Source of the DNA: Utricularia gibba
Lineage: Eukaryota; Streptophyta; Magnoliopsida; Lamiales; Lentibulariaceae
Length of the DNA: 64,000 nt
Reading direction: 5' to 3'
NCBI GenBank assembly: GCA_002189035.1
Contig: NEEC01000002.1
Coordinates: 4,983,001 to 5,047,000 of the forward strand
Shown: one piece after another, positions 1 through 64,000 of the stretch
How positions within the stretch are numbered: the first letter of the stretch is position 1
How the letters are laid out: the number at the start of each line of letters is the position of its first letter
The notes under the pieces: generated by a model
Seen by the model: only the letters and a program-made list of their open reading frames with translations
Told to the model about the DNA's origin: nothing
The model's database searches: none
Made by a program: the position numbers and the translations under genes

Positions 1-440
1 ATCGGATCGGGATAATCGATCGTTGAAAAGGAGCCAAAAGGTGTTCTGAGATCCAAGCGCGGGTCAACAAACCGACAAGTGTCAGAGTTGTCAGCAGCGG
101 CCATTTGGGACAGTTCGAAAAGTGGTCTAATTACGGCAATAAAAACCATTCAACAGTTATCTGAAAGCAGAACAATAGTAAGTATAGCAGGCATAGAAAG
201 TAATCGACAAAATTCGGTCAAACTCATCTCATTTATAAATATAAGAAATCCTGCAGAAGAAAGGGTTGGACTCCAAGTTCTCTCACATATATCTTTTCTC
301 CACCCTCGCCAGCTCAGTGGTTTTTTCGTTCTTTGATAGTTTCCATGTTAAAACCCCGTGTCTCTTTCATTTTTGTCGATTGCATCGCGACACACAACTC
401 ATAAAATCGGTGTTCGCCCCTCTTACCGATTTTCGACCAC
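1..440 (+). repeat. Diverged gypsy-like LTR fragment
   Basis: This stretch shares an ordered series of short motifs with 46917-47400: AATTACGGCAA, ATTCGGTCA, a TATAAATA-like box followed by a GAAATYCTG..GAAGARAAMGGGTT block, and a terminal TTTTCGACC..AACAA. That order, with a TATA box and a pyrimidine-rich 3' portion, fits an LTR. The TTTTCGACCACAACAA ending resembles plant gypsy LTR/primer-site junctions. It carries no supported gene. The superfamily is inferred, not proven, and the left end lies outside the window. Confidence 0.45.
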
Positions 441-445
441 AACAA

Positions 446-1134
446 GGACTAAATTGATTTAGTCTCAATCTTAACTCTAATAGTTCACCTAAGCAATGAA
501 GAGCATGTCAACGACCCAAATCCCAAGGAGCCAAAAGAAAATAGTGGAGTGATAGAAGATGAGGACGAAATTTGAAAAGAAAGGATACCAAAATCCGAGG
601 TGTCTTGGGACAAAGGGGGATGAACATGCTTATTGTTCACTAAACCACACTATCACTTAATCAGTCTACTTTTTTAATAGACCAGGATAGATACAGGAGG
701 AGAATATAATGTTTTATATCATAAACAACCCTAATTAGAGGTAGACCAAAAATTAGGGAAAAATAAGGATTTGGTTGAACTTGAGTCTTTCCTTGTTAAG
801 TGTGATTTTAAATTTGGGTGGTATAGTTATAATGATTAGCATACTACCTCTGAATGTCTCAAGTTATTACCTTATTTTATTTTAGATAAATATCTACTTT
901 TACTTGTTTACTATCTTTTTGAATATTATTATCGAATTGCTTTAATTTTAGCTTAGACTAAATCTCTTATTCATGATACAAATTGAATGCACCAACCTTC
1001 ACACAACAAGCACATAGCTCTTTGTGTTCTGCCCTAGTGCACTATGCTCATATTAGTCATATAATTAAATGTGAATTAGGTTTATAAATTTATTTGATAA
1101 AAGAATCTGTAATCTTAACGACATTGCATAATCA
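446..1134 (+). repeat. Truncated copy (copy 0) of the hairpin solo-LTR family
   Basis: The 3' half resembles the ends of the LTRs at 8461-9824 and 44515-45927: an AGCACATAGCTCTTTGTG-like block, then TTTATAAATTTATTTGATA, an ACGACATT block and an ATCA end at about 1134. At 447-464 the sequence GACTAAAT-TG-ATTTAGTC forms the same hairpin seen near the 5' end of the other copies. The true LTR start is missing, so this copy is 5' truncated against the fragment at 1-440. No coding sequence is visible. Confidence 0.55.
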
Positions 1135-2149
1135 AAAAGATCGACTTTTAGTCACTGCAAGTATGATGTCCAGTTTTCGAGAGCCTTATAAATACCATCG
1201 ATTATGTCTCTCACATGTACGCATGAATTGGTTGACACATTATAAGAGTCAGCATTGCATAGTTTAATATGAATTGCAGAAAATCCATCTTGTCGATATG
1301 AATTTTAATGGTTAATTGATACAATCCATTGGGGCATATCAATAATTAATGAATATCATCTAAACATGTAAACATTATCCTTGCAACCATACGCAACATG
1401 TAATTTATAAAAAAAAATATTTTATTTAATAAATTTTATAAAAGTGATTAGATCACTAATCTCATATTCCTACAAGTATGTCATAGTTTCAACATACAAC
1501 CGCAAAAATTCATCAATAAGCTATATTCGATGAAAATATTGGTTGCCGTATATAAGAGTAAATTCTGATATTTTCGAAATGAATTTCATTGTTATCCATC
1601 CTCATTCATGTGAAGCCAAATGTTGCAAGGCTATATGAATGACGTTAGAGATGACATACAATAACTTGCAAACAAGGACCAATGAATTGGATAACTGTTA
1701 GTTCAAACTCTAGAAGATCCACTACTCATTCGAATCATGAAAAATAAGAGGATCCATTTATTCATTTAACGTGAAATTCCTTATATGATAATGTTTATAA
1801 GGTACAAATGAAGACATCATCATTACTTGGACCACTTTTTTGATAAAATCAAGCACCACAATCAGTAAGCAACTCTTGAAACACAACTAAAAAATCTTAT
1901 CCCTAAAAGATGTTCGAATAATTGATAAAATAATTACAAATTTAAAATTTTTTATATTTTTTGTTCGATTTTAATTTCTGTATTTATTAAATTTGGTTGA
2001 ATTTTATTGATAAAATGTATAAAAATGTAAATTTTCATTCTTGCATTTAGAAATGATAAATCATACATGTGACTTAATTTTGTATTATAATATAAAAAAT
2101 TTATTTAATTTTATTATTTAAAAGATATTTATGTTCATGTATTAACAAA
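1135..2149. other. AT-rich intergenic sequence, nothing recognised
   Basis: No reading frame, RNA gene or repeat end could be supported here. The second half is strongly AT rich. Confidence 0.5.
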
Positions 2150-2870
2150 TTTAATTAAAACTATTAAACTATTATTTAATATATATATATATATGTATAT
2201 GAACTATTTTTAATATATCAAATATCTTTTTATAATTTTATTGTTTAACTCATATCAAATAAAGATATTCAGCAAAAAAATTAAATAAATAGATATTTAA
2301 TTAATTTTATATCTTTTAGCAAACATTTTTTTTACATTAGGTATTTTGTCAAATTTCCCCGTACAGTGTGCGATGGATGGATGATGGACATGGATGGTAA
2401 TAGCACGATAAGGATGGCGATCAATAATAAAATTTGTAAGAAAAAATTAATATTTTAATATGGATATCAATCTTCATTATGGAAAACAACAAAAATATAT
2501 GGTTCCAATTTAATTTAGGAACCAATTTTATAATATAATAAAATAGTGGGGATCAAACATGTATAATATTTAAATATTGGGAAGCATAATATTCGATATG
2601 GTCAATTACATTCTAATTATATAATATTAGAAGTTAAGCTTGTCAAATATGTCAAATTTTTTAATTTAAATATGCTCAATATATCATAATATAAAAATTA
2701 AATATATTATTTTTAATTAAACATTGAAAACTCATCGGGTTATTTTTGACAAATATTAGGAACTTGGTGCACCAAAGTCCCATTCTTCATAGCATCTATT
2801 CTACTATATTTTTTATTTATAATTCAATATAAAAATTATCAATTTACACATCATAAATTAATATAAAAAA
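2150..2870 (+). repeat. Unclassified AT-rich dispersed repeat, copy A
   Basis: It aligns along nearly its whole length, in the same orientation, with 18788-19565. Shared landmarks in order are an AT microsatellite, ATTTTTAATATATCAAATAT, AGGTATTTTGTCAAATTTCC, a GCGATGG block, TATGGAAAACAACAAAAATA, AACCAATTTTA and TTAAACATTGAAAACT. No coding capacity, terminal repeats or target duplication could be fixed, so the class is unknown. Its 3' edge abuts the truncated copia at ~2874. Confidence 0.7.
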
Positions 2871-2873
2871 ATG

Positions 2874-4394
2874 GAGCAGTTGTAGGACTCCACAAGTATG
2901 AGTGAACATAAGCAAGTGCACTTGGTGAGTTATGTATTCCTTTTATAAATCTGACTCTCTTGCTCTTTCCACTAAATTCCAGATTGCCAATCTTCTATCC
3001 ACTAAGCAAAACCATGCATTGGCTTAAGGTTTTTAGCCCTTATTCACTCTTGTGACCAAGTCTCAAGTGCCAGAGTAAGGCATTCCTTTCATCACTGGGC
3101 GTGCTACTTGTCAATGTATTGATTTCTCCCACTTGAGTTATACTTTACAGAAAGTACAATTTAGAAGGCCCTCTTACTCCTTTCATTACTATCAGTAAGC
3201 CATTGCTTACTTTAAGTACACCATTGCTGCAAGTGAAAGTGAATCCCTTCTCCTCTAAGCTGCACAAAGAGATAAGATTTTTCTTGATTTCAAAAACATC
3301 TCTTACATCTATTGGGATTCGAGTTATTCCATGATGCATCTTTATTCAAATGGTTCCAATACCAGCTATTTCTTTTGTAGAGTTATCTCTCATAAACACT
3401 GAATCTCCAGTATGGGAATCGTAGGTGAACTAGTCCATGTTCGTGCATACATGGAATGTACATGCACTATCCATGATCCAACAATCTTTGAATTGCTCTT
3501 GCTTCTGAGTCATAAATAATACTTAAGCCTCATGTTCTGCTTTGAGCACTAATAAATCACCATCACTATCTCCGACTACATAGCTGGCTTCACCATTTAC
3601 AGGTTTCCAAACGTTTTTCTCATACTTTTTCTTTTTCCCCTTCCTTCTTTTGTGAATTCTGCATTTGTAACAATTCCTCTCTAACATAACCCTTTTTCTT
3701 GTGTAAATTGCAAACCTTGTTTTTGCATCTATACTTTGATCTGTTTATATTTTTTATCACCTGTGTTTTGTTTCTTAGTTGTTCTCCCATGAACAAGTAG
3801 ACTCTCACCATATGTGCCTGATGTTGTTGTGATCGTTTTTACGGTATATCTGAAGTAAAGCTTCTCATACACTTCTTCCAAAGTCAAGGTAGTTCTTGTA
3901 CATAAAACTGTATCTCTGAAGTGTTCATATGAGGCAGGTAGTAATTATAATAGTAAAATACTCACATCCTCTTCTTCATATTTAGCTTCCACTGCATTTA
4001 TATCAGCAACAAGTTCCTTGAAGACTTTGAGGTGAGTTTCTAGACAGCCTCCCTCGACTAATTTGTGAGAATAGAGTTTCATTTTTAGGCTCAGTTTGTT
4101 GGAAAGTGATTTGGCCAAACAAATAGCTTCCAAAGTATCCAAAAATTCTTTTGTAATTTCATAATGTTCCACTTCTTCGTCCAACTCATTCAATAGTTAT
4201 AGGTAGATTTGAAATCTTGCTTTTCTTTCTCTTGCCTCATTTGCCTCCATAGAATAGACCTTGCTCATTTTCTTGATTCCATATATGGCATCATCTAGAT
4301 CAAGATGCATCAATATGGTCTGCATCTTAAGCTTCCAAACCCTAAAGTGTGTTCCCCTGTCTAGAATGGGGATATCACACCTTACTGTTGCCAA
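2874..4394 (-). pseudogene. Copia gag-protease-integrase remnant
   Basis: Gag pieces are recognisable at 4394-4197 (FRVWKLKMQTIL) and 4193-3945 (AKSLSNKLSLKMKLYSHKL, then EEEDVSILLL), both typical of copia gag. At 3339-3145 the frame reads VFEIKKNLISLCSLEEKGF, the segment joining protease to GAG-pre-integrase. At about 3100-2880 a WHLRLGHKSE stretch and a GKSKRVRFIKGIHNS stretch mark pre-integrase and the integrase N-terminus. Several stops and frame changes separate the pieces, so it cannot encode a working polyprotein. Confidence 0.8.
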
Positions 4395-5000
4395 AGCTTA
4401 CTGACTGAATGATATTTTCATAGTAGAATGGCAAATGACACTTGAGAAGTCTGAAATATAGAGATAAATCAGAAATCCAAAAGACCAGAAAAAGTAGACA
4501 ATCTGAATAATAAGAACTCCAAATGTCCAGAAAATACCATCAAGTTCCTGATGGTTTAAATAGCAAATATCTACTATATTTGAGGTTGAACTCCAACTCT
4601 GATACCACTCGTTACAAAATGACTGTTAGGTTGCATTCTGGTTTTGTTAATCATTTTGTGTTTGAGCAAGTAACTAAAGGAACATGGTATTTATGTGGAA
4701 ATCATTAACGGAGAAAACCACTGGTAAGGAATGCCGTTCACTGGGGAATGTCAATAATGAGATTACAGTTTCTGTTAGCTCAGCTCCCTAAGCATGAACA
4801 CTTGTGTATATATTGGGGACAAACTTTTTCACCTTGATTTCTGCCATCAACTTCCTTCTACAACAAGGAGAGAATGAGGGCCTGCAGTTTAGCCCTTCCC
4901 AAGGTGCATCCCTATGTGCAATCGGGCTACCATATGAGTGTCTCGACCTAACTGGTCCATTAATAATACCAAAGAACTCATGTCATAATTAATAGATTTG
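2874..5000 (-). mobile_element. Truncated Ty1/copia retrotransposon (5' half only)
   Basis: Read on the minus strand, the order is LTR-like sequence (~4608-5000), primer-binding site CTCTGATACCA (4597-4607, complementary to initiator tRNA-Met), gag (about 4394 down to 3500), then protease/pre-integrase and the start of integrase, stopping near 2874. The rest of pol and the 3' LTR are absent. The break coincides with AT-rich repeat copy A. LTR limits are approximate because no partner LTR remains. Confidence 0.8.
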
Positions 5001-5531
5001 AAAGAAAAGCTGCTGTCTGAAAACGGGGGCTCTTCCTCAACATAACCAAAAGGAGGAGGATCATGTTCATGCCTCTGTTCTTATTTCGGTGCATATTCCC
5101 AACACCCCCCCCCCCCAACCCCCACTGTTTTTTTTATTTATAATTAAATTTTCGAAGGTTTTTCTTTTTTTTTTGTATAATTTAGTTATGTAATTTAAAA
5201 TAAGACATAATCTATGAATTTAATTTTGAAATACATTGGGTAAATGAATTTAGATATATTAAATAAACACATATAAGGAAAATGCACCTTATTCTTTTTT
5301 TTTCAATCAAAACACATATATAATTTAAATTTTTTAAATTTTTTATTTACTTTAAAATGTATTATAAAATATTCATATTAAATAAAAAAAATATTTACAG
5401 CGAACTCAAACCTATTATTTTTTTCTTTTAAGTACAGGCTGGAAATTATCTATGAAGTGGCGTTGACCTGAGTCGACGTTCCCTGGGTTAAGAAAGGCCA
5501 CCCCGCCAGTGCCACACATGATGAGATGAAT
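5001..5531. other. AT-rich sequence with C-tract; insertion site of copia element 1
   Basis: A long C run lies at about 5105-5116. The last ~100 bp are less AT rich and continue directly, past the copia element, with the sequence at 13821. Read on the minus strand they encode MCGTGGVAFLNPGNVDSGQR in an open frame of 63 codons, which I could not assign to a family. The five bases before the element are TGAAT (5527-5531), the target duplication. Confidence 0.5.
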
Positions 5532-5705
5532 TGTTAGCCTAACCAACAGAGACACTTGAGCTACCTTACCTGAGCATTTAGTACATATATCTGTTATACA
5601 AGCCACCTTGTATAAATAGGTAGATACATACCATTGTAAGACACCACCGATTCATATTCTCATATGTTCTTCTCCATCTTCTTCATACAAACACACTGCT
5701 AGTCA
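5532..5705 (+). repeat. 5' LTR of copia element 1
   Basis: It is 174 bp with TG..CA ends and a TATA-like TATAAATAGG box about 70 bp before the end. It matches 13647-13820 with seven substitutions and no gaps and is followed directly by a tRNA-Met primer site. Confidence 0.95.
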
Positions 5706-5740
5706 TGGTATCAGAGCATTAGTGATCCTATCGGACACAA

Positions 5741-6802
5741 ATGGCCACTGAAATGCTCATCAAAGAGGTTTTCTCAGCCCTGAAAGCGGCTGCTCTCAAT
5801 CCATCTGAAACTAAATCAGATATCCCCTCACCTTACAAGGTGCTTCCAAATTACACAAATGATGTCATTCTTACTACACCACCGCTGAATTATGCCCAGT
5901 GGTCCCGCAACACTCTTCGAGCCTTAAGAGTCCGAGGAAAAGAAGGACTCGTCAACGGCGAGGTGGAAAGACCCACATCCACCGATCCCGTTTACCCACA
6001 TTGGGAAAAATGCAACGACCTAGTAATCGGATGGCTCCATCACTGAATCGAACCTGCTATTTTCACCACCGTAGCTCACTGCGAGACAGCAAGAGACGTT
6101 TGGATAATATTGCAAGAACGCTTCACTCATCCAGATGAGGACAGAGTGGCACACCTACAGCATGAGATTGGAACTCTTGTGCAGGGTACAAGTACTTCGA
6201 TTGACCAGTACTTCAATAAACTAACCTCTCTGTGGCAGGAATACGATGCATCACGACCTCCTGGCCATTGCAAATGCAACGGATGCAACGACAACTGCTT
6301 GAAACCTTTCAGAGAACAGAGGGCTAAAGATCTGGTAAACAAATTCCTCACTGGACTTAATGCCGAATTCCACGCACTGCAGCAACAACTGCTCAATCAT
6401 AAGCCACTGCCAAGTATAAATGAGGCATATCAAGCAGCATACCAAGAAGAAAATCAACTCAAGAAACCCATAGCTCCAGTAGAGTCATCTGCGTTCCTTA
6501 GTCGTGGCCCACCTACCACAGAACATAAAGCAGTGACCAACAAGAATACTAGAAAATTCTGTACAAACTGTCACCGCACCAACCACAATATAGATCAGTG
6601 CTGGAAGATCATCGGCATGCCACCAGAGTACAAGAAAGGCGACAAAAAGGGAAAAGGCCACAAACAGCACACGTCCTATGCTAACAACTCTAGTGCTGTT
6701 TCGCAGGAAAAACCTGATGAAGTCATTTCGATGACAAGAAGCCAATTACTCATCCCTACTTCAAAAGGAGAACACAGCCACAGGGAGCACTCAACACAAT
6801 AA
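5741..6802 (+). pseudogene. Copia element 1 gag
   Basis: The frame starts MATEMLIKEVFSALK. It contains a retrotransposon gag core, with NYAQWSRNTLRALRVRGK early and TSLWQEYDAS later. It ends with a CCHC zinc knuckle reading CTNCHRTNHNIDQC (CX2CX4HX4C). It is interrupted by a TGA at 6044-6046, after which the same gag continues from about 6047 in the same frame. Gag would form the nucleocapsid-like particle. The stop and the further breaks in pol show that it is inactive. Confidence 0.85.
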
Positions 6803-6857
6803 CAACGCACAAAAACTAGGAGGCACTTCCTCAGCAAATCAAGGGGAATTTCCCACC

Positions 6858-8460
6858 ATGAACTCCTTTGCCGGTAATGTGATACACACACCAGCACACA
6901 CATGGATCATCGATTCAGGGGCTAGCGAGCATATGTGCTATGACCTCAAATCCTTTGAATCCTATACTCCATTCAAAGCCTGTGTGAGGTTTCAGAACGA
7001 TAACACTGTCATGTCATTCTTATTATTTCTTAGATTGTTTTTATATCTAAATGTGATTAGAAATCTTTAATTATAAGTCTATAATATGAGATTTAGGTTT
7101 TTATCTAGTTTAAGAGTAATTATCCTAAATCTTATATTTTATCTAATAATTTTGTTAATTTTAATGGAGTTTTTCTAGAATGGCACATGTGGCAGGAAGT
7201 GAGATAAAGAGGGCAGCAAATGGCGACAAATTGGATCTTTTCGAGCTGACATTCCCTTATTTACGGAAGACAGCAGACGCCTAATCATGAGCCTTGATAT
7301 GCGGAACACGTCTCTGACAAGCAACATCATTAGCGTAACAATGTCAGGGCAGACGTTTACTTGCAAGTCACCCCAAGTCCAGCAGAACCATAGGAACACG
7401 AAAGCTCAGACAAAATAGTTCAGCTCGGTTCAATTTGGACAGGAAAAAGAAGTAGTTAGTTTAGTTGATACTTTTGTTTCTCTCTAGAGTATTTTTCCTC
7501 TAGCTTCTTTCTAGTTTTTGTTTTCTTTAATTTGTATGGCCATTCGCGGCTAGAAACTTCCTTTCTGGGTTGGGACACCCCCAAATCTATGTTTCGTTAG
7601 CTTATCGTCATCTCTTCTTTGAATCCAACGGATTTCATATGTCTTCACGCAACTATGTTGCAGTCTTTCTGTAATAGTCCCCTTATTCAAGATTCATGGT
7701 TAACTGATACTATCCGCGAGTTTTGGAGAGGAGCCAGGTGGAGAGCACCAACTCATGCCCTTTTGGTAGGAGAAAGACAACGTTTTGTCTGTGGCCATAC
7801 CTCAGATTAATGGACATGTAATGACCTCGTATCTGGACTCACTAGGTCATTGGCAACACTCGGGCACATGCGCGCAATTTGGCCACGAGGGTATGTTGGT
7901 AGGACCTCTTATTCTCACATTTGTCCAAGGAGAAGCCACATTGGGCTATTCCCATGCCTTCTTGCAAGAGAGTGTAAGGGAGGGTAGACAATTCATTACT
8001 CCTATAATCGAGTACTCGAGAAGACCAGAGAAGAGTGAAGATGCAACGAACATAGCTGGACAGGATTCCAAACCTAGGAACATTCACTTTATTTAAGGTT
8101 CATCGCTTACATTTATTTCGATTGTCTATTCAAATCCCCTCTTATTCCCTTACTCAAGCTTCATCATTTACATTTCTCGCACCTTTAATTCCAAAAGCGT
8201 TTACAAATCGTGACAGTTGTATTCGGTGTAACCTCACCTTTCACTGAAAAACAACTCCTGTGTTCGACACCCGTACTACGCTTTTGTATTTTATGAGTTT
8301 TAAAAATATTAAAATTTGTTGTGGAAACAACACGCATCAAACACTGTTTGGGTACATCACAAAGGGACAGTAAAATTAAATAAACACCTCACCCTACATA
8401 ATGTACCGCACATACGCACTTTCACAATAAATTTGATATCAGTGTCTCAATTATTAGCTA
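6858..8460 (+). pseudogene. Copia element 1 protease, split by a solo LTR
   Basis: The aspartic protease motif is WIIDSGASEHM, at about 6905. The frame stops at the insertion boundary at 7006 and resumes after 8344 with NTVWVHHKGTVKLNKHLTL and later INLISVSQLLA, the expected continuation of a copia protease. It stops again at 8460, where a second solo LTR enters after the GCT A of LLA. The two joints read in frame once the inserts are removed. Confidence 0.85.
7007..8339 (+). mobile_element. Solo LTR (1333 bp) inside copia element 1
   Basis: It starts TGTCATGTC and ends ACGCATCA, with the 5 bp duplication AACAC on both sides (7002-7006 and 8340-8344). Near its 3' end it holds GTGTTCGACACCCGTACTACG, a block common near the ends of large plant gypsy-type LTRs (class inferred). 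No internal domain or partner LTR is present, so it is a solo LTR. The open frames inside (for example at 7785-8096) show no recognisable protein. Confidence 0.88.
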
Positions 8461-9824
8461 TGATAACACACGAATTTTCCTATCATTAGAATAAGAAAAT
8501 TATACTTTCACATTATAGTTTTTAGTATTTTTACCAAATTTTAGGACAATGTGATTTTATGTATTAATGGGTTAAATCAAAGGATTTAGCCCATCCCATG
8601 TTATTAACATTTTTTTTAGTCCAGCAGCAATGTTCAAAAATCAGGGAGGGGACATGAATTTCGTGCATGTAAAGATTTGGAAGAATGGGCAGCATTAAAA
8701 GAGGAGACATAATGCACTATTTAGCCGCCCACAGTCTGCAGGTTCAAGCCAAGAATAGTACAAATGTCAGGAACAGTGGACTGATTTTGAAAAATGGAAA
8801 AAAGATGTGAAGATATTTTTGAAGAAGGGAGAAGGAAGAGAACGCGGGCAGACTCGAGGAGGGGGTTTCTCCCCAACCCCAACAGGACGAGCACTGAACC
8901 AGGAGAGGAGAAGAAGAACTTCATCCTCAAGAACAATATCAAAGCCCAATCCAGTGCTACTGTTCCGGCCCGGGACAATAGCAGACGGAAACTAGAACTC
9001 TTACTGCTTTATTTTTCGTTTGTTGATGTTTTCAGTTTTGCAACCAACTTTTTCACAATGTTCTTAACATTTTCGTTGCTTTATGTTAACCTTATCATGT
9101 TTTACCTTCAAAGTATGAGTAACTAAAGCCTTAAGGATGTCTTAAGGTGAAGTATGGTGATGTGTGCTTAGGGTTAATAATGAAGTTTATGTTTGTTTTT
9201 TTATCTTTTGTTTCTATCAAACCATGGGTAGATCTAAGGAGGGGAATAAGCAGCTTCATAACTTAGATGTTTGATTTAGAGGTAGATCAACAAATCAAGA
9301 TGAGACCAGTAGGTGTTAGTCCGGGATAAACCAGTAGAACCGGATAGACCTAGTTCTATATGTTTTGCATGCGGGTAGACCTAATTGCAATATTGGTTAT
9401 GATATTTGGGACTGGCTTAGCCGAAAATATGATGAATGACCTGGTTAGACTTAGGTTATTTGAAGTTGTGAGTGTAGGAACATGGTAAATTAAATTAGGC
9501 ACCTTAGCATAGCACCACCTGCAGATCCTTAAGACATTTTCGTGTTATTTGAGTTAGAACCAGTACTTATTACCTTTTGCATTGAAACCTGATTCCGCTT
9601 ACTGAACTTTCTTGCACTGCTAGTCCAAGCTTAGACTAAAATCTACTGTTATTCCGAATCATGCATTTACTAAAACACTTAGCAAGCACAAGCTCTTCGT
9701 GATCGACCCCGATATCTATTATACAAGTTTTCCAAATTTGTATTTTGTGTAGATTAGGGATTATAAATTTATTTGATAACGAAATTTCTATTTTTGTAAC
9801 GACATTAGGAAATTTTTGTTCATA
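8461..9824 (+). mobile_element. Solo LTR of the hairpin family, copy 1 (inside copia element 1)
   Basis: It begins TGATAACACACGAATTTTCC and ends GTTCATA. The 5 bp AGCTA is duplicated at 8456-8460 and 9825-9829. Removing it and one AGCTA restores the copia frame: LLA joins to TSNVFPIFTTNQCLMQDSC. It aligns in reverse complement with 44515-45927 over its whole length. A 12 bp stem hairpin lies at about 8567-8594 (ATGGGTTAAATC-AAAG-GATTTAGCCCAT). No internal coding region is present. Confidence 0.9.
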
Positions 9825-9829
9825 AGCTA

Positions 9830-10124
9830 CAAGTAATGTTTTTCCTATATTTACAACTAATCAGTGCCTGATGCAGGACTCGTGTTTCCCAAAGATGACA
9901 ATCGGGAAGGCTAGATTACACCATGGACTCTATTTTTCTATTGTGTACCTATTTTTTTCTACTAATCAGTCCGCTGCATATTCTGCTTTACAATACTCTC
10001 CGTCTACTTTACATTCAGATTCTATCTCTTTTTCTCATACCCATGACTCACGCAGGTTTAAATGGAACACCCCTCCGATTCGGTTATCACAACCTCACAA
10101 AAATAAATCCCAACATACATATTA
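9830..10124 (+). pseudogene. Copia element 1 GAG-pre-integrase segment
   Basis: The frame reads CLMQDSCFPKMTIGKARLHH followed by GLY, the typical pre-integrase signature, then FGYHNLTKINPNIHI at the end. It stops at the MITE inserted at 10125 and continues at 10873 with MPSHICTTCPRAKQRKLSF. Confidence 0.85.
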
Positions 10125-10863
10125 GGGAAAAATCGTTTTTTTAATCATAATGTTTGATATATTTTCATTTTATAGTCTAATACTTGAACTTATGCAAAAT
10201 TCAGTTAATAAGTTTACTGATAAATTCATTTTATGGCATTCCGGTAAAATCTTGATAGAAGTAACTTGTCGGAACTTTTTTTGATGAAATAATTCTGTAT
10301 TTTTTTAAATAAATCATAAAAAAAATTCAATCATATTTTTAATGATTGTAAATTTTAAATATTTGGGATATATATTTTTAAATAGAAATAATTTGATGTT
10401 TCAAAATTCAATATATATATTTTTAAAAATATTGTAAATTTTTAAAAAATTTATTAAAGAATACAAAAAAATTGTGAAAAATTATTACCATTGAATTTTC
10501 TTGATTTTTAATTTCGAATATTCATGCATATAGTTTAAAAATTAAAATTAAAATTTGAAAAAAATATGTGTCGTAAAGTAAAAATAAAATAAGAAAAAGA
10601 TGAGAATTTCATAGGCAAATTATGACTTAAAGCTGAAAAGTATTTTGGGAAAATAAATTTGTTAAAAGAATTTTGAAAACATTAAAGTTTCTGTGCGCCA
10701 TATTGTGAACATGCTGCTCACGTGTCAGCTCCGATGAGTTATTCGCCGAAATGACATAAAATGAACAAAGCAGAAAAGTTTGTCTTATTTTTGAATAAGT
10801 TAAACTATTGGACTGAAAAATGAAATTACCTTAAACATTGTGATTTAAAAATCGATTTTTACC
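10125..10863. mobile_element. Mutator-type MITE (739 bp) inside copia element 1
   Basis: The left end reads GGGAAAAATCGTTTTTTTAA and the reverse complement of the right end reads GGTAAAAATCGATTTTTAAA. The inverted similarity extends roughly 50 bp (AATCAYAATGTTT follows on both). The 9 bp TACATATTA is duplicated at 10116-10124 and 10864-10872, the length expected for Mutator-like elements. The interior is AT rich and without coding capacity. A shorter duplication (ACATATT) with slightly different ends is an alternative reading. Confidence 0.82.
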
Positions 10864-10872
10864 TACATATTA

Positions 10873-13640
10873 TGCCCTCTCATATTTGCACTACATGCCC
10901 ACGGGCAAAGCAGAGAAAACTTTCCTTTCCTACACATGCTGGAAATTATGACAAATTTGATCTAATTCATATAGATAATTGGGGGCCATACAAAACGAAA
11001 ACTCGAGGAGGTTTTCGATTCTTTCTCACCATAGTTGAAGATTCTACTCGGGCCACCTGGACATACCTTAGGCAAGCAAAGTCAGAAGCCCCTACGCTCA
11101 TCAGAAACTTTATTAACATCATTGAAACCCAGTTTGGCAAAAGGATCAAAGTTATACGGAGTGATCAAGCACCAGAATATAAAATTATGGATTTTGCAGC
11201 CCTTAGGATCATTCATCACCATAGTTGTGTCGAAACTGCTGAACAAAATGGGGTAGTCGAACACCGCCATCAACATCTACTGAACGTTGCCCGTGCTCTT
11301 CTATTTCAAGCCAGCTTACCTAAAGTCTTCTGGGGTGAAGCTATACTACCTATCTCATCAACAGAACACCCATGTGGCAGCTTCAATACTCCACACCATA
11401 CAAGAAGCTAATGGGAAAGATGCCAAGCTATAATCATCTCCGTGTATTCGGATGTCTCTACTTTGCATCCACACTCACTCAAGGGAGAACGAAATTCGAT
11501 TCAAGAGCAAGAAGATGCATGTTCCTTGGTTACCCACCAGGAATTAAAGGCTACAAGCTTCTTGACCTAGATAATCATGAAACAATTATTTCAAGAAATG
11601 TTGTGTTTCATGAATCGGTTTTTCCGTATAATACTAATTTTCATTCCTATTTGAATGCAGAATATGAAGTCAGGAATGCCAAACTGATGGTGACGACATA
11701 TTTTTATCTAGGTCTCAACCAATTATCCGTCCAACACCAACTGAAGAATCAGCACATCCCCTTAATTCACATGAGGTACCCGAAGATGAATCAAGGAGTG
11801 CTGAAAATGGGTCTAACATGCCTGAGAAGGGTCAACTCTCCAATGAAACTGAAGATCCAGAAGACGAGAATACACAGATAACTGAACAAACATCTCCGCC
11901 TGAACCTCTGGAGGCACAGCGACCTCAATGGAACATACGCCTCCCAGCTTATTTGGATATATACTCTCATACACTACAGAATCCTCAAGCTCATTGTGGG
12001 ACTCGATACCCAATTCACAAATATATGGGAGTGGAAAACTCAGAGACAGATACCTTGCAGTCTGTAGCAATATCTCAAAATTTTCAGAACCCAAAACTTA
12101 CGCTGAAGCTACTCTATTACCAGAATGGTCTGAACCAATGCAGAAAGAGCTGAAAGCCTTGGAAGATAACCAAACTTGGGAAATTGTTGAAGTTCCAAAG
12201 GAAACTCACATAGTCGGCTGCAAGTGGGTATACAAAAATAAAATTCAATCAGATGGAAAACTAGAAAGAAGGAAAGCTCGGCTAGTAGCCAGAGGGTTAA
12301 GCCAAATATAAGGGTTTGATTATGAAGAAACGTTTAGCCCAGTTGCTAAACACACCACAGTCAGAACCTTCTTTGCACTTGCTGCAGCAAACTCATGGTC
12401 TTTCAGGAAACTAGATATCGATAATGCGTTTCTCAATGGAGATCTTGAGGAATGCATACTCATGGACATTCCTCTTGGCTATCAACACAACAAAAAAGCA
12501 AGCCAAGATGGCAAGCTTGTCTGCAGACTACAGAAGGCGATATACGGGCTCAAGCAATCACCCAAACAGTGGATTTGTAAGTTCACGAATAAACTAGCAG
12601 AATTCGCATGAGAGCAAAGCAAAGCAGATCATTCACTCTTCACCAAAACAACGCCCAAAGGAGAATTTTTGGCATTATTAGTATATGTCGACAATATTGT
12701 CATTGGAAGCACCTCTACATAACTATTGGAGTCATTAGCTCTATTTCTTTCAGAGCAGTTCAAGTTGATGGACTTAGGCAGACCACGATACTTTCTCGGA
12801 ATAGAAGTAGCTCAGTCCAAGAAAGGAATCTCATTATGTCAACGAAAATACGTATTGGATCTACTGATTGACTATGGAGTAATGGGGGCTAAACCTGTTA
12901 CAACCCCATTAGACAAAACCCAGCAATTACATCAGCAAGATTCACAAAAATTGAAGGATGCACTCCCTACAGACAATTAGTTGGGAAACTGATCTACCTG
13001 ACTGTCACTCGGCCTGATATTACATATGTAGTACAAGTATTGTCTCAACACTTGAATTCTCCAACAAAATTACACTTGAACGCTGCTCTTCGGGTCCTTA
13101 AGTATCTAAAAGGATCTCCTGGACTAGGCCTTCTCTATAAATGCAAGCAACAGCTTCCATAGATCGCATACTCGGATAGCGATTGAGCAAAATGCATAGA
13201 CACCCGACGATCAATTTCTGGCATGTGCATATTTTTAGGAGAAAGCCCAATCAGCTGGAAGTCTAAATGCTAGAAAACAGTAGCACGGAGTTCTACAGAG
13301 GCTGAATATCGAGCAATGACCTCAGCCGCATGCAAAGTAATATGGGTCCAACATCTGCTACAATCCTTTGGGTAACACTCAGTGGTCAGAATCTTCTATG
13401 TTGTGATAACAAATCGGCAATCCAAATTGCCCGTAACCCTGTTATGCATGAGCGCACTAAGCATTTTCAGCTAGATTGGCATTTCGTGCGAGAGACAATG
13501 AACTCAGGACTAATCCAACTAGTCTACGTCGGTACTAGTGAGCAAGTGGCAGATATTTTTACAAAAGGCTTGGGGGGAGAGCAACACATATATCTACGAG
13601 ACAAGATGTGCCTGACAGATACCCACGCACCTCTTGTGGG
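10873..13640 (+). pseudogene. Copia element 1 integrase, reverse transcriptase and RNase H
   Basis: Integrase (10873-11411) shows HIDNWGPY, then SDQAPEY (normally DNAPEF-like) and QNGVVEHRHQ. The linker [20 protein letters not shown] lies at about 11550. Reverse transcriptase (about 12180-12980) shows GCKWVYKNK, RLVARG, YGLKQSPKQW and LLVYVDNIVIG; the catalytic YVDD is YVDN. RNase H (about 13160-13560) ends with STEAEYRA, DNKSAI and EQVADIFTKGL. Stops at about 12309, 12609, 12978, 13160, 13185 and 13272 and several frame changes rule out activity. Confidence 0.88.
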
Positions 13641-13646
13641 GGGGGG

Positions 13647-13820
13647 TGTTAGCCTAACCAACAGAGACGCTTGAGCTACCTTACCTAAGCATTTAGTACA
13701 TATATCCGTTATACAAGCCACCTTGTATAAATACGTAGATACATACCATTGTAAGACACCACCGATTCATATTCTCATCTGTTCTTCTTCATCTTCTTCA
13801 TACAAACACACTGCTTGTCA
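13647..13820 (+). repeat. 3' LTR of copia element 1
   Basis: It is 174 bp, preceded by a G-rich polypurine tract (about 13637-13645), and is the partner of 5532-5705. TGAAT follows directly. Confidence 0.95.
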
Positions 13821-14990
13821 TGAATCTTGTGTTGGCAAGCAGGAAGGTGGATGCTGGGGATCGCAGGTTTCTGCAGATCATGGCGATGAGCTTCTCTACA
13901 ATCTTCTCTCTCATTCCTTGCCTTCTTCTTCTTCTGGTTTATCAACATTGTTGGAAGCTTGTTGAAATATCAGATCCCGGTCAAGAACACATCACAATGT
14001 TTTTTACCATCTTTTTGTTAAAATTTCTAATAGTTTCGTTGGAATACGAATCACATATCATGAATTGAATCGTGTTAATATTATGAATGAGACTTTTGGG
14101 AAATCTCTGAAACTTCAATAGTTTTGAAAAATTGAAAGTTTTTCATGTCATTTTGTATATACATGTTTATAAATGTCTCACTTCCGTTGATTCTAATATT
14201 GATTGTTGAGCTCGTTGAATCTTATAAGATGGATAGTGTGATTTACACATGACGTAAACTTGCATTCTTCATTTGGTGTTTGTAAGAGTTTTCTTTTACA
14301 AATACAGAAGCCATAGGCTGGAAAATAAGGATGTGTGCGGGAAGATTAGCGGAATGCAAAGCCCTCTATTGCGCATGCTTCAAAAATTATATCTTCTAGC
14401 TCTAAACCAAGTCCATTTGCAGGTTGAGGGCCTATGTGTGGTAGGATCTTCAGATTTGATGAATCTTTTTCCACCCTGCGATGCACAGCATCATCGGTGC
14501 CGGTGCGCAACATAATTTTGACCTACCTTTTTGTTGATCGGTGACCATGATTCACTTTCGATGAACTGGTGTTGGAGAACACCGAAGAGACGGCGATGGA
14601 CACAACAAGCGCAACCGAATCAGCGGCTGTCAGTGAATAGAATGTGATGAGACATGATTTCAGGTTTTTGATATCAATGGCTCTTGGGACATGAAGGGCG
14701 ATCATCCAGATTGAGAAATACAAATAGATGAGCCCAATTATTATATGGACAACTTTTTAGAAAGCCATCCTTTAGCTATCTTCCATTTGACATGGAACCA
14801 GCCTTCTGTGGAACGCCGCAACCAGAAACGGCGTTTGAGAACCGGTTTGATGGAGAGGGCGTGAACATACAGGCATAGGGGGCAACCTTCATTGCAATGA
14901 ACCAGAAGCTGGCTTCATCCATCTCACTACTAAAACTCCCAAGAGCAACACTACCGCAAAACAGGATCAAAGCTCCTTCCCAGTAGGCTC
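13821..14990. other. Unassigned gene-like fragment between two copia elements
   Basis: It continues the sequence that ends at 5531. On the plus strand, 13820-14068 reads MNLVLASRKVDAGDRRFL and then a hydrophobic stretch (FSLIPCLLLLLVYQH). On the minus strand, 14970-14776 reads ILFCGSVALGSFSSEMDEAS followed by FWFIAMKVAPYACMF, and 14723-14523 has another hydrophobic segment. The base composition is less AT rich than the neighbours, as in an old gene. I recognise no family. The minus-strand frame is cut by the copia element at 14991 and its sequence continues at 17714. Confidence 0.35.
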
Positions 14991-15309
14991 TGTTGGATTA
15001 TAGTATAGGGTATTGTTGTAATTATACTAGTTAGGTCAAAAGCAAACACTTGTATAAATACACATGAAATAGTGAAAACGAGTGTCTTTGGCCGTCCACA
15101 ATCCTCTTCATGTTTATACAATTGTTCTTATTCATATACTTTTGATAATCTCAACATGGTGTCAGAAGTGGGATGTTATCTTGCTGCCTAATTTTGATAT
15201 CGTATTGGTGGTATCGTTTCAGTTTCAAGTTTTCATTGGTAGGTTTCAGCCATTAGGTATTTTGCTGGAAAGTTTCAGTTTGTGGGTAGTCTTGCTATTG
15301 ATATTCATC

Positions 15310-16392
15310 ATGACGGATCTTTCTGTTCCTGGATTGTTGTCCCATGTTGTGCCCATCAAGTTAAATACCAGTAACTATATGATCTAGCAAAATTTAATGT
15401 GGACATTCTTGGCTAGTCAAAGAAGGGCAGGATATATTGATGGTTCGATTCCAACGCCGGAAAAGATTGTAGTCACTACTGGGAAAGTTGGTGAAAAAGA
15501 AACAGAAACTAGTGTTGTCAATCCCAAGTTTGAAGAATGGGCAGCCAATGATATTCAGGTTGTTTGCTGGATTAAATCCACATTATCTGAGGAAATGTTA
15601 TTGCAGGTTTTGAATATAAACGTCTCTATTGACCTCTGGAATTTTCTGTGGGATGTCTATATGGTTCAAACTGAATCAAAGGTGTTGCAATTAAAACGTA
15701 CTTTGGCAAGTTTAAAGCAAGGAGAAAAACAGGACATATTTAGCTTTTACAATCAAGTCAAGAGTCTCTGTGATCAACTTGAATTAGTTGGTGAAACCTT
15801 GAAATCTTGTGATCGGTTAATGTATTTCACATATGGGTTGCTCGATTGCTATCAAGCCACTGTAAGTGCAATTCATGTGCATCAACCGCTTCCATCCTTT
15901 GAAAGTGTGTTGGCTATCTTTCTAGAATGTGAGCAACGACTAAAAGCTAGAGTTCAGACAGCCCCTGAGACGGTTGTTTCATCTGAAAACTTTGTGTTGG
16001 CAACTCAAGCCTATGGCCAGCGAGGTGGTCGAGGCAATCGCAGTGCAGGGCATCATAATTATCAACAAGGAAATGGTTATTCTTATACTTCACATCAATA
16101 TGGGCAGCGACAGAATTCTTCACAACAGCAGCAACAGTATTCTGGTTCAAATTTTGGCCATGGCGGACCGACGTTTGGTCAGCGAGGTGGTGGCCGATTC
16201 CGTGGTCGAGGTGGTCGATCCGTTACATGTCAAATTTGCTCTCGGATCGGACACACTGCAGATCGATGTTATGATCGTTACAAATCATTTGAAGGATACC
16301 CCTCAAATAATCTTCATTATGCTGATCATTCTAATTCTCCTCAGAATAATTATCAAGCATCCTATGTGTCTCAACAATCAGTGCTTTACTGA
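15310..16392 (+). pseudogene. Copia element 2 gag
   Basis: The frame begins MTDLSVPGLLSHVVPIKLNT, is stopped by TAG at 15385-15387 where related gags have tryptophan (NYMI-stop-QNL), and continues in frame to 16392. The long part has a UBN2-like gag core (EMLLQVLNINVSIDLWNFLW), an RGG-rich tail (GGGRFRGRGGR) and a CCHC knuckle CQICSRIGHTADRC. A single TGG to TAG change separates it from an intact gag. It runs out at the deletion joint. Confidence 0.85.
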
Positions 16393-17560
16393 AGGTGATC
16401 CTCAACTCTTTGTGTGTAAGTTAAAATGCTCAATTTATGGCTTGAAACAAGCCCCTAGGACTTGATTTCTTAAGTTTCAGTCAGCTGTTCTGGATCTTGG
16501 ATTTATACAGGCTAGTGCTGATCATTCACTATTTCTCTATAAGAAACATAGTGACATTATTATTCTTCTTTTATATGTGGATGATATTATCATCACTGGA
16601 AATTCATCTTCTTTGATTACAAAACTAAAGGAACTACTGGAAGGGAGATTTCGAATGACTGATCTTGGTTCTTCCAATTATTTTCTTGGATTGGAAATTC
16701 AACGGGATAAGAATACTCTCTCCATTCACCAGACTAAATATGCCTCTACTATGGTGAAAAGGGCTGAGATGTTGGAGTGCAAAGCAACACCTACTCCTGC
16801 GTCTGCTTCTTGCTCTCCACTACCTGATGAGCAGCATGATCCTATGAGTAATCCTGAACTTTTTCGTGCATTAGCTGGTGGCTTACAGTATTTAACCTTG
16901 ACCAGACCAGACATTACATATAGTGTCAATCAAATCTGTCAACATATGCACCAACCGACCTGGCATCACTTTGCTATGTTGAAAAGAATTCTGAGATATG
17001 TCAAGGGCAGCCTTAGAGAGGGTTTGACTCTACATAGAGATGATCCAACGAAGCTCTCTTTGGATTCAGTGGTGTCCTTTTGTGACTCTGATTGGGCTGC
17101 AGATCATGGCATGCGGAGATCCGTAACAGGATATTGTGTATATTTTGGCAGCAGTTTAATTGGTTGGAAGAGTCGTAAGCAGAGAACAATTGCTAGGTCG
17201 AGTACAGAAGCGGAGTACAGAGCTTTAGCCGCCTCTGTTGCAGAAGTAATTTGGATCAGAAAAATTCTTCACTTTCTCTTGGGTTATCGTGGCAAGTCAC
17301 AAATTTTCTGTGACAACAAAAGTGCAATAGCTATTGCATTAAATCCAATCTTCCATGATCGAACGAAACACATTGAAATTGATCATCACTTCGTCAGAGA
17401 AAGAATCCAAGATGGTGAAATTAAGCTGAGTTATGTTTGCTCAGAAAATCAGTTGGCGGACTTGTTTACAAAAGCTCTCAGGCTGCCTCGGTTTGAGTTT
17501 TTGAAATCCAAACTTCGCACTCTCAATGCGCTTAGTTTGAGGGGTGGTGTTGGATTATAG
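16393..17560 (+). pseudogene. Copia element 2 partial reverse transcriptase and RNase H
   Basis: After the deletion joint the sequence reads CKLKCSIYGLKQAPRT, then a TGA in place of tryptophan (16463-16465), then the open frame 16577-17560 with LLYVDDIIITGNS just before and in its start, MTDLGSSNYFLGLEIQRD, and an RNase H ending STEAEYRALA, DNKSAIAIAL, ENQLADLFTKAL. The catalytic YVDD is intact but the fingers/palm N-terminal half is deleted. Confidence 0.88.
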
Positions 17561-17713
17561 TATAGGGTATTGTTGTAATTATACTAGTTAGGTCAAAAGC
17601 AAACACTTGTATAAATACACATGAAATAGTGAAAACGAGTGTCTTTGGCCGTCCACAGTCCTCTTCATGTTTATACAATTGTTCTTATTCATATACTTTT
17701 GATAATCTCAACA
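17548..17713 (+). repeat. 3' LTR of copia element 2
   Basis: It is 166 bp and identical to 14991-15156 apart from one A/G difference in the CACARTCC block. Confidence 0.95.
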
Positions 17714-18787
17714 GGCTCCTCCAACTCATAGCCAGCCACAGCTGATGTGACAAGCAGGCGCTGATGCTCTGAGAAATTTGAAGACAATGCGAAGTTAAGG
17801 CCCGAGGCGGAGTTTTAAGACAAAACGAAAAAGGCATCGAGCAAGGAAGCCAAGGTAGGAGGGTTGAAGCTGTTCCTGCGTGGGACTGGGAGGAAGCCAA
17901 TATGTATGACGGGAATCTGAGGGATCAAGGGTATTATTGGAATCTGACACACATGTTTCCGTGTAGTGTTTTTTAGCTGACAGGTTTGGGATAACTCGGG
18001 TGGGGTCGTCACAAAGTTGCCCAACCCGGCTGTGGACTCCCAGACGTCCAAACAAATGTGGCGCATTTTAAAAGAAATAATTATTTTAAAGCAAAATTAA
18101 GATAGGGCGAGGACCCAACCTGACCCTCATGAAACCAAGATGGATAACATTTTAAAATAATTAATTATTTTAATGAATATTAAGATAGGGAGAGTACCCT
18201 AGTTGACCCCATCTAGGTTCCGCTGCACACGGTTTCCATTTAGTTGGTTCACAACGCCATTTTCGCTACCTGACAAATAGATGAACTCTGACGCTTGTAG
18301 CTTGTATGTGGAACAAGATCAAAAATGCGAATGAAGCAGGACTGGAGATAGATAATGTGCACAAGGAGATGGTTGCTAAATTGCTGCTTTTATTACACTC
18401 CCAAAATCAACCATGAACACAAGAAAAGCACAAGCATGCATGCTGCTGGGAGTAGCCAGCCGCAGAACCGGCCTTTTGGATGACTTGTGGAAACCCAACT
18501 AGTATAGTATTAGCTGATGATCTCCTCCATTTCACCGCAGAGCTGGGCTGAGATGACATCTTTAGAATGATGCTGGTGTGTCCTCCTCCCTCCCCAATCC
18601 CCATGGTGATGCATACACCTTTTCCCATGGTGTGCTGACAACTCCCACAGATCAAAGCATTTGGTTATCTATCGTCCAGAATGGATACGCCGATCAAAAG
18701 AGCGTTGTAGCTTTCGCTGGCTTGCTCGATCTCACTGCCCTATGTTTTCCGATTCGATAGGTCCACCTCGATGCAAGGGGAGATTGT
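17714..18787. other. Old gene-like fragment and possible transcript end
   Basis: The first ~150 bp continue the host sequence interrupted at 14990. On the minus strand they read SEHQRLLVTSAVAGYELEEP in one frame, not assigned. Around 18380-18420 the minus strand holds AATAAAAG-like signals, so a minus-strand transcript could end there, perhaps a former 3' UTR of the VPS15 gene. A 26 bp sequence at 18655-18680 recurs at 19828-19853. No coding sequence is certain. Confidence 0.35.
18655..18680 (+). repeat. 26 bp direct repeat, left copy
   Basis: It begins AAGCATTTGG and ends CGTCCAGA. An exact second copy lies at 19828-19853, on the other side of AT-rich repeat copy B. Confidence 0.8.
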
Positions 18788-19565
18788 ATTTATAAATTTA
18801 ATTAAAAATATATTAAATAATAATTTAATATATATATATATATATAATACATACATATGTATTAACTATTTTTAATATATCAAATATTTTTTTTATAATT
18901 TTATTATTTCTCTCACATCAACTAAAGATATTTAGGAATAATAATAATAATAATAATAGATATTCAACTAATTTTAGGGAAAGATGAGGTATTTGGCCAA
19001 CCGCTTTTTTACAATGAGGTATTTTGTCAAATTTCCCCTGCACAATGGGCGATGGGTGTGGTCATGGACCGCAACAACGCAATAGTGATGACGGTCAATA
19101 GTAAATTTGTAATAAAAATTAATATTTCATTATGGATATCAATTTTGTCATTATGGAAAACAACAAAAATATATGGTTCCAATTTCATTTAAGAACCAAT
19201 TTTACCATATAATAAAACAGTGGGGATTAAATATGTATGATTTTTAAATGAGGGGAAGAATTATATTGATATAATCAATTATATTCAAATTATAAAATAT
19301 TAGAAGCTAAGTGCGTTTGATAGATCAAATTTGAAAAATTAAGTATGCTCAACATATCAAAATACAAAAATTAAAAACATTATTTTTAATTAAACATTGA
19401 AAACTAATCGTGTTATTTTTGGAAAATAATAGGGACTATTCTTCTTCATAACATCTATTCTACTATACTTTTGTATTTTACATTTAATTGCATCACTGAT
19501 TTTTCATTTATAATTCACTATAAAAATTATCAATTCATATATTATAAATTTATATCGATATAATA
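18788..19565 (+). repeat. Unclassified AT-rich dispersed repeat, copy B
   Basis: This is the partner of 2150-2870, in the same orientation and similar throughout, with extra AAT trinucleotide repeats near 18939-18958. It sits between two copies of a 26 bp direct repeat. No ORF or terminal repeat was found. Confidence 0.7.
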
Positions 19566-19827
19566 TTATTTTATTAATAAAAAGTGATGAATTTTTTGAT
19601 TATCATTATCATTATCCGGTTTCTTGCTACATTTCTCCCTAAACCGGATGCATATCCGTAGAGGTAAGTTGTTGAAGGCGGCTCCGGGATGCATCCCCCC
19701 GGTCCAACTTTAGTGGATACGATACGATGGAACTCAAACTGTTAAGGTTTCAAGTAGCGAGTAGGCTATCGGATGAGACATCTAACAGAGGAGTTGGTTA
19801 AGAAAATGGATGGCACTACTACAGATG

Positions 19828-19853
19828 AAGCATTTGGTTATCTATCGTCCAGA
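19828..19853 (+). repeat. 26 bp direct repeat, right copy
   Basis: This is the exact match of 18655-18680. It lies just beyond the 3' end of the VPS15 coding region, probably in its 3' UTR or downstream flank. Confidence 0.8.
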
Positions 19854-20066
19854 GTAGAATATAATTTACAGGGGCGTTGGGGCTGCAGGAGCGACAGATG
19901 AATGTGAAGATATGTACATCATCCGTCCCATTAAACACCACCAAAAAAATCAATAAACAGATGAAGCAACCAACCATACCTGCTCTGCTATGATGCTTCT
20001 TCTTCTGAAAGAAATGTGTGTTGTGCGCGTGCGTCTGTGTGTGTGTCTAGACAGGGTACCAGTCTG

Positions 20067-23000
20067 TTATTTCCAGACCTTGATGGCCCCATCTCTGCTG
20101 CTGGATATGAGCAGTCTCTGGTTCAACTTGACAGAAGCCAAGGAGAGTATAGAGTCATGGTGACAACCAGCAGAGTCTGTGGCTGCAGAAGCCAGAACTG
20201 CTTTTCTGGTCAGCCGACTAGCCACGGATCGTCTTTTTGATTCCTGTTCACAAAGTCAGGAGCGCACATATGAGTACAGGAGCGACCATTCTTCCCCACG
20301 TTGTCACATGTAGATGCCTCTTGTTTACTAGTAGTACACCAAACAATACATTTATAATCGTGACTTGCCAAGGCTTTTAAAGATCATAACGGCACAGATT
20401 TCGCAATAGTGAAAATCCATGTGGATTCATCTACATTGGAAGCTTGCAGAGAGGAGAATGGTGCCTGGTGCGTGAGGCACACCAGCCAAACAAGTGATGC
20501 AAGTCAGCAGATAAAAACGACTTTTATGGTGGAGGCGTGTTACCATTCTGATAAATCAATTAGTACCAAGGAGTTGTTGTCACATTACCTGAACAACTTG
20601 CACTCCAAAGCTGGATTTTGTTTCATAGAAGTCATCATTCGCAACTCCTTTGATGGATGGTCCGCATACACAGTAGCTTCGATCAGGGCTGTGAATGGAA
20701 GCCTTAGCATTATTTCTGAGTTGAAAATGAGACTGGTAAAAAAAGAAGAAAAACCAAATGATGGCTCATACCTGCAGTGATCCCACCTTCGTATTTTCAA
20801 GTCTGTACCACCTGTCAATAAATCTCCACCTGGTAGTGGAAGCAATGCACGGATTCCAGGAAGACGAGGGGGTGGTTCACTCAGCTCATCAACTCTGTAT
20901 TTCGAGTTCTTTTTTGAGTTTAGTTTAACGTTTGCCTTAGGCATCTCAGAGCATTCGGCATCACCTTCAGGGCTTGTGATCCTCAAGACCTAGAGTTGTA
21001 AGAGAGGTGAACTTTATTGGAAAAACAACAACAACAAGGAGTGCATTCTTCCTAGAAGTGGGATGCTGGATGAGACTCAGATGCATGCTGTGCCATTGCC
21101 GCCTTCTAATTTATTTTCATGTATTGAATTTGGAGCGTTTTCGGGCTGTCAAGTAAGATTGAAACCTTCCATGTGTTCTAAGCACCTCAAAAAGATCCCA
21201 AACTAACGTCATACTGCAGACCGATCTAAACAATTCTACAAGTGTGTGTGCTATTATCATAAAAACAAAAGGTGGCGAAACAAAATTAAAGAAAAGACAA
21301 TAAGGGTGTGAATACCTGGTGACAGCTTCCATTTTCTGCATTCCAAAGAGACACTTGGTTGCAACCAGCAGCAACATACACCAATGGCCTTGTAGTGACA
21401 GGCAAGGGAGGGCCAGAGGGAGGAACAAAAGGACACATCTTTTCAACAGGACCAGAGAAAGGGCATTGCCAGGAATTAACAGGAATACAGAATCTTAGAT
21501 CCCATAAAGAGAGTAAACCCCTTGAAGATCCAGAGACAAACCAATTACCACAAGGATCTACAACTAAAGATGACGCATATCCCTTCTCAGGAGAGACCTT
21601 TGTACACCATGCATTGGAGCTTGTCCTTGTATCCCATAGATGAATTCCACTGTTTTGCGTGCTATAAAGAATCATTTTGCATGCACTACCTTCTCCGCTA
21701 TAGTTCAAAAGGCTTAGGACTGCACCTTCATCAGAACAACTTTTTTTGACATCTGCAATACCAGAATAATTTTCAACAACGTTTCCCTGTCCTCTGGAGA
21801 TGTAATCAACAGAAAACAGATGAATACTCCCATCACTTGCTCCGACAACAACTTGAGTGATACCTTGCATCACAAGGACACACAGTGCTCTACACTTATC
21901 CAATGTATAGGTCAACCTAGATCTGAATGAAATATCCTTCTCCAACCTCTTACAATCCCATAGCTTTACAGACGAATCATCTGAGGCACTGACAAAAAAA
22001 TTCTGATCCATTGAGATGGAAATATCATTCACCGCACCTTTGTGCTCCTGAAGATGTGCAACCAACACCCCACGAGGCCTCCAACCAGAATCAGGAAGTG
22101 TAGATTGCCATGCTAATAATGGCAATCCTGTTGTATCCGCAGAAAATGATTGATCATCTTTTGTAGAACTCCCCTTATTCCCATCGGACACCCCCATCTC
22201 TAAAACTCGTTGAATTACATGATCTGTTTCATCATGTTCTCGGCCATCTAATTCACGAACAGCTCCCCTGAATTGTGTGGGGCTGTTATCAACAAAAATG
22301 GACCCAGAAACCAACTTAGCAGCTGAAAGCGAACTGCCTATATTGAGTGCTTTGTTTACTGGGTCTGTAAATGGTAGGGAGGAAGAACTGAGGCCGAAAG
22401 AACTATACGGTGAAGAAGAATCTAATGTAACTGTAGCAGCACCACCAGTTTGCCTGTCAACCTTGAAGTACAAAGGTATGCTTTCTGAGGATTTATCGAC
22501 AAAGCTGTTCATACAACTCATTTGAGGGGACATGAACCCAGACAACTGAGACTTTTCCGAGGTGACATTCTCATGATCTCCTTCCAGGGTTGATGCGCTG
22601 GGTGTTAAGATCCCTATTGACTTGAATTTACTTTCTGGGCTCTGAGAATTATTGATGCTAGCCTGCTCACATGCACTAGCATTAATGTTTTCATTTTTCC
22701 CTTCAGGCCAACACTTAATAGGATCTAATTCAGTGGCCGTTTTCTGTAATAAATCCATCCCTTCAAACTGTTTTGACTGCAATGAATTACTGTAGTGTCT
22801 TTCAAGCATACCTGGATTTTTGGCAGTTCGCAAAACTTCATCATATAGTTCCTTAGAAACAGGAGGCTTCAGGCAACCAAGAAGAGCTTTTTCTGAGGCC
22901 AAAGATGCTGGCTGTCCACGTAGAAATGGGCGTAATAATGGGACTAAAAATACATAAGAATCTACAGCACCTAGGCATTCGCTACTAGCTGCAATAAAAG

Positions 23001-26000
23001 CAACTGCTGACTTCCTCAACCACATTACAGGATGCCATAGCAAAGGGTAAGCATGTTCAATCATGCTAAGCAGGGTTCTCTTCCGCAGGAAGTTGCTTCT
23101 GCAAAGAATGGTCAAACAATCTAATGCATTGACAATCACAGATTCAATTGTATCATTTAGTGCCTGCTCGATGTAAGGCAAAAGATATTCCTCCACACTT
23201 CGATGGCCCACAAAAAAGCATACATAAATTATTTTCTCATAAAATACTGCACGAAGCTGCTCATCTTGATCATTAAGAAATGCTGGAAGGATCGGAAGCA
23301 AAAAATCATTGCTCTGCTTGTGTCCTAAAAACCAACAAAGGCTACCAATATCCTGCAAGAGTGCTCGTCTTACATTTGGTGTCTGCTTTTGACCCATTAC
23401 AAGTTCTTGAATGACCTCTGCAATCGCCTTTCGTAAATGTGCAAGTTGTACATCACCATTTAGCCTGAGTGACTCGGCAGACACATCTGTAGCAGATTTT
23501 GAAGGCTTCTGAAATGAATTTGCCTCATTAAGAACACCTAGCTCAGTTAAGTTCATTGAACGAACTAAGAATCCATAAGCTGTCAATGCCAATTTTGGTA
23601 TATTGCTGGCATAGCATATTCGGACACTCTCTTCTGGGTCATCAGGAAGCATGGAAAGCATGGGAAGAATATACTCAGGAAATATTTTGGCATCGCTGGG
23701 AGGAAAATCATGGACCAGAGTAAGAATGTCACACAACGTCTCTAAGGCAGCAGAACGAACAATGGCAGACTGATCTGAAAGAAGAGCTACAACATAGGGA
23801 AGGATGCGCTGAAGTCGATCATCATCACTGATATAAGTGGCACAGGATTTCAGAAGCAGAATGGCTGCTCTTCTTATGAAAGGGACCTTAACATTCCGTA
23901 TGCAAGAACATAAAAGTGATGCAATCAAAACCATACCCTCAGATTTCATAGTATCATTAGGTGGGGGCAAAAGGGGCATCCCATAATCATCAGACTGAAT
24001 ATTATAATCCATCTTTGACATGGTAAGATCAGCCAAAGAAGTTATCTTTTTCAAGAAAGGATGGTCGCCTTTTTGTGATAAACTAGAAACATTCTGAATC
24101 AGATCTTGGAAATACTGTTGCTTTGGATTCTTAAGATTTGCATCTCTGGTCACATCAATTTTGCAATTCTTTTCAGTTCTATCACCAGGATTTTCAAATG
24201 CTTCATTAGTTGAATCACTGCTGGCCGTGACACAGGAAGCATCAGCCTTCTGAGCTCTGACATCATGTGACTGCAAGTTTTTATGTGCATCATCAGAAAA
24301 AGTATCTACCTTTGAGATAATATCCTTGTTTAACTTATCAGACATCATCTTTTTGAGCATTTCTTGGAAAGAAGTACCACACGCAAGAACCTGCAGCAGC
24401 AACAAATTATAGCATCCAAAATGAAAAACGAGACATAACTGTAGGATATTTGAAGCTTCTCACCCTCGCATCAGAACTCAGAGGATTTAACAGTGCATAA
24501 AACTTATGGAGAAAAGGGGAGAAGTAACTGGGAAACACAAGATTTGCATAATGCTGTAGGTAGCTCTCAGCAGAAGATCTAGAGTCCGGTTCTAATTGAA
24601 CCATGTGGAGAACCATCTTGCGAATTCCCACATCTGGAATCTGCAGTTAAGCCATGGAGTCGTGCAGCATACTGAGAACTCATGTTCTTATGACAAAAAC
24701 TACACTACATGCATCGGACATAATGAGCATCTGTAGATAAATATCATAAAATTCAAAGAAGCAAATAGAACACAAGTGGCATACTTCAGATTCTCACAAG
24801 GAGAGTACCTTTTCAAGAAGTACACAAGGATCATACTGTCCTCTCCGATATGCAAGTAACTGAGAGAGTTCAAATAGTGGTTGGCCTTCAAGAAAAAGCT
24901 CACCAATCACACACCTACGAAATAAATTTGTAAAATTCAGGTGGCAGAAACAATACAAACTCAGGGCAACATGTCCCTTGAATTCTTAGAACTACGAGGG
25001 TCTTCGCTGATTTAAATGTCATCAATAAGTCTTCCTAATCTGTAGAACGCTTACCCCACTGAGAATATGTCCATAGATGGCTTCAACGGGGCATCTTGGG
25101 CGATTTGTATTTCACCTCCATTCTCATAAAACCTCTGTAAGAAGTCACGTTACACATGAAAGAACTCAAAAGAAATGGAAAAGTAAAGGGACCAAAAGAA
25201 ATAACCTCTGGTGCAACATAGCAACGTCTTCTTCCACCCGTATCAAAGAAGAATGAAAAATCAGAAGGATCATCATATGGGATGTAGGTCGGTTTAAAGG
25301 ATGCAAAATCAACAAGATATAGCCAGTTCCAGGATGTGACCAGCACATTCTCACACTTGACGTCACCTGAAATATTTGTGTAAATCCAAAGGATGAAAAA
25401 CATAAAGAGGGAAATTGAAAAATGAATTCTAGGCATCTCACCATGGCAGACTCCATGCTCATGGCTCTGTTTCACTGCATAAAGCAACTGTATGAACAAA
25501 CTACACGAGAATCAATTTCATTTCCTCTGTAATCCTAAACACCCAGGAGTAAAGATGATTTTAGCAAGACAAAGTAGTCATGGACCTGAAAAGCTAGCCA
25601 TTTCTTTTCAACAACAGTAAGGAAAGGTCGCGTGCTCAGCCTATCATGAAGATTGTTGAAAAAGAACTGCCGCACTAAATAAGCAGCCTTGTCTGTTTCG
25701 ATCCAGAACTGCAAAATGGCCCAAAGATGGAGACAATAAAGATGTTCAAAACTAGGAAACAATGTTACTGATCCAACACCCGGCCCCCAGTGAAAAAAGA
25801 TTAGATCTTGACGGTGAAACAGTCAAATGTGCATGTTGAGAACATAACTGAAAACCAGCCATTCAAAAGTGCATCAAAACTCCAACGACAAATACTGTAA
25901 AGGTTTGCTTATCCATTAAGCAGCGATCTTTTGTCAAGAAAATTATCAATTTTGACAGGAAGACAAGAAGGTTACGATGAAAAAGCTTAAAGCCACAATT

Positions 26001-26335
26001 TTGAGATAACAACTTCAAGAATTGAAGAATATCCCAACTGAAAGAGGATGATTTCAGTTAACCTGGAAAGGCCAAACATGGGGGTGATCAAGCTTGGAGA
26101 AAATATCGCGAATACGACCGAGACGACGCGCATATTCCCCCAAATCAATAGAGTCTCCACGCTTGAAGTAGACTTTAACGATCACCAAACCCTCGTCATG
26201 CTTGCAGAGGATTGATTTGAGAAACCGGTCCCTGCCCAGGACTTCTTTCAACACCAAGTTATACGAAGACGGCAAATCATGCAGATAATACTCCGTCGCC
26301 GACGCCTGCGTCGTCCGTGCGATCTTATTCCCCAT
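20067..26335 (-). CDS. VPS15: VPS15-like serine/threonine-protein kinase, PI3-kinase regulatory subunit
   Basis: VPS15 is the myristoylated scaffold of the class III PI3-kinase complex (VPS34, ATG6/Beclin), which makes PI3P for endosomal sorting and autophagy. Eleven exons splice in frame with GT-AG introns: 26335-26063, 25708-25586, 25487-25442, 25366-25206, 25134-25055, 24914-24809, 24640-24464, 24390-21316, 20989-20772, 20688-20589 and 20243-20067, giving 1511 residues, close to the plant family length. The N-terminus MGNKIARTT is a myristoylation signal. The kinase-like domain (about 1-320) has HGD at 147-149 (HRD elsewhere) and DFA at 167-169 (DFG elsewhere), as usual for this family. 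HEAT-like repeats occupy the middle of the 3.1 kb exon. WD40 repeats form the C-terminus, ending [12 protein letters not shown]. No disabling change is seen. Activity and expression are inferred from intactness. Confidence 0.97.
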
Positions 26336-27805
26336 TTGTACGTATTACCCTTCAAATCTAACTCCCTGATCCCTGAATACTTGGGGAGACAAGCAGCGAT
26401 TTTAGTTGTAGGAGATTTTGTATATGGAGTAGTTGCTTCCCTGAAGACTAACGGAACCAGCAGCTTAACCAGCAAGCCAGATTTTTATACCCATCTACGA
26501 AAGAGAATCGCAAAACGTTGATTTCATAACTGGCTCGTCATCCAGGTCACTACCATCCTTAGGGTCGGTTCGGATGAAAGGGGAATGGGCCAAGCACTCC
26601 CGGTACCGATCCCGATCCGTCGCCGTGTAACACCGCACCGGAAGAATCTGTGACTCAACCCCAGTAAATAGTTCAAGCTTAAATTTAATCCTAACTTTGT
26701 AATGACTTGTGTTTTTAAGAAAATATTTCAAAAACATTTTTATTCTCAAATAAAAATAATTTTATATTCGAATTTTTTTAAAAATTATACTTATCAAAAA
26801 AAAATTTGAATAAATAAAAACAAAAAATCTACCTATTTGAAAATAAATCAAATATAAATATATTATTTCAATTTATATTTATATAAAATTAGTTATATTA
26901 CAAATAAGAAAGATTTATATTAATTTCATAATTTTTGCATACAAATTTGTTTACCTAATCAATTGAGAGCAATGATATTTAAAACAAAAAATATTTTTTT
27001 TGAATTTGAATTTAAAATAAGTTTAATAAATAGATTTAGATATATTAAATAAATAAATAAAAATAAGCTAAACATGTTATTTTACTTAAAACTAATTATT
27101 TGAATAATTTAATTTAAAATTTGTTATCAAACATTTATATTAAATAAAATAATTTTCAAAATAAATCATAAATATCTATGCAACATAGTGAATGAACTAT
27201 CACAATTATTCTATTATTAATAAAGATATTTCAGTACTATTATTTATTTATTTATTTTATATTCTTATATTCCTTGACAATTTTCTTCTTTGGGAAGCCC
27301 TTGCTTTCTTGCTAGTTCTTTGTCATTGAGTAAAGGGATGCGGTTTTAGCTCTTAACAAGTTGGTGACTTTCTTTGCATTTATGAGCATATTTTCGCCTG
27401 AATCAGGAGCCAAAGCATTATTCTTTGGCTATCTGCTTCTTCATTTTGTAGGCGATTACTTTGATTTGGCTCACATTTATATGGTGCTATATATAAGTTT
27501 TCTTCATCTGATGATCCAATCAAGAGCCCCCAATGATTTTTGAACGTACATTGCTAGGGTTATGATCTACATCCATTTCAATGGATATTTTATATGTGAT
27601 AAAAGATGTCATTTTTGGATAGAAGCACATGGGATTCATGTGGAACGATTTTGTTCTCTACAGTTCAAAAATTTAGTAGTGAGAGATGTGTAGGATTCGT
27701 TACGATTATTGTCAGAGATCATTATCTTTGGTTTTCAAGGTTGATTAGGTTAACTTATTTGGTTTTCGTTATATTGCCTTCAGAGCTGAATTAAAGGATC
27801 TTGCA
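26336..27805. promoter_or_regulatory. Upstream region of VPS15 and intergenic AT-rich DNA
   Basis: About 300 bp next to the VPS15 start is GC-moderate and probably carries its 5' UTR and promoter. From about 26750 to 27280 the sequence is extremely AT rich with no recognisable element. From 27290 to 27805 it regains gene-like composition and may be the old promoter/5' leader of the UXS-like copy that starts at 27806. No promoter element is defined well enough to place. Confidence 0.4.
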
Positions 27806-27843
27806 ATGGTTGAGGAGGTACCAAACGTAGGGAACCATGTCAC

Positions 27844-28119
27844 TAAAGAAGATGTACATTGTAGACCTCTTGTAACTCATGCATGTATGATGTGCTCAGG
27901 ATCATGCACCTGAAGGTTCCATAAGTTGGGATATTTTATTTCACCACTCCCTTAGTTGTTGCTTATAAATACTCAAGTTTTGTTGATTTTTATTTGTTAG
28001 ACAATTCTTGTTTTATTATCAAGTTTTCTTTCCATTCTCGTGATGCCCTACATCGATCGGCTCAACTCAATCCCAAAGCATATTCCGATCCGTTAGAGCA
28101 CCACTCTTGAATTTGTTTA
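27844..28119 (+). repeat. 5' LTR of copia element 3
   Basis: It is 276 bp, starts TAAAGAAGATG (original TG end mutated) and contains CTCTTGTAACTCATGCAT, CTTATAAATACTCAAG and TTATTATCAAGTTTTCTTT blocks shared with 31445-31758. Confidence 0.88.
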
Positions 28120-28325
28120 TGGTACGATGAGCATGGAGTGAACGACTTGACAGGGATCAACATGGAAGGCAATCGTAGTATCATAGCAATCAATTCGCTC
28201 AATCTGCTAGCAGATTTGGACAAAGCTGATCCACTACACCTGAGTGGCTTTGATCACCCAAATGTTCGCGGGTGAACAATCTATTAACAACATGCAACTA
28301 TTTTGATTGGCATTGAGGTGTATGA

Positions 28326-31300
28326 TTGGAGCTAGGAGCGAAGAACAAACTCGATATTGTATATGGAGATGTATCCAAGCCACCACTGAGTGATCCATCC
28401 TACAAACTTTGGGTTCAAAACAATTTCATGGTAACGTCTTGGCTATTAAATTCCATCTCTAAGGAATTGGTCTCTAGCTTTACTGGATGTGCAAGCACCT
28501 ATGATCTTTGGAATACTTTGGAGGCTTATTATAGCCAAACAAATAACAACATGCTCTATCAACTACAATTCGATCTGCACAATTTGAAATAGGGTGATAT
28601 GAGCATAGCTCAATATTTCACTAAGTTGAGTGCGCTCTTGAAGGATTTGGAAGCTATTTTTCCTTTGATTCGGTGTGGCCAATGCAATAGAGCGATTTGT
28701 GCTGATAAGATCTTCTCTCCCATGAAACTGACTTACTTTCTGATCGGCTTAGATAATAAATGTGATGCCATATGGAACCAAATCTTAGCTATGGATGATA
28801 ATATGTCTGTTTCCAAGGCTTATGCCACTTTACTCAATGTTGAACAGCAATTGAATAAGCGGTAGAATTACAGTGTCAGCATTCATGCTGACGCTGCAAT
28901 GCTAGCCAGGTTGCCACAAATGCAGAACACTAATGCACAAAGACGAGATACTCAGTATTGCGTAATTTGTAAGATGAATGGACACATGGTTGAGAACTGT
29001 TTCACCATAAAGGAGCCACCGCCTTGATGGAGGAAAAAATCTGGTAAAATCAATGATTCTTATCAGTGGTACCTCGGGCAATGTAACCATCAACAACAAT
29101 ATGCATCTGCTCAGCCCCACAGGCTTGAGGCACTGAGGCACTCCATTCACTCTACCAAGACAATCGGGAACCTCTGAGCCCTATAAACCTATGGATGAAT
29201 CCTCCCATTTGATTTCCCATGATCAACAATATTGCGTACATACTCCATGGATGAATCCTCTCATTTGATTTCCCATGATCATAACCCCACGTACTTTGAC
29301 TCTCTACAGCTCATTCAACGGGAACTTGGCAAGCTCCTAAGTGGGAGTACTCACACACCAGCACCTACCATAGACAACCAAATAGTAAATATAACTAAGC
29401 TGGAGTTCACAAGTATATATTCTGATTCATGCATGACAAATTACATTTCCACGAATTTTACGTGTAATACCTGGGAGTGGATATTGGATTCTGGTGCAAC
29501 AACGCACATTGGATACTTGAGTGCCTTTTTTGGCTCTCTACACCCTACTATCAACATCCAGGTTGAGTTGTCAAATGGACACTCTATGCCGGTGAATTCT
29601 ATGTTTTGGACTCTCTTGGTGAACCCCAACAAAATGCGTGGGGTTGAATGGAAGCAAAAACACTTGTTAGAAGTGACCTGCGCATTGATGTTCCAAGCAG
29701 GCTTGCCCAAGGAATTATGGGGTGAGGTTGTCCTCACTTCAATGTATATCATCAACCATCTGCCCTCCTCAGTGCTGGAATGGAAAACACCTTTTGAAAT
29801 TCTGATGAACAAGCTTCTTGATTTTGATCATTCGTGAGTATTTGGCTGTCTTGTGTATGCCGGTAATACAAACCGTAACCAGGACAAGCTGGCTCCTAGA
29901 GCACAAAAATTTATCTTCCTGAGGTACTTGATGGATCACAAGGGGTACAAGCTCCATGATTTGAACACCAAGGAGACCTTTATTTCACTTGATGTTAGGT
30001 TCTAGAAACATGTCTTTCCGTTAAAGGGAGATGCCACTGATTCGGATTGCATTGATGAACTGTTACCCTTGCTTTTCCTACTTGATGACTCTGATGATGA
30101 TATTTTTTCTAAGGATTACACATATGTTGAGGGCATTGACTTTCATGATATTTTTGCTCCTGTTGCAAAGGCAACTACCATCTGTATCCTCTTGTCACTT
30201 GCAACACAACATCGGTGGCATCTCCATCTGGTAGATGTCAATAACGCCTTCCTCCATGGGCACCTGGATGAAGAGATCTATAGGACCTCCCTTGAAGGCC
30301 TCTCGTGTCAGGTTGGAGATGTTTTCTTATTAAAAAAATCCTTATATAGCTTGAAGCAAGCCTCTTGTTAGTGGAATCTTGAGATAACAATGTTCTTACA
30401 AGAGCTGAATTTTTTTCAAGCACACTCTGACGTCTGTTTATTTGTCCACCATGGGACAAGGTCCTTTTTTGTGCTTCTAATCTATGTTGACGACATTATT
30501 CTCGTTGGGTCTTCCTTGGACGAGATCACTAACATCAAGCGAGCGTTGCATTCTAAGTTTACTATTAAGGATCTTCATGAGGTCACTTTCTTCTTGGGGA
30601 TCGAACTCTCTAAATCCCCAAATGGTTTATTCTTGTCTTAGCACCGCTATCTCAAGGATCTTTTAGCCAGCGTTGATTCCTCTATCCTTCATATGGTGCC
30701 CACGCCTATGTCTCGCACCTATTGCTTCTCGGATGAATTGTCTGATTTTACTATCTAGATGAACACCATGCTCTAATTGGGTGCTTGTTGTATCTTGGAT
30801 TTACTCGTCCTGACATCTCCTTTGTGGTACAGCAACTATCCCAATTAGTTCATAACCCAAGTGTTGAGCATTGTATCATGCTCAAGGGCCTAATTAGTTA
30901 CCTGTTCACTACTTCTATGTTTGGTCTCTTCTACCTGTATGGTTCCAACTCTAAGCTCCAAGACTACTGTGACATCGATTGGGGTGCATGTGCCACCACT
31001 CGGTGCTCAGTCACTCACTACTGTGTTTTTCTTGGTGATCTTTTAATTTTTTGGTGAAAAAAAAATAGGCCACCATCTCTCGTTCGTCTGTGAAAGCTGA
31101 GTATCACAGCATGGTTGCTTTGATTGCTGAGCTTCTATGGGTCTCTTATGTTATGAGGGATCTTCGTTAGCCACTCTATCTCCCTCCTTCTCTATTCTGT
31201 GACAGTCAATCTACTATCCAAACTACTGCTAGTTGGTGTTCCATGAATGCACGAAACATATTGACATCGACTATCACGTGGTGCGTGATCAATTTAAGCT

Positions 31301-31440
31301 GGGATTCTTGATTCCTTGTTTTGTGCCGTCTACTTGTCAACTTGTTTATATCTTTACCAAGACACTGGTTTCCTCCCCTTTCAGTCTCTTGTCTCCAAGC
31401 TGGACTTGCACCTCGCCAACTAGCTTGAGGGGAGGGGGGG
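28326..31440 (+). pseudogene. Copia element 3 gag and pol remnants
   Basis: Gag runs from 28326 through 28865 with one stop (28590-28592), followed by a CCHC knuckle CVICKMNGHMVENC near 28960. Protease shows WILDSGATTHIGY at about 29480. The frame then jumps (29632) to the end of integrase (LPKELWGEVVLTSMYIINHL), so most of integrase is deleted. Reverse transcriptase runs from about 30120 (VDVNNAFLHGHLDEE) to LLIYVDDIILVGSS at 30475-30516 with YVDD intact. RNase H remains lie between 30960 and 31400. Stops occur throughout. Confidence 0.82.
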
Positions 31441-31444
31441 GGGG

Positions 31445-31758
31445 TGAAGAAGATGGACGCTGCCAACATATGCTTACAGATGGATGCTGCAAACCTCTTG
31501 TAACTCATGCATTAATGGCGTGCTCAGGATCATGTGCTTGGCATGATCCCTGAAGGTTCCAGAAGTTGGGATATTTTACTTCACCGCTCCCTTAGTCGTT
31601 ACTTATAAATACTCAAGTCTTTTTGCTTTCTCTTTATTAGACAATTCTGGTTTTATTATCAAGTTTTCTTTTCATTCTTGTGATGCTCAACATCAATCAG
31701 CTCAACTCAACCCAAAGCATATTCCGATCCATTAGAGCACCACTCTTGAATTCGTTTA
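31445..31758 (+). repeat. 3' LTR of copia element 3
   Basis: It is 314 bp, starts TGAAGAAGATG, pairs with 27844-28119 and is followed by the target duplication GTCAC. Confidence 0.9.
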
Positions 31759-32449
31759 GTCACCACAAAGGGTCCCCCAAAGCCTTCATTGTTAAGGAGA
31801 GCGAAGTTTTTCAAGGTATGAAGGCAACCCAAATGGAGGCTTAAATATGATACCTATATGTAGAGTTTGAAATATACAATCTTGATGGATTCTGTGAGGA
31901 AAATATGAGGATTCTTGTCACAGGAGGAGCAAGGTTCATTGGCTCTCACTCAGTTGATAAATTGATGGAAAATGAGAAAAATAAAGTAAACATATTTTTC
32001 ATCAATATTCTTAAACATGAAGCTTTGTGTGGGTGACTTTGTAATCATGTCATTCTTCTTAGGTGGTAGTTTCAACAATTATTTCACTAGCTTCAAGGAA
32101 AACCTACTACAATGGATTGGTCATTCAATATTTGAACTCATTCGATGTGATGTATGTTCAATTTTATTCTGTACTAGTGATACATCAGTATCTTTATTTT
32201 CTATCAAATATAATGTTGACGTGAGGCAAAATCCTAGTTCCCTTTCAACGTGTTTGTTCTTATAAGCACAGTGAGAATATTCAATTTTATATATGTTTGT
32301 TGTCAATATACGTAAGTGTGGTTTTCTCAAATAATTTTAGTTTATCGGATTTTGTATCAATTCATATGAAAACTTTGATTAAGTTAAATCTACATTGCTA
32401 TGTTTTCAACTAGTTTCTTGAACAGTTCACCATATAACTTGAGAGTTTG

Positions 32450-33130
32450 TACTCAAGAGGCAATACTGTCATGCAAATTATTTAATAATAGAGAATGCCA
32501 TAAACATTGAGATCATTTTGCACATGCATTCCAAAAAAACCATGCCAAATTCATGTATCTATAGAGGCTATCGCTTCTAACATAAGTGTCAGTTTGTGAT
32601 GATCTCCACGCTTAAATTGACTCTACCATGCAATTAGACAATTTTTCCATTCCCAATGTATATAATCTACAATACCAAGTATTCCTAGAAAACTCCCGAG
32701 ATTCCCCTCAAGCAAGCAAACATTCCAAGTCTTCAATCATGGGGCTCTCAAGTATTGTTTTGAAAAACAAATACGAATAGCAATGAAAAAAAGACAAATA
32801 CATTAGATAACTGTTGTCCAATTGAATATATTCATCTATACTATCAGCACAAGAATCAAAAGCTAACATACGTATAGTAGCCATGCACTTTTGCATACGG
32901 CTCAGTACTGGATGACCAATGCAATCCACATTTTCTTGAAAAAATGACTCCTGACTTTAGAGAGTCTCAACTATTCTTTCAAATAAAGATCTTTCCATTC
33001 GAAATCTTTTATGAAATTGTTCATCTATGTAAGTTACGTCATTGCAAAAATAATCAGCCACTAATTTTTCATAGTTGTGCTCCACACTTTGGCATGGTCA
33101 TCACTATCTTGAGGTTTTTTGTTGTTTTGC
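32450..33130 (-). pseudogene. PIF/Harbinger transposase remnant
   Basis: The order of motifs is YIDEQFHKRFRMERSLFERI near 33000, MQKCMATIRMLAFDSCADSI then DEYIQLD at about 32900-32820, and GILGIVDYIHWEWKNCLIAW near 32680, matching the conserved GMLGSIDCMHWEWKNCP block of plant Harbinger transposases. Further on, LMLEAIASID and WHGFFGM-like pieces follow. Each piece is in a different frame or separated by stops, so it is inactive. The first catalytic aspartate is retained (IVDYIHW). Confidence 0.8.
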
Positions 33131-33259
33131 ATGTGTTTTGTTGTAGATGAAATCAAATCCCTGTAAAATAATTGGTGCATAATCTACATAATCTTCTATA
33201 AAAAACTTTATTACATGATTTTTATAAAATTCTATCTAGGTTTTTAAACATACAACATT

Positions 33260-33480
33260 TTCAGTTACCCCTTTTATTTTTATCTACTACTTTTTAATTT
33301 TATTCACCATTTCATTTTTTACTTACCATTTTTTAATTTTATCTGCTACTTTTATTTTTTATTTATCACTTTTTAATTTTATCTACCACTTTTACTTTCA
33401 TCTACCACCATTTAATTTTACCTACCGCTTGTATTTTTATCTAACAATATAAGTTGTACCTACCATTTTCATATTCACAT
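33260..33480. repeat. Degenerate minisatellite (~20 bp period)
   Basis: About nine to ten units of a TTTTAATTTTATCTACCACT-like sequence follow one another with variable spacing. They lie between the Harbinger transposase and Myb-like remnants, the same relative place as the 33 bp minisatellite at 40690-41060. Confidence 0.65.
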
Positions 33481-33739
33481 AAACAAATTATTTGCAACTA
33501 TAACTTTCATTTGAACCTACCAATGTTTACAAAAATAAAATGACATAAATAGATCGAAATGGATTCAAATATCAATAAAGTCAAGTAATACATGAACTTC
33601 AAAATAGACAAAATATAATTAAAAAAATCATTCCAAGTTCGAAAGATTATCAATTTATTTCGAAAGATTAACACATGCATCCGAATCAACCAAATATAGT
33701 TAAGCTCTTAATCTTTGTAAGACCATGAAATGTTATTTC

Positions 33740-34470
33740 ATACATTTCTTTTTTTGAGGTTCATCTTATTTGCATTATTCTGAAACATCTTCAAACAGAG
33801 ATATGTAAAATATAATTGATTATAGATATCCATCAACTCTTTTTTTTTATGAAGCTCACGATGTAAGTTGTTGACAACATTCTTGTATTCTACAAATGAT
33901 TTCTTATTGTTAGCATTAGTAGAATCTATCAATTGTTTCTCTTGTAATTTATGCTTTATAACCTTCTATCAAATAGGTGTCTCTTCTTTTAGAACACTCG
34001 GAGAATAAGGCAAAGATGCAATATGTTGCTTATTAGATCCAATTTTCAAGTTCTCCTTCAAACATTTTCTAGTGGCATGATTTGTTACCTTGCAAAAAAA
34101 CATATATTTATATGTGATAGAAGTTGATATCAACAAAACAATGAAAGTATACGTACCAACATTCATTTTGGTTCAAAATGCAAAACTTCCCAACACTTAA
34201 TATCAAATTTTTTTTTCTTCACTTTTGAATAACTCTAAAGCTTAGTGCTTGAAATTGTATTCATTGTAACTCTTTTCTTCTTTTGACATTAGTTTATCCA
34301 TACAACCTCCAAATTTGCTACAATTATGATTTAAAGTATCTCACTTGTGCATTATTATATCCATGCTTCAAGGAACGACATATGGAGCTTCATGGAAAGT
34401 AATCTAAAACCTTCTTCCAAAAGCTATTTTCTTTTTACGAAGTTCCATATATTGAATTCTTACTAACATT
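33740..34470 (-). pseudogene. Harbinger-associated Myb/trihelix-like ORF remnant
   Basis: Minus-strand pieces read NHNCSKFGGCMDKLMSKEEK near 34300, then FKSEEKKKFDIKCWEVLHFE near 34190, then the lysine-rich NLKIGSNKQHI and NKKSFVEYKNVVNNLHRELH further down. The order fits the second ORF of PIF/Harbinger elements (DNA-binding protein with a NAM-associated C-terminal region). Stops and frame changes are frequent. Confidence 0.6.
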
Positions 34471-37400
34471 TATCCAACCTAAAACAAGAATCAATTTATC
34501 TTCATTACATTATCTCTGAGATTGTAATCTTCTAGTGGTCATTTTCTAACAAAAGAATTCAATTAAAACGTTATGAATATATAAAACACAAAAACAAGAA
34601 TAAAATGTAGCAAATGATAAATAATAATCCAACAACCTACTATACTAGAATTATTAATATATTAACATTCAAAAAAATAAACTAGACAAAAAAAGCAATG
34701 AAACCAAGGTTAAAGCAGTTAAAACAAGAAAAAATCATAGAAAAAACTAGAAAAATTCACATAATAGAGAAAGAGCATTAATCATCAAAAATCATTTCTA
34801 TTTGAGAGCAAAAATAATAAATCTAATGAAGAACATAGAAAAAAACCTAAGGTTCAAAAACCATAAAATAGATCTAAAGAAACTAAACAACAAAAAGAAT
34901 GGAAAATGACCAGAGAAGAAATAAAATGCACTTGGAAAGAGTTTGGAGACACTCATGAGGAGAATCTAGAGAAGTAGGAGACATAAGGAGAATCCAAAGG
35001 AATTTGGATGAAGAAAAAGTAGGTCGCATATTCTTTGTGGCTTTTTTATGGAAATGAGGCTTCCTCCTTCCTATTTCCACACAGTCAACTTTTCCCAAAA
35101 TAATAATTTTCGTAACATTAATAATGTTGGAGATTAACCTCAATTCAAAGCTTGAAGGTGATTGGAAGTGCTAATTTTGTGTCATGAAGTCATGTTCTAG
35201 TTAAAAAAAGTGTTGAGTTTGAGTTGTTAGGCTTTTTATGTGTGTTTCTATTGATTGTAACTCATTATTGGGTAATCTAGGTATTGAGTATATATACCCT
35301 ACTAGGAACTCGTGTGATTTAGGTTTTCGGTTATTCTTATTGTTCATGAGTCGTTTTTCATACAAGGTGATCTCATAAGAATTATCCCTTTGTTTCTTTC
35401 CAAGTCTCTATCTTTCTTGTATCAAGAAATAAGGGTTTTTGGAAATTCACGTCAGTATTTCGGAAACCCTTAAAGATGCCCTTGGCTATAGCAAGCCATT
35501 GAACTCCACCAAATCACATGAAAGATCTCACCTTCTCACGTTAAACCAAAGGGGATAGATGCCACAACAACTCTAATGTTGTATCTAAATGAGTCATATT
35601 TATGGTATTATTAGTGTTAGGATGAGAAACTAGGTGAATTAAAATAGCTAAAAACATCAAAATTACTGTTAGTTAATTTATTATGAGTAAAAACTTATTT
35701 TGGGTCTATTTCATTATGATTTGCCAATTGAGGTGAACTTAATGTTCATCCAGGCTCAGAAATGGTCAGCCCATATGGATTGGGCCACATATTCTAATCA
35801 TTGTATCCAGTAATTATTAATCCAAGAATAAAATGGGAATTACTCTATATGCGCAAAGAGATAAAACTTACCCGCTGGGAACAGGGAGCAAGAAGCACTT
35901 GCCACCCCAAGGCACGAAACAAGGGATAGGCACAATGAAGTAGAGAGAGAAGGGAGATTGTTGATGTTAGAAGACAATTTTCTAGTGAGTTTGAGCAATT
36001 TTCAAGGAAGAAACGAAGGAAGAACAATTCTAACATGATAATGGAACTTACCTCCAATGCCCAAAACTCTAAAGAAATAGAGACTGTCTATTAAGAAGAA
36101 GACAATAAAAGCCAATATAGAGTGACACTTGAACCCTCCTATCAAACCTCCTAGAAAATAAAATGATATTATATAAATATAATCATTTAAGTATATGTTT
36201 AATTTATAATGAAACATAAGATGAAATTTTATTTAATTAATATTTGAAAATGCGGAAAGAATTTGATTTTTAAATTATATATTTGATTGAAAATATTTAA
36301 GGGAGATGGAATCAAAATATTTTATTAAAAATATGAAAGAAATATTTCAAAATAAAACATGTATTAAAACAATAATTTCATTAGAACACAAAAATAAAGA
36401 AAATGTATTTCAACAAAACACAAATAAAACATATATTAAAACATTAATTTTAAAAAATTATTTTTTTATCTTTCTTCACCAATGAATCACACGCAATTGA
36501 CACATCTTACATGTGTATCATTGTGAGCCGTCGGATTCATCCGAACGGTGTTTTTTTTTTATCTCTTCTCAGTGCAACCATAGCAAATAGTAGGATACAA
36601 GTAGTACTATATTTTTCTTTTTGCAAAATAAAAAAATGCAAATAACATAATCCAAGTAAATGAATATGGTATGAATATCAATTATTAAAAGGAGTACAAG
36701 AATAATCATTCACCTTCATTGACTTGACTTGATTGTAACTTTAGATGACACATACTTCACAATTATCTCTCCAAATACAATTTAACAAGTTGATGAGCAA
36801 ATGTAGTTTAGTAGAATAATGAATTCAACATGCCTCCAGATCAATGGTGGACACAGGATTTTGTGAAGGGGCAGCAAAACTTGGAAGAGGGGAGCGAAAC
36901 TAGGAAGGGAGGGGCCAAAGTCAATCAAAATAGTTAAAATTTCCATAGCCAATCAACTTATCATGCATAGTCATAGAGGGAGTATCCTTAAACTTTGAAC
37001 AAAAAGTATTTTACTACTTGAAATAAGACATAATCAATATAAACAACAAAACAAACTTGTGTTTACAACACACATCCTGTGATATATTAATAGAAATCAG
37101 ATTGTCCATAAAATCAAGGAAGGCAAGTTTAACAATCACCTAATTGTGAAATTTGTATCATTCATCATTCATCATCCATCATCCATCTTAATAGTCAAAC
37201 CATGTTCATACCATCCTATTTTAATCATAAGACCAAATCTTTTATTGTAACTTCAATAATTTTGGAGTGAATTTCATTTATTCATGCGACATGGCAGGTC
37301 ACCAGAACTCATCTGATTATTTTGATGTTAACCAGCATTTTCGAGAAGTTGCATTTAAAAAATGTAGTTCCCCAACGTCCAGATGAACTACAGGCAAGCA

Positions 37401-39070
37401 TCAAAAGGATAGCGAGAGGAACAAGTTCTGTAGCTTCTCAAGTCACCCCATACAACGAAATGAGAAAGTATGGCATGGCAGGTTACCATTGAAATCAAGT
37501 GAAGCATTGCTCACATTGTTGAGTTGTTGACAAAATAGACACAAGCCATGGTCGCATCTGTAGCCATTACAGACGTGTAGAACTCATCTCAGCGTTTCAA
37601 AACCCAACATCGCAAGTACAAATACAGAGCTCGTCTTCTTATATATTCATTGACTCTGGGTTATTTCGACAACTTTTCCGTATCTAGAATCTACCCAAAT
37701 TACATACTGCTTGCATAACACAGTGAAACATCCAGGACTAAATCAACAAACGTTGCGGAGAAACGGACGGAGTAACCTAACATACTGGATCTCAGCAGAA
37801 CACTAGCAGTTTAAATTGCACACCCAGAAAGCTTGAAATCGGCGCAAATTCTTATGCAAATTTGCGACGGGGTAAAAAAAAAAAAAAAAATGCCATTGAA
37901 ATGAAATGATGAATAAACAGCATGTTCTTGAGCTTACTAGACCAGCTTCACAAGTAAATCTGCTGATCTGAAGAGCAAAAGTATCAATCACTATATGAGC
38001 AGATTAACGCCAAAATCCCAACTAGAGCAATTGAAGGGAAATGACCTGGAATACTGCTCAAAGGCAACGTAAAAAATAATAACCACAAATTTACAGCCAC
38101 TGCAGCAGTTCAACAGGAAAGGGCTCTCAGGAATGTGCATACTTTACTCAAAGAAAATAGGCTCTTCTCGTACTTGAGCGGTGAAACAAGAAAAAGCTGC
38201 ATTCATCATCGACAACCCGAGGAAAAAGAAACACCCAATTCCCTGGATCTTCGAGGAATAATACCAAGATGAAAGCAGAAAAACCAAATCTTCGTGATAA
38301 AAAAAAAAAAAGAAAAAACTAGGGGATCAGTTTATGGGTGGTGATATAGCAGATTGGTCGGCATGGCACAAAAAATGCCGATACGACGAACGAGACCTAT
38401 CACAAAGAATCATCATAGCCCCCAACGGAAAACGACTCAACGAAAAAAGAAGAATACGACGACAATTCAATGGAGGAGAAGGAGAAGACTGGAAAGCCGT
38501 CTGGCTTGTGCTTGTGAGTGCCAGATTAAGGGCTAGGGTTTTCGCGCGTATCTAAAAATTTTCAATTTGTTCTACCTTTTATCAAATTTATAATTAATTA
38601 AAAAAGAATCTAAAAAATATAATTTTAAATTGTGATAATATTACAAATAGATAGAAATAACAATAACATATGAAAAATCTGATTTATAATATAAGTCAAA
38701 AATTAAACTAATTTAATTTCACTATACGTCATTAATATGTTGATGATGTCTAGAGTTTAGCTCTGAAAGGTAAACATCATCACTAAAAACACCTACATTT
38801 AAGATGTCATTACTAGACATTTTCAATGATTTTCGGAAATTTGAAGTACCATGTCATTTTTACTATATTTTCAAAAATTCAATTACTAAATTTTTATTTT
38901 CTTTTCAATCAACTTCGTAAACAAATAATATTGATTTATTCACAATGGAAGTGGAAATTACATTCCTTGAAAATCCAAAAACAAAACTACACCCACACAA
39001 TGGATTCTAGAAATCTAATAAACGAAATGAAGTATCACGTAAACTTCCATAGAAATCATTGGAAATGCCC
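34471..39070. other. Long stretch without a supported gene
   Basis: At 35205-35560 the sequence looks LTR-like (TGTTGAGTTTGAG start, TATATATACCC box, pyrimidine-rich end) but no partner or target duplication was found. From 35830 to 36060 and at 36843-36960 there are purine-rich blocks of unknown origin. From 37300 to 38560 the composition is less AT rich and ends at a telo-box, AAACCCTAG on the minus strand (38533-38541), beside GCGCG, as found near plant transcription starts. A minus-strand non-coding or 5' UTR region is possible, but no protein is recognisable. Confidence 0.4.
38533..38541 (-). promoter_or_regulatory. Telo-box-like AAACCCTAG
   Basis: A single AAACCCTAG motif on the minus strand marks the edge of a gene-like composition block. 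Telo-boxes are common near plant transcription starts, but alone this is weak evidence. Confidence 0.3.
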
Positions 39071-39418
39071 TAAGGTCATCCACATTGGTGTTCGTACAAT
39101 ATGGATTCCACATCATATTTGTTTTATTTTTTTTATAATTATTTTATATAATAATAATATTAAATAATAGACATCATTCTTCATTCCTGTCCACATTCCT
39201 ATATGTACAATGTTGTATATAATATTTATATTTATTAATTTTATACTAATTAACATAATTAATCAAATATAAAAATAATATTTATTTAAAATAGAAAAAA
39301 TTATTATTCAAACAATACATAATACAACAGATATAAAATTAACTAAACTTATTCCAAATATACTCAATCAAATCTGCTTTCAATTATCTGTGCAATTTGC
39401 TTCCTTGGATTTTACAAC

Positions 39419-40649
39419 TCAAGCAAGATATGCTTCAAAAACATGAATATTTTGTCCTAATAAATCAAGTGACTCTTGTGTTATCTGATCATAGTCTTCA
39501 GTATCTGATTGAGTATCATGTCCTTCATCTTCAACAATCATATTGTGTAAAATTATAGCAGCATACATGATATTAACTAGAGTTTCATGATCCCATATGC
39601 GAGCAGGTGAATAAATAATTCCAAACTTTGCTTTTAATAGTCTAAAAGCTCGTTCTACATTCTTTCTTGCACTTTCTTGTCGAGTAGCAAAGAGCCTTGT
39701 TTTTGGATTCTATGGAAGAGTAATAGTTTTCATAAAAACAGGTCATTCAGGATAAATACCATCAGCTAAGTAATATCCAATATCATATTTTTTTCCGTTG
39801 ACCAAGAATTCAACTAGAGGGACCACACCTTGATGCAAGTCATCAAATAATATTGAATGAGATAATACATCAAGATCATTATTTGAACCTGGAGTATTAA
39901 AGAACGAATGTCATATCCACATATCATTTGAAGCAACTGCCTCTAATATGATAGTAGAAGACACATGTCTACGAGTATACTGTCCTTTTTCAAGCTACAA
40001 GACAATTTTTCCACTCTCAATGCATGCAATCTATACTTCCCAACATACCAAGGAACCCTATTTCTTCACCCCATGACATAAGTCTTTGAATGTCACTTGG
40101 ATTGGAGCATCTTATATATTCTGTCTCAATCACTGTATGAATTCCGGTTACAAAAGATCTTAAGCGCTTGAGGATAGTTGAGTCACCAATTCGAAGATAT
40201 TCATCACAAGCATATGTACCATATCTATATGCCATCATTCACATTGCAGCAGTACATTTTTGCATTGTTGTCAAGGAGACACGACCGGTTGCATCTAGTT
40301 TGTCTTGTAGATATAGAACTACTTCCACAAGATTGGACATAATACGCTCAAACAAACTACGATGTATTCTAAAACGTCGATGAAATATTTGATCATTGTA
40401 GGTGACATTGATGGAGAAATAGTCTTCCACTAGATGAGTGTTTCCAAACTCATGCCCACGATCAATGTATTCATGATTTCCTCTATTTCTTCGGGATTGA
40501 TCTGGCTCATCTTTGAATATATACTCAATAGTAGCTTTAATAGCATCAATAACTGCACTACTATGATGAGGCATAATGATTGAAAAATCCTCTCGATCAA
40601 AATGCTCATTTCAAAAAGAAACGTGCTTTTCATTATTGTGAGAATCCAT
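39419..40649 (-). pseudogene. PIF/Harbinger (DDE) transposase pseudogene
   Basis: It starts MDSHNNEKHVSF and ends HVFEAYLA before TGA at 39421-39419. The catalytic region is easy to follow: GSIDCMH (first D), NNDLDVLSHS (second D) and KNVERAFRLLKAKFGII (E). Seven in-frame stops and one single-base frame shift (between VA-stop-K and the QYTRRHVSSTIILEAVAS part) are present. Six of the stops are explained by single C-to-T or G-to-A transitions, at four tryptophan codons, one CGA and one CAG/CAA. Length and layout are otherwise normal. Confidence 0.92.
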
Positions 40650-40689
40650 TGAATTCAGGAATGAATTCATTATAAATGAAACAAGTTAT

Positions 40690-41060
40690 ATATAATGAGT
40701 GAGATGTAGTAGGTGTGGTAGATTGGTAGTTGTGAGATGTGGTTGGTGTGGTTGGTTGGTAGTTGTGAGACGTGATTGGTATGGTAGGTTGGTAGTTGAA
40801 AGGTGTGGTTGATGTGGTGGATTGGTAGTTGGAAGGTGTGGTTGGTCTGATGGATTGATAGTTGGAAGATGTGGTTGATGTGGTGGATTGGTAGTTGGAA
40901 GGTGCGGTTGGTCTGGTGGATTGATAGTTTGAAGATGTGGTTGGTGTGGTGGATTAGTAGTTTTAAGATGTGGTTTGTGTGATAGATCCGTGGTTATGAA
41001 GTATGGTTGATAGAATAAATTTGTAGTTGTAAGATGTGTTTGTTGAGTTAGGTTTAATAA
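40690..41060 (-). repeat. 33 bp minisatellite, about ten units
   Basis: Units such as TAGTTGGAAGGTGTGGTTGG followed by TCTGATGGATTGA repeat every 33 bp. On the minus strand they stay open and encode an 11-residue repeat of the type TTNPPHQPHLP. It lies between the transposase start (40649) and the end of the Myb-like ORF (about 41155), that is, in the region upstream of the transposase. Confidence 0.88.
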
Positions 41061-41154
41061 ATTAAATAAATTGTTCAATGCCATATAATAAACTAAATTG
41101 AAGTTGCATAGTTCATAAAAGTTCAAGCTCAATCAAAATAAAGAACATGAAGGA

Positions 41155-42123
41155 TCAACAATCATCCTTCTCACCACTATGTGGTTCCTGAAAACTAGGC
41201 TGTGGAGGAAGCAAGTTAGCCTGAGTAGGAAGTGAATTCTGCTGAGCATTCATATAAGATAATGCACGATTGCACTTCATTATAGAGCATTCTTTCAAAG
41301 TCATCCATCTTCGATATATCCATCTCGATCAACAACCTCAACTCGCGTGTAAAGTTCACTGCAATTTCTGCATTCTTCATTGCAATATATTATTGATACA
41401 ATGTACTGTGTATTGTCATTTCAATCTTATACACATCCAATTTATCAGTTAGGGTTTTGACAACATCTATTTTCTCTTGAGAAATCCCGCTAGAAGTACT
41501 CCCCTAAACTCGTAGTTTTTTAGCATTCTTTTGTCCAATGGGGCGTTGTATAGTTGGAACCTCTAAATTCACTTATTCTATCACATTTGAAGGTATAGCA
41601 GATTGAACTGATGAAGAGTCACTTGTAATACTTGCTATGTTTTTCTTCTTATTTCCATTGTCTATATCATGTTTTCATACAAAACAATGAGTTAATAAAA
41701 AAACAAGATGTAAATAACAATGAATTTTACCGTTATCCATTTTGGTTGATCTCGCAATATTTTCCAAACTTCCAAATATGTAAAAGGTTTACGAAGTTCT
41801 TCTTTATATAACTTCAAGCTCATATCAATCAAGTCATAGCTATTGTAACCGCTTGGATTCTATCGTGAAATCCTATCATACATCCCAGAAAAAATTTGGG
41901 CATCTATACTTAAACTTTTTCACTTCTTCCTTAAGGCTTCAGGTTCTCGAACTTTTCCATTTGTTAGATTAGCCTTGATTGCATCACAATATAAAGAACT
42001 AATGGCTTTCCAAAATGATTCTGCCTTTTGAGAATTACTGGTAATTGGATCAATGGAAGTATTTAACCAAGCTGACACTAATATGTTGACTTCTTCATCT
42101 GCCCATCTTGCCATTGACATCAT
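41155..42123 (-). pseudogene. Harbinger Myb/trihelix-like ORF pseudogene
   Basis: It starts MMSMARWADEEVNILVSAWL and goes on with NTSIDPITSNSQKAESFWKA, a Myb/SANT-like domain. It continues past a stop (41920) with a NAM-associated-like segment (DLIDMSLKLYKEELRKPFTY then LEVWKILRDQPKW) and later QRPIGQKNAKKLR, a conserved block of this protein family. Family members help the transposase bind terminal repeats. At least three stops break it. Confidence 0.82.
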
Positions 42124-42969
42124 ACTAACCTAAAAAATATCATTGAAAAAATGATCAAATGACTATTTAAATAAATATACTTAATATAAATACTATAAAA
42201 TCAAATGCAATATATTGAAATGATTCTAAAAAATAAAAAAAAATTTCGAAAATGCATATAAGGAAATAAAAAATAATAATAGAATCAACAAATATTTAAC
42301 ATTAATCAAGTTTCATCAAATCTATGAGACACTACAAAAAAATAATTTTATACCATGGTATATAATATAATTATTCTATAAAAGATTATAATATAAACTA
42401 TCAAGCATCATCAAATACTAGTTATTCCAAAAATATTAAGCAAAAAAAAAAAACAACAATGTTAAGAAATTTTCAAAATCCTTCAATTAGTACAATTAAT
42501 ATATTAATTGAAGATGAAAACTTTCATAACTTGTGAAAATATAAAAATCCTACGTTACCCAATAGCTACAAACAAAAAAATTGGAAATGAATCTTCACTC
42601 TTTTGTCAAACAAGATCCGTTGTGCAAGAGAAAAATGAAAAGATGGAGTTGTGTGTGAAGATATAAGGTTTATATATTAAATATATTTGAATAAAAAAAG
42701 AATTAAAAAAATAAAAAAATGATTGATTGTCCACGGAGAGAGTGTGTCCGTGGACACAAAATTGTCGGACAAAACTAGACCACACATTGTTATCAAGAAG
42801 GTTCATTCATTTCCATCGATCTACATGTTCGCCACATCATAATTATCCGGACACCAATGTGGATGCCCTAATGGCAACATGGCTATAGCACCATTTTCCA
42901 ACTTTCATGTGTTACAATACTATTTTCCAACCTTCATTGTATTATAGTACCATTTTCCAACCTTCAGAG

Positions 42970-43041
42970 ACGCACACCTTCGTTCTACTATGCGAAGAGT
43001 CCACCATCACCTTTCAAGAGGTTTCCTTATTGTGGGGTCTT
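42970..43041 (+). pseudogene. Plant mobile domain (PMD, aminotransferase-like) fragment
   Basis: The short frame THTFVLLCEESTITFQEVSL then LWGLF matches the conserved PMD block with pattern R-x-TFH-x3-GE-x-T(I/L)TL-x-DV-x2-L-x-GLP. PMD proteins are carried by some MULE and Ty3 elements and by host genes. Neighbouring sequence gives no further confident PMD segment, so this is a relic. Three CCATTTTCCAACYTTC repeats lie just upstream (42900-42965). Confidence 0.55.
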
Positions 43042-44514
43042 TTTTTTTTATGGTTCACACTCGCACAAAATACATAGCACATCAATGGCGTGAGCTATGG
43101 TTTGAATAGTTTGGCATGACCCGGCACATGACCAGATGCACCAGATATATGAGAATTTCAATTAGGGGATGTTTCACTAGTATATGGTGCCATCGAGCAT
43201 GCCATCAACATGCGAGACTCCTTCTTTCTACCTATGACCACCATTCTTAACTATCACTCCATCATATCTTTGACCACCTCCTTGCTCGGAGTTCATGATA
43301 CCCCATACAGAATCAAGCTAGTTTAATGCTAGGAGGGGACATGCTTATTGAAGATTCCCAATGTCACCACTATATAGTGGTCCATAGGATGTGACCCATC
43401 CGTCGTCATCACGACGACCTAGACAAGGGTAGTTGGAATCACTATTCCAATCATAATATACAAGTGTGTTTTGTGATAATAAACTATGATGCGAATCGTT
43501 ATAGAATAAACTACTTTTATGAATGTAATTTGAAAATAATCATATAAAAACATCAAGAATAAATAAGTTCTACTAGCAACTAATCAAACATGTTTAAACC
43601 AGAAAATATCGAATCTATCAAACTATTTTACCGGTGGTGGATTCACTTACAAATTCATCTCATTGTGTATTCTTGTATGACACTATTGACCAACGACAAT
43701 CCTGCATTGTGTAGGATCAAGAATCAAGAGTTTTGAAAACTTTTTTACTATACGTTTGTCGCAAAGCATGCAATATATCGAAACTAATCATGATATTGTT
43801 ATCACTAACCTTCACCTTTTCAGCAGCAATAATAGCATGAGAGCATGGAATACTATATTTCATCTACTTTTTTCAACTACAAGTTTGATTGCAAAGCATC
43901 ACTCGATAGCGACATCTCCCTTGAAACGACTGACAACTTCAATCTGAAATAACATATTTGCAGTCTAGAATTGGTACACCTGGTGTTTCTTGGCTCATTC
44001 TCGTGTTCTATCCCAAAAGCGTTTCATCTTCTTTAAGAGAGATTGCGTGCATCAATAAACAAGTGTTATATATAAAGTAAAATAATTAAACAATAAAAAC
44101 ACCCAAGACTAGGCAACCTCAATATTATACCTAATGGTTTTATGTCATCGAGGTGATCTCCTATTTACATTGGCACAGGATGGTAGTCGACTTCAATAAT
44201 GTAATCAGAACAATTGTATCCAAGGGAAATGCGTGGCAAACTATGAAAACATTGTTCATGATCTCCATTGCAAATCATTGGAGAGTGTCCATCTCTCAAA
44301 TTGATCATTTTCTATCTCAAAGAATCATGCATAAACCATTGGATTTTTCTTTTGGATCCTTTCAAGGTACATCATCAACTTTATTGAATCACAGGTCGCT
44401 CCGACATTGTAAGCCATCTGCGTCAATATGTTTGTAATTACACAAACATCAACAGTGGGCTAGACGGCCCTCTTGAAACCCCACTAAACACCCTAGAGAA
44501 TTGTTGAAAGCGAG
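43042..44514. other. Degenerate repeat-like DNA without supported gene
   Basis: Scattered short frames (for example 44153-44437) do not resemble a known family convincingly. It continues beyond the solo LTR at 44515-45927 into 45928 onward, where the minus strand has an acidic stretch (DVVDFDDDNGDTDSTDDFEA). The whole may be an old transposon broken by the LTR. Confidence 0.4.
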
Positions 44515-45927
44515 TGATAAACGGAAATTTCCTAATATCGTTGCAAATAAAAATAGAAAATTCATATCAAATAAATTTATAATCCCTAATCTACACAAAA
44601 TACAAATTTAGAAAACTTGTATAGTGGATATCGGGGTCGATCACAAAGAGCTTGTACTTGCTAAGAGTTTTAGTACATGCATAATTTCGGATAACAGTAG
44701 GTCTTAGTCTAAGCTCGGACTAACAGTGGTAAACAAGTTCAGTAAACAAGGTAGGTAAGCAATATCAGGTCTTGACGCTAAGGTAACAAGTACTGGTTTT
44801 GACTCAGACTAATACAAAGACGCCTTAAGGATTTGTAGGTGGTATTATGCTAAGGTTCCTAACTTAATTTACTTTCTTCCTACACTCACAACTTCAAATA
44901 ACCTAAGTCTACGCAGGTTATTCACCATATTTTCGGTTAAGCTAGTCCTCAATATCATAACCAACGTTACAATTAGGTCTACCCCCATGCAAGGCATATA
45001 GAACTAGGTCTACCCGATTCTACTGGTTCTACCCTGGACTAACACTGACTGCTCACGTCTTGGTTTGTTGGTCTACCTTTAAACCAAGCATCTAAGTTGT
45101 AAAACTATTTGTTTCTCTCCTTAGGTCTACCCATGGTTTGTTAGAAACAAGAGTTAAAGAATACACATAAATATCATCATTCATCCTAAGCACACACCAG
45201 ACCACTTCTCCTTAAGGCATCCCTAAGACTCTAGTCACTCATGTTTTGGAAATAAAACACGATTTCATTCATATAAGTTTGCCAAAATGGCAGAAACAAT
45301 GTAAACAAGTAAAACGCAAAAACTTGAAATGTTCAGAAAACAGAAAGTAAATAAGGATTGTTCTTCCGCCCGTTAGCTACTGTTCACAGCCAGGAACAAT
45401 AGCGTTGAACTGGGCTCCGGTTCTACTCTTGGTGATGAAGGCCTTCCTTCCCCCCTTCTGGTTGGTGTTTTTTGCATCGGGGAAGAAGACCCCTTGTGCC
45501 CCCCTGCTCTCCGCTTCAACTTCGTGCTGTCCTTCCTTTTCGAAATAATTTTCCCTTTTGCTTCACTCCATTGCACTGTTCCTGACTGTCAGTACTGTTC
45601 TTGGCCGCCAGCACTGTTCCCGGCCTGAAATTCAGACTGCGGTGGCAGCAGAACAGTGCTCTTTGTCCTTCTCCAGATTTTGCGCCCTTTTTCCCTTGTT
45701 TCGCACACTTGCAAGTCTGATTCTCGGGTGATTTCCCTGCTGAACTTACTGAAATATTAGTAACAAAAGTTGTGGACTAAATCAAAGGATTTAGTCCACT
45801 TTTCACATAATCACATGAGATTAACATAAACACCACTAAAACATGAAAAATCATATTTATCTAACCTAAACCATAATAAAATATAACCATTTTGCAGTTT
45901 GAAATTTAGGAAAAATGTGTATCATCA
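44515..45927 (-). mobile_element. Solo LTR of the hairpin family, copy 2
   Basis: Read on the minus strand it starts TGATGATACACATTTTTCC and ends CGTTTATCA. GCGAG is duplicated at 44510-44514 and 45928-45932. It is the reverse complement of the LTR at 8461-9824 along its length. The hairpin stem GTGGACTAAATC / GATTTAGTCCAC (about 45772-45799) is a perfect 12 bp. There is no internal domain, so it is a solo LTR. Confidence 0.92.
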
Positions 45928-46916
45928 GCGAGATCTAGATAATTGTATTGTACAAGGTGTCTCAATTTCACTCTCTAATGCTTCATCATCACAAACATTT
46001 TCTAGAGGAGCTTCAAAATCATCAGTTGAGTCAGTGTCTCCATTATCATCATCAAAGTCGACCACATCTTTTAAAAAAATCAATGACAATAATTTTATAT
46101 ATTTAGACTTAACATCATTAAATTTACCTTCTAAGAGTCATACTTCAATCAAATTCATACTTGGATTATCATCATGTTTAAAGATAATGACAATTGAAAA
46201 CTCATGCATACATCTACAATATAATTAATTATTAAAAATATAAAAAATGATAATTCTTAATATATTCTGTTAAACAAATACCTCCATAGTGAACGTCCAC
46301 CATATTAGTGCAAGGCCATGAAAGAATATGTGAACTATCACCTTCATTGTAAGACATATTAACATTTTTGCTGTTATGTTATTCGGATATTGGGAATAGG
46401 ATGACATTCTCAAAAAATTGAAAAAAATTTTAGTGTATTTATCTATTTTAAAACGGTGAAATAAATGTAAATTTAAATAAAAATAATTTATTAATAACAA
46501 TAACAATGTAATCAACAATTATATGACTATTGTAAATTACTATGTACAAAATATACAACAAAATTAAATAATGAAAAGTAAAATTACAATGGAAATGGTT
46601 TATTATTACAAATTACTATATAAAAATAGTATAAAAAATTTAAATAACTAAAAATAAAATTACAAAAGAAAAAACAATATTACCCAAATTTTGCTCCAAA
46701 TCTAGCTCAACTCCGTATATCACTGACCTCTAACTGATAGAAAAAACCCTGAATATGAATGAGTAAACTTTTGGATGTGATAGATATATGTAGAAGACGG
46801 GCGTGTAAGCAGAAATTGCATAAATAAGATGTCATTATTGATGATGCCTAATATTAATAATATACAGCCATTTTTTATCAATATTATTGGTGGAGTATAA
46901 ATCGAATTAGGATAAT
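45928..46916. other. AT-rich sequence, nothing certain
   Basis: It holds the continuation of the acidic minus-strand frame mentioned for the previous gap (about 46070-45930) and otherwise AT-rich DNA without a recognisable feature. Confidence 0.4.
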
Positions 46917-47400
46917 CGGCCTCTAAAAAGCTGCCAAAGGGTACCCTGACGGGATAGCGTTAGTCGATAGACCGATATGTGTTAGAGGTACAGTCCAAAA
47001 AGTGGCCGAATTACGGCAAAGCAGACGAGATCCACTGAAAAGTAGGATCATAGTACAGGCGGAGAAAGCGACCGAAAACTACAGAAGTCAGGATTCGGTC
47101 AGATCGGCCTCTTGGATAAATAGCAGAAATTCTGAAGAGAAACGGGTTCGACTCTAAGCCCTTCAACTTGTACCTTTCCTCACCATCACCATCGAGTGAA
47201 GATTTTTCCGGCGAGCACCGTTAGCTCCGTGGTTTTTCCGTCTCTCGGCGGTTTCCACGTAAAAGTCTTCCTCCTCTTCTATTTTCGTAAAACGCATCAT
47301 ACCAAGCACAAAACTTGACCCGAGTTCGACGCCTCTAACGAACTCTATAACTCGAAAATCGGTTCCGGCCCCAACGCCAATTTTCGACCTTAACAATTAC
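46917..47400 (+). repeat. Gypsy-like LTR fragment, partner of 1-440
   Basis: It shares ordered motifs with 1-440 (AATTACGGCAA, ATTCGGTCA, ATAAATA, GAAGARAAMGGGTT, TTTTCGACC..AACAA) in the same orientation. Several stretches are CpG-containing and GC-moderate, unlike the flanks. The internal domain is missing. The MULE at 47486 inserted just downstream. Confidence 0.5.
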
Positions 47401-47485
47401 AGAAGTTACTTTTTCGAATAACATATGACCACATATGATTATGGCCACTGATCATATAAATAGCGACAAGTAATACATTTATAAT

Positions 47486-47600
47486 GGAAAAATTTGAGAA
47501 TGTGTCACCCAACACTAAGTAATATTAGCCAATGTGCCCTTATACTATCGAAACAAGTGAACTTGCCACTAAACTCATTATTTAGTTGCAAATGTGCCAC
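47486..47600 (+). repeat. Left terminal inverted repeat of the MULE
   Basis: It starts GGAAAAATTTGAGAATGTG and is the inverted counterpart of ~53285-53397. Confidence 0.9.
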
Positions 47601-48296
47601 TCAAGTCTTTTCCTACCTTAATTAATATCCTTCCATATTGTGAGTAACGGTCATGCATGAATACACGCACATAACCAAAAAAATGTGCCACTATATGTTC
47701 AAATGATCGAGTTTTGTGCCACTTATGTTAATAGTTTTTAAAAAGCATGGAAAATGTAGTAGTGCTAACAAATTCGTATCCTTTTCTTAAAAATTTGACC
47801 CGTAACCACAACAAAAATTGATATCTAATTCGTCTAATAATCCGAGCAATTGAAAAAATTTCAAAAACAGATCAGATATGGTTTTCATATTTTAATATCC
47901 AAAAAGACGAGAGGATTCAGAAATTTAAAAGAATTAATTAATCAATTAAAATAGCATTATTTCATCCCTTATTAGTAAAGTATTTTGGAGTATGATATTT
48001 AAATATATATCAATTATTAGTAAAACATGCTTCCTTAAAATCAGAATATTAACCTTAAAAAATAACATAAAAGGGGAAATGAGGCAAAATATCAAAGATG
48101 TATCACCTAGCAAAAGATCAATATCCGTAGTTCTAACCGATTGCGAAACAAAAGTAGAAGGGACATAACATTATCAATGGCCAACTTCATGTGCAACACC
48201 AATATCTTCGACAAATGCCTCCAACTCCTATTTGGTAAACCAAGTAGGAGTCATCTGGTAATGAAACAAAAGTTAGTGACTCATCTAAATATAAAA

Positions 48297-49292
48297 TCAT
48301 TCAATATATGTATGACGTACAAAGTAAGGATATCCCTCTATGTCGAATTGATCCGAAGCACTTTGCACGAACAAGTTTATGTAATAAAGCGCAAACAATC
48401 CGCATTCACTAGCTCCAATTTGAGTGGATACCTGATTTGTAAATGTCAAAAAATCACATTGAGAATTGTAGCAGTAAATCCATACCATTGGTTTGAGTAA
48501 TAGCATCTTCCGGTAGGCATCCTCTGGTTTAGATGGCTTCAACACTGATATAGATTGTTAATGAACCTACAACCACCAGCAAAATGTAATGTTCATGTTC
48601 ATATAACTGCAACTCTAAAAAATTTGCTCAAATCTAAGCTATCACTACCTCCTAATCGTTGACTCATTTAGTGAAATGTTGGACTTCCCCAATGAGTCCA
48701 AAACAATCAAAGAACATTTATTCTTGATACTTGGGTTGCAGAGAATCATCAAATACCAATGACCACTGCACATATGAAGAATGTTGTGATTTTTTAGTAA
48801 CTATGTACCTAAATAAATGGGAAAACTATACAACAGGGATGAAAATGTATTTCTTTCTATTGAACATTTTCATCTTGCGCAGCTTCTTCATAATTGATTC
48901 CACATATTCACCTCGACACCATGCTCCAAAATACAAACACATACAGTTTGCTGCAAGCTTGAGGTATTGATTGTCGAACCTTCCTGTAATATATTTGACA
49001 AAATATGATAATGAAATCCTATTGCAGTAGATCCATCATAAAAAAAAACATTTGGGGTTGAAACTTACTCAAGCAGGTTGGTGAATATCTCATCTTGAAG
49101 TATTCCAAATCTTTCAATACCTATAACATTAGGATACGGTTGGAAATATGTAGCTCTTCTAGTAACTATAGAACTATGGAAAGAAGGGGTTTGTGATGAC
49201 ACAATAATTGGACTGTGTTTTGGAGTATGACAAGTACCAATCTCTTCAGAAGTATGCAGTGAAGATTGACCAACATCTTGTTTGATCTCCAT
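48297..49292 (-). pseudogene. Ulp1-type SUMO/ubiquitin-like cysteine protease carried by the MULE
   Basis: N-terminal frame 49292-49065 starts MEIKQDVGQSSLHTSEEIGT. The catalytic part shows SGHWYLMILCNPSIK (His near 48760), CSLIVLDSLGKSN (Asp), then, after apparent introns, QIGASECGLFALYYINLF (Gln and Cys) with QSASDQFDIEGYPYFV to the end at about 48297. All four residues of the Ulp1 His-Asp-Gln-Cys set are visible. The middle has stops or frame changes that may partly be introns, so intactness is unproven. The layout resembles Kaonashi-type MULEs, which captured Ulp1 genes. Confidence 0.78.
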
Positions 49293-49570
49293 TGTGGTTT
49301 GCTGACCAGTAGACTATGTTTGAGGTGCACTACTACCCTCTTCATTTTCTATAGCATGTGGGATTGAAACATCATATACTTTTGGTTTCCTCCTATTCTT
49401 CTGGGCAAGTGGAGAACTTGTTGATTCTTTGAATGTCACATTCTCTTCTACTACAATTGTATCTCTAAACAAATATTAGATAATAAATTACAACACATTA
49501 TAACAAGAGGATCAGTTGTAATATTAGTTATGTTATTTTAAAAAAATATAATAATAAGATTTTTTAGGAT

Positions 49571-49792
49571 CTACCTAGAAAGTTTTGTTAACTGTTGTGA
49601 TGGAGCATGTGATTTTTCAGGAATTTTGCATCTGCATTTGTTATACCCAATGTCTCTACAATTACTGCACCGCATTATTTTCATCCTCTGTCTTTTTCTT
49701 AACTTAGGAGGTCTACCTCTTCTCTTTCGAAATGGAGTGGCAGCTAAAGGGGGTTTTTCCGCAACTGGCCAATATTTCGAAGAATTAACTGG
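49571..49792 (-). pseudogene. MuDR-type transposase C-terminal zinc knuckle
   Basis: The frame reads SPVNSSKYWPVAEKPPLAAT then RGRPPKLRKRQRMKIMRCSN then CRDIGYNKCRC. The GRPPK stretch followed by CX2CX4HX4C is the usual C-terminus of MuDR transposases. Here the knuckle is CSNCRDIGYNKCRC, with Tyr in place of His. The upstream part is cut by the LTR inserted at 49793. Confidence 0.75.
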
Positions 49793-50300
49793 TGATAGCA
49801 AACAAATTTTCATGTTTTTATAATATGAAAATTATAAGTTTTTAATTATATTTTACTTGTTTATTTTGTATTTTTAAGTATTTTTATATAATTTAGTGAA
49901 TATATGAACTTTGTAGGCAAATGAGCTAAATCCTTTGATTTAGCCCATTTTATGTACTAACGTGCTTTGAATCTAGCATCAACTCCCAAAAATCAGGGGA
50001 GACAACATGATTTTGTGCAAGTATCAGGTTGAAGAAGAAAAGTCAACATAAAAGGAGCAATGAGTACACCGTCGCGGCGGCAGTCTGCATGTCAAGGGTA
50101 GGAGTAGCAGATCTATCAGAGATCGTTCTTGCCTTGAGAAATGAGAGAGGAGAAGATAATTTTGGAGGAGAGAGAATCGCACAGAGGGTGGGGAGTAGCA
50201 GCGACACATAGAGAGTTCCTCCAACACTACGAACACCGATTAGGAGAGGAGAAGAACGAGATTCTCGGGAAGAAGACTCCCATCCTCCAACACTATAAAC
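49793..50300 (+). mobile_element. Truncated LTR of the hairpin family, copy 3
   Basis: It starts TGATAGCAAACAAATTTTC and carries the hairpin ATGAGCTAAATC-CTTT-GATTTAGCCCAT at about 49925-49952, then CAAAAATCAGGGGAGACAACATGAT, in line with copy 1. Similarity ends near 50300, where MuDR sequence begins. The 3' part of the LTR and the adjacent MuDR core have been deleted together. Confidence 0.75.
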
Positions 50301-52219
50301 AAAGTGTCTGACTTTGTAAAAACAATGATTCCTTATGACCTCTCTACATGACTCTTGCTCCTATACTCCATCCCAGCAAACAAGTCAAACTGCCTACTGA
50401 TGCATTGTCTCACAGAGTTATCAATAACTTTTGATTTACTTCCTCTAACATTGTTATTGTTAGTGTATGTGTTCTAGAGATACAATACTTGATAAGCAAA
50501 CAAGTTCTCCAAAACTTGTATCAACAAGTTTAATTGTTGATTTTTTTTGAGTTTAATTGTGATCAAATTTATATCATTGATAAAATACTCTACTTGATAT
50601 ATGTGCTATAGAAATTATGATGAGATCATAATGTGAGATTCTTCAAGCACTCATTATCAAGTTAAAACTCCCTGGTTAGAGTATTTGTGAAATGATTTGT
50701 ATCACAAATACGGATAAGCTGGCATACATTAAGTTCCCTAAACAGTTTGGGCAATGGTTCTCACAATTGATGTAATGAGATTACTAGAACCTATGTGTGG
50801 GTGTCGATTAGAAAATCGATTCACTGGATGACTCATCTTTGAGAGGCTACTATGGGAAGCTAACCAAGTGTCAGTAGCAAAATCTCGAATATGATAGCCG
50901 TGCAAGTAAGCTTAGACTTGAGGTCAACAAAGTTATCTTGATCCTAAGTTCACATTTTCGCTTATTACTAATGGGAGACTAACCATGGCTTGCCTAGTAT
51001 GGATGAATAGGGATGTGAATCCTTAAGGTTGGAGATAGTTGATTGATCAATAAAAGATTCATCACTCATGTTAGCGATGAGATCATATCTCAAGTAATTG
51101 CATCAAAGCCTAACAGTAAGTCCTGGCCCTGGGTAATGACACTCAAATTGTTTGAGTAGGTCATTTTGTGTTAGTGCTTGAATGCAATTATAAGTTCGAT
51201 ACATCAGAAAGACACACACCCATGTTTTGGTATCGAATGAGATATAAGTTTGATGAAAGCTGTTCATTGCATGATAGCTGGTCATGGAAAGACTCAATCA
51301 GTTCACATGATTATTCTTTAATCTTGGGGATCATGATATGTTGCTAGACATCACTCATGATCGATAATGATGAATTTGATTAATTAAGAGTTAATTAATA
51401 AATCTATTATTACGGCCTTGATTGAATAAGCCTATAGGGTCACACACAATAGTGGAGTCGCTCATCGATATAAAATAGAATGACACAATTACATGAGATG
51501 TAATTGGTAAAGTGGATAAATTAAATAGAGAGCTATTTTGAGATTAATATTGATTAAACTCAAAAAAAAAGATCTCATATAGATATGATTTGATATGTCA
51601 CAAAATATCTATCGAAAAAATTTAGATCTTGAGATCTGCTCCAAAGGTCTTCGTGCTCTTTGAGACTGATCCACAAGGAGGCGTTTTTCTCTACTAGCAC
51701 CTAAGAAATTCGACCAGCATTCAAGAGCCTTGAAAAGGTTATCGACGGAGTGCTCCACGTGTGAATACCATAGAGGCCGTCTACTATTGGCGATTGGTGA
51801 ACAACAGAGTCATCTGATAGGTATTTTGAACATACCTTCGTCTAATGTATACCGTATTCCAAGATCTGCGTTTGTGGTTTATCAAAAATTTTAAATTCCG
51901 CTGCTTTTGAGACATACGATGTCACGAGAAACCAACAGTTATTATTCTTTGAACTAGTTGTGTGTGAGGTATGTTTTGATGTGAAATACTCATCATTGAT
52001 GTCCTCTTGTAAGTGAACACATGTATATGTAGTATTCTCATTGGGTATGCCATACTTTGGTTCTCCAACATGAATAAATGCACTTGTAATAAGCACGGCA
52101 GCATATGTGGGGCTGATCTATGATTCATTTTTTTCCTCCACCACAATGTCGTAATCAAAGTCAAATAAACTCCCCTCTTGGGAGTCATCACTGCTAAAAG
52201 AAGTCTCAGTATTGCTCAT
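50301..52219 (-). pseudogene. MuDR-type transposase N-terminal region, split by a solo LTR
   Basis: The minus-strand frame starts MSNTETSFSSDDSQEGSLFD (52219), has a TAG about 34 codons later, then runs ISPTYAAVLITSAFIHVGEP to TSSKNNN. It is cut at 51938 by the solo LTR and, with the LTR and one GTTAT removed, continues in frame as VRGSKSKVIDNSVRQCISRQ, FDLFAGMEYRSKSHVER, stop, GIIVFTKSDTLF. The GMEYRSKSHVE segment resembles the start of the MuDR domain. The catalytic core is missing. Confidence 0.62.
50458..51937 (+). mobile_element. Solo LTR (1480 bp) inside the MULE
   Basis: It starts TGTTAGTGTATGTGTTCTAG and ends GAGAAACCAACA. GTTAT is duplicated at 50453-50457 and 51938-51942. The 3' region has TTTTAAATTCCGCTGCTTTTG, a block often found before the end of plant copia LTRs (class inferred). 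No internal domain or second LTR exists in the window. Confidence 0.9.
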
Positions 52220-53284
52220 TGTTGCTACAATGCATTCATCAAACTATACATCAACAAATCAAAAAAATCCATCTTATCATTTAAAAATACCATGGTGATT
52301 AACAAAAATATCCATCCATAATGAAGTCAGATCAGACTACACTACATGGAATGCATACAGAATTTCTTCCTAATTCAATGGATCTGATAAAATGCTAAAA
52401 ATACAATCAACCATGGTAAAGAACATATTTTTAAAAGAAAAAATGGTAAAGAAAAACCAAGTTATCATGTCATCATAGTGTGAGGAATGAGATCTAATGT
52501 TTGTACCAGATTGATTTTTTAATTCTTGAATAAGAAGCTCTGCAGTTCATTGTTGTTGTCTCAAAAGTATCATTTGCTGCCCCTATTTGATTAATTGCAG
52601 TGTTAGTATGGTGCCTTTTCTAGAAAATAACAAAAGAAACATGTAAAACCTATGCATAGGGGCCGCAATTTTTGCAAAGAAGAAGCTTGGACCGAAACTA
52701 TATCCAATGCAATGCCTACAACATGAACATAAAAGCCTTAACAAATGATTTTCAAAAAATTTCTGAAAAAATGTGTAGACTTCTCCATAAATGACAACAT
52801 TGTCACCAAAACACACAAAATTACTTGTTTTTCAGTTCTATCAGATTGGGAAAAAATGGAACCCAGAAATGAATTCATATTTTTTTTTTTTTTTTGAAGA
52901 AGCTAGCATCCCTGTTCGAGAAGAAATATAACCCAAAAAAATGTCAAAAATGGAAGCTCTAGACTTGTGGAATCCGAAGTAAAGAATGGAAAAACGAACT
53001 TAAAAATTGTCGGGAATCAGAATGATTGATCATTTAAGAATGAGCTAAATTGTAGCACTTAGAGACGTCAATTGACAAAACCCTTTCTCACAAATCTCGC
53101 TAGATGGTCTACTAAGAGAGGAAACTCGATTAGAAGGAGGGGGAATTTCGATTGGAAACAATACGAGACATAAAAATGAGAATGTTAATAAACTAGGGAT
53201 TTTAGCAAGTCTATGAAAAGGGTAAGTTTTCCTCCTTTTCCCTTCACACGTGCCAAAAAAACAAAAATTAAACCAAAAAACACT
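52220..53284. other. MULE 5' non-coding region
   Basis: This lies between the MuDR N-terminal ORF and the right terminal repeat of the element. It is AT rich, with a T run near 52881-52895 and no supported ORF. It is probably the promoter and 5' UTR side of the element. Confidence 0.5.
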
Positions 53285-53397
53285 TACATTTTCAACAAAA
53301 CAATGAATTTAGTGGCAAGTTCACTAATTTTGATAATATAGAGGCACATTGGCTAATATTACTTAATGTTGGGTGGCACATTCTCAAATTTTTCTCC
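53285..53397 (-). repeat. Right terminal inverted repeat of the MULE
   Basis: The reverse complement starts GGAGAAAAATTTGAGAATG. It pairs with 47486-~47600 and is followed by the 9 bp target duplication at 53398-53406. Confidence 0.9.
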
Positions 53398-53406
53398 ATT
53401 TATAAT

Positions 53407-54730
53407 AGACCTTCAAATTATTGTCTTATATTTTGCTTCACATCTTTCATATGATATTAAAACAATTTCTTTCTTTTTTTCTTTCTTTAAAATTCATTGA
53501 TCACTTTTTTTTCTCTCTCAAAAAAAATGTCAAAAACTTTGTTCTTCTTCTCATTCAACTTTATTTCAGCATAATTGATAGTAGTATAACTATTAAAGGC
53601 AGCGATAATGATAATGATACACATAAGACTAGTATTTTTTTAACAATTTTATTTGCATCAATCATTGGCTTAAGAACATGATAGAATTAAAAAAAATTAA
53701 GGGACTATGATTCAATTAACATGTTTATAAGGAACATAACATTGAATTCATCCTTTTTAAAATGGATCAAATAAAGTAAAATTGAACCCATATTCTCCTA
53801 CATATTTTTTTATCAACCCATGATTTCTATTTGAATTTTTTCTTTGAATTAGTCCTTTTTTTAGCTATATAAGAAGAGCATTACTTTAAATGATGGATAA
53901 CTCTTGATGAAATATATTTCGAATGCTATGTTTTTTCTTTGAGTTTCTTGAAGAATATTAGATCTATAAAATGTTACTTATAATGCCTAGTATAATTCAT
54001 CAATATCATATTCTTTTGCAAGACTAATGTCATAAAAGATAGATTGGGTTGCAAGAATAATGATCCATTGAGAGTCATCTTTTTCTAGTGAATGACAAGA
54101 GGGGTTGTGAATCGTAGATGATCAAAGGAAGTTACTCTCCCAATGGCTACGATATACTATGAAGAAATATTCTACTCAAATTTCAAAAAAATCTACTTAA
54201 TATATTTGTGAGTTGTATATATAAAGAAGAATTCTAACCTATAAAAGAAAGAAGTTAGATACGCTTTATGGGCAAAAAATCAAAATCTCAGTGATTCCAC
54301 ATTTGATTGTAACCGTTCACAAATACAGTAGCATATGGGTTTGGCAATCACTTTGTATCGAGAATAATTTCTGAATTCGAGTTTGCTGGTTTATTTCTGC
54401 ACTTCCTTAGGCTTCTTTGGTTCATCATGAAGTAATGTGTACGGTACATGGACTTGTACTGCCAAAAAATGTTCTATAGGGATGCAGTTTCATGAGGAAT
54501 TTGTTCCAGAGGACCAACCCCTTAATCTTGTAAGCTCTAACTACATTCAAAGAATCATCATCACCCATGACATTCAAATCTGGAAGTCTGGTGTGTAAGC
54601 CCCATGAGTCTCAGCAGCCAGGAGCTGAGGAAGGATAGAAGAATAGCTTCCATGCGTGGCAGATTGCAATACTGAGCTACGGGCAACTCTCTTGCTCAGT
54701 GTCTCAATTGGGTTCTCTTCTTCAGTCTGA
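53407..54730. other. AT-rich intergenic DNA and PRORP 3' flank
   Basis: 53407-54290 is AT rich with no recognised element. The last ~350 bp are GC-moderate and probably carry the 3' UTR of PRORP. No terminator or poly(A) site can be placed precisely. Confidence 0.45.
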
Positions 54731-57423
54731 TCACCTCTTTGAAGGTTGTTCCCTATCAGGCAGCAAGTTAAATTCGATCAAACAACGCCCAGTTTTTGTG
54801 AAGCATGTGGTGTGTTTTTCACCTTTTGCTGCGGTAGGCCGAGTAATGCAGAGCCATATCCTTTCATCCTCTCTCTCAAGTTCTGATGCAATGGGAATGT
54901 GCCAGTGGCCTTGAGCAGATTCCTGGATATTTGTGTGAATTTCCAAGTTCAGCAGACTATTGCAAAATGGTCAATAAAATGCTCGTAATGTGTTCATAAT
55001 ACTGATACTATCCTATTAATTCAATCGGGGCAAGAAAACAAGAATAGTGCAGTTCATAAAACGATTCATGCTTTACATCAAGTTGGTTTGGCTCCAAAAT
55101 AAAGTCACAAATGAGGAACAAGAAGCTTAATGAATGCTGAATGCACTACCTGTATGACAATAGAATATGGAGGTGGCATATGGAATACCGGCCCTGTGTC
55201 ATCAAAGCTAAAATGAACCTACAACAGGAAGCCATCCTCCATTAAGAACTTGACCTTGGAGCAAGCATGTATATGAAGATTACCAGAGAGGTCATCCATT
55301 ATCTGCACTTACTTGATGCCTTTCCTTCCATTTTGGGAAGAAGTCATCCCCCAATAGTTGGAAAAGATGGTCCCTCATCTCATCATTTGTTACAATTAAG
55401 CATCTCATTTTTATGGCTGCATACAACCAGTACCTGAAAGGAGGCTTGTTTCTGTGCATTGGATAAGGAACTTACATACTATTCATCAGGGAGTCCTCAC
55501 CAATCATCATTTGATCCACTGGGTGTTGCGTAGATAGCATCAGCATTTCTCCACTTCTCTATCAAGGATTTGTTGAAAGGATGATCCATCTTCCCACCGC
55601 TAATACGCCTGTGGTGCAAAACAAGCAATGGCCATTTTCTCGAGGGAAGCATCTGACGAATGCCATTGACAACTGCATGAACCTGATTATTGATAGAATA
55701 TAGAGTTTGAGAAGAGGTTGATGCCCGAACAAAAAATGTGTAGATCCGTTATGTATCACTCACTTTAGATGGTTTGAATTTTCGATGGTTGTTTAGGCCA
55801 ACATTTGCAGCATCTACCACAGCCTCAAAAGGCCCATAATATTCAAGCCATTTCTGCAATCACTCATTTTCATCAGGGCACAACATTGGCCAGGCAAGAA
55901 AAACAAAGTTAACCTACTTGAAACTTCTGAAAGCTTGAATTCCTCTCCTTCCTTGAAGCAATAGAGGCCACAGAATCCGCAAATTTTTCAGTTTCCACCG
56001 GATCAAGGTCAATGCTAACCAACTTCTCACCACAAGCATTGCAAAATCCAGCTGAACTGACAGAAGATCGGCAGACAATCCATTTTCCTTTCCCCAACCA
56101 ACCTTTTCCATGCCATCCTCCTCCATTTGACCTTGGCTCGACTATAAGTTCTGGATCCCACTTTCTTTTACCAACTCTGGAAGCTAGTTTGCTATGAAAC
56201 CAACCCTCTATCAAATCTGCTGTTGTTGGTGAAACTTTTCTCACACTTTCCCTTAGTTTCTGCAAAATGTAGTAAACCTTGTCACTCTTTCCTGCTTCTA
56301 TGCTAACTTTTAGAAGAGCTTGTAGTTCGGGCTCCTCTGGTTTCACACCATGCTCGATCATGTGATTCTCCACCTTAAACGCACTCACAACATCCCCATT
56401 ACTGCAGAAAGTGGCAAGAGCAGGACTATAGGATCTTAGTCTAGGATCTATACCACATGCCTTCATTTTCTTTACTATTTCAAATGCTAGATCACCATCA
56501 CCAACGGCCATAGCCATTCTAGCTGCCGAGGTATATATCGCTTCATTCATTGGAATGTTTTCCAAGAGCATTTCGTTGTATATCTCCAATCCCTTCTCAA
56601 TTGCAATTCTCTTCATGTCTTCATTAACCTGAATCTCACCCCTCTTTTCTCCATCGCTATTCTTCTTTATGTGTGCAACCAATCCATCTAATGTGTCCGG
56701 AAAAGTCTCCACGCACCCGTCATCAGTTTCTCCACTACGAAACAGAGCAACATATTCAATTTTCTCAACTGGTTTCAAACTCTGGTTCCCACTCTTTCCA
56801 GGCTTTACGGTTCCAGCAGCTGCAGAAGAACAAAGATACAAAAGAACACCGAAATGGTACTGATTCATCTCAACCCCTTCCGTCTTTGCTAAATCATAAA
56901 GCCTAATAGCACCCATGAAATCACCGGTTTTCGAGCACAAATCCAACCCAGCCCTCAGAGTATCCCCTCCCGGTGAATTAATTTCCCCATTCTTCTTCTT
57001 CTTCTTCTTCCTCTTCCTATTTTCCCTCTGTTCAGAACTATCATCCTTAACAACTCTCTTTTCTCTTTTCACCCTCCCATTAAGCTCCGTAGCAGACAGC
57101 AAGGCTTTATCCTCGGAATCAGAATCACGCTGATTCGTGCCATGAGGTTTCCGGGTCTCGGGAAGAAAACCCACATCATCACTAGCACTGGTAGCAGCAG
57201 TAAGAGTGCTGCTTGCTGAAAGCTGCAGCGTTGTGGCTTGAGGAGCAATGCGTCTTCCACTTCTGCGCGTGCTGCTGGGAAAAGGGGGGAACGAGAGAGA
57301 ATCGAGAGAGGGGTGATAAGCAGAGTGGGTGAAACAGCAAAGCGTGATGATTCGGAGCTGGAGCTGGTGAGCTCCTCGCATGAGTTTCGGAGTCCAGAGA
57401 AACGAAGACAAGACAGTATCCAT
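54731..57423 (-). CDS. PRORP1: Protein-only RNase P (PRORP family), organelle-type
   Basis: PRORP cleaves the 5' leader of precursor tRNAs without RNA. Six exons splice in frame: 57423-55918, 55853-55764, 55682-55501, 55433-55313, 55218-55150 and 54922-54731, giving 719 residues. The N-terminus is rich in Ser/Thr/Leu with little acid, fitting a mitochondrial/plastid targeting peptide, followed by a lysine run encoded by CTT/TTC repeats. PPR motifs occupy about 150-430 (GLDLCSKTGDFMGAIRLYDL, MNEAIYTSAARMAMAVGDGD). CX2C zinc ligands are at 461 and 464 (FCNACGEK), with the partners in WHIPI and WLCITR near the end. NYN nuclease aspartates are at 516 (VVDAAN), 591-592 (SNDD) and 610 (TNDEMRDH). 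An insert of roughly 60 residues separates two PPRs. The choice of paralogue (1 rather than 2/3) rests on the targeting extension. Confidence 0.94.
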
Positions 57424-58158
57424 TCTCCATGTTTATGCCATCGCCATTCTCAGCGTTTTCGCTACAAGCTTATCCTGTCAAATCCTACGTGTAATTTTCC
57501 CTCATTTTTCAATTTTGTTTAAATTTTCAGCTTCATTCTTTTTCTTAAAAAAAAAACAATTAACATATGCGAAAATAGCAATGTCCCCGAAACGCGACAC
57601 TCGTCTCCATGGCTGGTGTCGTGTTCCACTCAATTCCACGGATTCCTTCACATAACTGTAGCCTGCAGACAGATGTTACTTCGGGTACGGCTTCACGGAA
57701 ATAGAAGACGGTGAGATAAAGAGTTCCTTTTGATTGCAATCTTGGAACCTTTGTTCGTTTTTTAATGTTGGGTGGTCGGTGAATCGGCGGGAGATCGTGA
57801 TTTTGGGTAAAGTTGCCCTTTTAGGACTTTCTTAGTCGGGGCCAGTTGCGTTCTTCCCCTGTTTTACCTTCAAGTACGTACGACAATTTTCTTGAACCAT
57901 CAGGAACTGCTAAGCCAAGTAGGGGAAGGTGTTGGGATAAGGTGCTCGTTTTCTTCATTATTTTAATGTTTGACATGTTGAAAGAATTTCAGCACGGGTG
58001 CCACCTGTTGCACTTTGCAATCTTTTTATGAAAATTGCAGACTCGCATGCATATTTACTAAGAAACTGGAGCTTTTTTGTGTTTATTAGAGTCTCTGCCA
58101 CCGATAAATCTTGAATGTGTATGTGGAAGTTGTCCCAGAGGTGAGATCGGAGTAGGCT
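57424..58158. promoter_or_regulatory. Shared upstream region of PRORP and the sugar porter
   Basis: The two starts are 735 bp apart and divergent. The stretch is GC-moderate, has a poly(A) run near 57547-57558, and probably contains both promoters and 5' leaders. No TATA box or other element could be placed with confidence. An unspliced 5' UTR intron of the sugar porter may also lie here. Confidence 0.45.
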
Positions 58159-61100
58159 ATGTTTCGAGAAAGTATTCGAGATCTGCATAGACTTTCACCA
58201 AGGCGTAAGCAATCTATGGTATCAAGTGATTCAGTTGATTCTAGGGATGTCAAGAACTACACGGGTAAATCTGAAGCGTGTGCTGTGAGTGCATTTTGTC
58301 TTGATTTTTTTGTTTTTTTTATCGGGAGATTATTGCCTTATAGCCTTAAGCTTCTGAAAGGACATTTTCGTTTTTTCCAAAGTGTTGATATGATTGTATG
58401 TCTTGAATTATATTGTTGTAAAGTCTGAATCTTCAAGGCATGACGGTCTAACAAGTAACGAGTTTTTTTCTTTAAAAAAATACTGGTTCTGCCAGGTCGG
58501 ACGGTAGTTTAAGTACAGTATCTTATATGATGTTTGTAAGTATGATCCTAGAACTTCCCCGAATAGAATCATGTGATTAGCGTCTCCGAGAGCAGTTTTT
58601 GAATGACCTTTCTCGTACTGTAAATATTGGCTTTGATCTCTGGGGTATATGGGATGCCATGATGTAGTTTCTGTTTCCGTCTCGTATGCCTATATTTAAA
58701 CTTTGAATCAAAATTCATTTGCTTCACTGGGACGAGTGTGAAACACAATACACATACTTGTTTTTTGTATTTAATTGAGTATTCATAGTCATTTGAGATT
58801 TTATATAATTTCAGACCAAGATTCTACAATTCCAGACTGGAAGCTGTCCTTTCCACATGTCATTGTAGCTTCTCTCGTTCCCTTCTTATTTGGCTATCAC
58901 CTGGGTTAGTAACAAGGGAAAAAATTATTTTATTGTTTTGCTCTATTTCTTGTATCCATAAGAAGTTAAAGTTGTTTATTTGAACAGTGTTGTGAATGAA
59001 CCACTTGAAGTGATATCCAGAGATCTTGGTTTTAATGGCAATACCCTGCAGGAAGGCAAGTCAATAAAGTTATTCTGTCAATTTTATGTGTAGCGATCAT
59101 ATCTAATTTTCTTGTATGCTCAGGTTTGGTGGTTAGCACTTGTCTTGCTGGTGCCTTTATTGGATCAACGTTGAGTGGTTGGGTTGCTGATGAAATTGGG
59201 CGCCGTAGAGCCTTCCAGCTTTGTTCTTTCCCTATGATCATTGGTGCCTTCTTTTGGTACTTTAAGCCATTCATTAAACATATTTGATTCTGGAGTAGCA
59301 TTTATCAATATGGTATATGTATAGGTTGTTTAAGACTGCCGTCTAACTTTGTGTGTGGATGCTGCTTATTATTGCCTTTTTCTGTTTAAAATGTAAAAAA
59401 TGAGCTTTGTTGTCTGCATTGAAATTTGAACAAGAAATATTCAATTTTGCAGCGCAACTTCTAGAACTTACACTGCCATGCTTATTGGAAGATTCTTGGT
59501 TGGTATTGGCTTAGGCATAGGTCCTCCTGTTGCATCGCTGTATATAACAGAGGTAGGCCGCCTCCAAGCATGTTTCTGGTTTCCTGATGCTTTCATAACG
59601 TGTTTTATTAGCCCTTACAACATTCAAGTTTCACACAGATATCGCCTGCAAATGTGAGGGGTACTTACGGGAGCATGATTCAAATTGCAACTTGTTTTGG
59701 TCTTCTTTGTGCTCTCTTGACTGGTATTCCAGTCAGGAAAGTGGTCGGCTGGTAATCATGTATTGAAAGTAACTTTTAGCGAAAAAAAAAGACTTGCCCA
59801 CCTTTATGCTATTAAATGCATGTTTGCACAGGTGGCGCTTTTGTTTCTGGTTATCAATGGCTCCTGCTTTACTTCTCATTGTTTTAATGACGTTTTGTGC
59901 TGAATCTCCACTTTGGTTGTACAAGGTATTGAGTCTTTTGTCTTCTATATTTCGATCCGATTGCATTTTGTATTTTTTTTAATTTAATTTTTTTTCGTAA
60001 TTCTTACCATTTGTTCTATCATGTTAGAGAGGGAGAGATGCAGATGCCGAAGCTGAATTTGAGAGGCTTCTTGGAGTTCCTCAAGCGAAGTCTGCGATGC
60101 TGGATTTGTCGAAATTAGATAGAGAAGATGGAAGTGACACCATAAAGGTTGGAGAGTTGCTCTGTGGCAGGCATTCTAGAGGTTGTATATTTTTGCTAAC
60201 TTGGGAACCCTATATTTCCCATTCATAATCACCGATAAACTGCTTCATCTCTTATGTTTTTTTTTTTTTTTTTTTTTTGAAGTTGCATTTACATAATGTT
60301 TTTGTGTAAGTAACACTGAAACTCTTTTGCAGTTGTTTTTATTGGATCAACCCTATTTGCTTTACAACAGCTTTCTGGAATAAATGCTGTGTTTTATTTT
60401 TCTTCAACTGTATTTAGACGTGCTGGAGTTTCCTCAAACTTGGCAAATGTTGCTGTTGGAATCGTAAATTTAATCGGTGAGCAACTGTTTTTGTTGTGTT
60501 ATTCTTTCACTTTTTTCTTATTCCTTGAATTTCTGCTACCGCACTTGTTTATGCCTCAAAATTACCTTTTGCGGATATTTGATTACTCCGTGCAGGTTCA
60601 GTTGTTGCCTTGGGATTGATGGACATACTGGGAAGGAAGGCCCTTCTTCTATGGAGCTTTCTTGGAATGGTATCGTCACCTTGTCTCAGCGGGTTTTTTT
60701 TTTTCTTTTTTAGAATCCTGACATCCACATCCTTTCTGCGAGCTCGTATTCCATTATACCATTTAAGCAATCCCAGTGTTCCGAAGATGTGATCACAGTT
60801 AGCTTTCGAGTAGCACGTTGCTATCTTTTTATGCACTCTGATGGTGTACTTGATCTTTGAAAGCCTCATCGCCCACCTCACATGTGCGTTGCCTTGCTCA
60901 CCAGGCGCTGTCTATGTCTGTCCAAGTTCTTGCAGCCTCATTATCCGCATCGCATCAGTTCGTGTTTTCGCTTTCTGTAGGAGGAATGCTAATGTGAGTC
61001 TTCATAATAATACCTTGCAAAAAAAGTTGGCTCTGAAATACATTGTGTTACGGGTGAGATGATATTCGTTCAGGTTTGTCCTGACGTTCGCCATTGGAGC

Positions 61101-61455
61101 CGGGCCGGTGCCGGCTCTTTTGCTCCCCGAAATACTCCCAAGTCGGATCAGAGCTAAAGCCATGGCGCTATGCATGTCCGTGCACTGGGTATGGAACGCT
61201 CCCTTTAACTACTCCGATCACCATTGCTCCTTGCAGCAAGCCCCTGGTGACTTGTGTGTTCCCCAGGTGTTGAACTTCCTCGTGGGGCTGCTGTTTCTGC
61301 GCTTGCTCGACCTGTTGGGTCCGCAGCTGCTGTACTCTATGTTCGGCACATTCTGTTTCCTGGCCGTTGCGTTTGTGAAGCACAACGTGGTGGAAACAAA
61401 AGGGAGATCGCTTCAAGAGATCGAGATCTCTCTCCTCCCTCCGGACGGCGTCTGA
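58159..61455 (+). CDS. SGB1: SGB1/plastidic glucose transporter 3-like sugar porter (MFS)
   Basis: This is a major facilitator monosaccharide porter of the plastidic-glucose-transporter-like group. Arabidopsis SGB1 is a Golgi hexose transporter that suppresses G-beta mutants; location here is inferred. Thirteen exons: 58159-58264, 58815-~58908, 58988-59055, 59124-59256, 59453-59552, 59639-59751, 59832-59925, 60028-60181, 60333-60476, 60596-60669, 60905-60993, 61074-61188 and 61267-61455, giving about 490 residues. Motifs in order: FGYHLG, GRRRAFQL, IGRFLVGIGLGIGPP, AESPLWLYKRGRDADAE, QQLSGINAVFYFSSTVF, GAGPVPALLLPEILPSRIRA and VETKGRSLQEIEISLL. Exon 2 to 3 does not join in frame at the obvious GGGTTAG donor; using the GTAACA donor at 58909 adds one Tyr. 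Exon 3 ends at a GC donor. Confidence 0.93.
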
Positions 61456-62078
61456 GGGTCCGGCCACCGGTGAATGTGACTGCGGGCTGGAGAAGAAGCT
61501 CTTTCTCTCTCTCTCTGGTAGCAGCATGTGTATTGAATAATGAAATATGTCTAGATGTTTCATAGGCATTATAAACGAATAACTAGGACTACAAAATGGT
61601 CTAATGTTTCCTAATAATTTTTTATTCGGAAAAATTAATAACCAAAAAAAAAAGAAAACTCAACCTACTAGAGAGCAACGTCATGTAACTTCTTGTCAGT
61701 GGTCTTTTGATAGATAGACGAAAAATTGGGATATTTAAAAAATACCCCAACAATATCGCTAATATCATTGAGGTCAACCGTACGCGATTCCCGGAGCGTG
61801 CACATCCAACCCCAATTTACTCACTTTTTTATACCGCACATATGTTATGTTATATAATGAAATAGTTTAGAATGATGTAAAAGAGTGATGGTTGACGCAT
61901 CACGTTGCCCTTATGGTGGCCTTTGTTGGGAAACCTGTTTCATTGACTAGTTCAAGTATTCGTGGTTGTTTCAGTAATGTTGTATCAACAACAACTATTG
62001 GCCCGATTTACTCACTATTATTACTTACAAGAATCTCACATAAGTAAGTAATGGAATTCCGTGAAAACGAAGATGATT
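61456..62078. other. Convergent 3' region of SGB1-like and SPEAR-like genes
   Basis: A short CT microsatellite (about 61501-61516) and a GAATAATGAAATATG stretch (about 61534-61548) that could serve as a poly(A) region follow the sugar porter. No coding sequence lies between the two stops. Confidence 0.5.
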
Positions 62079-62739
62079 TCATAGTGAGAGTCTGAGCTCC
62101 AGGTCTATATCTGTGGAACCCCCTCTTGCTTCTGATCTCATGGAATCCATCTCCACCTCCTGAGACGTGAACGATGAACCCCAGGCAACGCAGTTAGCCG
62201 TAGTGGATGTGCGGCAATGGAATGAATGAGTAAAGCCATGAGCTCACCTTGGCATGGGACTCGAAGAAGGGTCTAGTAGCATGCGGGCCAACCGAGACTG
62301 GTTCTACTGGTGCATCTCTATGCTGCCATCTGCTTAAAGTGAAGGTCTGGTTAAGCAAATGAACATGAAGACGTTACGGGTAAGTAGGATCAGACGGTCA
62401 CCTCGGAATAGCGTGGATGATAGGCTCTCCATACACGAAATTCGACGTACTCGGATCCGGCAAACCAACCTGCAAAAACTTCCATGTCAGATTCAAAATG
62501 CCACCACCTCGATTGTTAAATTCAAAACAGTTTATGCAGACCAGATAGGCAAGCGGTGATAGATGGGGAGGAGTATCGTGAAAAGCAATGCCCCCCTCCA
62601 TCTGACTGCTCATCCGGATCTTCTCAAGCTGTGCAACGCCAAGTCCCCTTTGCGGCTGTTTCGATGACTTCTTGGACTTTCTCGGGGTGGAAGAGGACAC
62701 CGGGAACCGGGTCTGATCGCCCAGAAAGTTGCTCCCCAT
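62079..62739 (-). CDS. SPEAR/SPOROCYTELESS-like transcriptional repressor with EAR motif
   Basis: SPEAR proteins bridge TCP factors to TOPLESS corepressors. Exon 1 starts MGSNFLGDQTRF and contains the basic SPL motif KKSSKQPQRGLGVAQLEKIR. The C-terminal exon (62159-62079) ends TDIDLELRLSL, an LxLxL EAR motif. Between them are 62469-62402 (GLPDPSTSNFVYGEPIIHAI) and 62329-62248 (WQHRDAPVEPVSVGPHATRP). Two forms are possible, because the frame stays open from 62739 to 62402: unspliced there (166 residues) or with an intron at 62541-62470 using a CTG|GTCTGC donor and TTTGCAG acceptor (142 residues). The protein is short for the family. The acceptor at 62330 can shift by 3 bp. Confidence 0.85.
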
Positions 62740-64000
62740 CTCGGATCCCCGTTGCTGAAGCGGTCTTCCCCAGAATCAGCCCCCTTTTAAGGCGCCATCC
62801 TCCTTTCTCCATTAATGCGATCTCGCAGTTGATTGTGCGCAGATTCATTCCCCTTTTGACTGCATGGCAATCCATCCCGGAAGAATATTGTGCAGAGAGA
62901 GATCAGACTCGTCTTCCATATATCTTAGATTTATGGAATTGTACCGTACCTTCTTTATGACATGCTGTATTTTTCTCTACTGCAATCCATGATACTAACA
63001 AATGGAATGATCCCCACCCTATGCATATATGCAATGTAAAAAAGAGCCCCCCCCCCCCCCCCCATTATTTTATTTTATTTTATTTTATTTTTTGTAAAGG
63101 ATGGAATGGAGGGAGGGTAGGAGAGAGGGGGTGTAGGTGAGGTTAGAGAAGGGAATATCATTCGGATATGATCCAACATTAATGGTACGGGATCCGAAGG
63201 TGATTTGGAGGGGGTGCAATCAATTGATCCCTGAGCAGGTGGGCAGGGCATTCCCTGTTTCCAAAGGGACCTCATATTTCTCTATGCGTAGATTTAGATT
63301 TAGATTTGGTAGGGAATAGGAATTAGGGAATAGGGATTGACCTGCCCACCCACCCACCCATCTTTGGTACTGCAGGATGGGATGGGATGGGATGGGATGC
63401 GTCTCCCATGGAAGATTCACTTCCCATCTTTCATCCTACCATATACGATTTGGAAAAACCAAATTCAGGCAACGTTTGAAAATAACTTCTATCTTTCAGA
63501 CGAGGGTTACACTCAACAAGGCTCTCAAATAAGAATGGGTATAACGTTAAGCTACTCACTCACCTCATATTCAAATGGGACGGACGATGCCACACTAACA
63601 CACCCTTTCACATATTTTACACAAAATATGAGTGACTGCATGTCGTCCCATTAAGGAGATGTAACAAAAACAAACAAAGAAAAGTTAATAAGACAATAAT
63701 CATAGTTTGTGGTTGTATTGAACGTATTTATCGAAGTGATTACTCTAAAACTCTTTTTTTTATTTTCTCAATAAAATTTCTTTTATGATATACCGACACC
63801 TCCTTTTTTTTTTTGAATGATATCTTATTTACTGTTTCTCTACAATTTTAAACCTCTAATATTACGGATTTTGAATTGAATATAAATTTTAAGATAGCCA
63901 AGGATGCTGATTTTTTTGTGGAGTGTAGTTGAATGTAAATTCCCTGATAAAATCTTAAATCAGCTTTGAAATCTAGGACATGAATTGCAAAAGATTTTTC
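62740..64000. promoter_or_regulatory. Upstream region of the SPEAR-like gene, rich in simple repeats
   Basis: It holds a 17 bp C tract (63047-63063), an ATTTT pentamer array (63064-63092), TTTAGA repeats (about 63287-63306), CCCA repeats (about 63344-63360) and a GGGAT array (63379-63396). The 260 bp next to the start are GC-moderate and probably include promoter and 5' UTR. The last ~350 bp are AT rich. No gene is supported. Confidence 0.5.
63379..63396 (+). promoter_or_regulatory. Potential G-quadruplex (four GGG runs, AT loops)
   Basis: Four GGG runs separated by AT dinucleotides meet the common G3-N1-7 pattern. It lies about 640 bp upstream of the SPEAR-like start, on the non-template side relative to that gene. 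Whether it folds is untested. Confidence 0.5.

Follow-up and report, generated by a model that had tools for sequence, protein, structure and literature searches.

The window (the whole 64,000-nucleotide stretch of Utricularia gibba DNA analysed here) contains a TIR-bounded MULE at positions 47486-53397, and the minus strand of this element carries a multi-exon Ulp1 (Peptidase_C48) domain along with remnants of a MURA transposase. The features of the element and its borders are as follows.

47477-47485, no strand: left TSD ATTTATAAT, an exact 9-bp match to the right copy
47486-47595, plus strand: left TIR, whose arm 47487-47595 pairs with the right arm
47730-48053, no strand: stretch of ~320 bp missing from the other two copies with the same end, from the copy alignment
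48174-48254, minus strand: Ulp1 exon 7 (last), placed by alignment of copies, with a premature TAG in the window copy
48321-48431, minus strand: Ulp1 exon 6, carrying Gln and Cys in the motif STQIGASECG; its acceptor is in phase 0, like that of host ULP2-type genes
48486-48566, minus strand: Ulp1 exon 5, with a 1-bp deletion in the window copy
48649-48765, minus strand: Ulp1 exon 4, carrying the His in GHW and the Asp in LDS; its acceptor is in phase 2, like that of host ULP2-type genes
48827-48983, minus strand: Ulp1 exon 3; the window copy has an 11-bp deletion in the alignment and has lost the splice donor
49066-49464, minus strand: linker exon 2, from the zinc knuckle to Ulp1, with a TAG stop in the window copy
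49575-49791, minus strand: MURA C-terminal remnant, a basic RRGRPPK stretch and a CCHC-like zinc knuckle, from comparison with sibling copies
49802-50296, no strand: fragment of an unrelated high-copy repeat, in place of the missing ~1.4 kb MURA core (L024:1313-2732)
50302-50458, minus strand: MURA N-terminal remnant, the piece adjoining the DBD_Tnp_Mut domain, from comparison with sibling copies
50456-51933, no strand: solo LTR inside the MURA remnant (TG...CA, 5-bp TSD GTTAT)
51934-52228, minus strand: MURA coding start, MSNTETSFSSDDSQ..., from comparison with sibling copies
52414-52796 (about), minus strand: fragment of another host gene, two exon-like pieces plus intron sequence, ~70% like a gene on contig C480
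53286-53397, minus strand: right TIR, whose arm 53286-53394 pairs with the left arm
53398-53406, no strand: right TSD ATTTATAAT, an exact 9-bp match to the left copy

The TIRs of ~110 bp and the exact 9-bp target duplication reported in the first-pass annotation of this sequence were borne out, as the paired arms are 109 nt long and 89% complementary (BLAST E 4.7e-33) and ATTTATAAT stands on both sides. The element thus has the long TIRs of the Mutator superfamily as well as its TSD, which is exact at 9 bp in the window and measures 9-10 bp at a second locus, C409, described below. The "MuDR ends" of the same annotation were also real, with the N-terminal start of MURA and its C-terminal zinc-knuckle part present and the core gone.

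Two segments between these MURA remnants were considered and rejected as parts of the element. The sequence at 49802-50296 is not transposase sequence; it belongs to an unrelated, diverse and high-copy repeat family with about 71-86% identity between copies. Similarly, 50456-51933 is a 1478-bp solo LTR with its own TSD, and about 40 other copies of it are found in the genome at 91-94%. For the stretch at 47730-48053, a second copy was searched for in the genome and not found; its ends resemble a short inverted repeat (GTTAATA...TATTAAC).

When the Ulp1 exons were scanned singly with Pfam, they yielded weak Peptidase_C48 scores (E 0.021 and 0.21), and they were therefore joined before scoring at their splice sites, which were predicted from the sequence rather than viewed in transcripts. 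The spliced domain of the window copy matched PF02902 with an E of 4.7e-11 and 43.4 bits, the curated Pfam cut-off being 20.7 bits, and matched SENP7 in PDB (3.4e-11) with the catalytic His, Asp, Gln and Cys aligned. The first-pass annotation had proposed a Ulp1-like gene with motifs for these four residues, to be abandoned if the region gave no Peptidase_C48 hit; the hit was obtained, with the refinement that the reading frame is broken. No intact Ulp1 ORF is present in the window copy, which has frameshifting deletions, a lost splice donor and TAG stops. Judged from its frames, the window Ulp1 is a pseudogene of the C48 family that, because its reading frame is broken, would not be able to make a protease despite its four visible catalytic residues.

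We searched the genome (100.09 Mb, 516 contigs) with the left TIR as query and retrieved six TIR-like places. A second TIR-bounded element of 4.45 kb was found at C409:452862-457309 (locus L024), where the TSD is (T)AATTATAAT, 9-10 bp long (L024:361-369). The TSDs ATTTATAAT in the window and AATTATAAT at C409 are the same but for one base, a hint that the family prefers AT-rich targets. Two further loci each retain one TIR, accompanied by the Ulp1 half at C460 (L025) and by the transposase-N half at C2 (L026). The Ulp1 region is hence found in three copies, the other two being 88% identical to that of the window, and parts of the MURA region are found in four. As far as this search can tell, the family is tiny, comprising four loci of which two are TIR-bounded.

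One strand of the C409 copy carries, in order, DBD_Tnp_Mut (PF03108, 3e-8), a partial MULE domain (PF10551, 1.2e-4), SWIM (7.2e-8) and the basic/zinc-knuckle stretch. Of these Mutator MURA domains, PF03108 and SWIM score above their cut-offs and PF10551 below; the window copy retains only the MURA ends. Downstream of the zinc knuckle and on the same strand, the C409 copy continues with introns, the linker exon and the Ulp1 exons. The spliced Ulp1 domains of the C409 and C460 copies matched PF02902 (2e-11 and 2.1e-10, respectively), and the best match of the Ulp1 domain in PDB was SENP7, ahead of SENP1 or yeast Ulp2, with the four catalytic residues aligned. The C409 and C460 copies also carry stops. 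Every copy found is broken, and none could show an intact protein.

The spliced Peptidase_C48 match and a TIR- and TSD-bounded sibling with MURA and Ulp1 together support the first-pass claim of a MULE carrying Ulp1, and the outcome that was to count against it, TIR-bounded copies elsewhere that never include the protease, did not occur. We consider the window element to be, very probably, a degenerate and non-autonomous copy of a TIR-type MULE, the ancestor of which had MURA and, downstream on the same strand, a SUMO-protease domain of ULP2 type encoded by spliced exons. This domain would have been either fused to the C-terminus of MURA through an intron at the MURA stop or encoded by a second gene close by. 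The host-like introns of the protease could also be explained if a MULE, or MULE ends, had by chance inserted into a host SUMO-protease gene, but in three dispersed copies the protease stands at one and the same place with respect to the TIR and MURA, and two of these copies are bounded by TIRs and TSDs. The sibling copies refute this explanation, to which we give practically no weight.

In all three copies, the stop codon of MURA falls on a splice donor (AG/GTAGAT), and the exon that follows is in phase. These reading frames would fit one fused gene as well as two neighbouring ones, the latter because the C409 copy has an in-frame ATG ahead of the linker. A true MURA-Ulp1 fusion, in which selection would have maintained a ULP2-type deSUMOylase tethered to the transposase for shielding the transposase or countering SUMO-dependent silencing, is a tentative idea that we find rather doubtful.

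To place the protease among host genes, we compared two of its introns. The first lies one codon and one base before the HW histidine in phase 2 and the second directly before (V/L)PxQ in phase 0; both are identical in the host genes L041, L043 and L045. An intron ahead of HW is lacking in L040 and L042, the host genes of ULP1 type. A PDB search returned SENP7 as the best match for L045, and L040 was SENP1-like. The PDB ranking and the shared introns, used in place of a full tree, assign the MULE protease to the ULP2 (SENP6/7) class. Because these two intron positions and phases match those of host ULP2-type genes, the protease most likely descends at the DNA level from an intron-bearing ULP2-type host gene; this intron-level evidence points to a ULP2-type (SENP7-like) and not a ULP1-type source. 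Similarity between the MULE exons and host ULP2-type exons is weak (best exon E 0.0024), so the capture would not be recent, and since the three Ulp1-bearing copies have one common structure, it would predate the family's copies. The captured host gene suggested in the first-pass annotation is therefore upheld as an ancient capture but not as a recent one.

A genome-wide PF02902 search found seven other places and missed the exons of the window's MULE family; none of the seven has one of the listed MULE domains nearby, taking a few kb as the limit. A downstream Ulp1 was also sought over about 4 kb in the nearest other MURA families of the genome (about 29-43% identical), and none was found.

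The host-gene fragment at 52414-52796, which was missed in the first-pass annotation, lies in the 5' region of the window element and is mostly absent from the C409 and C2 copies. The C480 gene that it resembles is tandemly duplicated (L063 and L064, C480:650500-667500), and the similarity includes an exon reading GIGYSLDPNFSFAKIAAPYAQ and the flanking introns. The C480 gene has the motif LDPNFSFAKIAAPYAQ, which may resemble the C-terminal part of ABC1-type kinases. A Pfam search on this second captured gene returned no name, leaving the ABC1-type kinase likeness unconfirmed.

For the Ulp1 domain, omega was 0.42 between the window and C409 copies (bootstrap 0.22-0.82), 0.53 between window and C460 (0.28-1.22) and 0.71 between C409 and C460 (0.29-2.52), the last being indistinguishable from 1. 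The MURA N-part gave 1.0 between C409 and C2 (0.58-2.02). These small numbers, in which the window and C409 interval alone excludes 1, suggest past constraint on the protease sequence followed by decay.

The lack of constraint in some copy pairs would also fit a Pack-MULE, in which parts of a host SUMO-protease gene would simply have been taken up by a non-autonomous element and the protease would have no role there. The absent transposase core of the window copy, the host-like introns kept in the protease and the fragment of a different host gene in the same element all agree with such an origin. However, the C409 sibling has MURA and Ulp1 together in the same order and strand, all catalytic exons are present and kept in three copies, the omega of 0.42 between window and C409 lies below 1 over its whole interval, and the recurrence of ULP in MULEs across angiosperms has been published (PMC2528002). 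The window copy lacks the MURA core through decay and does carry part of a different gene, yet MURA is encoded by the family. We regard a Pack-MULE as rather unlikely, though it deserves more weight than the chance insertion discussed above, and prefer the MURA- and protease-bearing ancestor.

The anatomy of the element, the single order and strand of the family's coding parts in the sibling, the conservation of the catalytic site, the host-like intron positions and the decay are direct observations, from which we propose the following course. An intron-bearing host gene of ULP2 type would have been captured at the DNA level well before the copies diverged, bringing the protease into the lineage. 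MURA would have transposed the element by a cut-and-paste route, cutting the target site with a 9-bp stagger, and the protease may have cleaved SUMO, or a modifier like it, from a target of use to the element, e.g. the transposase or a silencing factor; SUMO removal is drawn solely from the enzyme family and from published reports that ULP recurs in plant MULEs. The window copy would have inserted as an element and then lost the MURA core and its reading frames and received the solo LTR.

Kaonashi elements (KI-MULEs) and KIU genes were described in Arabidopsis by Hoen et al. 2006, as reviewed in PMC13317346 and PMC6117577. The first-pass annotation had placed Kaonashi in rice and a few dicots and seen another lineage of it here; the first description was from Arabidopsis, not rice, and membership is not supported. 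The window family and KI-MULEs are alike in being MULEs with a ULP protease domain of ancient capture, and a Ulp1 domain within a MULE that also carries mudrA is what would be expected of a strict Kaonashi (KI/KIU) element. Nevertheless, KI-MULEs are without TIRs, their ULP runs opposite to mudrA (PMC2528002), and there are at least 97 of them, whereas the window family has TIRs of ~110 bp, has its ULP on the same strand as MURA in the C409 copy and occupies four loci. We therefore hold a strict Kaonashi element to be very improbable. The VANC papers were also checked for Ulp1, and nothing relevant was found.

Compared with plant ULP2-class SUMO proteases (SENP6/7-like), the MULE protease is likewise of SENP7 type by its best match and has two introns at the positions and phases found in the host ULP2-type genes; it differs in being only weakly similar to them in sequence, sitting inside a transposon and having broken frames. 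This relic, of which all known copies are broken, is poorly suited to testing why transposons repeatedly keep ULP domains.

The closest known systems are TIR-MULEs with ULP, known from melon and grapevine (PMC2528002; reviewed in PMC13317346). For melon, rice and grapevine, TIR-MULEs carrying ULP1 domains go back to van Leeuwen et al. 2007, as cited in PMC2528002, and, for the Mutavine families, to Benjak et al. 2008 (PMC2528002), some grapevine families having the ULP downstream and oriented as the transposase (PMC2528002). The window family is similar to these in its MuDR-type transposase, long TIRs, 9-bp TSD and downstream ULP, which in the published elements lies in the same or the opposite orientation. 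It differs from them, going by the published descriptions, in being very small, with four loci, two of them TIR-bounded and all broken. The element thus represents a new, very small MULE family of an already published kind, TIR-MULEs with a downstream ULP in either orientation, and makes this a further plant genome where a MuDR-type transposase and a SUMO-protease domain move together.
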